Origin: Paludibacterium purpuratum
GTDB lineage: Bacteria; Pseudomonadota; Gammaproteobacteria; Burkholderiales; Chromobacteriaceae
Direction of reading: 5' to 3'
DNA: 64,000 nt
Assembly: GCF_004363805.1 (NCBI RefSeq)
Contig: NZ_SNZP01000005.1
Span: 183,990-247,989 of the forward strand
A program made the position numbers and the translations under genes. Positions 1-64,000 of the stretch are shown here, piece by piece (positions within the stretch are counted from its first letter, which is position 1; each line of letters starts with the position of its first letter). Below the pieces are notes generated by a model. That model saw only the letters and a program-made list of their open reading frames with translations. It did no database searches and was not told the DNA's origin.

Positions 1-171
1 GGAAGCTACAGCCTTCTTAGCGGCAGCCTTGTGATGCTTCTTGGCAGCCTTCTTGGCCGGAGCGGAAGCGTCAGCGGCTTGAGCCTTGGAAGCTACGGCC
101 TTCTTAGCGGTAGCCTTGTGCTTCTTGGCAGCCTTCTTGGCCGGAGCGGAAGCGTCAGCAGCTTGAGCCTT
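1..171 (-). repeat. Tandem in-frame repeat in the Ala/Lys-rich gene (about 87-bp and 84-bp units)
   Basis: Positions 1-87 and 88-171 are nearly identical direct copies. The second is one codon shorter because a His codon is missing, plus a few substitutions. A diverged partial copy continues to about 230. The unit keeps the reading frame, so copy-number change would lengthen or shorten the protein without a frameshift. Confidence 0.85.
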
Positions 172-339
172 CTGAGCCGAAGCGTCAGCCTTCTTAGCTA
201 CGTGCTTTTTAGCGGCGTGTTTTTTAACAACGTGATGCTTGGCCGGAGCGGCTGCGGCGGCCGAAGCGTCAGCAGCGAAGCTGCTGGCGGAAACCAGGCC
301 GAATGCAGCGGTCAGGATAAGCGCAGCGATCTTTTTCAT
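1..339 (-). CDS. Exported Ala/Lys/His-rich repeat protein (3' end outside window)
   Basis: The reading frame starts with ATG at 339 behind a GGAG ribosome site and stays open to the window edge, so at least 113 residues are seen and the C-terminus is missing. Residues 1-23 form a signal peptide (MKKIAALILTAAFGLVSAS). The mature part is almost entirely Ala, Lys, His, Ser, Pro and Asp, built from a repeated block of about 28-29 residues containing KKAAKKH, AVASKAQAADASAPAK and similar strings. It resembles acid-shock-like or histone-H1-like exported proteins in composition only. The composition is strongly basic, so binding of polyanions in the periplasm is conceivable, but no function is assigned. 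Confidence 0.75.
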   Translation of the reverse strand, partial: MKKIAALILTAAFGLVSASSFAADASAAAAAPAKHHVVKKHAAKKHVAKKADASAQKAQAADASAPAKKAAKKHKATAKKAVASKAQAADASAPAKKAAKKHHKAAAKKAVAS

Positions 340-474
340 GAAAATCTCCACAATTGATGAATTTGACTCCTGAAGCACTGCAGTTAGCGCTTCCATAGTC
401 GGTATCCTAGGCATGCCTTGTCTATTCGTCTGTGAGTGGTATGTAAGGTCATGTAACGACGTGTACATGCCGCC

Positions 475-1788
475 TCAGGCATTCGGCTCATCGGGCATCG
501 GTCCATCCAACTGCGTCACCAGTAGCTGATCCACTTTAAAATTCTCGGTATCCACCACTTCGAATTTGTAGCCGCCATATTCGACCACATCGGTACGCTT
601 GGGGATCTTGCGCAACATATACATCATGAAGCCGCCGATCGTTTCGTAGTTGGCATCGTCGGGAAACTCGTCGATCCCCAGCGCGCGCGAAACATCCTGT
701 AGCGCGGTCATGCCATCGATCAACCAAGAGTGCTCGTCGCGACGCAGGATCTGCTCTTCCTGGGTTTGGCTGACCAAGTCGCCCATCACGGTGCTCATGA
801 CATCATTGAGGGTAATGATCCCCACCACCAGCGCATATTCGTTCATGACCACGGCAAAGTCTTCGCGAGACGCCTTGAAACGCTCCAACAGCTCGGACAG
901 GGTCAGCGAATCGGGAATCACCATGACCGTACGGATCGGCAGCTCCTTGCGCAGCGAGATCGGCAAGCCCTTCAGTAGCCGCATCAACACGTCCTTGGAG
1001 TCGACGTAGCCGACCACACGATCGATGGTCTCGTCGCATACCAGGAACTTCGAGTGCGGCTGGGTCGCGATCTTCTCGCGAATCTCGTCTTCCGTGTCCG
1101 CCAGCGAGAAGTAGACAATGCTTTCGCGACTAGACATCGAAGAAGGAACGGTGCGGCTTTCCAGCTCGAACACGTTTTCGATCAAGTGATGTTCCTGGCG
1201 TTGCAGCACCCCGGCTTCGGCGCCGGCATCCATGATGGCGTAAATATCGTCGGAGGTGATTTCATCGCTACGCACCGACGGCATATTGAACAGTTTGAAC
1301 AATTGGTTGGCCGTGCCATTGAAAAACCACACCAGCGGGCTGAACAAGGACAGGGACAACAGCAATGGACCGACGATCACCACGGCGATTCTCTCCGGAT
1401 GAATCATCGCGGTACGTTTGGGAATCAAATCGGCAAAAACAATGAACAGCGATGTCACCACCGCAAACGACATGGCAAAACTGATGGTAGGCAGCAAATC
1501 GCCGCGATAAACCGTGCCGATCCAGGTTTCAAAGAACGGCGTCAACGCGGACTCGCCCAAAATACCGCCGAGAATCGCCACACCATTTAAACCGATCTGC
1601 ACCACGGTAAAAAACTTACCTGGCTTTTCCTGCAACGCCAGTACTTTTTCTGCACGCAAATCGCCCTCTTCCAGGATCTGGCGCAGCTTGATCTTACGGG
1701 ATGCTGCCAGCGCAATTTCCGAAACGGAAAAGAATGCGCTGGTGCACATTAATAGAAAAATAATCAATAAATGACTAGAGAGGCTCAC
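475..1788 (-). CDS. paeA: PaeA/YtfL-type CNNM-CorC family inner-membrane protein
   Basis: The protein has an N-terminal DUF21 transmembrane domain with about four helices (roughly residues 1-160), a CBS pair (about 190-310) and a C-terminal CorC/HlyC domain. Strings such as SEIALAASRKIKLRQ, FTVVQIGLN, IENVFELESRTVPSSM and NYETIGGFMMYMLRKIPKRT match my memory of E. coli YtfL, now called PaeA and linked to putrescine/cadaverine export. The GTG at 1788 is chosen because AAGGAAAG lies just upstream and the protein then begins like YtfL. An ATG at 1842 in the same frame would add 18 residues. It is divergent from the HIT gene. The substrate here is inferred from the family. Confidence 0.88.
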   Translation of the reverse strand: MSLSSHLLIIFLLMCTSAFFSVSEIALAASRKIKLRQILEEGDLRAEKVLALQEKPGKFFTVVQIGLNGVAILGGILGESALTPFFETWIGTVYRGDLLPTISFAMSFAVVTSLFIVFADLIPKRTAMIHPERIAVVIVGPLLLSLSLFSPLVWFFNGTANQLFKLFNMPSVRSDEITSDDIYAIMDAGAEAGVLQRQEHHLIENVFELESRTVPSSMSSRESIVYFSLADTEDEIREKIATQPHSKFLVCDETIDRVVGYVDSKDVLMRLLKGLPISLRKELPIRTVMVIPDSLTLSELLERFKASREDFAVVMNEYALVVGIITLNDVMSTVMGDLVSQTQEEQILRRDEHSWLIDGMTALQDVSRALGIDEFPDDANYETIGGFMMYMLRKIPKRTDVVEYGGYKFEVVDTENFKVDQLLVTQLDGPMPDEPNA

Positions 1789-1916
1789 AACACTTTCCTT
1801 GCTCTGAATGAGGGCTCCCCCAAAAGTATCCGTCATCCGCATGCCATCTTTGCCGCACGATCGGATACAGGAAGCCTATGTTAGGATACATTAATTTCTT
1901 TGATGGTAATAACTTG

Positions 1917-2315
1917 ATGAATTGCGAGCTTTGTCTTTCAAGTGGCGAAACGCTGCTGTTTCGCGACGAGAAGTTGCGTGTCATTCTGGTCGACGATGCC
2001 GATTACCCCGGCTTTTGCCGTGTCATCTGGCATGACCATGTGAAAGAAATGTCAGATCTGAACGAGGCGGATCGCCGGCATCTGTTCGACTGGATCATGC
2101 ATACCGAGCGCGCAGTGCGCGCCGTGCTGAACCCGGACAAGATCAACCTGGCGTCACTGGGCAACATGGTGCCGCACCTGCATTGGCACGTCATTCCGCG
2201 CTTTAGCGACGATCCCCATTTCCCTGCGCCGATCTGGGCACAAGCCCGGCGCGAAGGGCGCCGGCGCACGCATTCAGCTCTGGCGGAAAAACTCAAGGCT
2301 GCGCTACCGGCCTGA
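1917..2315 (+). CDS. HIT family nucleotide hydrolase/transferase
   Basis: The 132-residue protein carries the histidine triad HLHWHVIP at residues 87-91 plus one, the signature of HIT enzymes that cleave nucleoside phosphoramidates or dinucleotides. Cys3 and Cys6 form the N-terminal CxxC seen in a betaproteobacterial HIT subgroup beginning MNCELC. That is why the ATG at 1917 is preferred over an upstream in-frame ATG at 1878. The following sulfurtransferase is separated by a strong palindrome, so joint transcription is uncertain. The exact substrate cannot be read from sequence. Confidence 0.88.
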   Translation: MNCELCLSSGETLLFRDEKLRVILVDDADYPGFCRVIWHDHVKEMSDLNEADRRHLFDWIMHTERAVRAVLNPDKINLASLGNMVPHLHWHVIPRFSDDPHFPAPIWAQARREGRRRTHSALAEKLKAALPA

Positions 2316-2358
2316 TGTCGGCTTGCCGTGGCGCATCCGGCTCGATAGGCTGTCCTTA

Positions 2359-2380
2359 GCGCCTGTTCATGAACAGGCGC
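2359..2380. repeat. Perfect 22-bp palindrome before the sulfurtransferase gene
   Basis: GCGCCTGTTC-AT-GAACAGGCGC is a perfect inverted repeat 20 bp upstream of the sulfurtransferase start and overlapping no gene. It has no T-tract, so it is not an obvious terminator. It could be an operator or an RNA hairpin in the leader. Confidence 0.7.
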
Positions 2381-2400
2381 CAAAACAAAGGAGAGTCATC

Positions 2401-3240
2401 ATGTTCCGCACCCTTATCAGCGCCGATCAATTACAAAAGCAGCGCGCCACGGACTGGGTCATTCTGGATTGCCGCTTCAGTCTCGACGCGCCGCAAGCCG
2501 GCGAGGCTGCCTGGCGCGACGGCCACCTGCCAGGCGCCCATTACCTTCATCTCGACTATCACCTATCCGGCAGCAAAAGCGGTCTGAACGGCCGGCACCC
2601 GCTGCCGGATGGTCAGCGTCTGGCGGTGGATCTCGGCGTGTGCGGCATCGGCCCCGACACACAGGTCGTGGCCTACGACGACGGCGCCGGGATGTATGCG
2701 GCGCGCGCCTGGTGGTTGCTGCGCTGGCTGGGCCACGAGCGCGTGGCAGTGCTGGATGGCGGTCTGGCAGCCTGGTTGAAGGCGGGCGGCACGCTGAACC
2801 GCGAAGAACCCGCACGTCACACCCGCCGCTTTGCGATGCGATCGGCGCATGCGGAATACGTCGACGTCGAACAAGTGCTAGACAATCTCTCCGAGCCTCA
2901 GTTCAGCGTGGTCGACGCCCGGGCACCGGAACGCTTTGCCGGACGAGGCGAAACGCTCGACCCGGTCGGCGGCCACATCCCCGGGGCACTCAACCGCTTC
3001 TTCCGAGACAATTTCACTGTCGACGGCGTATTCAAGGATGCCAATACGCTGCGCCAGGAGTGGCAAACCGTCCTCGGTCCCATCGAGGACGGTGCGCAGA
3101 TCGTGCACCAGTGCGGTTCGGGCGTCAGTGCCTGCGTCAACCTACTGGCCATGGAAGTGGCCGGCCTGAGCGGCAGCCGGCTATACCCGGGCTCGTGGAG
3201 CGAATGGTGCGCCGATCCGACGCGCCCCATCGCGCGTTGA
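2401..3240 (+). CDS. Two-domain sulfurtransferase (SseA/thiosulfate sulfurtransferase family)
   Basis: The 279-residue protein has two rhodanese domains (about 5-130 and 150-279). The active-site loop CGSGVSAC starts at Cys238, the residue expected to carry the persulfide. Loops of the form CGSG(V/S)(T/S)A are typical of 3-mercaptopyruvate sulfurtransferases and relatives, whereas classical rhodaneses have CRKG. The ATG at 2401 follows an AAAGGAG ribosome site. The inactive first domain and catalytic second domain are the usual arrangement. Mercaptopyruvate as donor is likely but not certain. Confidence 0.9.
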   Translation: MFRTLISADQLQKQRATDWVILDCRFSLDAPQAGEAAWRDGHLPGAHYLHLDYHLSGSKSGLNGRHPLPDGQRLAVDLGVCGIGPDTQVVAYDDGAGMYAARAWWLLRWLGHERVAVLDGGLAAWLKAGGTLNREEPARHTRRFAMRSAHAEYVDVEQVLDNLSEPQFSVVDARAPERFAGRGETLDPVGGHIPGALNRFFRDNFTVDGVFKDANTLRQEWQTVLGPIEDGAQIVHQCGSGVSACVNLLAMEVAGLSGSRLYPGSWSEWCADPTRPIAR

Positions 3241-3269
3241 TTAAAGCGCTCGCAAAGCGGCAGTCGGTT

Positions 3270-3824
3270 TCATAGAGCGCCGAGCATCAGACGCTGTAGT
3301 AGCCGCTGCCCAGCCTCCCATTGACCGAGCCGGCTATCGGCATTGATATGGCCGGCAAGGCCGATGTCGACAAAATGGCTCCCCCAATGCGCAGCCCTTT
3401 GCCGAGCATGCTCGATGGTGCAGTACGGGTCATCGCGACTGGCCACCACAATGGATGGAAACGGCAGACGCCATGCCGGCTCCCGTTCGAAACCGGTGGC
3501 CGGCACTTCGGTCGCAAAGGCCGAGCAAAGCACATCGGGCGGCGCCACCAGCAAGGCGCCCTTCACACGACGTTGCTCGGCCAAGCTCAGCGACGCTGCC
3601 CAGTGCACGACAGCGCTACAGCCCAGGCTGTGCGCCGCCAGCACCACGGTATCGTCGGCCTGCGCCACGGCATCGGCCAATCCGTGCACCCAGTCCGCGC
3701 ATTGCGGTCGCAGCCAATCGGCCTGCTCGACGCGCAGGCAACCGGGGAAATTTTTTTCCCATAAGGTCTGCCAGTGCGCCGGGCCGGAGTCCTGCCAGCC
3801 GGGGACGATCACCAGAGAGGTCAT
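3270..3824 (-). CDS. RBBP9/YdeN-type alpha/beta hydrolase
   Basis: The 184-residue protein starts with TSLVIVPGWQDSGPAHWQ, the N-terminal signature of the small RBBP9/YdeN serine hydrolases. The nucleophile is Ser66 in AAHSLGC. A later SRDDPY segment supplies the acid, and GHINADS supplies the catalytic His. An in-frame ATG at 3866 exists, but it overlaps the upstream exonuclease gene and precedes the conserved start, so 3824 is used. It lies 10 bp after xth on the same strand and is probably co-transcribed. The substrate is unknown. Confidence 0.88.
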   Translation of the reverse strand: MTSLVIVPGWQDSGPAHWQTLWEKNFPGCLRVEQADWLRPQCADWVHGLADAVAQADDTVVLAAHSLGCSAVVHWAASLSLAEQRRVKGALLVAPPDVLCSAFATEVPATGFEREPAWRLPFPSIVVASRDDPYCTIEHARQRAAHWGSHFVDIGLAGHINADSRLGQWEAGQRLLQRLMLGAL

Positions 3825-3834
3825 CGTGCGCGCC

Positions 3835-4617
3835 TCAGGCCCAGTCCGGATGCCGGTAATCGACAATCAGCGGGGCATGATCGGAAAATTTCTCATCCTT
3901 ATAGACCGAGGCTCGCTCGGCGCGACCGGCAATATCCGGCGAAGCTAATTGATAGTCGATGCGCCAGCCCACATCCTTGGCGTAAGCCTGACCGCGGTTG
4001 CTCCACCAGGAATAGCCAGGGGCATCCGGGTATAGCGAGCGCCAGGTATCGACCCAACCGACGCGCTCGAACAGATCGCTCATCCAGGCGCGCTCTTCGG
4101 GCAGGAAGCCAGAGTTCTTCAGATTGCCTTTCCAGTTTTTCAGATCGATTTCCCGATGGGCAATGTTCCAATCGCCGCAGAGCACCATCTCTCGCCCCTC
4201 GGCGCGCAGTGCTTCGAGGATAGGTAGAAAGCGCGCCATAAAAGCGAACTTCACCTGCTGGCGCTCCTCGCTACTGGAGCCGGAGGGCAAGTAGAGGGAA
4301 ATCACGCTCAAATTGCCGAAATCGGCTCGCAGGTAGCGCCCCTCGGCATCGATATCGGCAATACCCAACCCTTCGACGACACGATCCGGCTCACGACGCG
4401 CATACAGTCCGACACCGCTGTAGCCCTTTTTTTCCGCAGGATGGAAAAAGCCGTGATAGCCATCCGGCGTCAACATGTGTTGCGCCAGATCCGGCACTTG
4501 CGCCTTGAGTTCCTGCACGCAGACGATGTCGGCATCGCTGCGTGCCATCCAGCTGAAAAAACCCTTCTTATCCGCGGAGCGGATGCCATTGAGGTTGGCG
4601 GAAACGATTCGAAGCAC
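3835..4617 (-). CDS. xth: Exodeoxyribonuclease III
   Basis: The 260-residue protein belongs to the exonuclease-endonuclease-phosphatase family: a 3'-5' exonuclease and AP endonuclease in base excision repair. Visible motifs are ANLNGIRSA at the N-terminus, CVQELKAQ with the metal-binding Glu, LCGDWNIAH with the catalytic Asp/Asn, and SDHAPL with the terminal His. The GTG at 4617 is the preferred start because GGGAG sits about 7 nt upstream and it begins the conserved LRIVSANLNG. It is divergent from pyrE across a 56-bp promoter gap and probably co-transcribed with the downstream hydrolase. Confidence 0.93.
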   Translation of the reverse strand: MLRIVSANLNGIRSADKKGFFSWMARSDADIVCVQELKAQVPDLAQHMLTPDGYHGFFHPAEKKGYSGVGLYARREPDRVVEGLGIADIDAEGRYLRADFGNLSVISLYLPSGSSSEERQQVKFAFMARFLPILEALRAEGREMVLCGDWNIAHREIDLKNWKGNLKNSGFLPEERAWMSDLFERVGWVDTWRSLYPDAPGYSWWSNRGQAYAKDVGWRIDYQLASPDIAGRAERASVYKDEKFSDHAPLIVDYRHPDWA

Positions 4618-4673
4618 GCAGCTCTCCCATGTTATGCTTGCCGGCATGATGCAGACAGTTTTTCGAGGTAATA

Positions 4674-5315
4674 ATGAGTAATTTCCGACACGATTTTATT
4701 CGATTTTCGCTGGATCGACAGGTGTTGCGCTTCGGCGACTTCGTCACCAAGGCCGGCAGGCAATCGCCGTACTTTTTCAACGCCGGCCTGTTCAACGACG
4801 GCTTGTCGACGCTGACGCTGTCGCGTTTCTACGCCCAGTCGATCATCGAGAGCGGTATCGACTTCGATATGCTGTTCGGCCCGGCCTACAAGGGCATTAT
4901 CCTGGCCTCCGCCACCGCCATGGCGCTGGCGGAACGAGGCCGCAACCTGCCGTTCGCCTACAACCGCAAGGAAGCCAAAGATCACGGCGAAGGCGGCACG
5001 CTTGTCGGCGCGCCGCTGGCCGGCAAGGTCTTGATCATCGACGACGTGATTTCGGCAGGCACATCGGTGCGCGAGTCGGTCAACCTGATCCGCGCCGCCG
5101 GCGCCGAACCCGCCGGCGTGGCGATCGCGCTGGATCGCATGGAGCGCGGCTTGGGCGAACTCTCGGCGGTGCAGGAAGTCAGCCGCGACTTCGGCCTGCC
5201 GGTCGTGGCCATCGCCACGCTGGAAGACATGCTGGGCTATCTGCAGCAAAGTCCGGAACTGCAAAGCCACCTGACCGCGGTACAGGCCTATCGCCAGCAA
5301 TACGGCATCCGCTAA
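4674..5315 (+). CDS. pyrE: Orotate phosphoribosyltransferase
   Basis: This 213-residue enzyme converts orotate and PRPP to orotidine 5'-phosphate in pyrimidine synthesis. The PRPP loop [13 protein letters not shown] lies near residues 117-130, and the N-terminal [11 protein letters not shown]-like and SPYFFNAG segments match the enterobacterial PyrE type in both sequence and length. The start is preceded by GAGG. The pairing with an exonuclease III gene in divergent orientation is common in beta- and gammaproteobacteria. A strong terminator follows directly. Confidence 0.96.
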
Positions 5316-5329
5316 GCCCGCAGATCATC

Positions 5330-5363
5330 AAAGAGAAAGCCGGCAAATGCCGGCTTTCTCTTT
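5330..5363. terminator. Bidirectional terminator between pyrE and the coiled-coil gene
   Basis: A 16-bp inverted repeat (AAAGAGAAAGCCGGCA and its complement) with a 2-nt loop lies between the convergent ends of pyrE and the gene at 5375. The flanking A- and T-rich stem ends suit termination from both sides. Confidence 0.8.
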
Positions 5364-5374
5364 CCATCAAGCGT

Positions 5375-5698
5375 CTATTGCGCCGAATCCTTGCGCTTCC
5401 AGGCTGCACTCAGCGCCGAACTCAACTGATCCATGGTCTGCTTGGCCGCACCCTCGGCGGACTGGGCGGCAGCCAGCTCGGCATTGCTGCGCTCCACTGC
5501 CGCCTGCGCATCAAGCAGCCGCTGGTCGGCCAGTTTCTTGCCGGCCTCCGCCTGCACGCGACGGTTAGTGGCCTGGGACAACTGGGCATCGCCCTGCTGG
5601 TAGGCCATCTGAGCCGCCAGCAACTGCTCGTCCACGGTCTGAGCGGCAACGAGCGCAGAGGCCATCGACAAAAGCAGGCCCAAAGCCATGTATTTCAT
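5375..5698 (-). CDS. Exported coiled-coil protein of unknown function
   Basis: The 107-residue product has a signal peptide (about 1-19, ending ALVAAQ). The mature part is entirely helical in appearance and rich in Ala, Gln, Glu, Lys and Arg, with heptad-like spacing predicted to form a coiled coil. There is no Cys and hence no lipobox. No family is recognised. It is convergent with pyrE and divergent from the antiporter gene. The TTGTGT/CATAAT pair near 5738-5766 may be its promoter. The periplasmic location follows from the signal peptide alone. Confidence 0.72.
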   Translation of the reverse strand: MKYMALGLLLSMASALVAAQTVDEQLLAAQMAYQQGDAQLSQATNRRVQAEAGKKLADQRLLDAQAAVERSNAELAAAQSAEGAAKQTMDQLSSALSAAWKRKDSAQ

Positions 5699-5884
5699 GC
5701 ATGAACTCCATACAGTTACTTTCAGTGATTGAATTATGCGTCACCACAGTGGTCGACACAATTGCCCCCGCTTCGACGCTTGTGTAGGGCGCGTTTGCGA
5801 AGCAACGCACCAACCCGCCGGCAACGCACGGCACAAGCTATAAATCGACAACGACGGACAACCGTCACCTAACTGGAACGATTC

Positions 5885-6970
5885 ATGACTGCATCTACTT
5901 CCCCGCTCCCCTTCTGGACACTGGCCACCCCCATTGCCGGATGGTTGTTGCTGGCCGGCAAGGCAGCCGGTCTGGGCGGCCCCTGGCAACTGCTGTTGGT
6001 GGCCGGCTTGCTGTTTGGCGTTCTGGCGGCGGTACACCATGCCGAGGTCGTGGCCCACCGCGTCGGCGAGCCCTTCGGCACGCTGGTGCTGGCCGGCGCG
6101 ATCACCGCCATCGAGGTGGCGCTGATCGTCACGCTGATGGTGGCTGGCGGCAGCGCCACCTCGGCACTGGCGCGCGACACCATCTTCGCCACGGTCATGA
6201 TCATTCTCAACGGTATCGTCGGTCTATGCCTACTGGCTGGCGGTCAACGTTTCGGCGAACAGCGTTTCAGCCTACTGGGCGTCAATGCAGCGCTCTCCAC
6301 TTTGGCGGCAATCGTTGCACTCACGCTGATACTGCCGAACTTCACGACCACCCTCCCCGGACCGCTGTATAACCCCCGCCAGTTGGCTTTCGTCGCGGTC
6401 GCCTCGGTGGTGCTGTATGCGGCATTCGTCTTTGTTCAGACCGTGCGGCATCGCGATTATTTCCTGCCGCAGGACAACAGCGGCAATGAACACCTCCACG
6501 CAGCACCACCCACGACGCAAGTGACCTTGATCAGCCTCGTCGCACTGGTGGCGGGCTTGGCCGCCGTCGTGCTGTTGGCAAAAGCCATCTCGCCGATGAT
6601 CGAGGCCGGCGTTGCAGGAATCGGCGCCCCGCACGCGCTGGTCGGGGTGATCATCGCCGCCATCGTACTGATGCCGGAAGGCTTGGCGGCGCTACGCGCG
6701 GCACGCGCCAACCGGCTTCAGACCAGCCTGAACCTGGCGCTCGGCTCGGCATTGGCCAGCATCGGCCTGTCGATTCCGGCCGTTGCCATCGTATCGATCG
6801 CCAAAGGCTGGCCCCTTACGCTCGGTATCGATGCCAAGGCCACCGTGCTGCTGTTGCTATCGCTGCTGATCGCCACGCTATCGCTGGGCAACGGCCGCAC
6901 AACCATTTTGCAGGGGGTGGTCCATCTGGTTTTGTTCGCGACCTACCTGTTCCTGACTATTTTCCCTTGA
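5885..6970 (+). CDS. chaA: ChaA-type calcium/sodium:proton antiporter
   Basis: The 361-residue protein is hydrophobic throughout, with about eleven membrane spans. It carries the paired cation-exchange repeats of the CaCA superfamily: GAITAIEVALIVTLM in the first half and GVIIAAIVLMPEGLAALR in the second, each with the acidic residue needed for ion binding. Length and motifs fit ChaA of E. coli, which exports Ca2+, Na+ and K+ in exchange for protons at alkaline pH. It stands alone with a strong terminator behind it. Confidence 0.92.
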   Translation: MTASTSPLPFWTLATPIAGWLLLAGKAAGLGGPWQLLLVAGLLFGVLAAVHHAEVVAHRVGEPFGTLVLAGAITAIEVALIVTLMVAGGSATSALARDTIFATVMIILNGIVGLCLLAGGQRFGEQRFSLLGVNAALSTLAAIVALTLILPNFTTTLPGPLYNPRQLAFVAVASVVLYAAFVFVQTVRHRDYFLPQDNSGNEHLHAAPPTTQVTLISLVALVAGLAAVVLLAKAISPMIEAGVAGIGAPHALVGVIIAAIVLMPEGLAALRAARANRLQTSLNLALGSALASIGLSIPAVAIVSIAKGWPLTLGIDAKATVLLLLSLLIATLSLGNGRTTILQGVVHLVLFATYLFLTIFP

Positions 6971-6984
6971 TGGGAAAAAGAAAT

Positions 6985-7018
6985 GAAAAAAGCCCAGACT
7001 GGCGTCTGGGCTTTTTTC
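6985..7018. terminator. Bidirectional terminator shared by chaA and the tRNA-Lys(CUU) pair
   Basis: AGCCCAGAC and GTCTGGGCT form a 9-bp stem (6991-6999 and 7004-7012) flanked by an A-run on the left and TTTTTT on the right. It can therefore end chaA on the plus strand and the tRNA transcript on the minus strand. Confidence 0.85.
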
Positions 7019-7023
7019 GAAAT

Positions 7024-7099
7024 TGGTGGGTTGTGAAAGGCTCGAACTTTCGACCTACGGATTAAGAGTCCGCTGCTCTACCAACTGAGCTAACAACCC
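7024..7099 (-). tRNA. tRNA-Lys (anticodon CUU), copy 1
   Basis: The 76-nt gene includes the encoded CCA. The acceptor stem is GGGTTGT/ACAACCC, the D-arm contains AGCTCAGTTGGTAGAGC, and the anticodon loop reads C-U-CUU-A-A, giving Lys. The T-arm pairs GAAAG with CTTTC. It differs from copy 2 only by a compensated base pair in the acceptor stem (T-A instead of C-G). Confidence 0.95.
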
Positions 7100-7123
7100 G
7101 ATATTGCTGCGCAACCGGAAAGG

Positions 7124-7199
7124 TGGTGGGTCGTGAAAGGCTCGAACTTTCGACCTACGGATTAAGAGTCCGCTGCTCTACCAACTGAGCTAACGACCC
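7124..7199 (-). tRNA. tRNA-Lys (anticodon CUU), copy 2
   Basis: This 76-nt gene with encoded CCA has acceptor stem GGGTCGT/ACGACCC and the same D-arm, anticodon loop (CTCTTAA) and T-arm as copy 1. The two lie 24 nt apart on one strand and are probably processed from one transcript. Confidence 0.95.
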
Positions 7200-7358
7200 C
7201 CTTCTGGTATACCGCACTGTTTTGTCGTTGCCGACAAACCAGAGAGCGGAATTCTAATCGCCAGACCGTAACCTGTAAAGCCCCTGACGGAATTTTTTTC
7301 GAAAGTGCGCGCGAACTCATCGCAGCAATCGACTCGGAGACCAGGGACAAGGAACAGT

Positions 7359-7388
7359 AAAAACAAAAAAACCAACCGCAAGGTTGGC
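7359..7388 (-). terminator. Terminator after tRNA-Lys(UUU)
   Basis: On the minus strand CCAACC-TTGC-GGTTGG (7387-7372) is followed by a run of T residues broken by one G. It lies 22 bp downstream of the tRNA-Lys(UUU) gene and separates it from the CUU pair. Confidence 0.75.
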
Positions 7389-7409
7389 TATTTTCTGGCA
7401 AATACTGGT

Positions 7410-7485
7410 TGGTGGGTCGTGCAAGATTCGAACTTGCGACCAACGGATTAAAAGTCCGCTGCTCTACCGGCTGAGCTAACGACCC
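7410..7485 (-). tRNA. tRNA-Lys (anticodon UUU)
   Basis: This is a 76-nt gene with encoded CCA. The acceptor stem is GGGTCGT/ACGACCC, the anticodon loop reads CTTTTAA (anticodon UUU), and the T-stem pairs GCAAG with CTTGC. It has its own promoter and terminator. Confidence 0.95.
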
Positions 7486-7498
7486 CCGAGAGACCGCA

Positions 7499-7527
7499 AC
7501 TATAATGAGGGGGATTTCCCATGTCAA
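7499..7527 (-). promoter_or_regulatory. Sigma-70 promoter of tRNA-Lys(UUU)
   Basis: On the minus strand a perfect -35 TTGACA (7527-7522), a 17-bp spacer and -10 TATAGT (7504-7499) lie directly upstream of the tRNA. The -10 is followed by GC-rich TGCGG, like the discriminator of stringently controlled stable-RNA promoters. Confidence 0.8.
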
Positions 7528-7599
7528 CGATTTTTTGACTTGGCGCGCACAAAATGCCGGTGTATTGGCGGCAATCAACGACGATGGGCGGCTATCGCA

Positions 7600-7923
7600 C
7601 TACTCTCTTGAAAAAACCTGTCCGCCTACCCATGTTAAGTAATCAGGCAAGCCGACGACGATATCGCAAGCAACGATTTCCGGCACTTGATAAGGATGCA
7701 ACGCCCGCAATTGCTGCTCGAGCTGCGGATAGGCATCGTCGGTGGTCTTGATGATCAACGGTATTTCATCAGCCGACTCGACCTTTCCTTCCCAGCGATA
7801 GACCGATCGGCAAGGGGCCAGGATATTGACGCACGCGGCCAAGCGCCCGGCGACCAGCGCTTGAGCGATGCGCTCGGCCTGCGCCCGATCCGGTACATTG
7901 CAGAATACCAGCAACGCCTTCAT
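7600..7923 (-). CDS. cutA: CutA1 divalent-cation tolerance protein
   Basis: The 107-residue protein has the CutA1 fold signatures LVFCNVPDRAQAERIAQALV near the start, AACVNI, and YRWEGKVE, and ends with YLTWV. CutA1 forms trimers and was named for copper tolerance in E. coli; its biochemical role is unsettled. It is divergent from fxsA with only 27 bp between the starts, so promoters overlap the neighbouring genes. Confidence 0.93.
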   Translation of the reverse strand: MKALLVFCNVPDRAQAERIAQALVAGRLAACVNILAPCRSVYRWEGKVESADEIPLIIKTTDDAYPQLEQQLRALHPYQVPEIVACDIVVGLPDYLTWVGGQVFSRE

Positions 7924-7950
7924 GGCAAAGAATCCTCCAAAGACGCCATC

Positions 7951-8391
7951 ATGCCCATCGTTTTCTTCGTGTTGTTACTGCCCGTTATCGAGATTCTGTT
8001 GCTGGCTTCACTCGCCAGCCATATCGGTTTATTCGCCACACTATTGTACCTGCTCTTGAGCGCCTTGCTGGGCAGTTGGATGCTGCGCCATCAGAAGGTT
8101 GGCGCCTTGCTGACGCTGGGCAGCCTGCTTCGCAATGGCGAGGGCATATCCATATATTCCCTTCTATGGCCACTGCGCTACTCGTTGGCGGGTGTATTAT
8201 TCATCATACCCGGTGTGCTGAGCGAGATTGTCGGGATTGTATTGCTGTTGCCGCTAAAGGGGCCGCGGGTCAATCTGGGCGCCAAGCCGACGGCGCACCC
8301 GATGGACGAAGAGGTGATCGAAGGAGAGTTCCAGCGCGTCGATACCCCATCCGAACGACTTGAGCACGACTCGCGCGACGAGCAACGCTAG
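7951..8391 (+). CDS. fxsA: FxsA family inner-membrane protein
   Basis: The 146-residue protein begins PIVFFVLLLPVIEILLLASL and contains the GLFATLLYLLLSALLGSWML segment typical of FxsA. There are about three hydrophobic spans in the first 100 residues and a polar, acidic C-terminal tail. In E. coli FxsA overexpression relieves F-exclusion of phage T7; the normal role is unknown. The ATG at 7951 is chosen because the longer in-frame extension has no FxsA character and overlaps cutA. Confidence 0.85.
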   Translation: MPIVFFVLLLPVIEILLLASLASHIGLFATLLYLLLSALLGSWMLRHQKVGALLTLGSLLRNGEGISIYSLLWPLRYSLAGVLFIIPGVLSEIVGIVLLLPLKGPRVNLGAKPTAHPMDEEVIEGEFQRVDTPSERLEHDSRDEQR

Positions 8392-8402
8392 AGCCCATTG
8401 GC

Positions 8403-8702
8403 TCAATCGGCGAGGCCGAGTCGGGCCAGGATGGCCGATTCGTCGCTGGGGCGCGCAATAGCCACAATTTTGTGGCGGTTCTTCTCGCCTGATAACAGTG
8501 TGACATCACGCCTGGGGACGTCGAAGCAGTCGGCCAACCACAGGATCAGCGCGCTATTGGCCTTGCCCTCGACCGGCGGCGCCGCCAGGCGAATCTTCAA
8601 CGCCTCGCCATGTTCGCCGCAGATTTCGGTTTTTTTGGCCCCCGGCTGGACGTGCAAGGTCAAGGTAAACCCGTTTTCAGTGCTTTTCAGCCAGGATTTC
8701 AT
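8403..8702 (-). CDS. YggU/DUF167 family small protein
   Basis: From the ATG at 8702 the product is 99 residues. The core [16 protein letters not shown], followed by [23 protein letters not shown] and [17 protein letters not shown], is the DUF167/YggU signature. The function is unknown across the family. An in-frame ATG at 8714 is an equally possible start. It is convergent with fxsA and divergent from the Dps gene. Confidence 0.87.
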
Positions 8703-8754
8703 GGCAACTTTCATCAACAGTGTCCCAAGACAGGGATCGCATGGAGGATACAGC

Positions 8755-9219
8755 ATGGATATCGGCATCAACCAGCAAGACCGACAACAGATTGCGGAAG
8801 GCCTTTCCCACCTGTTGGCAGACACTTACACCCTTTATCTCAAAACCCATAATTTCCATTGGAACGTCACCGGCCCGATGTTCCAAACGCTGCATCTAAT
8901 GTTCGAGCAGCATTACAACGAATTGGCGCTGGCCGTCGATTTGATTGCCGAGCGCATCCGCGCGTTGGGCCATCCGGCACCGGGAAGTTATGCGGATTAT
9001 GCCCACCTGACCGCCATATCGGAAGCCAATGGCGTACCCAAAGCAGAAGAAATGATCCGCCAACTAGTCGAAGGGCACGAAACGCTGTGCCGTACCGCAC
9101 GCAGCATCTTTCCGGTCGTGGAGGAAGCTCGCGACGAACCGACCGCCGACCTACTGACTCAGCGGCTGCAGGTCCATGAAAAAACTGCTTGGATGCTGCG
9201 CAGTCTTCTGGAAAAATAA
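8755..9219 (+). CDS. dps: Dps-family ferritin-like DNA-protection protein
   Basis: The 154-residue protein has the Dps ferroxidase motif: [18 protein letters not shown] followed by FEQHYNELA, with His and Asp/Glu ligands at the dimer interface. Dps dodecamers oxidise and store iron and protect DNA from peroxide. There is no long Lys-rich N-terminal tail, so direct DNA binding as in E. coli Dps is uncertain. TGGAGGA precedes the ATG at 8755. A GC-rich hairpin (GCCCCGC...GCGGGGC, about 9237-9269) follows the gene and may act as a weak terminator. Confidence 0.92.
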
Positions 9220-9281
9220 GGCGGAACAAGCGTTTGGCCCCGCCGACAGCACTTTGCGGGGCGCTTTCACCCGGATAGGAA

Positions 9282-10025
9282 ATGCCATCAGCCCGCTCCC
9301 GACCACTTGACCGCGTTTGGCCCTGGCTGCTCGCCTTGGCGTTATCGCTTGGGGCACACTTGCTACTGCTGCTGTTGCCTGGCCCCGCAATCGCACCGAC
9401 CGTGGCGGAAACACAGCCGCTGCAACTGCAGCTTTCGCCGGCGACGCCCCAAGCACCGATTGCGCCAGCATCCCGGCAACTCAAGGCACTCGCAGAGGCT
9501 AGGCCGCAGCAGCATCCTGAGCCCGCCGCGTACGCGCCCCCTTCCGCGGCGCCGCGCGCACATCGTGCCGCCACGCCGGCCACGGCACCGCTGTCGGTAG
9601 GAAACCTGCTGTCCCAGGTTGGCGCAGGCGTCGGTTCGGAAGAATCGGCTCAGCCACCGTCATCCGCCGGCACTCGACTCGTCTATGGCAGTTCGGCACG
9701 CGGCTATCTGTGGCGGCAATACATGGACGATTGGGTCAACAAAATGGAGCGTATCGGCGCACTGAACTATCCGCAGGAAGTGCGCAGCCAGGGACTGAGC
9801 GGCGGTCCGACGTTGAGCGTGGTGATCAATGCCGATGGCTCGCTGGCTGCGTTGCGTGTAACGATCAGCTCCCACAATGCCACGCTGGATGCGGCAGCGG
9901 AAAAGATCGTGCGCGCGGCGGCGCCGTTCGCGCCTTTCCCGCCAGCGCTGGCGGCCCAGGCGCAATCGCTGGAAATCCGCCGTAAATGGCACTTCACCAC
10001 CGGCAACGATTTGTCGGTGCAATAA
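9282..10025 (+). CDS. TonB-like periplasm-spanning protein (orphan)
   Basis: The 247-residue protein has one N-terminal membrane anchor (about 12-33), a Pro/Ala/Gln-rich linker (about 45-115) and a C-terminal TonB-type domain. The domain contains YPQEVRSQGLSGGPTLSVVINADGSL and a second half ending in EIRRKWHF. That architecture transmits inner-membrane energy to outer-membrane receptors. No exbB/exbD or receptor gene is near, and the spacing to the next gene (13 bp) suggests co-transcription with an unknown protein. It may serve a role other than iron uptake. Confidence 0.82.
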   Translation: MPSARSRPLDRVWPWLLALALSLGAHLLLLLLPGPAIAPTVAETQPLQLQLSPATPQAPIAPASRQLKALAEARPQQHPEPAAYAPPSAAPRAHRAATPATAPLSVGNLLSQVGAGVGSEESAQPPSSAGTRLVYGSSARGYLWRQYMDDWVNKMERIGALNYPQEVRSQGLSGGPTLSVVINADGSLAALRVTISSHNATLDAAAEKIVRAAAPFAPFPPALAAQAQSLEIRRKWHFTTGNDLSVQ

Positions 10026-10038
10026 CCAGGAAGATGCA

Positions 10039-10410
10039 ATGTTCGAAGTCAATCGCAGTGTCGCTATTCTCCGTCCCAAACAACCGTTTCTGGACTGGCT
10101 GAAAAGCCTACCTGGCGGTTTCGAAACCGAGCCGACCCTGCACGATCTGCGGGAAAACGGCAATGCGCTGCTGGTGCCGGCGGTCGATGATCTCGATGAG
10201 CTGGCCGAATTCATTGCCGAAAACTGTATCGAGATGTTCGAAGCCGAGCTGGCCGACTGGTGCGAGGAAGACAAGCTGTGGCCGCAACAACGGTCGCAGG
10301 CGCTATTCGAGCGCTGGTTCGATATCGAGGTGCACGGTGTCGTGACCGATCTTGTCGCGGAACCGCTGGAACGCGATCGCTTCCAGCCTTTCGCCCTGGA
10401 TGACGAATAA
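10039..10410 (+). CDS. Conserved acidic cytoplasmic protein of unknown function
   Basis: The 123-residue product begins MFEVNRSVAILRPKQPFLDWL and is rich in Glu and Asp, with no signal peptide or membrane span. A CAGGAAG ribosome site precedes the ATG at 10039. Coding looks real from codon use, the ribosome site and the tight spacing to the flanking genes. I associate similar short proteins with beta/gammaproteobacterial genomes but cannot name the family. It is likely part of an operon with the TonB-like gene upstream and the thioesterase downstream. Confidence 0.75.
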   Translation: MFEVNRSVAILRPKQPFLDWLKSLPGGFETEPTLHDLRENGNALLVPAVDDLDELAEFIAENCIEMFEAELADWCEEDKLWPQQRSQALFERWFDIEVHGVVTDLVAEPLERDRFQPFALDDE

Positions 10411-10471
10411 ACAACAAACAATAGGCATGGCCACACCATGCTTCCACGAGGAAAAAAGGAGAAACCACACA

Positions 10472-10891
10472 ATGCCGCACACCACCCGCATCAAAGTTCG
10501 GGGCTATCACCTCGACCTGTACAGCCATGTCAACAATGCCCGCTATCTCGAATTTCTCGAAGAGGCGCGCTGGACCTTGTTCGAAGAGCGCGCCGATCTG
10601 CCGCGCTATATGGCCTCGGGCCTGGCGCTGATCGTGGTCAACATCAATATCGATTACCGATACCCGGCCACCATGGGCGATGGGCTGATTATTGAATCGT
10701 CGGTCAAGTCGATCAGTCATCGTAGCGCGGTCATTCACCAACGCGTCGTGTTGGCCGGCAAGGACACGCTGGTGGCCGAAGCCGATGTAACGCTCGTGGC
10801 ATTCGATGGCAAAGCCAACAAAGCGGTCCCGATCAGCGGCGAATTGAAGACCGTGCTCGAATCCATGCAGGTGCCGGCGACGGTCGAGTAA
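10472..10891 (+). CDS. YbgC/FadM-type acyl-CoA thioesterase
   Basis: The 139-residue hotdog-fold protein has the 4-hydroxybenzoyl-CoA thioesterase signature YHLDLYSHVNNARYLEFLEE, in which the Asp is the catalytic residue. This family hydrolyses short- to long-chain acyl-CoAs. The start follows AAAGGAG. It is not beside tol genes, unlike classical ybgC, so the FadM-like assignment is equally possible. Confidence 0.88.
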   Translation: MPHTTRIKVRGYHLDLYSHVNNARYLEFLEEARWTLFEERADLPRYMASGLALIVVNINIDYRYPATMGDGLIIESSVKSISHRSAVIHQRVVLAGKDTLVAEADVTLVAFDGKANKAVPISGELKTVLESMQVPATVE

Positions 10892-10968
10892 GGGCTGTTT
10901 ACCGACCAGCGCCGTTCAAGAAAGATGGCACATAGGCCCTCACAACCCGGATTGGAAGTCGCAGAGCA

Positions 10969-11460
10969 ATGAAGAAAATCCTGATCGCCCTGGTATTGGC
11001 GCTGGCCACCGGTTTCGCCGGCTATACCCTGTGGTTCGGTCCGACACCGGCGCCCGCCGTGCGCTTTACCACACTGCAGGGCCGGCAGATGGATCTGGCC
11101 TCGCTCAAGGGCAAGGTGGTACTGGTCAACTTCTGGGCCACCAGTTGCCCGGGCTGCATCGAGGAAATGCCGCAAATGCAGCGGATGGTGCAGCAATACG
11201 GTCCCGCCGGTTTCACGGTATTGGCGGTGGCGATGAACTACGACCCGCCCAACTACGTGCAGACGTTCGTGCAGAAGAATGCCTTGCCGTTTCTGGTGAC
11301 CATGGATACGCAGGGTGAAATCGCCAAGGCATTCGGCGATATCCAACTGACGCCGAGCACTTTCCTGATCGATCGCGACGGCAACATCGTCAAGCGCTAT
11401 GTCGGCGTGATGAACTTCAACGAGGTGAGACAACTGATCGAACGCGGTACGCGCGCCTGA
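10969..11460 (+). CDS. TlpA-like membrane-anchored thioredoxin-fold protein
   Basis: The 163-residue protein has an N-terminal signal anchor (about 3-22) and a thioredoxin fold facing the periplasm. The redox site is FWATSCPGC, a CPGC motif in place of the more usual CGPC or CPPC. TPSTFLIDRDGNIV is the cis-Pro loop region. TlpA/ResA-like proteins reduce disulfides for cytochrome c or copper-site assembly; the partner here is not shown. It lies 77 bp after the thioesterase gene. Confidence 0.9.
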   Translation: MKKILIALVLALATGFAGYTLWFGPTPAPAVRFTTLQGRQMDLASLKGKVVLVNFWATSCPGCIEEMPQMQRMVQQYGPAGFTVLAVAMNYDPPNYVQTFVQKNALPFLVTMDTQGEIAKAFGDIQLTPSTFLIDRDGNIVKRYVGVMNFNEVRQLIERGTRA

Positions 11461-11475
11461 GCGCGTACCGCTTCG

Positions 11476-12231
11476 TTATTTCTTGCCCGCGCAGACCGGA
11501 CAGTCGGGATCGCGCGGCACCTTGAACTGGCGGAAACCACCCTCCAACGCATCGTAAACGGTCAAGCGCCCCAACGGCGAGGCGATGCCCGCCAGTAGCT
11601 TGATGGCCTCGACCGCTTGCAGACTACCGATGACCCCGACGAGCGGCGCCAGTACGCCGAAGGTGGCACAGGGACCGTCGGTAGCCGGCCCATCCTCCGG
11701 AAACAGGCAGTGATAGCAAGGGCTGTCGGCTTGGCGGCTGTCGAACACCGCCAATTGACCGTCAAAGCGCACGGCGGCGCCACTGACCAACGGCACCTGT
11801 GCCGCCACGGCGGCTCGGTTGATGGCGTGGCGCGTCGCGAAATTGTCGGAACAATCCAGTACCACATCGTGCGCGGCCACTTGCTGCAGCAGGTCGTCCG
11901 GTCCCAGCCGCCGGCACAGTGCCGTCACCTGAATGTCCGGATTCAATCCCAACATGCGCGCCTGAGCGGATTGTGCCTTGGCTTGCCCAAGGCTGGCCAT
12001 GTCGTGTGCGATTTGACGCTGCAGGTTACTCAGTTCGACCGTGTCGTCGTCGGCGACGGTGATAAGGCCAACACCGGCGCTGGCCAGGTACAGGGCTACT
12101 GGAGACCCCAGCCCGCCGGCGCCGACCACCAAGGCGCGACCGGCGCTCACGCGGCGCTGGCCCGTCACATCGATCTGCGGCAACAGAATGTGCCGGCTGT
12201 AGCGCAACAGCGCGTTGTCGTCCAGTTCCAT
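11476..12231 (-). CDS. moeB: MoeB/ThiF-type sulfur-carrier adenylyltransferase
   Basis: The 251-residue enzyme activates the C-terminal Gly of a MoaD- or ThiS-like carrier by adenylation. The nucleotide site is VVGAGGLGSPVALYLA, followed by LSNLQRQIAHDM. Two zinc-binding CxxC pairs are CYHC and CPVC at the C-terminus. The ATG at 12231 fits the conserved ELDDNALLRYSRHILLP start; upstream in-frame ATGs at 12243 and 12285 exist. MoeB and ThiF are hard to separate by eye, and no moa or thi genes are adjacent. It follows ntrX on the same strand behind a large hairpin. Confidence 0.87.
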   Translation of the reverse strand: MELDDNALLRYSRHILLPQIDVTGQRRVSAGRALVVGAGGLGSPVALYLASAGVGLITVADDDTVELSNLQRQIAHDMASLGQAKAQSAQARMLGLNPDIQVTALCRRLGPDDLLQQVAAHDVVLDCSDNFATRHAINRAAVAAQVPLVSGAAVRFDGQLAVFDSRQADSPCYHCLFPEDGPATDGPCATFGVLAPLVGVIGSLQAVEAIKLLAGIASPLGRLTVYDALEGGFRQFKVPRDPDCPVCAGKK

Positions 12232-12247
12232 CACTCTTCTCATGACA

Positions 12248-12291
12248 ACGCCGCTACCTAAGAGTCTGTTCATGACTTTAGGCAACGGCGT
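12248..12291. repeat. Imperfect inverted repeat between ntrX and moeB
   Basis: ACGCCGCTACCTAAGAGTC (12248-12266) pairs with GACTTTAGGCAACGGCGT (12274-12291), about 18-bp arms with a few mismatches around a TGTTCAT loop. There is no T-tract on the minus strand. It could reduce read-through from ntrX into moeB or fold in the moeB leader. Confidence 0.6.
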
Positions 12292-12319
12292 CTTTCAGGC
12301 AGGCGCGAAACGCGCCGGC

Positions 12320-13588
12320 TCACTCCTCGACAGTGCGACGGGAGAACTTGATGCCCAGTTGTTTCAACTTGCGATACAGGTGAGTGCGTTCCAGACCAAC
12401 CTTCTGCGCCACGCGGCTCATATTGCCGTTTTCCAGCGAGATGTGGTACTCGAAATAGCGCCGTTCCAGTTGCTCGCGCAGTTCGCGCAGCGGCAAATTG
12501 AAGTCGAAGCCGGTCTCCTCGATCGGCTTCTCGTGGCGGAATTGCGCCAACACCTTGTTGACCGCCGGCGCATCGATGTCGTCGGACTCGGCAGTCAATG
12601 CCAAGCTCTTGATGATGCTGCGCAACTGTTCGAGATTGCCCGGCCAATCGTATTGCCGCAAGGCATTGAGAGCGGCGGTGGTCAGTTTGCGTGCCGGCAC
12701 CTGCTTCGACTCGACCAGTTCGGTCAGAATCTGTTCGGCGATGAAGATGATGTCCTCGGCGTGTTCGCGTAGCGGCGGAATCGGCACGATGACGCTCGAC
12801 AACGAGGTCAGCAACCGGTTGTCGCACTCCGGATCGACCAGCAGTTCCTGCAGCGGCCGGCTACACGAGCAGATCAACCGCACGTTGAAACGGTCGAGCT
12901 TGGACAGCAAAAATAGCAGACCCTGCTGAACGCGTCGGTTGTATTGACCGATTTCCGGCAGGAACAATACGCCGTTATTGGCTTTCTGCAGCAGCTCCAG
13001 CGGCGCATCCGCCAGTTGCTCCGGCTTGGCCGGGGTCACCCACGGCGTGTTGCCCTGATGGAAGAAGCGCGCGACCAATTCGAAGCCGGAACCGGACTCG
13101 CCGGTCATCAAGACCGGAGAACGAACCTTGGCGACCCGTTCCAACTGACGCTTGAGCTCCTGCACCGGCTCGCTCTTGCCCAATTTGTCGAGATTGAGGG
13201 AGGTATTGGCTTGCATGTCGCCATATTTGAGCGCGCGCTGCACGGTGGTCAGCAGCTTCTGCAAGGCAATCGGCTTCTCCAGAAAATCGAAGGCGCCGAT
13301 GCGAGTGGCTTCCACCGCGGTGTCGATGCTGGCATGACCGGACATCATCACCACCGGCATGTTCAAATGTCCCGACTTGGCCCATTCTTTCAGCAGCGTG
13401 ACGCCGTCGCAGTCGGGCATCCAGATATCCAGCAAAACAAGGGCCGGACGGGTCTGGTTCCGAAGCTGTCTGGCGACCTCGGCATTTTCCGCCAACGCCA
13501 CCGTATAACCCTCGTCCTGCAGGATTTCGGACAGCAATTCGCGGATACCGATCTCATCGTCCACAATCAAAATGTCGCTGCTACGCAC
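12320..13588 (-). CDS. ntrX: NtrX-family response regulator with degenerate AAA+ domain
   Basis: The 422-residue protein has a receiver domain (1-120, phospho-acceptor Asp54 in LLDIWMPD, Lys105), an AAA+ domain (about 140-345) and a FIS-type helix-turn-helix (about 375-420). The AAA+ core is broken. Walker A reads GESGSGFE (162-170), with Phe where Lys should be. Walker B reads FLPEIG in place of FLDEIG. About 30 residues that normally hold the GAFTGA sigma-54 loop are absent, and the sensor II Arg in WPGNxRE is Glu. It is therefore probably a sigma-54-independent DNA-binding regulator. The GTG start at 13588 follows GGAGG, 2 nt after the ntrY stop. Confidence 0.92.
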   Translation of the reverse strand: MRSSDILIVDDEIGIRELLSEILQDEGYTVALAENAEVARQLRNQTRPALVLLDIWMPDCDGVTLLKEWAKSGHLNMPVVMMSGHASIDTAVEATRIGAFDFLEKPIALQKLLTTVQRALKYGDMQANTSLNLDKLGKSEPVQELKRQLERVAKVRSPVLMTGESGSGFELVARFFHQGNTPWVTPAKPEQLADAPLELLQKANNGVLFLPEIGQYNRRVQQGLLFLLSKLDRFNVRLICSCSRPLQELLVDPECDNRLLTSLSSVIVPIPPLREHAEDIIFIAEQILTELVESKQVPARKLTTAALNALRQYDWPGNLEQLRSIIKSLALTAESDDIDAPAVNKVLAQFRHEKPIEETGFDFNLPLRELREQLERRYFEYHISLENGNMSRVAQKVGLERTHLYRKLKQLGIKFSRRTVEE

Positions 13589-13590
13589 GC

Positions 13591-15699
13591 TTAGGCCTCC
13601 AGCATTGGCAAGATGAGAAGAATACGCGCACCTTGCGGATCGGCACTCCCGAGAATGACTTGCCCTTGGTGGTCCTCTACGATCTTTTTCACCACGGCAA
13701 GCCCCAACCCGGTTCCCTTGGACTTATTGGTCACATAGGGTTCGAATGCACGGGGAAGAATATCGGCCGAAAAACCGGGACCGCTGTCTTCCACGCAAAC
13801 ATACACGTTTCTTCCTTCTAGTCGGCTGCTAATGTGAATCATCGGGTTTTCGACGTCAAGAACTGCATCTTGCGCGTTTTGTAGCAGATTATGCAAAACC
13901 TGCCGCAATAACGCCGCGTCACCCATGATCATCAGCGGACCGTCGGAAAGGTCAATCTTAACAGCAGGATTGGATTCGTAAAGCGTCATCACCTCACGAA
14001 TCACCCCATTTACATCAAGCTTTTGTAATTTGGTGCGTGGCGAACGGGCATAATCGCGGAAAGCATCGACCATCCCCTTTAGCGCCGCAACCTGATTCAC
14101 GATGGTATCGGTTGCGCGGCGCAGTATTTCCGCATCCGCCGGCGCCAGTTTATCCGCCAGCTTCATTGCTAGCCGTTCCGCCGATAATTGAATCGGTGTC
14201 AGCGGATTGCGAATCTCATGGGCCAGCCGTTTGGCCACTTCACCCCAAGCGGCATCGCGCTGCGCCCGAGCCAGATCGGTAATATCGTCGAAGACCAATA
14301 CATAGCCGGCATTGCTGAACTCCGACAAGCGCGCACCGCGGATCAACAGTGCACGTTCGCCCTGCGCCGTCGGATAATCGAGTTGGAGTTGCCAATCGCG
14401 CTGCGCCTGATCGCTGGCCTGGGTGCGTACCGTATCCACCAACATCTGCAAACTGGGAATCTGCTCGGGCCACATCGGGAAGGGCTGTTTGCCCAACTCG
14501 TCGAAGTCGACGTTCAGAATGCGGGCGGCGCTGATGTTGAATGCCCTCAGATCCCATCCTGCGTCGAAGGCGATCACGCCGGCCGATAGATTGGCCAGAA
14601 TACTCTCAAGGTAGATTTTACCGGCCTCCAACTGGCGGTGATTTTCTTCCGCCAGCTGGCGCGCCTCGTCCAATTGCCGGGTCATGCGGTTGAACATCGA
14701 GGTCAGCATGCCCAATTCGTCGCGCCGGTAGACTGGATGGCGCCGCGAGAAGTCGCCCTGGGCCACGGCGCGCGTGGCGGCGGCCAATTCCAGCAATGGC
14801 GCGGAAAAGCGCTCAGAAAGGAACAGTGCGAAGGCAAGCGCCAGCGTCAACGCCAGCAAAAAGGCCAGCGCCAATGTCAGCATGTAGAAGGTTTTCAGGC
14901 CATGCCGATTGAACAGTAGACCACGGTAGTCGGAGCGTGCGCTTTCGATCAAATCGGCGTCGCGAGCGATGCTCTCCGGCGCGCTTTGCTGCACCATCAG
15001 CACCCGCACACTATCGTCCGGCATACGGTAGCCGAGCAGTACTTTCAGCAATAGCCCGCTCTGGTTTTCGTTTTCGATGCTATCCACCGATTGCATCGGA
15101 CTGATCGAGCGCAGCACATCGCGCGATGGCGGCACTGGCCGCCGCACGCCTGGCGTCCCGGAATAGCCCACTAGGCCACCGTCGCGGTCGTAGATGGCGA
15201 TCTGACGTAATGCCAGTTGCTCGCGCATGACATCCAAGCGGCCGGGCAGTGCCGCGTCGTCCAGGCCCTGCAGGTTCTCCTGCACCACGTGCCCCTTGCG
15301 ACTGACGTCCTGCAGCACGAACCCCAGGGCATTGCGCCCCAGCGCCAGCCCACGGTCAAGTGCGGACTCGACCCGAACGTCGAACCAGCTTTCGATACTG
15401 CCGGTCAGGAACTGGGCGGAAATGGTAAAAATCAGCACGCCCGGTACCAGCGCCACTAATGCGAACATCACCACCAGCTTTTGCGTCAGCTTGGCGCCGA
15501 ACATCCGACTACGTACTCGCGAGCGCAACCGCAGCACCTGACGCCCCACCACCCCGACCAGGGCCGCCAACAGCAGCGTATTCAGGCCGAACACCCACCA
15601 GTAGTAGGCCTCGAGACGGCTGGCGTTGCCCGTGGCGATCGCCAGCAGATACAACATAATGGCCGCGACCGATGCGACGGCGATCACGGCATAGGGCAT
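13591..15699 (-). CDS. ntrY: NtrY-type membrane sensor histidine kinase
   Basis: The 702-residue kinase has three N-terminal membrane helices (about 3-23, 34-54, 74-94), a periplasmic sensor region (about 100-265), a fourth helix (about 271-293), HAMP (about 293-345), PAS (about 360-475), the phospho-acceptor His494 in HEIRNPLTPIQ, and an ATPase domain with DSGPGF and GTGLGLAVVKKI. It pairs with the downstream ntrX. In related bacteria NtrYX influences nitrogen use, redox or respiratory enzymes. Its start overlaps the DUF4390 stop by one base, so translation is coupled. Confidence 0.94.
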   Translation of the reverse strand: MPYAVIAVASVAAIMLYLLAIATGNASRLEAYYWWVFGLNTLLLAALVGVVGRQVLRLRSRVRSRMFGAKLTQKLVVMFALVALVPGVLIFTISAQFLTGSIESWFDVRVESALDRGLALGRNALGFVLQDVSRKGHVVQENLQGLDDAALPGRLDVMREQLALRQIAIYDRDGGLVGYSGTPGVRRPVPPSRDVLRSISPMQSVDSIENENQSGLLLKVLLGYRMPDDSVRVLMVQQSAPESIARDADLIESARSDYRGLLFNRHGLKTFYMLTLALAFLLALTLALAFALFLSERFSAPLLELAAATRAVAQGDFSRRHPVYRRDELGMLTSMFNRMTRQLDEARQLAEENHRQLEAGKIYLESILANLSAGVIAFDAGWDLRAFNISAARILNVDFDELGKQPFPMWPEQIPSLQMLVDTVRTQASDQAQRDWQLQLDYPTAQGERALLIRGARLSEFSNAGYVLVFDDITDLARAQRDAAWGEVAKRLAHEIRNPLTPIQLSAERLAMKLADKLAPADAEILRRATDTIVNQVAALKGMVDAFRDYARSPRTKLQKLDVNGVIREVMTLYESNPAVKIDLSDGPLMIMGDAALLRQVLHNLLQNAQDAVLDVENPMIHISSRLEGRNVYVCVEDSGPGFSADILPRAFEPYVTNKSKGTGLGLAVVKKIVEDHQGQVILGSADPQGARILLILPMLEA

Positions 15700-16292
15700 C
15701 AGCTACGTCCTTTCATGTCCAGCGCGACCCAATTGGAGCCAAGTGTCCAGTCGGCGGAGCCCAGGGCGTTGAGCTGAAAGGGTTTGGGCAATTCGCTGAT
15801 GTCCAGCACCAGTCGCACGCGACCCGCCACCTGATCGGGCGTATCGCCCGACAAGGTGCCGGCATTGAGGACGCGCCAACTTTGGATCGCACCGATGGCG
15901 CGCATGGCGTCGTTCAGACTGGCGTAGTAATTGGAGAACGAACCGATTGTCACACGGTAGCGGTCGGTCAACGGCTGATAGGACAATTTGAAGATGATGC
16001 TGGCGTGCGGCGCGAACCACTGACTGAGGTTCAGGTAATAGGCGGTGGTGCGCGGCCGGGTCAATTCGAATTCGAGCCGGAAAGTCAACGGGACGCCCTG
16101 TGTGAGCGCCTCGCTGAGACCGGGAGGCAACTTGATGCCGAAACGGGTGCTAATGGCGAGCTGTCCATCGACTAGCTCGGCCTCGGCACGGCGGGCACTG
16201 ATGCTGTCTGCCCAAGCGAAATGGGATAGACAAACCAGCAGGCACACCAGCCAGCTAACGTTTCTCAAGCAGCGCGTAATAAAAGCCGTCAT
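15699..16292 (-). CDS. DUF4390 exported protein upstream of ntrYX
   Basis: The 197-residue product has a signal peptide (about 1-28, ending FAWA) and a beta-rich mature region containing ISTRFGIKLPPGLSEALTQGVPLTF and LNLSQWFAPHASIIF, typical of DUF4390. The ATG at 16292 lies inside the 3' end of rsmB (38-nt overlap), and the stop overlaps the ntrY start. This arrangement between rsmB and ntrYX is conserved in betaproteobacteria as far as I recall, and suggests a periplasmic accessory of the NtrY sensor. That role is inferred only from position. Confidence 0.85.
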   Translation of the reverse strand: MTAFITRCLRNVSWLVCLLVCLSHFAWADSISARRAEAELVDGQLAISTRFGIKLPPGLSEALTQGVPLTFRLEFELTRPRTTAYYLNLSQWFAPHASIIFKLSYQPLTDRYRVTIGSFSNYYASLNDAMRAIGAIQSWRVLNAGTLSGDTPDQVAGRVRLVLDISELPKPFQLNALGSADWTLGSNWVALDMKGRS

Positions 16293-17505
16293 GGCATTCA
16301 GTAGGCAGTAGTTGTTCTTGACCCAGGCAATGCGCATCCGCGCGGCGCTGCAAGAAGGCCAACAATTGCTGCGAGTTTTCTTCTGGATAAATCGAGCACG
16401 TAGCGTAAAGCATTTTACCGGACGGCGCGAGTAAAGGCCAAAGTGCATCCAGCATCCGTGCCTGCTGGCGCGCAAACGAGGCAAAATCCTCCGGTCGGCG
16501 CAACCAACGGATGTCCGGATGTCGCCGTACCACGCCCGAAGCGCTGCACGGCACATCGGCCAAAATACGATCGAACGGCTTACCATCCCACCAATCCTGC
16601 GGATGGGAGGCATCGCCGGTCAGCAGCGTGGCTTGCAAGCCAAGGCGGTCGAGGTTTTCGCTCACCCGTGCCAGCCGTTCGCCATCGATGTCCAATGCCG
16701 TCAGCGCCAGGTCGGCCTGTTCAAGCATGTGGCAGCTCTTGCCGCCCGGGGCGGCGCAGGCGTCCAGAACGCGCATGCCGGCCTGCAGATCCAACCGAAC
16801 AGCCGCCTGTTGCGCCCCCCAGTCCTGCACCGACACAACCCCCTCGGAGAATCCCGGCAGCTCGCGCACCGACATTGGCCGCGCCAGCCGCACTGCGACC
16901 TCGTCCAGAGCCTCGGCCTCGATACCCGCTTCGGCCAGCCGCGCCAGGAAGGTCGGCATATCGGTCAAACGACGATTGATACGCAAGGTCATCGGCGGGT
17001 GGTTGTTATCGGCCGCGACAATGGCCTGCCAATCGGCCGGGTAGTGTTGTTGCAGTGCCTTTAGCCACCAAGCGGGATGGTTGCAGCGTGCCTCGTCGTT
17101 CTCCGCCACCGCTTGCATCAACGCCTCGCGACGACGTAAAGCATTGCGGAGCACACCGTTGACCAGGCCTTTGAAGCGGCCTCGCGCTTGCATGCCGGCG
17201 AGATGCACGGCTTCGTTGACGATGGCGTATTGAGCTGTCCGACTGTAGTAGAGCTGATAGAGCGCGACGATCAACAGATGCTCGAGAAAAGGCAGCGGAA
17301 TCGTATTGGGCACCAGTTGGCGCAGCACCAGCCGTAGTTCGGCCCAGTGCCGCATCACCCCGAAGGCGATATCCTGGATCGCACCGCGCTCCTGCGACGT
17401 CAGATTCGGCGCAGAGCGCCAACGGGCCGCCAGCGCCTCGGTGAGGTTTTTGCCGTCGGCGACCTGTTCGACCGTCAAGGCGGCCAGTTCCTGAATGCGA
17501 TGCAT
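16255..17505 (-). CDS. rsmB: 16S rRNA m5C967 methyltransferase RsmB
   Basis: The 416-residue enzyme methylates C967 of 16S rRNA. An N-terminal NusB-like RNA-binding domain (about 1-140) precedes a Rossmann methyltransferase with the SAM motif DACAAPGGKSCH. It has both catalytic cysteines, in DVPCSASG and YATCSIYPEE. The start at 17505 follows GAAGAAGG. It heads the tight cluster with DUF4390, ntrY and ntrX, and its 3' end overlaps DUF4390. Confidence 0.95.
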   Translation of the reverse strand: MHRIQELAALTVEQVADGKNLTEALAARWRSAPNLTSQERGAIQDIAFGVMRHWAELRLVLRQLVPNTIPLPFLEHLLIVALYQLYYSRTAQYAIVNEAVHLAGMQARGRFKGLVNGVLRNALRRREALMQAVAENDEARCNHPAWWLKALQQHYPADWQAIVAADNNHPPMTLRINRRLTDMPTFLARLAEAGIEAEALDEVAVRLARPMSVRELPGFSEGVVSVQDWGAQQAAVRLDLQAGMRVLDACAAPGGKSCHMLEQADLALTALDIDGERLARVSENLDRLGLQATLLTGDASHPQDWWDGKPFDRILADVPCSASGVVRRHPDIRWLRRPEDFASFARQQARMLDALWPLLAPSGKMLYATCSIYPEENSQQLLAFLQRRADAHCLGQEQLLPTECHDGFYYALLEKR

Positions 17506-17523
17506 AGACCTTCTTCAAATAGT

Positions 17524-17557
17524 CGGGCCACAGCCGGGGAAACCTTGCTGTGGCCCG
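17524..17557. repeat. Perfect inverted repeat upstream of rsmB
   Basis: CGGGCCACAGC (17524-17534) and GCTGTGGCCCG (17547-17557) form an 11-bp stem with a 12-nt loop in the gap between htpX and rsmB. A second GC-rich hairpin (CCGGGG/CCCCGG, about 17600-17618) lies nearer the htpX stop. Neither has a clear T-tract. Confidence 0.65.
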
Positions 17558-17630
17558 AATGCGGCCCATCAGAGCCTGTTCACGCCGTTTTACGGCGCCG
17601 CCGGGGATCGCCCCCCGGCGATCGAATCGC

Positions 17631-18482
17631 TTAGCTCACGCCACGTGCCATGTCCGTCAGACGAGCGATACGCTCCTCGGTACGCGGGTGCGTGCGAAAC
17701 AGATCGCCGATACCGCCTCCCGCCAACGGATTGATGATCATCATCTGCGCCGTCGCCGGATGTGCTTCGGCGGCGGGGAACGGTAAGCCCTGCGCATAAT
17801 ACTCTATTTTGCGCAACGCGGAAGCGAGCGCCAATGGGTCGCCGGAAATCTGGGCCCCACCTCGGTCGGCGTCGAACTCGCGCGAACGCGAAATCGCCAT
17901 CTGGATCATGCTGGCGGCCAGCGGCGCCAAGAGAGCAAGCAGGATGCCGGCAAGCGGATTGACCGGCCGACCGTTCTCGTCGCGCCCGCCGAAGAACAGG
18001 GCGAAATTGGCCAGGGCGGAAATGGCGCCGGCCATGGTCGCGCTAATGGTCGAGATCAGGATATCGCGGTGCTGCACGTGCGCCAGCTCGTGCGCCATCA
18101 CGCCGCGCAGCTCGCGCCGATCCAACATGCGGATGATGCCGGTCGTGGCTGCGACGGCGGCGTTTTCCGGGTTTCGCCCAGTCGCGAAGGCGTTCGGCTG
18201 TTCTTCGTGAATGACGTAGACCCTGGGCATCGGCAAACCGGCACGCTGAGCCAATTCGGCCACCAGCGAATAGAACTCCGGCGCCGTCTGTTGATCGACC
18301 TCCTGAGCGTTGTACATACGCAACACCATTTTGTCGGAGTTCCAATAAGCGAACAGATTCATGGCGCCGCCGAACAACAACGCCAGCAACATGCCGCTCT
18401 TGCCGCCGATCATGCCGCCGATCACGCCGAACAGGGCAATGATCGCCGCCATCAAGACTGTGGTTTTCAGCCAGTTATTCAT
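17631..18482 (-). CDS. htpX: HtpX-type membrane zinc metalloprotease
   Basis: The 283-residue protease has two N-terminal membrane helices (about 5-25 and 30-48). The zinc motif [10 protein letters not shown] follows MAHE, with the third ligand Glu downstream in [10 protein letters not shown], and there is a second pair of hydrophobic spans (about 145-200). HtpX degrades misfolded membrane proteins and is usually induced by envelope stress. Length and motifs are normal for the family. Confidence 0.95.
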
Positions 18483-18524
18483 TGCCCGTATTTCCTCCGT
18501 AACTAAATTTTACGTTGGAGTGTT

Positions 18525-19442
18525 CTATCCCAGATGGGTTCCCGTCAGACCGGCATGGCCGGCGAGGAAATCGCGCACCGGCAAACGTCGCGCACCCGGT
18601 GCCTGCAATTCGCTCAGGCACACCAGCCCTGCACCGCAGCCGACCAGAATCCCGTCCGTATCGGCCCGCACTATCAGCCCCGGTTCGGCTGTACCCGACA
18701 ACGCTTCGGCCATCCACAGCTTCAGAGGTTCGCCATTGAGCAAGGTATGGGCGCCCGGTGCTGGATTAAAAGCGCGAATCATGCGCGCAATCGCGTCGGC
18801 GGATGCCGACCAGTCGATCAGCGCTTCCTGCTTGCTGATTTTGTGGGCATAGCTGACACCTTCGGTCGGCTGCGCCTGTGGCGTCAATGCGTCCAACTGC
18901 GACAGCGTCGCGACGATCGCCTCGGCACCCAAGCGGGTCAGACGGGCAAACAGCGTGCCACTGGTCTCCAGCGCGTCAATCTCGAGCGGGTGTCGAGTCA
19001 ACATGGCCCCAGTATCCAGCCCGGCATCCATCTGCATGATGGTGATACCGGTTTGCCGGTCGCCGGCCTGGATGGCGCGCTGCACCGGCGCCGCCCCCCG
19101 CCAGGCAGGCAACAGCGAACCGTGGATATTCAGACAGCCGCGTGCGGGCATATCCAGCACCGACTGCGGCAGAATCAGGCCATAGGCCGCCACCACCATG
19201 ACCTCGGCCCCGATCTCGCGGATCATCGCCTGCGCTTCCGGCGTCTTCAGGGTCGGCGGCTGCTCGACGCGCAGCCCGTGCTGCATGGCAACGGTCTTGA
19301 CCGCGCTGGGTTTGAGCTTCATACCGCGGCCGGCCGGCCGATCCGGTTGGGTCAGCACCAGCGGAATGTCATGTCCGGCGGCGATCAGCGCTTCCAGCGC
19401 ACAAGCGGCAAAATCCGGCGTACCGGCAAAAATCAGTTTCAT
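18525..19442 (-). CDS. fmt: Methionyl-tRNA formyltransferase
   Basis: The 305-residue enzyme formylates initiator Met-tRNA. It starts KLIFAGTPDFAACALEAL and carries the formyl-transfer signature NIHGSLLPAWRGAAPVQRAI, with Asn, His and the downstream Asp of QMDAGLDTG. The C-terminal OB-like tRNA-binding domain follows about residue 205. It lies 22 bp after def on the same strand, the usual def-fmt operon in which formylation and deformylation are co-expressed. Confidence 0.96.
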   Translation of the reverse strand: MKLIFAGTPDFAACALEALIAAGHDIPLVLTQPDRPAGRGMKLKPSAVKTVAMQHGLRVEQPPTLKTPEAQAMIREIGAEVMVVAAYGLILPQSVLDMPARGCLNIHGSLLPAWRGAAPVQRAIQAGDRQTGITIMQMDAGLDTGAMLTRHPLEIDALETSGTLFARLTRLGAEAIVATLSQLDALTPQAQPTEGVSYAHKISKQEALIDWSASADAIARMIRAFNPAPGAHTLLNGEPLKLWMAEALSGTAEPGLIVRADTDGILVGCGAGLVCLSELQAPGARRLPVRDFLAGHAGLTGTHLG

Positions 19443-19464
19443 GGGCGTTCCTGCGGGGAGGCGG

Positions 19465-19968
19465 TTACAGCGTGCGCTTTTCCAGCTTTTTCATCTTGGT
19501 GCGGATGCGGTTCTGCTTAAGCGACGACAGATACTCGACGAACACCTTGCCATCGAGATGATCGATCTCGTGCTGCAGGCAAATGGCTAGCAGGCCCTCT
19601 GCTTCCAGCTCGAAAGGCTTGCCGTCGCGTCCCAGGGCACGCACCTTGACATGCTCGGCACGGCGGACGGTTTCGTAAATGCCGGGCACCGAAAGGCATC
19701 CTTCCTCGTATTCGGTTTCACCGCTTTTCGCGATGATGACCGGATTGACGAAGGCGGTGGCGCCGTCGCGCTCCTCCGAAACATCGATCACCACCAGCCG
19801 GCGGTGCACATTGACCTGGGTCGCGGCCAGACCGACGCCCTTGGACGCGTACATGGTCTCGACCATATCATCGATCAGCTGCAAAACCTCGTCATCCACC
19901 GCTTCAATCGGCTTGGCCACTTTGTGCAGGCGTTCATCCGGGTAATGCAGGATATTGAGTAGCGCCAT
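19465..19968 (-). CDS. def: Peptide deformylase
   Basis: The 167-residue metalloenzyme removes the N-formyl group from nascent proteins. All three motifs are intact: [16 protein letters not shown] with the metal-binding Cys, and QHEIDHLDG with the HExxH metal site. The ATG at 19968 matches the conserved [13 protein letters not shown] start; in-frame ATGs at 19986 and 20001 lie upstream. It leads the def-fmt pair and is divergent from dprA. Confidence 0.95.
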
Positions 19969-20082
19969 CTGGCTTACAGTCTCCATTCGTTGCTTCGCCA
20001 CACCCGGGAAGCGGGGCGGCAGGTTTGAATCATCGTCGATCTACATTATATCCCGACATTCGCCGCACACTGCGAGGCAATC

Positions 20083-21189
20083 ATGACCCACCCCTCAGAC
20101 TCGTCGCTCCAGGACTGGTTGCTGGCGGCCCTGACGCCCGGCCTGGGCTCGGCCGGGATACTGGCCCTGATCCAGGCATTCGGCAGCATCGGCGCCGCGC
20201 GCCGGGCGGAGCCTGCCGCCTTGCGCCGCCATATCCGCCCCGCCGCGGCCCAGGCCTTGCAGCAGTGCATAGCGATGCCTGCCGTCGAGCAGGCACTGGC
20301 CTGGGCGCACACACCCGGCGCCTTCCTGCTCACCTTGCAAGATGCCGACTACCCGTTGGCTTTGGCACAAGCACCGTCCCCGCCGGTTCTGCTGTTCGGC
20401 CTGGGCCGGCGCGACTTGCTCGCCAGTCCCATGCTGGCCATCGTCGGTAGCCGCAGTGCCGGACCGCAAGGTTGCGCCACCGCACACGACTTCGCGGCGG
20501 CGCTGGCGGAGCACGGCTACACCATCGTCAGCGGACTCGCCAGCGGTATCGACGGCGCGGCGCACCGCGGCGCCCTGCCTTACCCCGCATCCAGCGTGGC
20601 GGTGATCGGCACCGGTATCGACCGAGTCTATCCCGCCAGCCACCGGGATCTGGCCCGGCAGCTGGCATGCAACGGCTTGGTGCTATCGGAATTTCCGCTC
20701 GGGGCAGGGCCACTGGCGCAACACTTCCCGCGCCGCAATCGCATCATCGCCGGCCTGAGCGCCGCCTGCCTAGTGGTCGAGGCCAGTGTCGAATCCGGGT
20801 CGCTGATCACCGCCCGGCAAGCCCTCGACGCCGGACGCGACGTCATGGCGATCCCTGGTGCCATCCACCATGCGCGCGCACGCGGCTGCCACCGCCTGAT
20901 CAAAGACGGTGCGGCATTGATCGAAACCGTCAACGACGTTCTCGATCAGGTCGGACGCCTATCGGCAACGCCCTACACGCCCAAGGCGCCGGACTTGGGC
21001 GGCCATCCGCTGCTCGACGCAATCGGCGCCGATACGGTCACCCTGGACGAACTGGTCGCAAGACTCGGGTTGACTGTGGCGGAGCTTTACGCGATCCTCT
21101 TGCAGCTTGAACTGGAAGGCCGAGTCGCGTCCCTGCCCGGAGGTCGTTTCCAGCGCATCGACCCGCCGCCGGTCGAATCGCCTCTATAA
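20083..21189 (+). CDS. dprA: DNA-processing protein DprA
   Basis: The 368-residue protein loads RecA on incoming single-stranded DNA during natural transformation. An N-terminal helical region (about 1-95) precedes the Rossmann-like core with AIVGSRSAG, SGLASGIDGAAH, NRIIAGLS and SGSLITARQALD. A C-terminal winged-helix domain (about 305-360) follows. The neighbours smg and topA follow on the same strand, a common order in betaproteobacteria. Confidence 0.95.
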   Translation: MTHPSDSSLQDWLLAALTPGLGSAGILALIQAFGSIGAARRAEPAALRRHIRPAAAQALQQCIAMPAVEQALAWAHTPGAFLLTLQDADYPLALAQAPSPPVLLFGLGRRDLLASPMLAIVGSRSAGPQGCATAHDFAAALAEHGYTIVSGLASGIDGAAHRGALPYPASSVAVIGTGIDRVYPASHRDLARQLACNGLVLSEFPLGAGPLAQHFPRRNRIIAGLSAACLVVEASVESGSLITARQALDAGRDVMAIPGAIHHARARGCHRLIKDGAALIETVNDVLDQVGRLSATPYTPKAPDLGGHPLLDAIGADTVTLDELVARLGLTVAELYAILLQLELEGRVASLPGGRFQRIDPPPVESPL

Positions 21190-21204
21190 AAGTAAAGTTG
21201 CACC

Positions 21205-21663
21205 ATGTTTGATGTTCTCGCCTATCTCTTTGAACAGTACCGCGACCCGGAGTCTTTCGACGATCGCAAACTGCTGACGCACCAGTTGGCGGCTGCCGGT
21301 TTCGACGACGAGGAAATCCAGGACGCGCTCGACTGGCTCGATAGCCTTTGCCACTTCTCGGACGGCGCCTTTGCCGCCGCCGATAATGCCACCGGCATGC
21401 GCATCTACAGCGACATCGAACAAAAACGACTGTCCGTCGAAGTGCGTGGCCTGCTACAGTTCCTGGAGGATCATGGCGCGTTGGGTGGCGCTCGGCGGGA
21501 AATGGTCATCGACCGCCTGCTCGCGCTCGCGGACGACGAAATCACGGTACCATCTGCCAAACTCGTCGCGCTGATGGTGTTGTGGGTGCAGAAGGCGGAA
21601 TTGCCTATTCTGCTTGGAGAGGAACTCCTGGATGCGGTGCATGGTGAGCCCACCATGCAATAA
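21205..21663 (+). CDS. smg: Smg/DUF494 family protein
   Basis: The 152-residue protein starts MFDVLAYLFEQYRDPESF and contains LTHQLAAAGFDDEEIQDALDWLD, the DUF494/Smg signature. The function is unknown; the gene sits between dprA and topA in many proteobacteria. It begins 15 bp after dprA and is followed by a terminator, so dprA-smg probably form one transcript. Confidence 0.93.
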   Translation: MFDVLAYLFEQYRDPESFDDRKLLTHQLAAAGFDDEEIQDALDWLDSLCHFSDGAFAAADNATGMRIYSDIEQKRLSVEVRGLLQFLEDHGALGGARREMVIDRLLALADDEITVPSAKLVALMVLWVQKAELPILLGEELLDAVHGEPTMQ

Positions 21664-21729
21664 CTTGTCAAGCGGGCTTGGTCGGCATACCATCGCCGGC
21701 TTTCGCGGCCATGCCCCACAGACCGTATC

Positions 21730-21763
21730 CAAGAGCGCAAGACGGCGCTCTTGTTTTATTTTT
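21730..21763 (+). terminator. Terminator after dprA-smg
   Basis: CAAGAGCGC (21730-21738) and GCGCTCTTG (21745-21753) form a 9-bp stem followed by TTTTATTTTT. It separates smg from topA. Confidence 0.85.
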
Positions 21764-21827
21764 GATAATCGCATATTGAGCACTCTGGGCCAACGACCAT
21801 ACGGCCGACTAACTGAAGAATACGAAC

Positions 21828-24113
<2,286 letters not shown>

Positions 24114-24129
24114 TCCGGCATCGCCGGTC

Positions 24130-24164
24130 AAAAAAAGCCAGTTCAGCGATGAACTGGCTTTTTT
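24130..24164. terminator. Bidirectional terminator between topA and dgkA
   Basis: AAGCCAGTTC (24135-24144) and GAACTGGCTT (24151-24160) form a 10-bp stem flanked by an A-run and a T-run. It can end both convergent units, topA and gshA-gshB-dgkA. Confidence 0.88.
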
Positions 24165-24183
24165 GCATCCTGGCCCGCCGAAC

Positions 24184-24579
24184 TCAGCCGAACAGCACGA
24201 TCGCCCACACCACCGCCAGATTGATCAGGCCGAGCAACTGCGCCGCGCTCCCCATGTCCTTAGCGCGCTTGGCCAGGGGATGGCGCTCGAGCGAAGTATG
24301 ATCCACCGCGGCCTCGATCGCCGAGTTCAACAGCTCGATGATCAACGTCGCCAGCGAACTACCGACCAACATGGCCCGCGCCAACGGCGCAGCGTGCACG
24401 AAGAAGGCCAACGGAATCAACACCGCCGCCAGCAAGACCAATTGGCGGAAAGCATCCTCGTGACGAAAGGCTGCGCGCAGGCCATCGAAGGAATAGCCCA
24501 GCGCATTGATCAACCGCACCAGGCCTGTCTTGCCCTTGTACGGGCTCTCGCGCGGCGGTACGCCATCTTGCATATTCAT
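24184..24579 (-). CDS. dgkA: Diacylglycerol kinase
   Basis: The 131-residue membrane enzyme phosphorylates diacylglycerol to phosphatidate. It has an amphipathic N-terminus and three membrane helices, with the active-site signature ELLNSAIEAAVDH near residue 84 and the preceding FRHEDAFRQ. Its start overlaps the gshB stop by one base, so it is translationally coupled to glutathione synthesis genes without an obvious metabolic link. Confidence 0.94.
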   Translation of the reverse strand: MNMQDGVPPRESPYKGKTGLVRLINALGYSFDGLRAAFRHEDAFRQLVLLAAVLIPLAFFVHAAPLARAMLVGSSLATLIIELLNSAIEAAVDHTSLERHPLAKRAKDMGSAAQLLGLINLAVVWAIVLFG

Positions 24580-25526
24580 CAGTGGTGCGCCAATTCTCGT
24601 TCCAACGCATCAATGTACAGACCGGCCACGTTCAGACCGGTCTGATCCATGATCTCGCGGAAGCAGGTGGGGCTGGTCACGTTGATTTCCGTCAGATAAT
24701 CGCCGATCACATCCAGACCGGCCAGCAGGATGCCGCGCCGCTTGAGCACGGGGCCGACCGTCTCGGCGATTTCGCGATCGCGTGCCGTCAGCTCGCGCGC
24801 CTCGCCACGGCCGCCGGCCGCCAGATTGCCTCGGGTCTCCCCGGCTTTCGGGATACGCGCCAGGCAGTAATCCACCGGCTTGCCGTCGATCACCAACACC
24901 CGCTTGTCGCCGTTGCGGATTTCCGGAATATAGCGCTGGATCATCACCGTACGCGCCCCGCGCTGGGTGATGGTCTCCAGAATCACGTTGAGATTGGCGT
25001 CATCCGGCCGCAGACGGAAGATACTATCCCCACCCATGCCATCCAGCGGTTTGACGATCGCGTCGAAATGCTGATTCACAAAGGCGTGCAACCGCCCGAT
25101 ATCGCAGGTGACCATGGTTGGCGCGATCAAATCGGGAAACTGCAGAATCGCCAGCTTCTCGTTGAAATCCCGTAGCGCCTGCCCGCTGGTGAACACCCGG
25201 CTTCCCTGTTGCTCGGCCAGCGAAAATAACTGCGAGGCGTACAGATACTCCAAATCGAACGGCGGATCCTTGCGCATCACCACAGCGTTGAAGCCGGCCA
25301 GCGGTTGGCGGTAGCAATCGCCCAACCGATACCAGGGGTCCTGCTCGCCGGTCAGCGTCAGATTCGTCGCGTCGACCATGATGCGTCCCCCCTCAAGCGC
25401 CAGATCCCGCGCCTGAGCCACGGACAGCGCGTGCCCGCGGCGCGCGGCCTCCTGCATCATGGCAAAGGTCGTGTCCTTGTAGATCTTGAACGACTGCAGC
25501 GGGTCGGCAATAAACAGGACTCTCAT
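24579..25526 (-). CDS. gshB: Glutathione synthetase
   Basis: The 315-residue ATP-grasp enzyme joins gamma-glutamylcysteine and glycine. It starts [20 protein letters not shown], contains [14 protein letters not shown], the ATP loop [13 protein letters not shown], and ends with the [12 protein letters not shown] segment that binds product. It lies 12 bp after gshA and overlaps dgkA by one base. Confidence 0.96.
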
Positions 25527-25538
25527 CGTGCCTCCTTA

Positions 25539-26822
25539 TTATTCGTAATCGGGATCCGTGGCTTCGAGTTCCCGCGCGCCGGCCAACAGCGCCAAACGGG
25601 CAATCACCCCGTAAGAGTAGAATCGGTTCTGCGGACAGTCCGGGTTGCCTTGGCGATCCGGCAGGCAGGCCGTTTCGAACGACAACGGCACAAAGTGCAT
25701 GCCCGGCGCGTTAAGGTTCTCGTCGACCCCACGACCGGTGTGCACCCGGTAGAAGCCGCCGATCACGTAGCGATCCATCATATAGACCACCGGCTCGGCC
25801 ACAGCCTCCTCGACCGTCTCGAAAGTATAGACACCTTCCTGCACGATCACTTCGGAAACGGCCAAGCCCTCCTTGACCACCGACATCTTGTTGCGCGCCT
25901 TGCGGTTCAGGCCGATCACCTCCTCCGGCGACTTGACGCTCATGACCCCCATACCATACGTACCGGCATCCGCTTTAACGATGACGAACGGATCATGCTC
26001 GATGCCCTGTTCGCGGTATTTCACCCGGATACGAGTCAGCAGATCGGACACCGTATCGGCCAGCATCTGCTCGCCCTGACGCGACTGGAAGTCGAGCCCG
26101 CCGGCGCTGGCAAACAGCGGATTGATCAGCCAGGGGTCGATGGAAATCAGTTGAGCAAAGTCTTGTGCAACCTCGTCGTACGCCTGGAAATGATGCGACT
26201 TGCGACGCACCGCCCAGCCCGCATGCAAGGGCGGCATCAAATTCTGCTCGATATTCTGCAATAGCGGCGGAATGCCGCCGGACAGATCGTTGTTCAGCAG
26301 CACCATGCAAGGATTGAAACCGTCGGCCAGCACCAGGCGATTACCCCGGCGCTCGACCGGCTCCAGGCGTACCGGTGCGCCGTTGGCGGCGGTCAACTCG
26401 GTGGCCTCGGTAATTTCGGGGTTCAGCGTCCCCAAGCGCACCTTGAGACCCGCCAGTTCGAAAATCCGCACCAGCGCGGCGACATTTTGCAGATAGTAGG
26501 TATTGCGTGTGTGGTTTTCCGGGATCAGCAACACGCTCTTGGCTTCGGGGCAGACCTTGTCCACCGCGCTCATCGCCGCTTGTACGGCCAACGGCGTCAT
26601 ATCGGTATTCAGATTGTTGAAGCCGCCAGGGAACATATTCATATCGACCGGCGCCAGCTTAAAGCCGCTATTGCGCAAATCGACCGAGCCGTAGAACGGC
26701 GTCGCATGCGCACACCATTGACTACGGAACCAGTGCTCGATTTGCGGCTGCGCCTCCAGAATGCGGCGTTCGAGCTCAAGCAAGGGTCCGTTTTGCACGT
26801 TCGACAGGTGTGGTACGGGCAT
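25539..26822 (-). CDS. gshA: Glutamate-cysteine ligase, Acidithiobacillus/beta type
   Basis: The 427-residue enzyme makes gamma-glutamylcysteine, the first step of glutathione synthesis. It is not the E. coli-type GshA. The sequence PVDMNMFPGGFNNLN, VKADAGTYGMGVMSVKS and MDRYVIGGFYRVH fit the separate family first described in Acidithiobacillus ferrooxidans. GGAGGG precedes the ATG at 26822. With gshB downstream it forms a complete glutathione operon. Confidence 0.92.
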   Translation of the reverse strand: MPVPHLSNVQNGPLLELERRILEAQPQIEHWFRSQWCAHATPFYGSVDLRNSGFKLAPVDMNMFPGGFNNLNTDMTPLAVQAAMSAVDKVCPEAKSVLLIPENHTRNTYYLQNVAALVRIFELAGLKVRLGTLNPEITEATELTAANGAPVRLEPVERRGNRLVLADGFNPCMVLLNNDLSGGIPPLLQNIEQNLMPPLHAGWAVRRKSHHFQAYDEVAQDFAQLISIDPWLINPLFASAGGLDFQSRQGEQMLADTVSDLLTRIRVKYREQGIEHDPFVIVKADAGTYGMGVMSVKSPEEVIGLNRKARNKMSVVKEGLAVSEVIVQEGVYTFETVEEAVAEPVVYMMDRYVIGGFYRVHTGRGVDENLNAPGMHFVPLSFETACLPDRQGNPDCPQNRFYSYGVIARLALLAGARELEATDPDYE

Positions 26823-27035
26823 AAAGCCCTCCTAAAGGAAGAAATACGATAGCAGTGTGTTGGGGGCGACCCCTGGATATTCAACCCTAACCGCATGACA
26901 AATCGGCATGACACGCTCGCATGCCCCTTTTTGCCACGCTATGATTGAACGCATGCCTCAAACGAATGTCATTTTAGCACCAAGCGCGGCCCGCTCGCCG
27001 GCGTCCGCACCGTGATCATCCGCATAGAGAACCCC

Positions 27036-27530
27036 ATGCCCCATCCGCAGCGCCTCTCCCCCGCCCGTTTACTCGCCTGCAGTCTTGCCTTGCTCGCCAA
27101 CTTCGCCCTGGCCGGACCGCTCGATCAAGCCGCGTTCACCGACTTGGCCGGCCGCCAGGTTCATCTGACTGACCTACGCGGCAAGACCGTGCTGGTCAAC
27201 TTCTGGGGGACATGGTGCGGCCCCTGCCGCAAGGAAATGCCCATGCTGAACGCCATGCGGCAGAAATGGCGAGGACGCAACGTCGAGGTGGTCGGCATCG
27301 CTTTGGATGAAAAAAAACCGGTTCAACAATTCATCCAACAGCAAAAAATCAACTACCCGATCTGGCTTGGCGACGAAAACACGACAGATTTACTACCACA
27401 ACTTGGCAATCCGGCCATCAGCGTGCCATTCACCCTACTTATCGACAAAAATGGGGCGATTTTGCAACGCTGGGTTGGCGAAGTCAGCGAGGCTTCGTTG
27501 AAAAAAGCACTTTCTTCGCCCGCCAAGTGA
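27036..27530 (+). CDS. TlpA-family periplasmic thioredoxin-like protein
   Basis: The 164-residue protein has a signal peptide (about 1-27, ending NFALAG) and a TlpA/ResA-like fold with the redox site NFWGTWCGPCRKEMP. The cis-Pro loop is SVPFTLLIDKNGAI. It probably reduces or isomerises disulfides in the periplasm. The ATG at 27036 is preferred; a GTG at 27012 in the same frame would add eight residues. The gene is divergent from the glutathione operon. Base composition drops towards its 3' end. Confidence 0.87.
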   Translation: MPHPQRLSPARLLACSLALLANFALAGPLDQAAFTDLAGRQVHLTDLRGKTVLVNFWGTWCGPCRKEMPMLNAMRQKWRGRNVEVVGIALDEKKPVQQFIQQQKINYPIWLGDENTTDLLPQLGNPAISVPFTLLIDKNGAILQRWVGEVSEASLKKALSSPAK

Positions 27531-27685
27531 AAGAAATTTCAAATTTTTTGATGGCCACACAAGAAAATAGCCAACAAAAACCCATTTCAATACACTCCTA
27601 AACACACAACGCCGCCAAAAAGACAACTTTGCCGGCGTTTTTCTCGCTCACGTTATTATTTCTACGTGAAGATATGTCCGCCTAT

Positions 27686-27726
27686 TTGATTTGCATCATA
27701 TAAAGATATATCGACCGTCCTATACT
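27686..27726 (+). promoter_or_regulatory. FNR-type box and promoter of the phosphoketolase gene
   Basis: TTGAT-TTGC-ATCAT (27686-27699) matches the FNR/ANR consensus TTGAT-N4-ATCAA at nine of ten positions. A -10 TATACT lies at 27721-27726, placing the expected start near 27733 and the box centre about 41 bp upstream, the class II activator position. The surrounding 27540-27785 gap is AT-rich and shows no other clear feature. Confidence 0.65.
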
Positions 27727-27785
27727 GCATTTTCACTCTACCGTCGCGACGCGTAGGCCTTCTAGCACAATTATCGGGACTCTCC

Positions 27786-30167
27786 ATGGCACAACTCGGC
27801 AAATCCCTGATGGATAAAATGCATGCCTACTGGCGTGCAGCCAACTACCTCTCCGTCGGCCAGATCTACCTTCTGGACAACCCGCTGCTCAGACAACCAT
27901 TGCAACGCGAGCACATCAAGCCGCGTCTGATGGGCCATTGGGGAACCACTCCCGGGTTGAACTTCATCTACGTCCACCTCAACCGTGTCATTAACGCCCG
28001 CAAACAACCGATGATCTATATCACCGGCCCGGGGCACGGTGGTCCAGGTCTGGTCGCCAATAGTTGGCTGGAAGGTTCCTACTCCGAAATCTATCCGAAC
28101 GTTTCGCAAGACTATGAAGGCCTGCGCAAACTGTGCAAGCAATTCTCTTTCCCGGGCGGCATTCCTTCGCACGTGGCACCGGAAACACCGGGCTCGATGC
28201 ATGAAGGCGGTGAATTGGGCTACTCGGTCTCGCACGCCTACGGCGCGGTCTTCGACAATCCCGAGTTGGTCGCCGCCTGCGTGGTTGGCGACGGCGAAGC
28301 GGAGACCGGTCCGCTTGCCACCAGTTGGCATTCCAACAAATTCCTCAACCCGCTGCGCGACGGCGTGGTGCTGCCGATCCTGCACCTCAACGGCTACAAA
28401 ATCGCCAACCCGACCGTTTTGGCACGTCTGTCCACCGACGAGTTGACCAAGCTGTTCGAGGGTTACGGTTACAAGCCGCACTATGTCGAGATTGGCAAAG
28501 ATCCGGACGACTTCGCCGCCATCCACCGCAAGATGGCCGCCACGCTCGACACCGTGATGGATGAGATCGCTTCGATCAAGGCACGTGCGCTGCGCGAAGA
28601 GAAGTCCGGCCGCCCCTTGTCGCGACCGAAATGGCCAATGATCATCCTCAAAACGCCAAAGGGTTGGACCGGCCCGAAGGAAATCGACGGCAAGAAGGTA
28701 GAGGGTTACTGGCGCAGCCACCAGGTACCGTTCTCCGACATGACCCCAGGGCACATCGCCGCGCTGGAAACCTGGCTCAAGAGCTACCAGCCGGACGAAC
28801 TATTCACCGAATCCGGCGAGCTACGCCCGGATCTGGCTGCGCTGGCGCCGCGCGGCGAACTGCGCATGAGCGCCAACCCGCATGTACACGGACTGGTGTC
28901 GCGCGACCTGAAGATGCCGGACTTCCGCGACTACGCCGTCGCGTTCGACAAGCCGGGGAATAAAGTCGCCGAGGCCACACGCGTGATGGGCAAATTCCTG
29001 CGCGACGTGATGCGCGACAACATGGACGCCCAGAACTTCCGCATCTTCGGCCCGGACGAAACCGCCTCCAACCGTTGGGGCGACGTGCTGGACGCCAGCG
29101 CCAAAGTCTGGCTGGCCGACTACAAGCCGGAAGACGAAACCAACGACCACCTGTCCACCGATGGTCGAGTGATGGAAATTCTCTCCGAGCACACCTGCCA
29201 AGGCTGGCTCGAAGGCTATCTACTCACCGGCCGTCACGGTTTCTTCAGTTGCTATGAAGCCTTCATCCACGTCATCGACTCGATGTTCAACCAGCACGCC
29301 AAATGGCTGAAAACCACGCTGGACATCCCCTGGCGCCGTCCGCTGCCGTCGTTGAACTACCTGCTGACCAGCCACGTCTGGCGTCAGGATCACAACGGCT
29401 TCAGCCATCAGGATCCGGGCTTCCTCGATCACGTGGTCAACAAGCGCGCCGAAGTGATCCGCGTCTACCTGCCGGCGGACGCCAACATGCTGCTGGTCAC
29501 CACCGATCACTGCCTGCGTTCGCGCCACCACGTCAACGTGGTTGTGGCCGGTAAACAGCCTGCGCTGCAATATCTGACCATCGATCAGGCGATCAAGCAC
29601 TGCACCAAGGGTGTGGGGATATGGGATTGGGCCTCGACCGATGCCGGCGTCGAGCCGGACGTGGTCATCGCCTGCGCCGGCGACGTGCCGACCATGGAAG
29701 CCCTGGCGGCCACCGACCTGTTGCGCCAGCATTTCCCGGATCTGAAGGTGCGCTTCGTCAACGTGGTCGACCTGATGACGTTGCAACCGAAGAGCGAGCA
29801 CCCACACGGTCTGGACGACCACGAGTATGAGTCGATCTTCACCACCGACAAGCCGGTCGTATTCGCTTTCCATGGCTACCCGTGGCTGATCCACCGACTG
29901 ACCTACCGTCGCTGCGGCCAGGAAAACATGCACGTGCGTGGCTACGTCGAGGAAGGAACCACGACGACGCCGTTCGACATGGTGGTGATGAACCGCGTCG
30001 ATCGCTACACGCTGGCCATCGACGTCATCGACCGAGTGGAAAAACTGACCCGCACCGGCGCTCATGTGCGCCAGGCCTTCGAGGACAAACTGATCGAACA
30101 CAAGTCGTACATCCATACGCATGGCGACGACATGCCGGAGATCAAGAACTGGGCGTGGCCGTACTAA
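27786..30167 (+). CDS. xfp: Xylulose-5-phosphate/fructose-6-phosphate phosphoketolase
   Basis: The 793-residue thiamine-diphosphate enzyme splits xylulose 5-phosphate (and often fructose 6-phosphate) into acetyl phosphate and an aldose phosphate. It contains [19 protein letters not shown], the ThDP/Mg site [19 protein letters not shown], and a C-terminal PPi-like domain with [14 protein letters not shown]. Length and motifs are normal for the family. With acetate kinase or phosphotransacetylase, absent here, it would give ATP or acetyl-CoA without decarboxylation. An FNR-type promoter upstream suggests induction at low oxygen. Confidence 0.95.
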
Positions 30168-30193
30168 ACGCGCAAAGCTCCACCGCCACAAGG

Positions 30194-30222
30194 AACGGCA
30201 GCCCATTGGCTGCCGTTTTTTC
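30194..30222 (+). terminator. Terminator after the phosphoketolase gene
   Basis: AACGGCAGCC (30194-30203) and GGCTGCCGTT (30208-30217) form a 10-bp stem followed by TTTTTT. The remaining sequence up to the fadH stop shows nothing further. Confidence 0.88.
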
Positions 30223-30305
30223 TATGGCGGAGATGAAGAACGGACCCGCCGAAGACAACCCGCCGACTGCCATTCGCCGCCGCTATGCCCCACAGCGCCA
30301 GCCCG

Positions 30306-32427
<2,122 letters not shown>

Positions 32428-32488
32428 TGGCATAGAAAGCGAACGGATAAAATCGGCTCGCAACCGTCGAGCCGGCAAGGGTACTCGA

Positions 32489-33445
32489 TCAGAACGTAGG
32501 CTGCGCCACCACTGCCAACGGCACCGGCAGCAAGGCGCCCCGTCCCTCCAGCCATAGCACCAAGTCGCGTATGACGGCATCGCGATTGATCTCATTGTGC
32601 ATCTCGTGGCGACCGCCTCGATAGACCCGGACTTCAACCTGGCTCAAGCCAGCGGCACGATAGCGCGCGGCCAGTTGGTTGAGGCCGAAATAGCCCAGGC
32701 TGACCGGATCGCGGCTACCGGCCAGCAAGAGCACCGGGCAGGCGCTGGCCAGGTCGGGCGCGTGCTTTTCCGAGCGCTCCATCGCCACCACGCCTCCAAA
32801 TAGATCCACCCATAGTCCGGCCGTGGGGAAAGCGGCACACAGCGGATCGGCCAAATAGCGATCCACTTCGTCCGCATCGCGCGACAGCCAGTCCGCCGCC
32901 GTACGTTTGGGCCAGAAGGTCAAATTGAAGCCGCCGAAGATCAGCCGTGCCAAAAAGCGGCTCGGCACTTGCCGTCCGACCAGCCCGCCCCAGGCCATAG
33001 CAACACGACGCATCACCCGCGCAAGCACCCCCTGGCGATAACCGGTGGCGGACAACACCAGCGCCGCCAAGCCCTCGCCGTGTTGCAAGAAATAACAACG
33101 CGCTACGAACGAACCCATACTATGACCGAACAAGGTCAGCGGTAGGCCCGGGTGAGTGTCATCGAGGTGGCGGCGTACCACATCCAATCGGTCGAGTACA
33201 CGCCGCCATCCGTCTCGTTCGGCAAAAAAGCCCGGCACCTCCGCCCGCGGCCCATGCCCGGGGTGATCCAGCGCATAAACCACGAATCCGGCCAGGCAGA
33301 GTTCGCGCGCCATACGGTCGTAGCGCTGCCCATGCTCGGAAAGACCGTGCGAAATCAGCAGCACCCCACGTGGCGCACCGGCTGGTTGCCAGCGGTAGAG
33401 GGAAATGTCGGCGCCATCGGGCGCCTTCAGTTGCAGGGAATCCAT
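32489..33445 (-). CDS. Monoacylglycerol-lipase-like alpha/beta hydrolase
   Basis: The 318-residue enzyme shows the lysophospholipase/monoglyceride lipase pattern: ISHGLSEHGQRYDRMA, ALDHPGHGPR, nucleophile elbow LFGHSMGS, the acid in AGSRDPVS and the His in RGGRHEMHNE. The ATG at 33445 follows CCAGGAG; the much longer in-frame extension upstream overlaps the next gene and has no family character. There is no signal peptide, so it acts in the cytoplasm. A lipid ester is the likely substrate, which fits the fadH gene downstream, but co-regulation is not shown. Confidence 0.88.
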   Translation of the reverse strand: MDSLQLKAPDGADISLYRWQPAGAPRGVLLISHGLSEHGQRYDRMARELCLAGFVVYALDHPGHGPRAEVPGFFAERDGWRRVLDRLDVVRRHLDDTHPGLPLTLFGHSMGSFVARCYFLQHGEGLAALVLSATGYRQGVLARVMRRVAMAWGGLVGRQVPSRFLARLIFGGFNLTFWPKRTAADWLSRDADEVDRYLADPLCAAFPTAGLWVDLFGGVVAMERSEKHAPDLASACPVLLLAGSRDPVSLGYFGLNQLAARYRAAGLSQVEVRVYRGGRHEMHNEINRDAVIRDLVLWLEGRGALLPVPLAVVAQPTF

Positions 33446-33462
33446 GGTACTCCTGGCAGGGA

Positions 33463-34047
33463 CTACAGCATGTCGGAGGCATCGAAATTTGGATTGATCA
33501 GCGCTGTCATCACATGATCGCGCCACGCACCATCGAGAAACAAATATTGGTTGGCTCGGCCCTCGATCTGGAAGCCCAAGCGCGCCAGCAAAGCGGCACT
33601 GCGCAGATTGGCCGGCTGGTAATTGGCCTGAAGCCGGTGCAGCTTCAAGTCGTCGAAAGCGAAGGCCAACACCGCCTGCAGCGCCTCGAACATCAGCCCT
33701 TTGCCTTCGCAGCGCTGATCCAAACCGTACCCGAGCATCGCATACTGTGCCACGCCGCGCTGGATTTGAGACAGCGACACCGTTCCGATCACCTGCTGTG
33801 GCGCTTGCCGTGCTTGCAGCACGAACGAAGCGCAACGCCCCTCCTGCCACTCTCGAACTCGCAACCGACAGCGACTTTGCCAGAAGGCCAGGGTGAAAAA
33901 CTGCGCGCCGGGCGTCGGATCCCAGGGTGCCAAGTGCGCACGGTTGCGGATTTGGTAGTCAAGCATGGCAGGGGCAAGAATCGGATCGACCGGCGCCACC
34001 CGCAACCGCAACGTTTCAAGCGTCGGTTGTAATAGCATGTCTTCCAT
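33463..34047 (-). CDS. RimJ/RimL-type GNAT acetyltransferase
   Basis: The 194-residue protein belongs to the GNAT_3 subgroup: TLETLRLRVAPVDP at the start, IGTVSLSQIQRG in the core, the acetyl-CoA region LDQRCEGKGLMFEALQAVL and LHRLQANYQPANLRSAALL at the C-terminal half. These enzymes acetylate protein N-termini or small amines. An ATG at 34038 is an alternative start. Its 5' end adjoins the purC terminator, so it must have its own promoter or depend on read-through. The substrate is not known. Confidence 0.88.
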   Translation of the reverse strand: MEDMLLQPTLETLRLRVAPVDPILAPAMLDYQIRNRAHLAPWDPTPGAQFFTLAFWQSRCRLRVREWQEGRCASFVLQARQAPQQVIGTVSLSQIQRGVAQYAMLGYGLDQRCEGKGLMFEALQAVLAFAFDDLKLHRLQANYQPANLRSAALLARLGFQIEGRANQYLFLDGAWRDHVMTALINPNFDASDML

Positions 34048-34052
34048 CCATG

Positions 34053-34087
34053 AAAAAGGGCGCAATGCTCGCCGCGATTGCGCCCTT
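34053..34087 (-). terminator. Terminator after purC
   Basis: AAGGGCGCAAT (34056-34066) and ATTGCGCCCTT (34077-34087) form an 11-bp stem followed on the minus strand by a five-T run. It lies only a few bases upstream of the GNAT start codon. Confidence 0.8.
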
Positions 34088-34119
34088 GTCCCTCCAGCAG
34101 TCGGCTGGGACCACCCCCC

Positions 34120-34998
34120 CTAGGCCGTCAGACGGGTCAGCGCCTCGCGGTACTTATCGGCGGTCTTCTGGCGCACTTCGAGCGGTACGGACGGTGCCGG
34201 CGGACGCTTGTTCCAACCGCTGGCCTCCAACCAGTCTCGAACGAACTGCTTGTCGAAGCTTGGCGGATTACTGCCTGGACGATACTGGTCGGCTGGCCAG
34301 AAACGACTGGAATCCGGCGTCAGCACTTCGTCCATCAAAGTCAGCGTTCCGTCGCGATCGAGCCCAAATTCGAATTTGGTATCGCAGATGATAATCCCAC
34401 GACTTGATGCATATTGACTAGCCACTTGGTATAACTCGATGGCCTTGGCACGCACTTGTTCGGCCAACTCGGGCCCAATCAGTTCGGCGCACTGTGCAAA
34501 ACTGATGCTTTCATCATGATCGCCGACCGCCGCCTTGGTCGACGGCGTAAAGATCGCGGCAGGCAGTTGCTGAGCTTCCACCAAACCCGTCGGCAGCGGG
34601 ATCCCGCTGACCGCACCGCTCTTCTGGTAGTCCTTCCAGCCGGAGCCGGCCAGATAGCCGCGCACGATCGCCTCGATCGGCACCGGCTTGAGGCGCTTGA
34701 CCACCACGGCGCGCCCCGTGACCTGCGGCAGATCCTCCGCGCCAACCACGTCCTCGACCCGGTCGCCGGTCAAATGGTTGGGTACGACACCGGACAACTT
34801 TTCGAACCAGAAATTGGAAATCGCGGTCAGGATCTGGCCCTTGGCGGGAATCGGGTCGTCGAGAATCACATCGAAAGCCGATAGGCGGTCGGTCGCCACC
34901 ATCAACATGCGCTGGTCATCGATGGCATACAGGTCGCGGACCTTGCCCGAATAGATTTTCTGCAGACTCTTCAGATTGGTGGTGCTAATGCCGCTCAT
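34120..34998 (-). CDS. purC: Phosphoribosylaminoimidazole-succinocarboxamide synthase
   Basis: The 292-residue enzyme couples aspartate to CAIR in purine synthesis. It has the long form related to yeast ADE1, with [28 protein letters not shown], the signature [14 protein letters not shown] and [10 protein letters not shown]. It follows purK by about 30 bp on the same strand, so purE-purK-purC probably form one operon ended by the terminator at 34053. Confidence 0.95.
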
Positions 34999-35029
34999 CG
35001 CTCGATACCCTTGCTCGAAAATTCGGTTG

Positions 35030-36160
35030 CTACAGTGTGTCGTACAACGCCTGCGCCTGATCGAGCGCCGACGCCGCGCTATCGCTCAAGACGTTGAAAT
35101 GGCCCATTTTGCGCCCAGGGCGCGCCTCGGCCTTGCCGTATAAGTGCAAATGGGCATTTGGCGCCTCCATCAGTACGTCCCAATTCGGCGGGGTGCCGTC
35201 CGGCTGCCATAAATCGCCCAGCAGGTTGACCATGGCCACCGGCGAGAGCAGGGCCGTCTTGCCCGGCAACAAGCCGCACAAGGTGCGCACTTGCTGCTGA
35301 AATTGGTCGGTCAAACAAGCATCGAGGGTGAAATGGCCGGAATTGTGCGGACGCGGCGCGATTTCGTTAATGACCAGCGAATCGTCCGCCAACACGAAGA
35401 ACTCGACTGCCAACACGCCGACGTAATCGAGGGCATCGGCAAGCCGGCGGGCCATATCGCGCGCCTGGCGGGCCAAGTCAGGGGCAATACGCGCCGGCAC
35501 CAGGCTAATATCGAGAATGCCATCGCGATGGCTGTTCTCGGCCACGGGAAAAACTTCGACCTGGGCACGGCTCGTGCGTGCCACGATCGCCGACACTTCC
35601 AGCTTGAGTTCGAGCATCTTCTCCAGCACGCAAGCCTGCCCGCCCAGCGCAGCGAATGCCGCACGCGCCTCATCGGCCGTGTGCACCCGCGCCTGCCCCT
35701 TGCCGTCGTAACCAAGACGCGCGGTTTTCAGGATACCCGGTAGATAGCGAGTCAAATCGCCTTGCAAATCGTCGTCGGTCATCACCGGCAGCCAGGCGGT
35801 GGTCGGTAGACCGGCCTGGTTGATCCAGCGCTTCTCGGCCATGCGATCCTGGGCAATGGCCACGCACTCGGCGGAAGGTGCAACCCGTGTCAGCGTCGCC
35901 AACAGCGCCATCGACTCGGCGCTGACGTTTTCGAATTCGGTGGTGACGGCGGCACAAGTCTGTCCCATCTGGCGTAGCGCTTCGGCATCGTCGTAGGCGG
36001 CGCAGAGGTGGACATCCGCAAAATCGGCCGCCGGCGCTGACCGATCGGGATCGAGCACGGTGATACGGTAACCCATGGTACGGGCAGCAATGGCAAACAT
36101 GCGACCGAGTTGGCCGCCCCCCAGGATGCCCAGCATCGACGGCGGTAAAATCGCGCGCAT
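35030..36160 (-). CDS. purK: N5-carboxyaminoimidazole ribonucleotide synthase
   Basis: The 376-residue ATP-grasp enzyme carboxylates AIR with bicarbonate and ATP. It starts with [16 protein letters not shown] and contains the ATP-grasp segments [12 protein letters not shown] and [23 protein letters not shown]. Its start follows the purE stop by one base, so the two are translationally linked. Confidence 0.96.
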
Positions 36161-36161
36161 C

Positions 36162-36650
36162 TTACTGTACGTCCGGCAGGGTCATGGCCAACACCGTGTC
36201 GCGCTGCTGCTGGCGGAAAGCGGTCAGCCGGTCGGCCAGCGCCGGATTGCCCGCCGCCAGCATGGCAATCGCGAACAACGCGGCATTGGCGGCGCCTGCC
36301 TCGCCGATGGCGAAAGTCGCCACCGGCACGCCCTTGGGCATTTGGACAATGGACAGCAGCGAGTCTTCGCCACGTAGATATTTGGAGGGTACCGGCACGC
36401 CGAGAATCGGCACCGGCGTCTTGGCGGCCAACATCCCAGGCAAGTGGGCGGCACCGCCGGCACCGGCGATGATGGCTTTCAATCCGCGCGCACCGGCATT
36501 TTCGGCATATTCGAACAGCAGATCCGGTGTACGGTGCGCCGAAACCACCCGGGTCTCATAGCCAACGCCAAAATCTTGCAACATGCGTGCCGCGTGCTGC
36601 ATGACGTCCCAATCGCTGTTGCTGCCCATCACGATGCCGACTTCAATCAT
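36162..36650 (-). CDS. purE: N5-carboxyaminoimidazole ribonucleotide mutase
   Basis: The 162-residue enzyme converts N5-CAIR to CAIR, using the product of PurK. Motifs [35 protein letters not shown] and [20 protein letters not shown] are typical of class I PurE. It is the first gene of purE-purK-purC. A -10-like TAAAAT lies about 36 bp upstream; no PurR-type palindrome is seen. Confidence 0.96.
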
Positions 36651-36747
36651 GTCTTTTCGCTACCGATGCGTGAAAAAACATGATTTTAACCGATGGCGCA
36701 CTCACGTCGGGTAGTGTCTTTATGTGGAAGGAATAAAAAACCCCTAG

Positions 36748-37497
36748 CTACAGCTTCTTCAACATCGCCTTGGCCTTGGTCGCAGCGGCGCTCTTGGGGT
36801 ACAGCTTGATCAAGCGCTTCAGCGTCACTTTGGCTTCGTCGTTCTGAGCAAGTTCGATTTGGCAACTGGCGACATTGCGCATGGCATCCGGCGCTTTGGG
36901 GTGATTCGGATATTGCTCGACGAACTGGCGGTGAATAGCGATCGCCGCATCGTACTGTTTCAGCGCAGTGTGCGCCACGCCTTGCCAGAACAGGGCATCG
37001 GCCGCTTGCGGATCGTTGGGATTCTGCTTGATGTACTGGCCAAGTGCCGTGATGGCATTGGCGAAATCGCGCTGGCGCAGCAAATTCAACGCGCGGTCGT
37101 AATCCGGCACGGTCTGAGCGCCATTGCCGGCGACCGGCGGCACGACAGCGGCCGGTGCGCTACTGGCAGCCGCCGGCGACGACGAGCCCTCCAGCTTGTT
37201 CATGCGGCCGTCCAGATCCGCATACAGGTCGTTCTGCCGCTTCTGCGTGCTCTGCAGATTGTAGTTCAGCACCTCGACTTCGCCGGAAAGCTTGGCCACC
37301 TGGGCACGCAGATCGTCCAGTTGGCTGACCATGTCGAGCAGCTTATCGTTGGATAACTTGGTCTCGATTTGCGACAGGCGCGCGCTGGCCTGCTGATTGA
37401 CCTGGTTGATCTGCTGACGGGTGTCTTCCAGATCGGCATTGGTTGCACAGCCGGAAATCAGCGCCAGTAGGGCACCGCCAATGGCAAGGCGTTTCAT
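36748..37497 (-). CDS. cpoB: CpoB/YbgF-type Tol-Pal accessory protein with lipobox
   Basis: The 249-residue protein has a signal sequence ending LISGC17, which fits a lipobox, followed by a coiled coil (about 25-100). A Pro/Ala linker leads to TPR repeats (about 130-249) beginning YDRALNLLRQRDFANAI. CpoB links Tol-Pal outer-membrane constriction to peptidoglycan synthesis. E. coli CpoB is soluble in the periplasm, so the lipobox Cys is notable. It is the last gene of the tol-pal run. A short hairpin and TTTTTT follow its stop. Confidence 0.9.
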   Translation of the reverse strand: MKRLAIGGALLALISGCATNADLEDTRQQINQVNQQASARLSQIETKLSNDKLLDMVSQLDDLRAQVAKLSGEVEVLNYNLQSTQKRQNDLYADLDGRMNKLEGSSSPAAASSAPAAVVPPVAGNGAQTVPDYDRALNLLRQRDFANAITALGQYIKQNPNDPQAADALFWQGVAHTALKQYDAAIAIHRQFVEQYPNHPKAPDAMRNVASCQIELAQNDEAKVTLKRLIKLYPKSAAATKAKAMLKKL

Positions 37498-37556
37498 TGA
37501 GAGCTCCGTGAAGGGGAACAGCCGGATATCTTAGCGATACCCGGCCCGGCTGTCAT

Positions 37557-37572
37557 GACGCCCGCGGGCGTC
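37557..37572. repeat. Perfect 16-bp palindrome between pal and cpoB
   Basis: GACGCCCGCGGGCGTC is a perfect palindrome just after the pal stop and 60 bp before cpoB. As RNA it would form a strong hairpin, which might lower cpoB expression or protect the 3' end of the pal message. Confidence 0.6.
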
Positions 37573-37576
37573 GAGC

Positions 37577-38095
37577 TTACTGACCGTCGTAGACAATATC
37601 CGCGCGGCGGTTCTCGGCATAATCGGCATCGCTGGTGCCGGTGGCCTTGGGCTTTTCCTTACCGAAGCTGACGGCTTCCAGTTGCTTATCCGCCACGCCC
37701 AGCACCTCCATGGACTTCTTCACGCTTTCGGCGCGACGCTGGCCCAACGCTAGGTTGTATTCGCGACTGCCGCGCGCATCGGTATTGCCCTGGATGGTGA
37801 TCTTGTGATTGCCGTTCGCCTTCAGGTAATCGGCATGGGTACCGATCAGACCCTTATAATCTTCCTTGACCACCGAAGAGTCGAAATCGAAGTACACGCT
37901 ACGTTGTGCCAGCGGGCTGTTCGGGTCGTGCAAGGGGTCGAGCGCCGTTTGGCTCTGCTCGCTCGACGTGGTCGGCGCCACCGCGGTCGTCGGCTGACTA
38001 GCCACGGGGGCGGTGGTTTCTGGCGGTTTGGTGCTCGAACACGCTGCCAACAAGGAGGCCGCGGCGGTACCAATCAGCAATTGTTTCCAGTTCAT
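37577..38095 (-). CDS. pal: Peptidoglycan-associated lipoprotein Pal
   Basis: The 172-residue lipoprotein has a signal with lipobox LLAAC and a Thr/Pro-rich linker. Its OmpA-like domain contains YFDFDSSVV and the peptidoglycan-binding signature GNTDARGSREYNLALGQRRA. It anchors the outer membrane to the cell wall and binds TolB. GGGAG precedes the ATG at 38095; the in-frame ATG at 38122 would spoil the signal peptide. Confidence 0.96.
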   Translation of the reverse strand: MNWKQLLIGTAAASLLAACSSTKPPETTAPVASQPTTAVAPTTSSEQSQTALDPLHDPNSPLAQRSVYFDFDSSVVKEDYKGLIGTHADYLKANGNHKITIQGNTDARGSREYNLALGQRRAESVKKSMEVLGVADKQLEAVSFGKEKPKATGTSDADYAENRRADIVYDGQ

Positions 38096-38118
38096 GTTTG
38101 CTCCCTTTCTAAAACGAA

Positions 38119-39411
38119 TCAATGGGTAAACGGCCCCCAGGCCGGATCCTGCACTTCGCCGTTCAAGACGGCCAGACGAGCCTTATTACCGCCATCCAGC
38201 GTCGCGGCATAGAGCACGCTCTGGCCACCTTGGACACTCGCGTACAGCACCATTTGGCCATTAGGCGCAAAACTTGGGCGTTCGTTGTACGGATCGCTCG
38301 ACAACACCCGCACATCGCCACTGGCGCGATCCTGCATCATTACGCGGAATGCGCCCGCTTGGCGCTGGATAAACGTCAGCGTATTGCCATCCGGCGACAA
38401 GCGCGGCGACACGTTGTAGCTGCCTTGCCAGGTCAACCGCGTCGCATCGCCGCCCGTCGCCGCCATGCTATAAATCTGCGGCCCGCCCGCCCGGTCGGAC
38501 ACGAAGACGATTTTCGCGCCATCGGCCGACCAAGACGGCTCGGTATCGATCGCATCGCTGCGGGTCAGGCGGCGCGGTGCACCGCCACCGGCGGCATCGA
38601 CCAAATAAATCTCCGAATTGCCGCTCGTGGTCAGCACGACCGCCAGTTGCCGACCGTCCGGCGACCAGGCCGGCGCGGAGTTGCTGCCCTTGAAATTGGC
38701 GGCCGCACGGCGCTGACCGGTGGCCAGATCCTGCACCCACACCACCGGCTTATGGGTCTCGAAAGACACATAGGCCAGATAGCGGCCATCCGGCGACCAG
38801 GCGGGCGACATAATCGGCTCCTTCGAGCGCAGCACGGTCTGTGCCCTGCCGCCATCGATATCGGCCACCTGCAACTGGTAGTTGGCGTTGCCCTGCTTAA
38901 GCACGTACACGATCCGCGTGCTAAAAATACCCGGCTGCCCGGTGATCGCCCGATAGATCATGTCGGCGATCTTGTGTCCCACCTGGCGCCCCTGATCCGG
39001 GCCCACCGTGAACTGCCCGGCGGTCAGTTGCTTTTTCTGCGATACATCCATCAGGCTGAACGACACAGTGACCTGACCGTTGCCGGCGTCGCTCACCGTC
39101 CCCACCGCCACCGATTGGGCGCCGGCACCCTGCCAAAGCGGATATTGAATCGCCGCGGAGGTATGCGGCACATCGCTCACGTTCGACGTATCGAGCACGC
39201 GGAACATGCCCGAGAGATTCAGATCGTTGCGTACCACCAGCGTCAACGGGTCGCGCAAACGGGTGCTTTCATCCTTGAACGGCACCACTGCGATGGCATG
39301 CCGGGTCGACCCGCCACCGACAATTTCAATGGTCATATCCGCTCTAGCTAAAGAACTCGCCAGGGATACAACAACAAATATCGTCCTCAACAGAGGCTTT
39401 AAGCTAAGCAT
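38119..39411 (-). CDS. tolB: Tol-Pal system protein TolB
   Basis: The 430-residue periplasmic protein has a signal peptide (about 1-24), an N-terminal TolB domain with IAVVPFKDES, and a C-terminal six-bladed beta-propeller. The blades carry repeated SPAWSPDGRYLAYVS-type segments. It cycles between Pal and TolA. It lies between tolA and pal on the same strand. Confidence 0.96.
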   Translation of the reverse strand: MLSLKPLLRTIFVVVSLASSLARADMTIEIVGGGSTRHAIAVVPFKDESTRLRDPLTLVVRNDLNLSGMFRVLDTSNVSDVPHTSAAIQYPLWQGAGAQSVAVGTVSDAGNGQVTVSFSLMDVSQKKQLTAGQFTVGPDQGRQVGHKIADMIYRAITGQPGIFSTRIVYVLKQGNANYQLQVADIDGGRAQTVLRSKEPIMSPAWSPDGRYLAYVSFETHKPVVWVQDLATGQRRAAANFKGSNSAPAWSPDGRQLAVVLTTSGNSEIYLVDAAGGGAPRRLTRSDAIDTEPSWSADGAKIVFVSDRAGGPQIYSMAATGGDATRLTWQGSYNVSPRLSPDGNTLTFIQRQAGAFRVMMQDRASGDVRVLSSDPYNERPSFAPNGQMVLYASVQGGQSVLYAATLDGGNKARLAVLNGEVQDPAWGPFTH

Positions 39412-39455
39412 TAGTTCCCTCGGAGATCAATTTTTTGGTGGCATACGCCCCATTT

Positions 39456-40208
39456 TCAGTGTGGTCTGAATTCAAGGCGCAACTGACGCACATCGCCAAA
39501 CCGGGTACCGGCGGGTAGCGATGGGAAAGTGCCCGCTTCGCGAATCGCGCGCTGCACCGCTTCATCGTAGGCCGTGTTGCCGCTGGTTTGCAGCAGCGTC
39601 ACGCTACGCACTTCCAACGTTGGCAGCAGAACCACCTGCACAACCGCCATAGGATTTCCCTGCAGGCCTGGCGGCAACTGCACCAGCGGCAGAATTTTGG
39701 CCCGCACCTTGGCGGCGTAGTTGTCGCGCGCCTGGCTCGTTCCGCGAGGGGAACCGCCGGCCACACCGCCCTGGGCGCCGGCCTGGTCGATGCGGGCGTT
39801 GGGTGCGCGCGAGGTGTTGCTACTGCCCAGTTCGGCCAGCAGATCGTTACTGTCGTCGTTATAGTGCTTGGCAGGTTGTTTGCCCTTGTTGGCGGGCTTC
39901 GTTTCCGCCTTGGGCTTGGCTTCCGGCTTGGGCTGGGAGGCTAGCTGTTTTTTCACCTCGGGCTTTTTACCCAATTGCACATCCGCCTTGGGCGCTTCGG
40001 GGGTCGGCATCGTGGGCGGCTGTGGCTGTTCCACCGGTTTGGCGACGACCGCGGGGGTGGGTGGGGCGGCGGACCATAGCTCGACCGACACCGGTGCGGG
40101 CTCGGTCAGAATGGTCTCACGGGCGGCAAACCATAGCAGCAATGCCAACGCCGCATGCAGCAACAGGGAAACAAGAATGGAACGGCTCAATCCACGCGCC
40201 GGACTCAT
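39456..40208 (-). CDS. tolA: Tol-Pal system protein TolA
   Basis: The 250-residue protein has one N-terminal membrane helix (about 8-27), a Pro- then Lys/Ala-rich helical linker (about 45-110) and a C-terminal TonB-like domain with KVRAKILPLVQLPPGLQGNPMAVVQV. The linker is short compared with E. coli TolA (421 residues). Its start overlaps the tolR stop by four bases (ATGA). Confidence 0.92.
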   Translation of the reverse strand: MSPARGLSRSILVSLLLHAALALLLWFAARETILTEPAPVSVELWSAAPPTPAVVAKPVEQPQPPTMPTPEAPKADVQLGKKPEVKKQLASQPKPEAKPKAETKPANKGKQPAKHYNDDSNDLLAELGSSNTSRAPNARIDQAGAQGGVAGGSPRGTSQARDNYAAKVRAKILPLVQLPPGLQGNPMAVVQVVLLPTLEVRSVTLLQTSGNTAYDEAVQRAIREAGTFPSLPAGTRFGDVRQLRLEFRPH

Positions 40209-40609
40209 TGGCTTTGCTTCACCGTCAACGCCACGCGCTTGATCCCCGCCTTGTGCAGGGCGTCGGCAACCTTGAGCACATCTTCGTACTTCATGTTGCG
40301 TTCGGCGGAGATGGCAAACGGGCGATCGCTTTGCGCCATGGCGGCCGCCGCGGAGGCCAATTCGTCGACACTGGTAAAGGTGCGCGTGGCGTCGACGCTC
40401 CTCAGGGTAATCGTGCCGGCCGTATCGAGCGCTACTTCAACCGGCTGAATATCGGGCGTACGCGCCTGCGAGACGCTGGGAACATCGACCACGCCCGGCG
40501 AAAACATCGGCGTGGCGATCATGAAGATCACCAGCAATACCAACATCACGTCGATATAGGGGACGACATTCATCTGATTGATTTGACGGCGGGGACGGCG
40601 GTTCAGCAT
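40205..40609 (-). CDS. tolR: Tol-Pal system protein TolR (ExbD family)
   Basis: The 134-residue protein starts with the basic stretch NRRPRRQINQMNVVPYIDVML, in which the Asp of the single membrane helix is the proton-conducting residue. A periplasmic domain with YEDVLKVADALHKAGIKRVALT follows. TolR works with the motor protein TolQ, but tolQ is not upstream: the 107 bp before tolR hold no TolQ remnant, only a TATGAT -10-like hexamer (40644-40639). TolQ must be encoded elsewhere. Confidence 0.92.
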   Translation of the reverse strand: MLNRRPRRQINQMNVVPYIDVMLVLLVIFMIATPMFSPGVVDVPSVSQARTPDIQPVEVALDTAGTITLRSVDATRTFTSVDELASAAAAMAQSDRPFAISAERNMKYEDVLKVADALHKAGIKRVALTVKQSQ

Positions 40610-40716
40610 AGTTCGGATTATGTTGGGGGTCTGCAGACATCATAGCACCGGCCATGGCAGGCCGTGCCGTCACAAGGAACCCAAAATGCTATCCGACATG
40701 CTAATTCAGTGTTGGT

Positions 40717-41382
40717 TCACAATTTCATCGCCAACGTCATCCCATCTCCCATGGGCAACACCGACAGGCGAATACGCGCGTCCTTGGCCAGCCCGGCATT
40801 GAAGGTATGCATCACATGTACGCCGGGCGGGTCGTTCGGCTGCGGCGCCAGGACGCGCCCGCCAAGAAAGATATTGTCCAGCAAGATGACGCCGCCGGGA
40901 CGCACCAGTTGCAAACACGCTTCGAAATACTCAGGCGTACCGGGCTTGTCGGCATCGATGAACGCCATGTCGAAATCGTTGTACCGACCCGCCTCCAACA
41001 ACTCCTGCAGGGTTCGTGCAGCCGGCTGCAGCGTCAGTTGGATACGCTCGGCCACGCCGGCCTTTTGCCAATACTCGCGAGCGACTCGGGTGAACTCCTC
41101 GCTGACGTCGCAGGCGACCACCTCGCCATCGTCCGGCAGCGACAAAGCCACCGCCAAAGCGCTGTAACCGGTGAATACACCGATCTCCAAATAGCGACGG
41201 GCGCCGATCAACCGTGCCAGCCACCCCATGAATTGCCCTTGCTCCGGGGCGATCTGCATCTTGGCCAATCGATGGGCGGCGGTGTATTCGCGCAATTCGC
41301 GCATCACAGGGTGTTCGGTCACGCCAATCGCGTGCAGATAATCCGTCAGGGTAGCGTCAAGCGGTATCGATTGTCGGGTCAT
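40717..41382 (-). CDS. SAM-dependent O-methyltransferase (family 3)
   Basis: The 221-residue enzyme belongs to the caffeoyl-CoA/catechol O-methyltransferase-like family: YLEIGVFTGYSALAVALSLP binds SAM, FDMAFIDADKPGTPEYFE carries the metal-binding Asp residues, and GGVILLDN closes the site. The methyl acceptor is unknown; enzymes of this type act on catechol-like or other small molecules. It is followed by tolR on the same strand, but the 107-bp gap argues for separate promoters. Confidence 0.9.
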   Translation of the reverse strand: MTRQSIPLDATLTDYLHAIGVTEHPVMRELREYTAAHRLAKMQIAPEQGQFMGWLARLIGARRYLEIGVFTGYSALAVALSLPDDGEVVACDVSEEFTRVAREYWQKAGVAERIQLTLQPAARTLQELLEAGRYNDFDMAFIDADKPGTPEYFEACLQLVRPGGVILLDNIFLGGRVLAPQPNDPPGVHVMHTFNAGLAKDARIRLSVLPMGDGMTLAMKL

Positions 41383-41396
41383 ATAAAGGGGCTACG

Positions 41397-41425
41397 GAAA
41401 AACAAACAACGCCCAGAGGGCGTTG
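41397..41425 (-). terminator. Terminator after the DUF3460 gene
   Basis: On the minus strand CAACGCCC-TCT-GGGCGTTG (41425-41407) is followed by TTTGTTTTT. It separates the DUF3460 gene from the O-methyltransferase gene. Confidence 0.82.
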
Positions 41426-41444
41426 CGGCGAGGAAGGCGGCCGA

Positions 41445-41624
41445 TCAGTCCGGCTGATAAACGTAGGGCTTCTGCGGCACGCGCGATTCGCGCCAGCGAC
41501 GCTGATCGTCCAGGTCGGGTTGGCGATCCCACCAGGTCAAACGCAATGCCTGGCGGTCGCTGTCGACCTGCGGGTTGCTCGCTAGGTACTCTTGCATGAA
41601 TTTAGTGAAATCAGACTGGTACAT
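41445..41624 (-). CDS. DUF3460 small protein
   Basis: The 59-residue product begins MYQSDFTKFMQEYLASNP and ends RVPQKPYVYQPD, the pattern of DUF3460, a short family I know from betaproteobacteria. It has Trp-rich LRLTWWDRQPDLDDQRRW in the middle and no signal or membrane helix. It is shorter than most gene-finder cutoffs but well supported by its terminator and family match. The function is unknown. Confidence 0.88.
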   Translation of the reverse strand: MYQSDFTKFMQEYLASNPQVDSDRQALRLTWWDRQPDLDDQRRWRESRVPQKPYVYQPD

Positions 41625-41693
41625 GCCGACTCCTGAAACAAATATTTGGGCCGATTGTACTGCAAATCGATCCCGTTCGCATCCACCCCGCCG

Positions 41694-43019
41694 TCATACC
41701 GCCAGCACCGGCTCGTTCTTTTCGCCGTACATCTTGCGGTCGGCCACCGACAGCAGCTCTTCGATCAACACGCCGTCCTCCGGATAATAGGCGACCCCGA
41801 TGCTGACGCCGAGGCGGATGGTATGGCCATCCAATTCGTAAGCGCGTTCGATCGCCCGCTTCAGCCGCTCGACCACCAGGATGATCTCCTGCTTGGACTC
41901 GACTTCTTCGATCAGCACCGCAAATTCATCGCCGCCAAGCCGCGCCACCGTATCCTCGGTACGCAGCTCGGCCTTGAGCCGTGCGGCGATCACTTGCAAG
42001 ACGCGGTCGCCGGTGGCATGCCCGTAGGTATCGTTGACCGGTTTGAAGCGATCCATGTCGAGAAACAGCACCGCCAAGTTTCTACCCTTGCGGTTCAAAC
42101 GCGAGATCGCATGCTGCAGGCGATCGTAGAACAAGTTGCGGTTCGCCAGATTGGTCAGCCGATCGTGATTGGCCAGGTAGAACAGACGCATTTCGCGCTC
42201 TTGGCTTCCCTCGAGGAAACGCGCATAACGCGTCAAGCCAAGCAGCATCGCAATGAGGAGTCCCAGCGAGATCACGCCAGCCGCGACGCAGTCAAGCCGG
42301 CGAACCTCGGTGAAGCCCAACTGCCAGGACAGCTGTAGCGTCAACGGCTGTGCCACCCCGCCAAGCTGATGCAGCGAGTTGAACTGAGGAAACAACAGGT
42401 TTTCCAGCGCGCTGCGCGACGCTGTCTGGCGCGCCAATAGCCAGCGGTTACCCTGCTCGCCTTGCCATAGCCGCAGATAGCCGCCCGCCGGCAGTTTCGT
42501 CAGATCGGGCAACAGCGCGGCGGCCATCACCTGCATGGCCACGAAATGTCGCATGCTGGGGTCGATGGCTCGCACCAAGTAGAAGCTCGGCTCGCTGTTT
42601 GGCCGATCGTCCATCTTCATAACCGGTGCGCCATGCCGTGCCACCACCGCTTGGCGCAGCGTCATCAACTGACGCCGATCGGCATCGCTCAATGTCGACA
42701 GGAAGCCATCGCGCGGCGCCGCATTCGAATCGTCGAAAGAAAACAAACGTTTGATTTGTGGATTATGTGCGATCAGCCGTGCGGCAAATGCCTGTTTTTC
42801 GACATCCGTCCGGGCAATCGACTGAAATGCCGCGTAACTGTAGAGCACGACTTCGTTGGCTTCCAACGTCTGGCCGATCCGCTCGACCAAGCGCTGCTCG
42901 AAAGCATGGAAGTCCTGCTCGGCCAGAAAGACCGAACGGCTGATAAAAGACAGCCCGATCAGAACGCTCATCACCAGCCACAGCAAAGTGCAGGTCAGGT
43001 AGACCAGTCTCATCCGCAT
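41694..43019 (-). CDS. Membrane-bound diguanylate cyclase (GGDEF)
   Basis: The 441-residue protein has two membrane helices (about 7-30 and 243-263) flanking a periplasmic sensor region of about 210 residues that I cannot assign to a named domain. The GGDEF domain is intact: GGDEF at 362-366, the metal/substrate Asp in FLDMDRFKPVND, and the product-inhibition site RTED at 353-356, five residues upstream of GGDEF. It should make c-di-GMP. It lies downstream of a receiver-TPR gene on the same strand, separated by 141 AT-rich bases. Confidence 0.93.
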   Translation of the reverse strand: MRMRLVYLTCTLLWLVMSVLIGLSFISRSVFLAEQDFHAFEQRLVERIGQTLEANEVVLYSYAAFQSIARTDVEKQAFAARLIAHNPQIKRLFSFDDSNAAPRDGFLSTLSDADRRQLMTLRQAVVARHGAPVMKMDDRPNSEPSFYLVRAIDPSMRHFVAMQVMAAALLPDLTKLPAGGYLRLWQGEQGNRWLLARQTASRSALENLLFPQFNSLHQLGGVAQPLTLQLSWQLGFTEVRRLDCVAAGVISLGLLIAMLLGLTRYARFLEGSQEREMRLFYLANHDRLTNLANRNLFYDRLQHAISRLNRKGRNLAVLFLDMDRFKPVNDTYGHATGDRVLQVIAARLKAELRTEDTVARLGGDEFAVLIEEVESKQEIILVVERLKRAIERAYELDGHTIRLGVSIGVAYYPEDGVLIEELLSVADRKMYGEKNEPVLAV

Positions 43020-43160
43020 GGCAATGCCATAATTTTGATGGAATAACAGAATATTGTAATTGAAATCGCCCCAGGTTTCAGCTCATTTAGATATTTGGGA
43101 GACAAGAAAACCAACATGTCGTAAGCATGAAACAATACTATGACCCGGCAAAGGAAAAAC

Positions 43161-44882
43161 TCACAACCCCCAGTGCGGCTTACCCAGTTTTTCCGTCAAT
43201 AGACGCCAAGATTGCATCTGTTTCTGAAATTTATTGTTGGTTGGCGCCACCTCGCGTACCTTCATCAACAATTCGCTGGCCCGGCGCATATAGCTTTCGT
43301 GCCAACCGTTGCGATGCACATAGGCCATGGTGGCGTTAACCAAGTTGAGCATGATCTGGATGTTGCTCGGCATTTCGGTCAACGCACGGGCGAAGCGTTC
43401 GATGGCGGCCTCGTAGGCACCGCTTTGCGCATCCTTCACCGCCAGGTTGTTCATATCGACCACACCCTGCACGTTCTCCGCAATCAGTTGCCGGCCGGCA
43501 TCGCCGCGTCCGACTTCGTCGAATAGCGTGCCCAGCCGAGCCAGCATGCTCTCGTCGTCGTGGTGGTTGCGCACCAGGTCGCGCATCACCCGATCGCCCA
43601 ACTGCGTCTTGTGCTGGGCATAGCAGGCCCGGGCAAACTCCATCTGCGCCTCGGCGTCCAACCCGTCGACCAAGACTTCGAAGCGCGTCTCGGCATCTTT
43701 GAGCAACTGCTCGGCGCGCACGCCGTTGCCGCTATGCACTTGCACTTGACTGTCGATGACATCGGCCATCCACTCGCCGGCCTGGTTGTAGCGGAAATCG
43801 CGCCGCAATCGTCCCAGCGTGCGGCTGGCATTGCCCGTCTCGCCCTGCGCCAACTGGACACGCGCCAACATGGCGTAATGGTTCGGACTGCGGTGCCAGG
43901 TGTACTTGGCAATCTCTAGTGTTTCGCTGCAGGCGAACTCGGCCACCGGCAGATCGTTGTTCATGAACGCCACCTCGGCCAGTTGCTTCTGGCGGCGAAT
44001 CACCACCGGCGACAGATCGGTGGCTTTTTGCAACAAGGCCTGTGCGCGAACCAAGTCGCCGCCGTCGCGATGCAGGCGCGCCAGCCAATCGTAGGCCTCC
44101 ATGATGCGGTCGTTGTCGGCCAGCACTTCCTCGAACAGCATGCGCGCCTCGTCATGCGACTTGAGGCCGGTCAGCGCCTTGGCGAGCCCCAGCTTGGCCC
44201 AGGGCACGTCCTTGAGCCGCAGCACTTCCATGTACAGGCTACGCGCGGTATCGAAGTCGCCGATACGCAACGACAACGAACCTTTGATCTTCATAAAGTC
44301 CAGCGTGAACTCGCCGCGCTCCGCAATCTTGCGATTGCAGATCTCGATGGCCGCCAGATACTCATTGCGCAGGATGGCTTCGTCGATCGGGCGGAAGGCG
44401 GTGCGCTTGCGCATCGCCTTGGACAGGCGCTGCGACAGCATCTCGCCGGAAAAAGGTTTGAGCAGGTAGTCGTCCGGCGCAAGCTCGGCAGCGGAGATCA
44501 CCCGCTGCGAGCGTCGCTCGCCGGTGACGATCATGAACACGCAAGACTGTTTGATCAGGTTGCGTTCCTTGACCTCCTCGAACAGGTATAGGCCGTCGTA
44601 ACCGTTGCCCAGATCGTAGTCGCACAGGATGACGTCGAAGTCATAACGCCCCATTTTCGACAAGGCGTCGCTGGCGCGGTTGGCATACTCGACTTTCTCC
44701 GCGCCGAACGACGACAGCGTCATGCCCATGGCGCGCTGCATTTCCGGCACGCTGTCGACCACCAAGAACAGCCGTCCGCCGAAGCTATTGCGATAAGCTT
44801 CTTCACGGTGGCCCGCCTCGGCAGTCACCCCCAATTGGGCCGACTGGATGACAGGAGTCTGAGATTGCGGCTTGTCTGCCAT
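43161..44882 (-). CDS. Response regulator with receiver and TPR domains
   Basis: The 573-residue protein has a CheY-like receiver domain (about 36-155) with phospho-acceptor Asp88 in ILCDYDLGNGYDG and Lys142. The rest (about 165-560) is a helical array of tetratricopeptide repeats; there is no DNA-binding or enzymatic domain. Such proteins, like VieB of Vibrio cholerae, control signalling partners by contact. No kinase is adjacent; the nearest signalling gene is the diguanylate cyclase downstream. It follows uvrD by 25 bp and may share its transcript. Confidence 0.88.
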   Translation of the reverse strand: MADKPQSQTPVIQSAQLGVTAEAGHREEAYRNSFGGRLFLVVDSVPEMQRAMGMTLSSFGAEKVEYANRASDALSKMGRYDFDVILCDYDLGNGYDGLYLFEEVKERNLIKQSCVFMIVTGERRSQRVISAAELAPDDYLLKPFSGEMLSQRLSKAMRKRTAFRPIDEAILRNEYLAAIEICNRKIAERGEFTLDFMKIKGSLSLRIGDFDTARSLYMEVLRLKDVPWAKLGLAKALTGLKSHDEARMLFEEVLADNDRIMEAYDWLARLHRDGGDLVRAQALLQKATDLSPVVIRRQKQLAEVAFMNNDLPVAEFACSETLEIAKYTWHRSPNHYAMLARVQLAQGETGNASRTLGRLRRDFRYNQAGEWMADVIDSQVQVHSGNGVRAEQLLKDAETRFEVLVDGLDAEAQMEFARACYAQHKTQLGDRVMRDLVRNHHDDESMLARLGTLFDEVGRGDAGRQLIAENVQGVVDMNNLAVKDAQSGAYEAAIERFARALTEMPSNIQIMLNLVNATMAYVHRNGWHESYMRRASELLMKVREVAPTNNKFQKQMQSWRLLTEKLGKPHWGL

Positions 44883-44907
44883 TATTTGCCTCAGTCAATA
44901 TCCGCGA

Positions 44908-47058
44908 TCAGGCCGGCTGCAGCTTGGCATAGCGCAAATCCAGCCATTTCATGCCGTGTTCGGCAAAATTGATCTGCAGGCGCACGTCGCTGCCAGCACC
45001 CTCGGCGTTCACCACCACGCCGAGCCCGAACTTGGCGTGACAAACAGATTGGCCGATACGAAAACCGCCGATTTCCGCCGTCGAACGACGCGGCGCCGGC
45101 GCACTTTGCCAAGCGGCCGGGGCGGCTGGCGACGCCGAGGCACTCTGGCTCGACAACACCTTCACCAACGCCGCCGGCACTTCGTCCACAAAACGGGAAC
45201 GGATCGGGTAACGGCTTTGCCCGTGCAACATACGCGCTTGAGCACAGGTCAGGTACAACCGTTTGCGCGCCCGCGTCACTGCAACGTACATCAGCCGACG
45301 CTCTTCTTCCAGCCCCTTATCGTCGTTCAGGCTATTTTCATGCGGGAAAAGCCCTTCCTCGAGACCGGAAACGAACACCGCGTCGAACTCCAGCCCCTTG
45401 GCCGCGTGGACGGTCATCAACTGCAACGCGTCCTCGCCGGCTTCGGCCTGATGTTCGCCCGCCTCCAACGCCGCCGAAGTCAAAAATTCGATCAGCGCCA
45501 GCGACGGCTCATCGGCCACGAAGGCGGCGGCGGCGTTGATCAATTCATCCAGGTTGGCCAGCCTTTCCTCGCCCTCCTTCTTGTCCTGCTCGTACATGGC
45601 GCGCAGCCCGCTGTCGTCGATGGCCAGGCTGACGGTCTCCGCCAATGTCAGCCCTTCCGAGCGCTCGCGCATGGCGTCGATCAGCAGCACGAACTTGGCC
45701 AGGCTGGTCGCGCGTTTGCCGCCGCCGGCGCCACATACCGCCTGCCACAACGACATGCCGCCTTCGGCGCTGGCCGCTTGCAATCCTTCCACCGTGCGCG
45801 CGCCGATGCCGCGAGCCGGCAAATTGATCACGCGCAGCAGCGCATTGTCGTCCTCCGGGTTGGCCAACAGCCGCAGGTAGGCCAACGCATGCTTGATTTC
45901 CTGACGTTCGAAGAAGCGCAAACCGCCGTACACGCGGTAGGGGATGCGGCCATTGACCAACGCATGTTCCAGCGCCCGCGATTGAGCGTTGGAACGATAC
46001 AGCACGGCCATATCCGACAGATTCAGACCTTCGCGCTTGAGCGCGCGCGCCTCGTCGACGATGAATTCGGCCTCGTCGCCATCGGACCAGGCCTCGTAGA
46101 AGCGGATCTCCTCGCCATCGCCGGCTTCGGTCCATAGATTCTTGCCCAAGCGACCGTCATTGTGCTCGATCAGCGCATTGGCCGCCTTGAGGATCGTGCC
46201 CGCCGAGCGGTAGTTCTGCTCCAGGCGGATGGCGTCGCCGATGCCATAGTCGCGCAACAGCGAACGCATGTTGCCGACCTCGGCCCCGCGGAAGGCATAG
46301 ATAGACTGGTCGTCGTCCCCAACGGCGAACAGCGCGTTATCGGTACCGGCCAGAAGGCGCAGCCAAGCGTACTGTAGGCGGTTGGTGTCCTGGAACTCGT
46401 CGACCAGGATAAAGCGAAAGCGACTGCGGTAATGTTGGCACAGCGCCTGATTGGCCGATAACAGCTCGTAGGAGCGCAGCAACAATTCGGCGAAATCGAC
46501 CACGCCCTCGCGCCGACACTGCGCGTCATAGGTCGCGTACAGCTCGATCAGCTTTTGGCCATAGTAGTCGTGCGCGGTCAGCCGGTCGGCACGATTGCCG
46601 GCTTCCTTATTGCCGTTGATGAAGTGTTGCACTGTGCGCGGCGGGAATTTCTCGTCCGACAACTCCAGGCTCTTGAGCAACCGCTTGATGGCGGCCAGTT
46701 GATCTTGGCTATCGAGAATCTGGAAAGTCTGCGGCAGGCCGGCATCGCGGTAATGCATGCGCAGCAGGCGGTTGCACAGACCGTGGAATGTGCCGATCCA
46801 CATGGTGCGCACATTGACCGGAATCATGGCCGACAACCGCGCCTGCATCTCGCGCGCAGCCTTGTTGGTAAAGGTCACCGCCAGCACGCCGGCCGGGCTG
46901 ATCTGCCCGGTCTGGATCAACCAGGCGATGCGCGTGGTCAGCACACGGGTCTTGCCGCTACCGGCACCCGCCAGCACCAGGGCGCTTTGCGCCGGCCAGG
47001 TGACCGCGCGCAATTGTTCCGGGTTGAGGCCGGCCAGTAAATCTGAACTCATGTGCAT
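44908..47058 (-). CDS. uvrD: UvrD-type DNA helicase II
   Basis: The 716-residue SF1 helicase has Walker A AGAGSGKTRVL, TFTNKAAREM, DEFQDTN (Walker B), VGDDDQSIYAFRGA, LEQNYRS, MTVHAAKGLEFD and VAVTRARKRL. The C-terminal domain (about 655-716) with GFRIGQSVCHAKFGLGVVV is the Tudor-like RNA-polymerase-binding module of UvrD, which separates it from Rep. It acts in nucleotide excision and mismatch repair. Confidence 0.94.
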   Translation of the reverse strand: MHMSSDLLAGLNPEQLRAVTWPAQSALVLAGAGSGKTRVLTTRIAWLIQTGQISPAGVLAVTFTNKAAREMQARLSAMIPVNVRTMWIGTFHGLCNRLLRMHYRDAGLPQTFQILDSQDQLAAIKRLLKSLELSDEKFPPRTVQHFINGNKEAGNRADRLTAHDYYGQKLIELYATYDAQCRREGVVDFAELLLRSYELLSANQALCQHYRSRFRFILVDEFQDTNRLQYAWLRLLAGTDNALFAVGDDDQSIYAFRGAEVGNMRSLLRDYGIGDAIRLEQNYRSAGTILKAANALIEHNDGRLGKNLWTEAGDGEEIRFYEAWSDGDEAEFIVDEARALKREGLNLSDMAVLYRSNAQSRALEHALVNGRIPYRVYGGLRFFERQEIKHALAYLRLLANPEDDNALLRVINLPARGIGARTVEGLQAASAEGGMSLWQAVCGAGGGKRATSLAKFVLLIDAMRERSEGLTLAETVSLAIDDSGLRAMYEQDKKEGEERLANLDELINAAAAFVADEPSLALIEFLTSAALEAGEHQAEAGEDALQLMTVHAAKGLEFDAVFVSGLEEGLFPHENSLNDDKGLEEERRLMYVAVTRARKRLYLTCAQARMLHGQSRYPIRSRFVDEVPAALVKVLSSQSASASPAAPAAWQSAPAPRRSTAEIGGFRIGQSVCHAKFGLGVVVNAEGAGSDVRLQINFAEHGMKWLDLRYAKLQPA

Positions 47059-47165
47059 CTCACAAGCATGAAAAGCCGGATTTTACACCAGGGACCCTCG
47101 GAACAAGGCATTTACCCCCGGCGGCACGATCCGGCATGAAGCGCATCGGCATGCAGAATGGCCGA

Positions 47166-47948
47166 TTACACCCGCTGATCCATATCCAGCGCCGGCGTAC
47201 CGCCGATACCCTGGCTGACCACGCGCGCCGGCACGCCGGCCACCGTACAGTGCGCCGGCACATCGTCCAGCACCACGCTGCCGGCCCCCACCTTGGCGCA
47301 CTCGCCGACATGGATGTTGCCTAACACCGCGGAGCCTGCACCGAGCATGACGCCGTCGCCGATTTTCGGATGGCGGTCGCCGCGTTCCTTGCCCGAACCG
47401 CCAAGCGTCACGCCATGCAAGATCGACACGTTATTGCCGATCACCGCGGTCTCGCCGACCACCACGCCGGTGCCATGATCCAGCAAAATGCCATGCCCAA
47501 GCCTGGCGGCCGGATGAATGTCGGCGCCGGTGATTTCGGAGATGCGATTCTGCAGGAACAGCGCCAGCGGCTGACGATCGTTCTGCCACAGCCAGTGAGT
47601 GATGCGCTGGCTTTGGATAGCGTGAAATCCTTTGAAATACAACAACGGGGTCGCATAGCCGTCGCAGGCCGGGTCGCGCTGATAGCAGGCTTCGATATCG
47701 GCACGCACACTGGCGATGATCGTCGGATCGGAATCGAACCCCTCGCGAAACAACTCCATCAGTGCGCGCGCGTCCATCACCGGACTCGCCAACTTGCTCG
47801 ACAGATGAAACGCCAGCACGTCCTCCAGCGAACGGTGACGCAGCACGGTCATGTGCAAGAAACTGGCCAACAGCGGCTCCGCTTCAGCGGCAGCCTGGGC
47901 CTCCAGCAAAATCGCAGACCACAAGGGGTCGTAAGGCATATCGGACAT
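47166..47948 (-). CDS. cysE: Serine O-acetyltransferase
   Basis: The 260-residue enzyme makes O-acetylserine for cysteine synthesis. The N-terminal helical domain is followed by a left-handed beta-helix with hexapeptide repeats (GHGILLDHGTGVVVGETAVI) and the catalytic region DRHPKIGDGVMLGAGS. The start at 47948 (MSDMPYDPLW) is preferred; 47939 and 47960 are other in-frame ATGs. The C-terminus is expected to bind cysteine synthase. The sulfate importer genes are about 6 kb away. Confidence 0.93.
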   Translation of the reverse strand: MSDMPYDPLWSAILLEAQAAAEAEPLLASFLHMTVLRHRSLEDVLAFHLSSKLASPVMDARALMELFREGFDSDPTIIASVRADIEACYQRDPACDGYATPLLYFKGFHAIQSQRITHWLWQNDRQPLALFLQNRISEITGADIHPAARLGHGILLDHGTGVVVGETAVIGNNVSILHGVTLGGSGKERGDRHPKIGDGVMLGAGSAVLGNIHVGECAKVGAGSVVLDDVPAHCTVAGVPARVVSQGIGGTPALDMDQRV

Positions 47949-47996
47949 CGGAACTCTCAATCCTGGGGGCTCGGGATACGGCGCCCTGCCCGCTCG

Positions 47997-49493
47997 TTAC
48001 AACAAAACCACGTCGAACTGTTCTTGCGTGTACGACGCCTCGACCGACAACGACACCGGCTTGCCGATGAAATCCACCAGCATCGCCAAACTTTGCGACT
48101 CTTCGTCGAGGAACATGTCGATCACCGGCTGCGCCGCCAGGATGCGGAAGCCGCGCGCTTCGAACTGGCGCGCCTCGCGCACGATTTCGCGCTGGATCTC
48201 GTAGCACACGGTTTGCGCCGTCTTCACTTCGCCGCGGCCCTGACACTGCGGACACGTTTCGCACAGTACGTGCGCCAGGCTCTCACGGGTGCGCTTGCGG
48301 GTAATCTCCACCAGTCCCAAGCTGGTGAAACCGTTGAGCGTCACCCGGGTACGATCGCGCGCCAGCGATTTGGCCAACTCGTTGAGAACCGCGCTGCGGT
48401 GGTCCTCGTTGTCCATATCGATGAAGTCGACAATGATGATGCCGCCCAGATTGCGAAGTCGCAGTTGGCGGGCCAGCGCCTGGGTGGCTTCCAGGTTCGT
48501 CTTGAAAATCGTCTCGTCGAAGTTGCGGTTGCCGACGAAGCCGCCGGTATTGACGTCGATCGTGGTCATCGCCTCGGTCTGGTCGATGATCAGATAGCCG
48601 CCGAACTTCAGATTGACGCGCCGCGCCAGCGCCTTGTCGATCTCAGCCTCGATGCCATGCAGTTCGAACAGGGGTCTTTCTCCGCTATAGCGCTGGATCT
48701 TGTCCACCGCCAGCGTCACGTACTGTTCGGCGAACTCGGTCATCCGGCTGTAGTTCTCCGTCGAGTCGACAATCACCTGTTCGGTGGCTTCGCTCACCAT
48801 ATCGCGCAGCACGCGCAGCGACAACGGCAGGTCTTCGTACAGCAGCGATTGCGCCGGCAGATTCTTCGACTTGTAACGGATATCCGACCACAACTTCGAC
48901 AAATAGTCGACGTCGGCGGCCAGCGTTTCGTCGTTGGCGGTCTCGGCGCTGGTGCGGATGATAAAACCGTGCGGCATATCCGGCGGCAGCAACAGCTCCA
49001 GCCGGGATTTGAGCGACTGGCGCTCCTCCTCGTTCTCGATCTTTTGCGAGATGCCGATGTGGGTTTCTTGCGGCAGATGCACCAGGAAGCGACCTGCCAG
49101 GCTGATCTGGGTAGAGAGGCGCGCGCCCTTGGTGCCGATCGGGTCCTTGATCACCTGCACCAGCACGGTCTGCCCCTCGAACAGCATTTTCTCGATGCGT
49201 TGCGGCTCGGTGGGGTGCTGGCGCTGCTCCAGCACGTCGGCGATGTGCAGAAACGCCGCGCGCTCGAGACCGATCTCGATGAAGGCCGACTGCATGCCCG
49301 GCAACACCCGCTTGACCTGACCGAGATAGATATTGCCGACGATCCCGCGGCTGGCCGAACGCTCGATGTGCAATTCCTGGACGATGGCATCCTCCAACAC
49401 CGCCACCCGGGTCTCCTGCGGCGTAATGTTGACCAGGATCTGCTCCTTGTGGCGCGGCAGATCGCGCGGCAGGGGAATGGTCTGATGCATCAT
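47997..49493 (-). CDS. rng: Ribonuclease G
   Basis: The 498-residue endonuclease matures 16S rRNA 5' ends and decays some mRNAs. It has an S1 domain (about 45-130, GIVGNIYLGQVKRVLPGMQSAF), the catalytic region DVNTGGFVG and IIIVDFIDMD, and the zinc-link motif CETCPQCQGRG. Length and the lack of a long C-terminal scaffold mark it as RNase G and not RNase E. It begins 6 bp after maf, so the two form an operon. Confidence 0.95.
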   Translation of the reverse strand: MMHQTIPLPRDLPRHKEQILVNITPQETRVAVLEDAIVQELHIERSASRGIVGNIYLGQVKRVLPGMQSAFIEIGLERAAFLHIADVLEQRQHPTEPQRIEKMLFEGQTVLVQVIKDPIGTKGARLSTQISLAGRFLVHLPQETHIGISQKIENEEERQSLKSRLELLLPPDMPHGFIIRTSAETANDETLAADVDYLSKLWSDIRYKSKNLPAQSLLYEDLPLSLRVLRDMVSEATEQVIVDSTENYSRMTEFAEQYVTLAVDKIQRYSGERPLFELHGIEAEIDKALARRVNLKFGGYLIIDQTEAMTTIDVNTGGFVGNRNFDETIFKTNLEATQALARQLRLRNLGGIIIVDFIDMDNEDHRSAVLNELAKSLARDRTRVTLNGFTSLGLVEITRKRTRESLAHVLCETCPQCQGRGEVKTAQTVCYEIQREIVREARQFEARGFRILAAQPVIDMFLDEESQSLAMLVDFIGKPVSLSVEASYTQEQFDVVLL

Positions 49494-49499
49494 GCCCCC

Positions 49500-50093
49500 T
49501 TAAGGAAAGACGTAGCCGAAGCGCGACAACAGCTCGGCGGTTTCGAACAGCGGCAAGCCGACCACGCCGGTGAAACTGCCGTCGATCCGCTCGACGAACA
49601 CCGCCGCCAGCCCCTGGATACCGTAGGCGCCGGCCTTATCGAAGGCCTCGCCGCTATCCAGATAGCGTTGGATAGCGTCTTCATCCAGTTTGCGGAAGGT
49701 GACATCGGTCACCGAGGTCGCCAACTCGATCTGTTCGCCCCGACGCACCGCCACCGAGGTGATCACTTGGTGGGTGCGGCCGGAAAAAGTCTGCAACATG
49801 CGACGCGCATCGGCCTCATCGACCGGCTTGCCGAAAATCACGCCGTCCTGCACCACGGTGGTATCGGCCGCCAACAGCGCCCGCGACGGCAAGCCGCAGC
49901 TCTGCACCACCGCCCAGCCGGCATCGGCCTTGGCTCGTGCCAAACGCTCGGCATAGGCGCGCGCCGCCTCGCCGGGCAGCACCGACTCATCCACCTCGGC
50001 GTGAATCCGCTCGAAATGCAGCCCAAGCAGGGTTAACAACTCTCGACGTCGCGGACTGCCGGACGCCAGGTACAGGGTTTCGTTTTCAGTCAT
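49500..50093 (-). CDS. maf: Maf-family nucleotide pyrophosphatase
   Basis: The 197-residue protein starts LYLASGSPRRRELLTLLG, the Maf signature, and includes ADTTVVQDGVIFGKPVD and KAGAYGIQGLAAVFVERIDGSF. Maf proteins of this YhdE-like type hydrolyse dTTP/UTP and modified nucleotides, limiting misincorporation. It is followed by rng with a 6-bp gap. Confidence 0.94.
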   Translation of the reverse strand: MTENETLYLASGSPRRRELLTLLGLHFERIHAEVDESVLPGEAARAYAERLARAKADAGWAVVQSCGLPSRALLAADTTVVQDGVIFGKPVDEADARRMLQTFSGRTHQVITSVAVRRGEQIELATSVTDVTFRKLDEDAIQRYLDSGEAFDKAGAYGIQGLAAVFVERIDGSFTGVVGLPLFETAELLSRFGYVFP

Positions 50094-50194
50094 GTTGGCC
50101 AGGGCTATGGTGATTTACTGTAAGCCTACCAGACGACGGTAGGGGCGGACTACTCGCATTCCGACTTGCGGCGCCGGCGATCGGGATAGCGCAT

Positions 50195-50225
50195 GAAAAA
50201 CGCCACGCTTCGATGGGCGTGGCGT
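50195..50225 (-). terminator. Terminator after secA
   Basis: On the minus strand ACGCCACGC (50225-50217) and GCGTGGCGT (50208-50200) form a 9-bp stem followed by TTTTC. It separates secA from maf. Confidence 0.82.
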
Positions 50226-50249
50226 CGCAGTCGCAATGCAGTACCGGCG

Positions 50250-52952
50250 TCAGGCCAACTTACCGTGGCACTGCTTGTATTTCTTGCCGCTGCCGCATGG
50301 ACACGGATCGTTGCGACCGATGCGCAGCCCGCGGTTGGCCAATGCTTCCGGGCTCAGTTCGTCCTCGGACAGACTGGAGGCCGGGCTGTCATGCAACAAC
50401 GCGGTCTCGCGCTCCTCGTGCGTCTCCAGCGCCTCGACTTCTTCGCGACTGCGGATCTGCACGGTCATCAACACGCCCACCACGCTGCGCTTGATACGTT
50501 CGAGCATATCGGCGAACAGTTCGAAGGCTTCGCGCTTGTACTCCTGCTTCGGATTCTTCTGCGCATAACCGCGCAAGTGAATGCCCTGGCGCAGATGCTC
50601 CATCGCCGACAGGTGCTCGCGCCAGTTGGTATCGAGCATCTGCAACACGATCGAGTGTTCGAACTTGCGCATCCCCTCTTCGCCGACCAGCTCGACCTTG
50701 GTGCCGTAGCTTTCCTCGGCCAACTGTAGGATACGTTCGCGGATCTCGGGAATATCGAGGTTGGCTTCGTTCTGCAACCACTCGGCAACCGGGGCTTGCA
50801 GTTGGTATTCGCCTTCCAGCACCTTCTCCAGACCCTGCAGATCCCACTGCTCTTCCATCGAGTCCGACGGAATGTGCAGATCGATCAGATCGCCCAGCAC
50901 GCCTTCGCGCATGTTGGCCACGATCGCACTGACATCCTCGTCCTCAAGGATCTCGTTACGCTGTTGGTAGATCACCTTACGCTGGTCGTTGGCGACGTCG
51001 TCGTATTCGAGCAATTGCTTACGGATGTCGAAGTTACGGCCCTCGACCTTGCGCTGGGCATTTTCGATCGAGCGGCTGACCCACGGATGTTCGATGGCTT
51101 CGCCGGCCGGCATTTTGAGCCGTTCCATGATCGCGGCGACGCGGTCGGACGCGAAGATGCGCAAAAGCGGATCTTCCAGCGACAGGTAGAAGCGCGAGGA
51201 GCCCGGGTCGCCCTGACGGCCGGAACGGCCGCGCAGCTGGTTGTCGATCCGGCGCGACTCGTGGCGTTCGGTGCCGACGATATGCAGGCCGCCGGCCTCC
51301 AGCACCGCATCGTGGCGCTGCTGCCACTCGGCGCGCAATGTCTCGACGCGCTGCTGCTTGTCGGCATCGCTCAGCGTCTCGTCCGACTCGATGGCGCGGA
51401 TATCGTTTTCCGGATTGCCGCCGAGCACGATGTCGGTACCGCGGCCCGCCATATTGGTCGCCACGGTCACCACGCCTGGACGGCCGGCCTGAACCACGAT
51501 CTCGGCTTCGCGCGCATGTTCCTTGGCGTTGAGCACGTTATGCGGCAACTTGGCGCGGGTCAGCAGCCCGGAGATCAATTCCGAGTTTTCGATCGAAGTG
51601 GTGCCCACCAGTACCGGCTGACCGCGCTTATGGCAATCGGCGATGTCGTCGACGATCGCCTGGTACTTCTCGGCGGCAGTGCGATATACCTTGTCCTGCG
51701 CGTCCTTGCGCACCATCGGGCGATTGGTCGGGATCACCACGGTTTCCAGGCCATAGATTTCCTGGAATTCGTAGGCTTCGGTATCGGCCGTACCGGTCAT
51801 GCCGGACAGCTTGCCATACAGGCGGAAGTAGTTCTGGAAGGTGATCGAGGCCAGTGTCTGGTTTTCGCGATTGATTTCCACGCGCTCCTTGGCTTCGACA
51901 GCCTGATGCAGACCATCCGACCAACGGCGACCCGGCATCAGTCGGCCGGTGAACTCGTCGACGATGATCACTTCGCCGTCTTGCACCACGTACTGCTGGT
52001 CGCGCAGGAACAGCGAGTGCGCCTTCAGCGCGGCCATCAAATGGTGCATCAGCGAAATATTGGAGGCCGAGTACAGACTGTCGCCTTCGCGCAGCATGCC
52101 CGTCTGGGCCAGCAACTGCTCGCAGCGCTCGTGGCCAGCCTCGGACAACATCACCGCGTGGCCCTTTTCGTCCACCCAGTAATCGCCCTCGCCGTCCTCC
52201 TTGTCTTGGCGGCGCAGCTGCCCGGGAATCGCGTCCATGCGCGTATAGAGGTCGAGGTTGTCCTCGGCCGGGCCGGAGATGATCAGCGGCGTGCGCGCCT
52301 CGTCGATCAGGATCGAGTCGACTTCGTCGACCACCCCGAACGCCAGCTTGCGTTGTACCTTTTCGCCCAGGTTGAACACCATGTTGTCGCGCAGGTAGTC
52401 GAAGCCGAATTCGTTGTTGGTACCGTAGGTGATGTCGGCGGCGTAGGCGGCCTGCTTGGCGGTGTGATCCATCTGGCTCAGGTTCACGCCGACCGACAGG
52501 CCGAGGAAGTTGTACAGGCGCCCCATGGTGCTGGCATCGCGACTGGCGAGGTAGTCGTTGACCGTGACGACGTGAACCCCCCGGCCGGTGAGCGCATTCA
52601 GATAGACCGCCAGCGTCGCCACCAGGGTCTTGCCCTCGCCGGTACGCATTTCGGCGATCTTGCCGGCATTGAGCACCATACCGCCGATCAGCTGCACGTC
52701 GAAATGGCGCATGCCGAGCACGCGACGCGATGCTTCGCGGCAGACAGCGAAGGCCTCGGGCAGCAGATCGTCGAGCGCGGCGCCGGCCGTCAGCCGTTCG
52801 CGAAATTCCGCGGTCTTGCCCGCAAGCGCCTCGTCGGACAATGCGCGCATCCCTTCTTCAAGGGCATTGATGCGAACCACCACTTGGCGGTACTGCTTCA
52901 ACAACCGCTCGTTGCGGCTGCCGAACACTTTCTTGAGGAGCGTGGAAATCAT
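50250..52952 (-). CDS. secA: Preprotein translocase ATPase SecA
   Basis: The 900-residue motor drives proteins through SecYEG. Visible features are Walker [12 protein letters not shown], the DEAD-like [17 protein letters not shown], the signature [36 protein letters not shown] and the C-terminal zinc motif [17 protein letters not shown] that binds SecB. Length is normal. It is transcribed alone, divergently from dciA across a 200-bp gap and ended by its own terminator. Confidence 0.97.
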
Positions 52953-53090
52953 CTATCGAATCCAGGGGAGCCAGCTAGGCCAAAATGACGGAGAGTTTAG
53001 CACATTCAATGAACTGGATATCAGGGCATGATTGCTTTGTATCAAGTGCGAGTGCAGAGAAAACGACCCGACATCCGGGGGAGAGAGCGA

Positions 53091-53112
53091 GAGCCGACAA
53101 CGCAATCGGCTC
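53091..53112. repeat. Small hairpin in the dciA leader
   Basis: GAGCCGA and TCGGCTC flank an 8-nt loop, 42 bp upstream of dciA and next to a TAGAAT -10-like hexamer (about 53123-53128). It may be an operator or chance. The rest of the secA-dciA gap shows nothing clear. Confidence 0.4.
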
Positions 53113-53153
53113 GCAATGCAGTAGAATTCAGACGAATCCTCAGCGGAAAATCG

Positions 53154-53579
53154 ATGAAAAGCCGTACACCCTACCAGATCGCCAGCCGGGACCGCATGCT
53201 GGCGCAGTTGACCGAACAGGCGCGCGCCTTGATGAAGATGGATCGCCAGTTCCGCAAACTGCTGCCGGAAGCCGTGGCCGCCTGCTGCCACGCCGTGCGC
53301 ATCGAGGATGGCGAGCTACTGCTATTCGCCGATAACGGCCTGATCGCCGCCCGCCTGCGCATGATCGCACCGGGATTGTTGCCGCGCATGGCGACGCTCG
53401 GCTACCCGGCGACACGGGTGAAAGTACGCGTCAATCCGCGAACGCCGCCCGCCAAGCGGGAAAAACGGTTGAAAATCAGCGAAAGTGCGCTCGACGGTAT
53501 CGAACAGGCGGCCACCACGGTGACAAATCCGCTGGTCGCCGATGCACTGGCACGACTGATCGCGCATCACCGCCGCTAA
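53154..53579 (+). CDS. dciA: DUF721/DciA-type protein
   Basis: The 141-residue protein has the DUF721 region (about 10-110), rich in Arg, Leu and Ala, with the [24 protein letters not shown]-type segment. DciA is the helicase loader that replaces DnaC in most bacteria. Divergent placement from secA is common in betaproteobacteria. Its stop overlaps the cysA stop by 4 bp in convergent orientation. The assignment is by family shape and context. Confidence 0.8.
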
Positions 53580-54640
53580 ATAACGTAATCCTGCCCATCC
53601 GGAAACACCGCGAGTTTACGCGGCTTCACATACACCAGATCCCCCGGCGCAATCCCCAGCTCGCGATAGCGTTCCTTTGCCAGCGCCACCTCGATGGCGG
53701 CGCCGTCATCGCGCTGCAGTTCCAGGCGCACCAGCGGCCCGACCGCATGAATATGCGCCACCCGCCCCGCGGCCAGCGCGCCGTCCGCCAACCGAGAAAT
53801 ATCCAGATCGTGCGGCCGTACATAAGCGACGGCGCGCTCGGCGTCGTCGACGCCATTGACCGCATGGGCAAATGGTCCGATGGTCAGCCGGCCCGACTCC
53901 ACACGGCCGTGGAACAGATTCACATCGCCCAGGAAGTGTGTGACGAACGGCGAGGCCGGACTTTCGTAAATATCGTCCGGCGCGCCCACCTGCTCGATGC
54001 GGCCGTGGTTCATCACCACGACCCGGTCGGACACTTCCAGCGCTTCCTCCTGGTCATGGGTGACGAACACGCTGGTCAAGTGAATCTGGTCGTGCAGATC
54101 GCGCAGCCAGCGGCGCAGATCCTTGCGCACCTTGGCGTCCAATGCGCCGAAAGGTTCGTCCAACAGCAAAACCTTCGGCTCGACCGCGAGCGACCTGGCC
54201 AGTGCGACACGTTGGCGCTGACCGCCGGACAGTTGAGCCGGATAAGCGTTGGCCAACCAGTCGAGCTGCACCAGCTTGAGCAGACTCATCACCCGTTCGC
54301 GAATCTCCGCCTTGCCCGGCCGCGTGGCGCGCGGCTTGACCGACAAACCGAACGCCACGTTGTCGAACACGGTCATGTGGCGAAATAGCGCATAGTGTTG
54401 AAACACGAAACCGACTTGGCGCTCGCTGACATGACGTGCGGTGGCATCTTCGCCGGAAAACAGCACCTGACCCGCGTCGGGTCGATCCAGGCCGGCGATC
54501 ATGCGCAACAAGGTCGTCTTGCCGCAGCCGCTAGGCCCAAGCAGCGCCAGCAGCTCGCCGTGATCGACGCTCAAATCGACCCGATCCAGCGCGACAAAAT
54601 CGCCGAACCGCTTACTCAATTGACGGACTTCGATACTCAT
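53576..54640 (-). CDS. cysA: Sulfate/thiosulfate ABC transporter ATPase
   Basis: The 354-residue ATPase powers sulfate import. It carries Walker [14 protein letters not shown], the signature [14 protein letters not shown], Walker [13 protein letters not shown] and the switch His in [13 protein letters not shown]-terminal regulatory/TOBE region (about 240-354) contains [12 protein letters not shown]. Its start overlaps the cysW stop by four bases. It ends the cysT-cysW-cysA operon. Confidence 0.95.
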
Positions 54641-55536
54641 GCGGATTCCCGATTCAGATGGGTCAAGGCGCGGGCGCGCAAATCAAGCGTCTGTTCGCCG
54701 GCACGGACCGTGGCGCGATGCTGGCGCCACTCGACCAGCGTCTTGGCCAGCAAGGTCAACAAGGCTAGCAATGTCAGCAGCGATGCACAGGCAAAGGCGC
54801 CGACGAAGTTGTACTCGTTGTAGAGAATTTCGATATGCAACGGCAGGGTGATGGTCTCTCCGCGAATATGGCCCGACACGACGCTGACCGCGCCGAACTC
54901 GCCCATGGCGCGCGCATTGGTCAAGATCACGCCATACAACAGCCCCCACTTGATGTTGGGGACGGTCACGCGCCAGAAGGTCTGCCAGCCCGAAGCGCCC
55001 AACACCAATGCGGCCTGCTCTTCCTCCGAACCCTGCGACTGCATCAGAGGAATCAGTTCGCGCGCGACGAATGGGAACGTCACGAACACCGAGGCCAGCA
55101 CGATGCCGGCAGTCGAAAACACCACCTTCAAACCATGCGCCTCCAACCATCCGCCCAGCGGCGAATGCACCCCGAACAGCAGCACGTACATCAAACCTGC
55201 CACTACCGGCGAGACCGAGAACGGCAGATCGATCAAGGTGCTCAGCAGACTTTTGCCTCTAAATTCGAAACGGGCGATACACCAGGCCGCACAGACACCG
55301 AACACCAAGTTCAACGGCAACGCCACCGACGTGGCCAACAGCGTTAGGCGAATAGCGTCGCGCGCATCGCTATCGGCCAGCGCCGCCAGGTATAGGCCGA
55401 GCCCCTGGCTCAGCGCCTGTTGGAAAACCACGTATAGCGGCAAGAGCAGGAACAACGCCAAAAACAGAATGGCGAGCAAAATCAACAATCCGCGCGTTGC
55501 GCGGCCTTCACGATTCGACAACTGGCGTTCGACCAT
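54637..55536 (-). CDS. cysW: Sulfate ABC transporter permease CysW
   Basis: The 299-residue permease has about six membrane helices and the EAA-type loop [26 protein letters not shown] that docks on the ATPase. The ATG at 55536 follows AAGGAGG and lies 10 bp after the cysT stop. An in-frame upstream start would overlap cysT. The order cysT-cysW-cysA and the conserved [13 protein letters not shown] segment support CysW over CysT. Confidence 0.94.
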
Positions 55537-55546
55537 CCGCGCCTCC

Positions 55547-56386
55547 TTATCGACCGACGCCGTGGCGGCGGGCCACGCGCCACTGCAGCGCATTGATCAG
55601 CAATAGACAGACAAAGGAAATGGCCAGCATCACCACGGCCACTGCCGTCGCGCCATGTAAATCGTATTGATCGAGTTTGGCGACGATGATCAGCGGCGCG
55701 ATCTCCGACACGCGTGGAATATTGCCGGCGATGAAAATCACCGAACCGTACTCGCCGGCACCACGGGCGAAAGCCAGCGCCGCACCGGTCAAGAGCGAAG
55801 GCAGCAAAGTCGGTAGCAACACCCGGCGAGCGATTTGCCAACGCGATGCGCCCAGGCAGCTGGCGGCCTCCTCCCATTCCTTTTCCAGCCCCTGCAACAC
55901 CGGCTCCACGGTACGCACCACGAAAGGCAGACCGATGAAAGTCAGCGCCACCACGATGCCCAAGGGCGTGAACGCCACTTTGAGGCCGAGCGGTTCGAGC
56001 CACTGCCCGATCAGCCCGGACGGCGCGTACAGGCCCGTCAGGGCAATGCCGGCCACCGCGGTGGGCAGGGCGAAGGGTAGATCGATCATCGCGTCGAACA
56101 GCCGCCGACCGGGAAACGAATAGCGCACCAGCACCCAGGCCACCAACAGGCCAAAGGCGCTATTGATCAGGGCGGCGCATAGCGACGTTGCGAAAGACAG
56201 CCGGATCGACGCCAACACGCGCCCGTCGGCCAGGGTATGCGCGAACGCGCCCCAGCCCATGCCGGCGGTCGACACAATCAGCGCGGCGAAGGGCAGCAGC
56301 ACGATCAGGCCGAGCCAGAACAGACTGACACCGAAGGCCAAGCGAAAGCCCGGCAGCATACTGTATTGGCGATTGAGAAGGCTCAT
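55547..56386 (-). CDS. cysT: Sulfate ABC transporter permease CysT
   Basis: The 279-residue permease begins LPGFRLAFGVSLFWLGLIVLLPFAAL and has about six membrane helices with the EAA loop EEAASCLGASRWQIARRVLLP. It is first in the operon. On the minus strand a TATAGT (56432-56427), with TTATGG 17 bp upstream, may be the promoter. No sulfate-binding protein gene (sbp or cysP) precedes it in this window, so the binding protein is encoded elsewhere. Confidence 0.94.
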   Translation of the reverse strand: MSLLNRQYSMLPGFRLAFGVSLFWLGLIVLLPFAALIVSTAGMGWGAFAHTLADGRVLASIRLSFATSLCAALINSAFGLLVAWVLVRYSFPGRRLFDAMIDLPFALPTAVAGIALTGLYAPSGLIGQWLEPLGLKVAFTPLGIVVALTFIGLPFVVRTVEPVLQGLEKEWEEAASCLGASRWQIARRVLLPTLLPSLLTGAALAFARGAGEYGSVIFIAGNIPRVSEIAPLIIVAKLDQYDLHGATAVAVVMLAISFVCLLLINALQWRVARRHGVGR

Positions 56387-56506
56387 GATCCGACGGATTT
56401 GGAAAAGGAAATCAATTCGATAGCTGACTATACCGCCCGATTTTTATTCCCATAAATAATATCGAGAAATACCGATAGCCTAATGGGTTATAAAACGAAA
56501 CAAATC

Positions 56507-57274
56507 CTAACAGTGAACCCGCCCGATCAGGCCTAAGCCGATCAGACGCGATAACGACGACTGCAAATCGAAGCTCGCCGTGTCCGGCACGACGCTCAGC
56601 GCCTGGTACAGGCTGCAACCAGCATCCAGCGCGCGTACGAACGCCGCCTCGGCCGTTTCCAACGCCGTCACGACGACACCGGCGTCCGGACGGCGGCTCA
56701 CCAGCACGCTCTGCGCCAACGAGAAATCCACTTGGCACGAGCCATGGTGGGTCGGCTGATTGACCCGCCAGATGTCGTACAGCGGCCACACCGACACCAA
56801 CACGGCATGTGCCGGTATCAGTTCGAAACACAATTCGCCCCAGTCGTCCGCGGCCGTTGCCGCCAAGCGCGACAGATCGGGGGCCGCGGCATCGGCCGCC
56901 GCACCGACCTGCTGGATGGCCCATTCCAGCCTGGCGACATCGGCCAGATAGGGCAACTCGGCCAACGGGGCGAAATCGGCGAGAAAATCGGCAAAGTCGC
57001 CGCCGTAGCGGTTCAGGTCGCCGCTGCGGCTCGGCCGCGTCAAGGCATAACGCCGCGCCACCGCACGCAGAAAATCGTCGCCGACGATGCGACCCACCAG
57101 CGGAAAACCGAGCGTCAGCGCACCCGTCAGGCTGGTCAGCACACCCTCCCGGTACACCTGCAACGCCTGCGCGGCGCGCGCAGGATCGCCGGCGCAACAG
57201 GCGAGCAGCGGCCCTTCGTCGTGTTGAAACACCGCGTCGGCAAAGGCCGTCTGCAACTCACGCAGGGAGTACAT
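56507..57274 (-). CDS. bufC: DUF2063 partner protein of a bufferin MNIO enzyme (BufC-like)
   Basis: The 255-residue protein has the DUF2063 N-terminal domain (about 1-95, YSLRELQTAFADAVF, YREGVLTSLTGALTLGFPLV) and a C-terminal domain (about 100-250). In bufferin and related RiPP systems this protein delivers the precursor to the DUF692 enzyme. The ATG at 57274 overlaps the bufB 3' end by 17 bases; 57295 is another in-frame ATG. No membrane or signal segment is seen, so modification occurs in the cytoplasm before export. Confidence 0.88.
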   Translation of the reverse strand: MYSLRELQTAFADAVFQHDEGPLLACCAGDPARAAQALQVYREGVLTSLTGALTLGFPLVGRIVGDDFLRAVARRYALTRPSRSGDLNRYGGDFADFLADFAPLAELPYLADVARLEWAIQQVGAAADAAAPDLSRLAATAADDWGELCFELIPAHAVLVSVWPLYDIWRVNQPTHHGSCQVDFSLAQSVLVSRRPDAGVVVTALETAEAAFVRALDAGCSLYQALSVVPDTASFDLQSSLSRLIGLGLIGRVHC

Positions 57275-58130
57275 CGTGACGCTCCCGGTAAGCATCCAGA
57301 TAGCCCTGGGCCTGTGCGGCCTCGTTTTGCAACACAGCGAGCGTCGGCAAATCCCGATCCCATTCGATCAACGTCGGCCGTGGCCCAAAACGTCGCACGG
57401 CATCGTAAAACAATGCCCACACCGGTTGCGCGACTGGCCGGGAATGGGTATCGATCAAGAGGCCACCCACTTCCTCGTGACCGGCCAAGTGGATCTCGGC
57501 CACCGCATCGGCCGGCATGGCGTCGAGAAACGACTGCGCCGAAAACCCGTGATTGACCGCGCTGACGTACACATTATTGATGTCCAGCAACAACAGACAG
57601 CCGGTGCGACGCGCGACTTCGGCGACGAAGTCCCACTCAAGTAGATCTTCCGGCAAAAACCGCAAATAACTGGCAATGTTCTCCAGCAAGATGCGCCGTC
57701 CAAGCGCCTGCTGAACCTGATCGATATGCTGGCAGACCCGCTGAAGCGCTTCGCGGGTATACGGCAGGGGCAGCAGGTCGTTCAGGCAACGGCCACCGAT
57801 GGCCGACCAACACAAATGTTCGGACACCGCAGCCGGTTCGATGCGTACGACCAGCCGCTTGAGCCGACGCAAGTGGTCGGGATCGAGCGCATCCGCGCCG
57901 CCGAGCGACATACCGACGCCATGCAGGCTGACCGGATAGTGCTGACGCACCGACTCAAGCGCCGCCAACGCGGGGCCGCCCGCCATGAAATAGTTCTCGC
58001 TATGCACTTCCACCCAAGCAAGACGCGGCCAATCGGCGCATACCTCGTCCAGGTGGGCGGCACGCAATCCGATACCGGCCTGTACCGGCAACGCGCAATC
58101 GCGGGGAACAACCGGCATATAACGAGGCAC
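57258..58130 (-). CDS. bufB: DUF692/MNIO multinuclear iron enzyme for bufferin maturation
   Basis: The 290-residue protein is a TIM-barrel DUF692 enzyme. Likely iron ligands lie in VEVHSENYF, VSLHGVGMSLGG, LLLDINNVYVSAVNHG, AEIHLAGHEE and LIDTHSRPV, all conserved in MNIO enzymes that oxidatively modify Cys residues of peptide precursors. It sits 3 bp after the DUF2282 precursor gene and overlaps the DUF2063 gene. The product modification (thiooxazole-type in studied bufferins) is inferred from the family. Confidence 0.92.
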   Translation of the reverse strand: MPRYMPVVPRDCALPVQAGIGLRAAHLDEVCADWPRLAWVEVHSENYFMAGGPALAALESVRQHYPVSLHGVGMSLGGADALDPDHLRRLKRLVVRIEPAAVSEHLCWSAIGGRCLNDLLPLPYTREALQRVCQHIDQVQQALGRRILLENIASYLRFLPEDLLEWDFVAEVARRTGCLLLLDINNVYVSAVNHGFSAQSFLDAMPADAVAEIHLAGHEEVGGLLIDTHSRPVAQPVWALFYDAVRRFGPRPTLIEWDRDLPTLAVLQNEAAQAQGYLDAYRERHDVLPA

Positions 58131-58133
58131 CGG

Positions 58134-58391
58134 TTAGTGCTTCGCAGCGGGTTGGAGCTTGCCGCCCATTGCCTGGCAGGTTCCGGCCGGTACCAGTTTG
58201 AAATCGTTCGGATCGTTATCGACCTTGGACTGACCGGCGCAAGAGTGCTTGCTGTACTGGCTGGCGCAATCGTTCTTGCCGGCTTTGGCGACACCGTAAC
58301 ATTGCACTTTTTCGGCCGCTGTCGCGACGCCGGTCAGGCCCACGGCCAACAGCCCCAGTGCTGCGGATTGAATCATTTTGCGTGCGTCCAT
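58134..58391 (-). CDS. bufA: DUF2282 bufferin-type RiPP precursor
   Basis: The 85-residue protein has a Sec-type signal (about 1-26, ending GVATAA) and a mature core with four cysteines at 31, 42, 51 and 72 in the contexts [18 protein letters not shown] and GTCQ. This is the DUF2282 pattern of bufferin 1, a periplasmic copper-buffering modified peptide. AAGGAG precedes the ATG. An AAC-N17-CGTC pair about 30-60 bp upstream could be an ECF-sigma promoter, which I cannot confirm. The order bufA-bufB-bufC follows; no DoxX-type bufD is present. Confidence 0.9.
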
Positions 58392-58568
58392 CTGAATTAG
58401 ATCTCCTTGGTTTGCATCCCGCTGCAGGACGTTCTATTGAAATGTTAGGTTTTTTTACGGCAACCGCCGATTTTTTGTGCGCAAGCAACGTCGTCAGCCA
58501 GTCGGCGAGCCACTTGCCGCTCCGCATCATGTCGGTTACGCTCGATTGCATCAGAACGGGACAAAATA

Positions 58569-59828
58569 ATGGACATCAAACGCTATATGCAACAGGTCGG
58601 TCGTGCGGCACGCGCCGCCAGCCGCGAACTGGCGCGCGCCGATAGTGGCCGCAAGAACCGGGCCTTGCTGGCCATGGCCGAGGCGGTCGAACGCGATCGC
58701 GCGTTATTGACCGCCGCCAACGGCAAAGATCTGGACGCGGCGCGCAGCGCCGGCCTGGAGGCGGCCTTACTCGACCGCCTGACGCTGTCGGATGCCGGCA
58801 TCACCGCCATGGCCGAGGGCCTGCGCCAAGTTGCGGCGCTCCCCGATCCGGTGGGCGAGATGAGCGATTTTTCCTATCGTCCCTCCGGTATTCAACTCGG
58901 CAAGATGCGGGTGCCGCTCGGCGTGATCGGCATCATTTACGAAGCTCGGCCCAACGTCACCGCAGACGCGGCGGCGCTGTGCCTGAAAGCCGGCAACGCC
59001 GCCATCCTGCGCGGCGGTTCGGAAGCCTTCCATAGCAACCAGGCCATCGCCGCCTGCGTACATGAAGGGCTACGGGTCGCCGGTCTGCCGGATACGGCGG
59101 TACAAGTCATCGAAACCACCGACCGCGCGGCGGTCGGCGAACTGATCACCCTATCGGAGTATGTCGACGTGCTGGTGCCGCGCGGGGGGAAGGGACTGAT
59201 CGCGCGGATCAGCGCGGATGCGCGCGTACCGGTCATCAAGCATCTGGACGGCAACTGCCACGTATTCATCGACGAGCGTGCCAATCTCGAACAGGCGCTG
59301 GCGATTGCCATCAATGCCAAGACCCAGCGCTACGGCACCTGCAACACCATGGAAACGCTGCTGGTGCACCAGGCGGTGGCGGCCGAGATCCTGCCGCGCC
59401 TGGCGACAGCCTACGGCGAAAAAGGGGTGGCGCTGCGCGGCTGCGAGCGCACCCGCGCGCTCTTGGGGGCGCAAGTCGCCGCCGCGACCGAGGAAGACTG
59501 GTTCACCGAGTATCTGGCGCCGATCCTGGCGATCAAGGTGCTCGACGACCTCGATCAGGCGATCGACCACATCAACCACTACGGCAGCCATCACACCGAT
59601 GCCATCGTCACCGAGGATTACAGCCGAGCGCGCCGCTTTCTGCGCGAGGTCGACTCATCCAGTGTCATGGTCAATGCCAGCACGCGTTTCGCCGACGGAT
59701 TCGAATACGGCCTGGGTGCGGAAATCGGCATTTCCACCGATAAGATCCACGCTCGCGGCCCGGTTGGATTAGTCGGCCTGACCAGCCAAAAATGGGTGGT
59801 GCTCGGCGACGGACAGGTACGGGGTTAA
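58569..59828 (+). CDS. proA: Gamma-glutamyl phosphate reductase
   Basis: The 419-residue NADPH-dependent enzyme makes glutamate 5-semialdehyde in proline synthesis. It carries the catalytic Cys in [17 protein letters not shown], the segment [17 protein letters not shown] and the C-terminal [20 protein letters not shown]. It is divergent from the bufferin operon across 177 bp. proB is not adjacent. Confidence 0.96.
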
Positions 59829-59868
59829 GGCGCACGCCACACTACAGATGGCCAACAAATCCCCAGCC

Positions 59869-59899
59869 TGTGCACAAGCTGTGAACAAGCTGTGAACAA
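59869..59899. repeat. Three 11-bp-spaced DnaA-box-like repeats
   Basis: TGTGCACAA (59869), TGTGAACAA (59880) and TGTGAACAA (59891) are direct repeats exactly 11 bp apart, one helical turn. In reverse complement they read TTGTGCACA and TTGTTCACA (twice), each one base away from the DnaA-box form TTATNCACA. Confidence 0.55.
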
Positions 59900-59903
59900 A
59901 GGC

Positions 59904-59918
59904 TGGGAATCATTCTCA
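59904..59918. promoter_or_regulatory. Fur-box-like sequence
   Basis: The reverse complement TGAGAATGATTCCCA matches 11 of 14 positions of the 7-1-7 Fur consensus. It lies just after the 11-bp repeats and about 185 bp upstream of the stress-protein gene. The match is moderate and no iron gene is adjacent. Confidence 0.35.
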
Positions 59919-60035
59919 ATTCCTAAGTACTACCACTTAAAGGCCACTTTTCTTTTGGCAAAGCCCCGGTAAGTTGCATAAAACAGCTAGTGAGTCTCCT
60001 GGTTACAGGGCTCATTGGCCCCCCGCAGCCATTTC

Positions 60036-60064
60036 TGCCCACCCTCCCCGGGTGGGCATTTTTC
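60036..60064 (+). terminator. Isolated terminator between proA and the stress-protein gene
   Basis: TGCCCACC (60036-60043) and GGTGGGCA (60051-60058) form an 8-bp stem followed by TTTTTC. It lies over 200 bp beyond the proA stop, so it either ends a long proA tail or a separate short transcript. Confidence 0.75.
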
Positions 60065-60102
60065 TTGGCGCTGCGACAAGATGACAATAGATAGGCGCTT
60101 AC

Positions 60103-60591
60103 ATGTATCAGCACATCATCGTCGCCGTTGATGTCGACCAGCACACCGACAAGGCACTGCTTGCCGCAGGCCAGTTGGCCAAAATGATCGGCGCGCGTTT
60201 GACCGTGGTACACATCGTCAATCTGCAGGATTTGGCACGGGCGGATAGCGAATTGGTCTCGACGCAGACGCTGCACGAGCAAGTACTGCAACGTGGCCGA
60301 ACACTGTTGCAACAAGCCCGCCGGCGAGTGGTCGAACAACACGGCATCGAGCCGCTGGCGCATCTAGGGGAAAGCTGGCATGGCAAGCGCGATATGGCTT
60401 CGGTACTGGTGCGCTTTGCGATCGCGGTGGATGCCGACCTACTGGTGCTGGCCACGCACAGTCGCACCGGCATCATGCACAAGCTCATGGGAAGTTTCAT
60501 CGAAAATGTGATCCGGACGGCCCCCTGCCCACTGATGATCGTACGTAGCCCGGGGAGCGAAACCGTTGCCGACACGCCGTTGGTGGCTTAG
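60103..60591 (+). CDS. Universal stress protein (UspA family)
   Basis: The 162-residue single-domain protein begins YQHIIVAVDVDQHTDKAL and ends in the ATP-binding pattern LATHSRTGIMHKLMGSFIENVIRTAPCPLMIV (shown in parts: TGIMHKLMGS, then APCPLMIV). Usp proteins respond to starvation and envelope or oxidative stress. The loop keeps the GS pair, so ATP binding is likely. It is convergent with tlyA. Confidence 0.9.
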   Translation: MYQHIIVAVDVDQHTDKALLAAGQLAKMIGARLTVVHIVNLQDLARADSELVSTQTLHEQVLQRGRTLLQQARRRVVEQHGIEPLAHLGESWHGKRDMASVLVRFAIAVDADLLVLATHSRTGIMHKLMGSFIENVIRTAPCPLMIVRSPGSETVADTPLVA

Positions 60592-60605
60592 GCACCGGAG
60601 CAGGG

Positions 60606-61370
60606 TCAGCGGCCTTTGCGGGCGAAGATGAAGAATTCGCGATTGCCGTCGCCGCCGGTGATCGGGCTATCGAACCACTTGAGCACTTGCAAGCCCTCGG
60701 CCGTCACCGCATCGCCGATCTTGCGGCGGACGCCGTCGTACAGTCGAGCATCGCGGACGATCCCCCCCCGACCGATCCCCTCCCGACCCACCTCGAACTG
60801 GGGTTTGACCAGCGACAGCAAATAGCCACCCTCGGCGAGTAGCGCCAAAGCCGAAGGCAAAACCAGGGTCAGGGAAATGAACGACACATCGCAAACGATC
60901 AGATCGAACGGCCGATCCCGGTTGGCCGCCAACAGCGCAGAGCGATCCAGCGCACGCGCATTGACGCCCTCGAAGTAACGCACCCGCGCGTCACCGCGCA
61001 ACCTAGCCGCCAATTGGTCGTGACCGACGTCGACGCCGACAACGCTTTCCGCACCAGACTGCAGCACGCAATCGGTGAAGCCGCCGGTCGACTGCCCGAC
61101 ATCCAACACAGACATGCCCGCCACCGATAGCCCCGTTTCGGCCAGCGCGCCGACCATCTTCAGACCACCGCGCGACACGAAGCGATCGGCCGGATCGGGG
61201 GTAATGTAAAACGCGCTAAAACCGTCGGCGAATTTCTGCCCAGGCTTAGTCATGGGTACGCGCTTGCCGCCGATTTCCACGCTGACGCGCCCGCTATCGA
61301 TCAGATGCTGGGCATTGGTGCGGGATGGGGCAAGGCCCAATTCGACGAGCAGGAGGTCGGCACGGATCAT
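60606..61370 (-). CDS. tlyA: TlyA-type rRNA 2'-O-methyltransferase
   Basis: The 254-residue protein has an N-terminal S4 RNA-binding domain (about 1-62, IRADLLLVELGLAPSRTNAQ) and an FtsJ-like methyltransferase. The latter has SRGGLKM, the SAM motif VLDVGQSTGGFTDCVLQ and CDVSFISL. TlyA methylates rRNA riboses in studied organisms and was first described as a haemolysin; hence many annotations say hemolysin. The ATG at 61370 fits the S4 start; an upstream in-frame extension overlaps yceH. Confidence 0.92.
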   Translation of the reverse strand: MIRADLLLVELGLAPSRTNAQHLIDSGRVSVEIGGKRVPMTKPGQKFADGFSAFYITPDPADRFVSRGGLKMVGALAETGLSVAGMSVLDVGQSTGGFTDCVLQSGAESVVGVDVGHDQLAARLRGDARVRYFEGVNARALDRSALLAANRDRPFDLIVCDVSFISLTLVLPSALALLAEGGYLLSLVKPQFEVGREGIGRGGIVRDARLYDGVRRKIGDAVTAEGLQVLKWFDSPITGGDGNREFFIFARKGR

Positions 61371-61490
61371 GGTCGGTTTCGATGAGGCTCTGACAAAGCC
61401 GACAGCGTGGCGGCGCGCGCGAAAGCTGTCAACTGCAATGCCGCTGCCGGATGTTAGAATCGCATTTTTAAGCGAGAGACGAGACGGCCC

Positions 61491-62117
61491 ATGGATGGAT
61501 ATCAACTCAGTCCAGAAGAAGTGCGTGTGCTCGGGGCGCTGGTAGAAAAACAAGCGCTCACGCCAGATGCCTACCCGCTAACGCTCAACGCCCTGCTCGG
61601 TGCCTGCAACCAGCTCACCAGCCGCGAACCGGTCATGCAGTTGGCCGAACACGATATCCTCGCCGCCCTGGATCGACTGCTGGCGCAGAAGCTGGTGGCG
61701 GAACGCACACCGGCCGGCAGCCGGGTCGCCAAATACGAGCACCGACTCAACTACGAATGGAATATCGATGGCGCACGCCTGACGGTACTGGCGCTCTTGA
61801 TGCTGCGCGGCGCGCAGACCGCAGCCGAGATCCGAGCGCGTAGCGGCCGTATCTACAGTTTTTCTAGCATCGAGGAAGTGGATACCGCGTTGAACGCGCT
61901 AGCCGACAAATACCCGCCGATGACGGTCAGGCTGGCACGCCAGCCCGGCGCGCGCGAAGCGCGCTGGATGCACCTGCTCGGCGGCGAGCCTCTGCAGATG
62001 GTGGAAGAATGCCGTGAAATCGACGTCGGCTTAGCCGGGCGCGTCGCCGCACTGGAAGCTCAAGTCGAGGCGCTCAAGACGCGGCTGGTCGAACTCGAAG
62101 CGCGTATAGAGGATTAG
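61491..62117 (+). CDS. yceH: YceH/DUF480 family protein
   Basis: The 208-residue protein has two winged-helix-like domains: LSPEEVRVLGALVEKQALTPD and YPLTLNALLGACNQ in the first, LTVLALLMLRGAQTAAEIRAR in the second. A C-terminal coiled coil (about 180-208) follows. The role is unknown; the fold suggests nucleic-acid binding. A TAGAAT -10-like hexamer lies about 30 bp upstream. It is divergent from tlyA. Confidence 0.93.
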   Translation: MDGYQLSPEEVRVLGALVEKQALTPDAYPLTLNALLGACNQLTSREPVMQLAEHDILAALDRLLAQKLVAERTPAGSRVAKYEHRLNYEWNIDGARLTVLALLMLRGAQTAAEIRARSGRIYSFSSIEEVDTALNALADKYPPMTVRLARQPGAREARWMHLLGGEPLQMVEECREIDVGLAGRVAALEAQVEALKTRLVELEARIED

Positions 62118-62131
62118 CGTAGGGGGAGTCA

Positions 62132-62180
62132 TCGCGGCTGACGCCGCTCCTACACTATTTTTCGTAGGAGCGGCCGCGAA
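62132..62180. repeat. REP-like inverted pair between yceH and the peptidase gene
   Basis: GTAGGAGCGGCCGCGAA (62164-62180) and an inverted copy (62132-62154, reading TGTAGGAGCGGCGTCAGCCG on the minus strand) face each other. They share a perfect 10-bp arm with a 10-nt loop. The sequence is like REP elements of pseudomonads and may also serve as terminator for the convergent genes. Confidence 0.75.
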
Positions 62181-62186
62181 CAGCGC

Positions 62187-64000
62187 TCAATCAAACAGCC
62201 GCTGATACAAATACACCAGCACCCGCGCCAGATCGGTGGCCGTCTGCACCTGCCCGGCATTGCCGCTATGGCCGCCGCTATCGGTTTCGTAGAACAACGG
62301 CGGCTGTCCCAGTTCGTTGAGTCGCGCCACCATCTTGCGGGCGTGCGCCGGATGCACCCGGTCGTCGCGCCGGCTGGTGGTGAACAACGCCTGCGGATAG
62401 GTCACGCCGGGCCGCAGTTGATGATAAGGCGAATAGGCCTGCAAATGCGGCCGCTGGTCGGCGTCGTCCGGATCGCCGTATTCGTCGATCCAGCTCGCAC
62501 CGGCTAGTAGCCGGGTGTAGCGCAGCATATCGAGCAGCGGGACTTCGCATACCACCGCCTGGAACAGTTCCGGCCGCCGCACCATGGCCGCGCCGACCAA
62601 CAAGCCGCCGTTACTGCCGCCCTCGATGGCCAGATGCCGCGAATCGGTCACGCCGCGCGCGATCAGATCTTCGGCGACCGCGATGAAGTCCTCGAAACTC
62701 ACTGCGCGACGCACGCCTTGCGCCGCCTGATGCCAAGCCGGACCGAACTCGCCGCCGCCGCGGATATTGGCCACCACGAATACCCCGCCCTTTTCCAGCC
62801 AATGCGGACCGAAGTTATCCATGTAATACGGCAGCATCGCCACTTCGAAACCGCCATAACCATAAAGCAGGGTCGGTGCCCGGCCATCGAACGGCAGATC
62901 GCGCGGACGCACGATGAAGTAGGGAATCGCCGTGCCGTCCGGCGCGCAGGCGGCCCACTGCTCGGCAACGAAACGATCTGCGTCGAATGCGGCAGGCTGC
63001 GAACGCAGGCATTCCGGCTCGCCGTGCGGCAATTCGAGCCGATACAGGCCAGTCGGCGTCAAGAAATCGCTATAGCTGTAGTAGAGGCTGTCGCTCTCCC
63101 AGGGCTGGTCGACAAACTCGATCACACCATCCGCCTGGGCCTGCAATGGCCACTCGCGCCAGCCCCCCTCCTCGCGTCCGAAAGCCAGCAGTCGGCTGCG
63201 TACATTTTCCAGCAGGTTGACCAGGATGAAGCCTCGACTGCACTCCACCGAGTCGACCGAGGCGCGTTCGCCCGGCGCGACCAACACGGCAACCCGATCG
63301 CTCGCCAACGTATAGGTCACGAGCGCGCCGGCCGGCAGCAACTGTTCGTCGCGCTGCCAATCCTGCGCCAACTTGACCACCAAGTCGCCATGCAGCCAGG
63401 CCAACACCTCGGCCTCGGCCGGCAGCGGCAAGGCCCGGGTCGTCAAATCGGCGTCGACCACATGGTAGGTCTTGCGATAGAAGCTATCGGACGACTCGAT
63501 CATATCCAGATAGCCGCCGTCACAGGCCAAAAACCGCCAGGCGGTCACCATCATGGCGTCTTGCGATGCGGCAAACAGCCGCCGCGCCTGCGACCAGTCC
63601 GCGCCGCGCGACAGTATCCACACTTCGCGCGGATAGCCGGCCCTGGTGCACTGCGCCTCATCCCACGCAGGGCAGACGAACAGACTGTCCGGATCGCGCC
63701 AAGCGACATGGTTCTTGCCGAAGGGAAGGCTGAAGCCGCCCTCGACAAAATCGGCCGCCTCCAGGTCGTATTCCCGCGTCACCGCGGCATCGCTGCCGCC
63801 CTGGCACAGCGTCAGCAAACAGCGGCTTGGGGCCAGCGTGTAATGCGAAACGCCCTCCAGGTACCAGTCTTGCCCTTCGGACTCCGCCAACCGGTCGATA
63901 TCCAACACCACCTGCCAATCGCTCGCGCCAGCCCGATAGGCCGCCAGCGTGGCACGACGATACACGCCGCGCGGGTGCTCGGCGCTTTGGTGAAAGTTGT
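62187..64000 (-). CDS. Prolyl oligopeptidase family serine peptidase (5' end outside window)
   Basis: The frame stays open to the right edge, so at least 604 residues are seen; the family is usually about 680-700, so 80-100 N-terminal residues are probably missing. A beta-propeller half comes first. The S9A catalytic domain contains GYGGFEVAMLPYY, ANIRGGGEFGPAWH, the nucleophile in EGGSNGGLLVGA, the acid in SRRDDRVHPAHA and His in DSGGHSGN. Upstream codons NFHQSAEHPRGVYRR also match the family. It cleaves short peptides after proline. Confidence 0.93.
   Translation of the reverse strand, partial: NFHQSAEHPRGVYRRATLAAYRAGASDWQVVLDIDRLAESEGQDWYLEGVSHYTLAPSRCLLTLCQGGSDAAVTREYDLEAADFVEGGFSLPFGKNHVAWRDPDSLFVCPAWDEAQCTRAGYPREVWILSRGADWSQARRLFAASQDAMMVTAWRFLACDGGYLDMIESSDSFYRKTYHVVDADLTTRALPLPAEAEVLAWLHGDLVVKLAQDWQRDEQLLPAGALVTYTLASDRVAVLVAPGERASVDSVECSRGFILVNLLENVRSRLLAFGREEGGWREWPLQAQADGVIEFVDQPWESDSLYYSYSDFLTPTGLYRLELPHGEPECLRSQPAAFDADRFVAEQWAACAPDGTAIPYFIVRPRDLPFDGRAPTLLYGYGGFEVAMLPYYMDNFGPHWLEKGGVFVVANIRGGGEFGPAWHQAAQGVRRAVSFEDFIAVAEDLIARGVTDSRHLAIEGGSNGGLLVGAAMVRRPELFQAVVCEVPLLDMLRYTRLLAGASWIDEYGDPDDADQRPHLQAYSPYHQLRPGVTYPQALFTTSRRDDRVHPAHARKMVARLNELGQPPLFYETDSGGHSGNAGQVQTATDLARVLVYLYQRLFD

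Follow-up and report, generated by a model that had tools for sequence, protein, structure and literature searches.

A long-established pseudo-AAA+ domain in the response regulator NtrX of Paludibacterium purpuratum points to sigma-54-independent regulation

Several described systems come close to the regulator examined here. NtrX of Brucella abortus (PDB 5m7n/5m7o/5m7p) has a receiver-AAA+-HTH architecture in which GAFTGA is missing, and it keeps the Walker A lysine and the Walker B Asp-Glu and has been solved with ATP/ADP. In Neisseria gonorrhoeae, ntrX mutants show altered expression of respiratory genes (PMC12697260, PMC8445170), and PDB entry 3co5, titled as a sigma-54 interaction domain, is an exact match to residues 132-272 of gonococcal NtrX, its isolated AAA+ core. 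Bordetella PlrR and Herbaspirillum NtrX, in which the AAA+ domain is wholly absent, belong to the same beta lineage as the protein described below and share the gene order rsmB-plrP-ntrY-ntrX (PMC13001219); a statement in that paper, citing Bonato 2016, has beta-proteobacterial NtrX lacking the AAA+ domain. Finally, GAFTGA-less bEBPs that act at sigma-70 promoters have been documented (PMC10274813).

We analyzed ntrX in a window of 64,000 nucleotides from P. purpuratum (contig NZ_SNZP01000005.1). All coordinates are positions in this window, and all features given lie on the minus strand. The ntrX gene (12320..13588) encodes a 422-residue response regulator, assigned from its open reading frame and Pfam domains, with orthology taken from gene order and a tree. 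Its frame is intact, starts with GTG and lies 2 bp downstream of ntrY (13591..15699), a gene for a membrane sensor kinase that adjoins ntrX in nearly all loci checked. The preliminary description had considered this kinase intact, in agreement with the HAMP, PAS, HisKA and HATPase domains found in it by Pfam. Further upstream are a gene for a DUF4390 periplasmic protein homologous to PlrP (15699..16253, start approximate; PF14334, 141.1 bits), whose role as PlrP is taken from PMC13001219, and rsmB for a 16S rRNA methyltransferase (16255..17505; Pfam, conserved gene order). The window thus reads M48 peptidase (htpX-like)-rsmB-DUF4390-ntrY-ntrX-ThiF family, which contains the rsmB-DUF4390-ntrY-ntrX order of a beta-type NtrX orthologue. 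In nearly all loci ntrY is directly upstream of ntrX, and DUF4390-rsmB precedes it where enough upstream sequence is available. Among the gamma NtrX orthologues, of ~420-463 residues (mostly ~455), nearly every locus likewise carries ntrY upstream, and most loci whose sequence reaches far enough also show DUF4390/rsmB. In a tree computed from NtrY and the receiver only, with the AAA domain left out so that the trait plays no part in building it, beta NtrYX formed one clade (SH-aLRT 100) and the P. purpuratum NtrX grouped inside it. A scan of the window for the published operator pattern GCA-N9-TGC gave 34 matches against ~16 expected under uniform base frequencies, and none in the htpX-rsmB gap, an uninformative outcome. 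The window also holds three consecutive tRNA-Lys genes (ctt, ctt, ttt) at 7024-7485.

The two ends of the protein are retained. The receiver domain (residues 6-116; 13241..13573) matched Response_reg PF00072 with 100.7 bits, and the phospho-acceptor D54 (13427-13429) was found when the residue was checked in the translation. The Fis-type HTH_8 DNA-binding domain (residues 371-411; 12356..12478) matched PF02954 with 27.3 bits against a cut-off of 22, so that both elements claimed as retained in the preliminary description are indeed there. Between them, residues 133-273 (12770..13192) form a degenerate AAA+ core of the Sigma54_activ_2 type; PF14532 matched residues 136-273 with 142.9 bits (cut-off 25) and covered positions 1-138 of its 138, and the Pfam domain AAA_lid_14 follows at residues 274-353. 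The preliminary description had listed four lost elements in this domain, and the alignment bears out each of them. The Walker A remnant GESGSGFE (residues 163-170; 13079..13102) has Phe169 in place of lysine; the Walker B remnant FLPEIG (residues 209-214; 12947..12964) has Pro211 in place of aspartate; the sensor II remnant WPGNLEQL (residues 315-322; 12623..12646) has Glu320 in place of arginine; and the stretch at residues 178-200 (12989..13057) is shortened by ~30 residues relative to the gamma orthologues, with the L1/GAFTGA loop gone. The position of the first arginine finger is occupied by D256 (12821..12823), where the gamma orthologues have FREDL, and this constitutes a fifth, additional loss. 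Of the features of an NtrC-class bEBP, NtrX keeps the centrally placed AAA+ fold, flanked by receiver and Fis HTH, as seen by Pfam and in the predicted fold, and lacks the Walker A lysine, the Walker B aspartate, GAFTGA, the finger arginine and the sensor II arginine. The best library match was NCBIfam NF051870, at 284.6 bits under a curated cut-off of 600 bits; because that model describes a protein of 452 positions, we placed NtrX among the beta-type orthologues and kept it out of the equivalog.

The AF2 model of NtrX had pLDDT values mostly of 84-95 in the core, with the receiver and linkers poor and a pTM of 0.51. The predicted core superposed on AAA+ activators with Z up to 21 and on 3co5 with Z 17.2 at 49% identity, and Brucella NtrX was the best full-length structural match. 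Taken together with the lost motifs, these matches suggest that the fold has been kept while the engine is gone.

To define how far these losses extend, the motif positions were compared between beta and gamma NtrX orthologues drawn from many families, five strongly diverged gamma sequences being excluded from the gamma counts. The Walker A lysine is present in 2 of 62 beta sequences versus 32 of 34 gamma sequences, and the sensor II arginine in none of the 62 versus 31 of the 34. The first Walker B aspartate is found in 0/62 beta and 7/34 gamma orthologues. At finger 1, 33/34 gamma sequences carry arginine whereas 56/62 beta sequences carry Asp or Glu, and this reversal to an acidic charge is conserved and not random drift. 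Phe169 is invariant in Neisseriales, and Gly163, Glu164 and Gly166 of the P-loop are mostly retained. GAFTGA, on the other hand, was seen in none of the aligned gamma orthologues, which indicates that its loss predates the beta lineage; the preliminary description was therefore right that the motif is absent here, but this loss is older than the others with which it had been counted. Two beta sequences of one family (L182 and L238, f38) have a Walker A lysine (GEPGAGKR, GEPGVGKS) within the otherwise lysine-less clade, and both are without the Walker B aspartate and the sensor II arginine. One NtrX from a 1.4 Mb genome (L200, f25) is extremely diverged, its domain being barely recognizable. 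At matched receiver divergence (65-75% identity), identity in the AAA core was 34% in beta versus 52% in gamma and in the lid 37 versus 60, whereas the HTH was equally conserved (61 versus 63). This difference shows that constraint was relaxed only in the motor.

The absence of several essential motifs together could in principle reflect a sequencing error or ongoing decay of ntrX in one genome. However, ntrX was found in 61/61 genomes of the family Chromobacteriaceae at 88-99% identity with the losses shared, although one poor assembly has the gene in two pieces, and the trait occurs throughout the beta lineage. Ratios of dN/dS (NG86, 50 distinct Chromobacteriaceae sequences) were lowest in the receiver (0.008), alike in the dead core (0.058) and the HTH (0.064), and highest in the lid (0.126), values that are rough because synonymous changes in the receiver are near saturation (median dS ~1). 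With dN/dS of the order of ~0.05 across the family, we give decay or error practically no weight, and an artefact or pseudogene was rejected on the grounds of family-wide presence and purifying selection, the relatives alone already refuting it. The preliminary view that the losses represent adaptation and not decay is thereby upheld. The conserved core residues are mostly structural Gly, Leu, Pro and Trp. Since nearly all beta relatives share the disabled motor, the dead-motor NtrX is, on this comparative evidence, a real, selected, long-established and clade-wide state rather than a quirk of one genome. The gene in two pieces (G044:C3:1170996-1172262) consists of overlapping parts with a stop in one, in an 80%-complete assembly, and probably reflects a frameshift error.

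In a draw of 349 genomes from the same GTDB order, 328 had an NtrX match at E<=1e-45, and the extracted sequences fell into two classes, one of ~420 residues with the degenerate domain and one of 211-264 residues with receiver and HTH only. The preliminary suggestion that the trait may be shared by Neisseriales is correct as far as its presence there is concerned, but the trait is not confined to that group and is ancestral to the beta-proteobacteria. Indeed, the distribution places the fixation of the pseudo-AAA+ state at the base of the beta-proteobacteria, as read from the sequences sampled. In other beta orthologues the AAA domain has been excised while receiver and HTH are retained, and nearly all AAA-less relatives keep the HTH core ERTHLYRKL. 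Parsimony gave three changes to the AAA-less state on the full tree and four on a reduced tree. In an AU test built on a quick tree, for which the trait rather than the tree determined the AAA-less group, a single origin was rejected (p-AU 0.016), while joining one separate AAA-less sequence (L207) with the large AAA-less clade was compatible with the data (p 0.41). With one origin rejected and two not rejected, at least two excisions took place, and the full tree gives three under parsimony. Within a single genus (g42, family f33), one genome keeps the pseudo-AAA+ NtrX (L206) and another has the domain excised (L228), a pair that suits dating of the deletion. From the motif states in gamma, Brucella, beta and AAA-less forms, the likely order of loss is GAFTGA, then in part the Walker B aspartate, then the lysine, the sensor arginine, the finger arginine and the ~30 residues, and then the domain. 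In the literature searched, which had key subscription papers outside its reach, we found no description of such a staged dismantling of the NtrX motor, and we claim no priority for it.

A rival explanation is that the motifs were lost following the loss of sigma-54 in the lineage, and the report that sigma-N is nonfunctional in N. meningitidis (PMC6755734) is in line with such a sequence of events. An rpoN look-up proposed in the preliminary description speaks against it, as rpoN is present in P. purpuratum, so that the trait is not tied to its loss; across the order, 321/349 genomes have it. The P. purpuratum genome also contains ten other strong sigma-54 activator matches; as a control of the motif search, a regular expression found GAFTGA or GAYTGA in 6/10 of these, and the remaining 4 gave no regex result and scored >200 bits with PF00158. 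Moreover, the motif loss maps to the beta-proteobacterial base. Loss of rpoN as the cause was accordingly rejected, and the sequence of events itself is very improbable. NtrX appears instead to have lost the ability to activate sigma-54 while the cell kept its sigma-54 system. Genomes of one family (f40; G099, G142, G178 and others) had neither an NtrX match nor rpoN in a PF00309 search. The effects of ntrX mutations in the gonococcus, together with the state of sigma-N in the meningococcus, in which no GAFTGA-containing bEBP is known (PMC6755734), support sigma-54-independent action of NtrX, although this reasoning spans two species. Such action, proposed in the preliminary description, remains the best inference.

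We consider it most likely that NtrX is a phospho-switched, sigma-54-independent DNA-binding regulator in which the pseudo-AAA+ domain would act structurally, either as a spacer or as a module for dimerization. NtrY would phosphorylate D54 of the receiver, and phosphorylated NtrX, probably as a dimer, would bind DNA through its Fis-type HTH. It would then alter transcription at sigma-70-type promoters, where it would either recruit RNA polymerase or block it, with no ATP hydrolysis and no ATP-driven remodelling of sigma-54. The GAFTGA loop, which contacts sigma-54, went first, and the catalytic and ring-contact elements followed in the beta stem, while the pseudo-ATPase fold would have been retained as a scaffold that connects receiver and HTH; several beta lineages later excised the domain, leaving a short linker to bridge the two. 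The receiver-plus-HTH orthologues indicate that the AAA domain is dispensable. However, a role as scaffold only is weakened by the strong conservation of the core within the family (dN/dS 0.058), and with Gly163, Glu164 and Gly166 mostly kept, NtrX may bind nucleotide without hydrolysing it.

Another reading of this conservation is that the pseudo-AAA+ domain senses a ligand: a nucleotide or second messenger would be bound at the dead nucleotide site, or elsewhere on the domain's surface, and so tune the binding of DNA. The purifying selection on the fold and on part of the P-loop (G163, E164, G166) is consistent with it, and among the structural matches to the model are the c-di-GMP-binding proteins VpsR and FleQ. 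Yet the lysine, the Walker B aspartate, the finger arginine and the sensor II arginine are all absent, no ligand motif was identified in the domain, and its rate of evolution is well above that seen in the gamma orthologues. Its deletion in other lineages further argues against a universally needed ligand, and we regard the reading as unlikely. Somewhat less doubtful, and put forward tentatively, is the broader idea that the domain gained a new job, be it ligand sensing, a new partner or a dimer contact, marked by the acidic finger and Phe169, and that proteobacteria keep a graded series of ATPase-like, pseudo-ATPase and excised forms in one orthologous regulator. The series from gamma (GAFTGA gone) through beta (pseudo-ATPase) to AAA-less NtrX is a natural experiment in which the motor was removed and the regulator kept, and it allows direct tests of the remaining role of the dead domain.

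In relation to known systems, the published account of beta NtrX without AAA+ is true for a set of families, and it is refined here in that most sampled families keep the dead domain. The label of NtrX as a sigma-54-class nitrogen regulator is very likely wrong in beta-proteobacteria, including Neisseria. Alignment with N. gonorrhoeae NtrX, as the preliminary description had proposed, showed an orthologue with 59% identity in which the same motifs are missing. Brucella NtrX shares with the P. purpuratum protein the absence of GAFTGA, but the latter has in addition lost the Walker A lysine, the Walker B Asp-Glu and ~30 residues. Whereas Bordetella PlrR and Herbaspirillum NtrX have no AAA+ domain, the P. 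purpuratum protein retains a dead one. Rhodobacter capsulatus and Caulobacter NtrC and Vibrio cholerae VspR are GAFTGA-less bEBP relatives reported at sigma-70 promoters (PMC10274813); these comparators are NtrC or VspR and not NtrX, and ATP binding is reported to be important for R. capsulatus NtrC. NtrX of P. purpuratum belongs to an already known kind, represented by the AAA-less beta NtrX proteins, 3co5 and, probably, the GAFTGA-less sigma-70 regulators.
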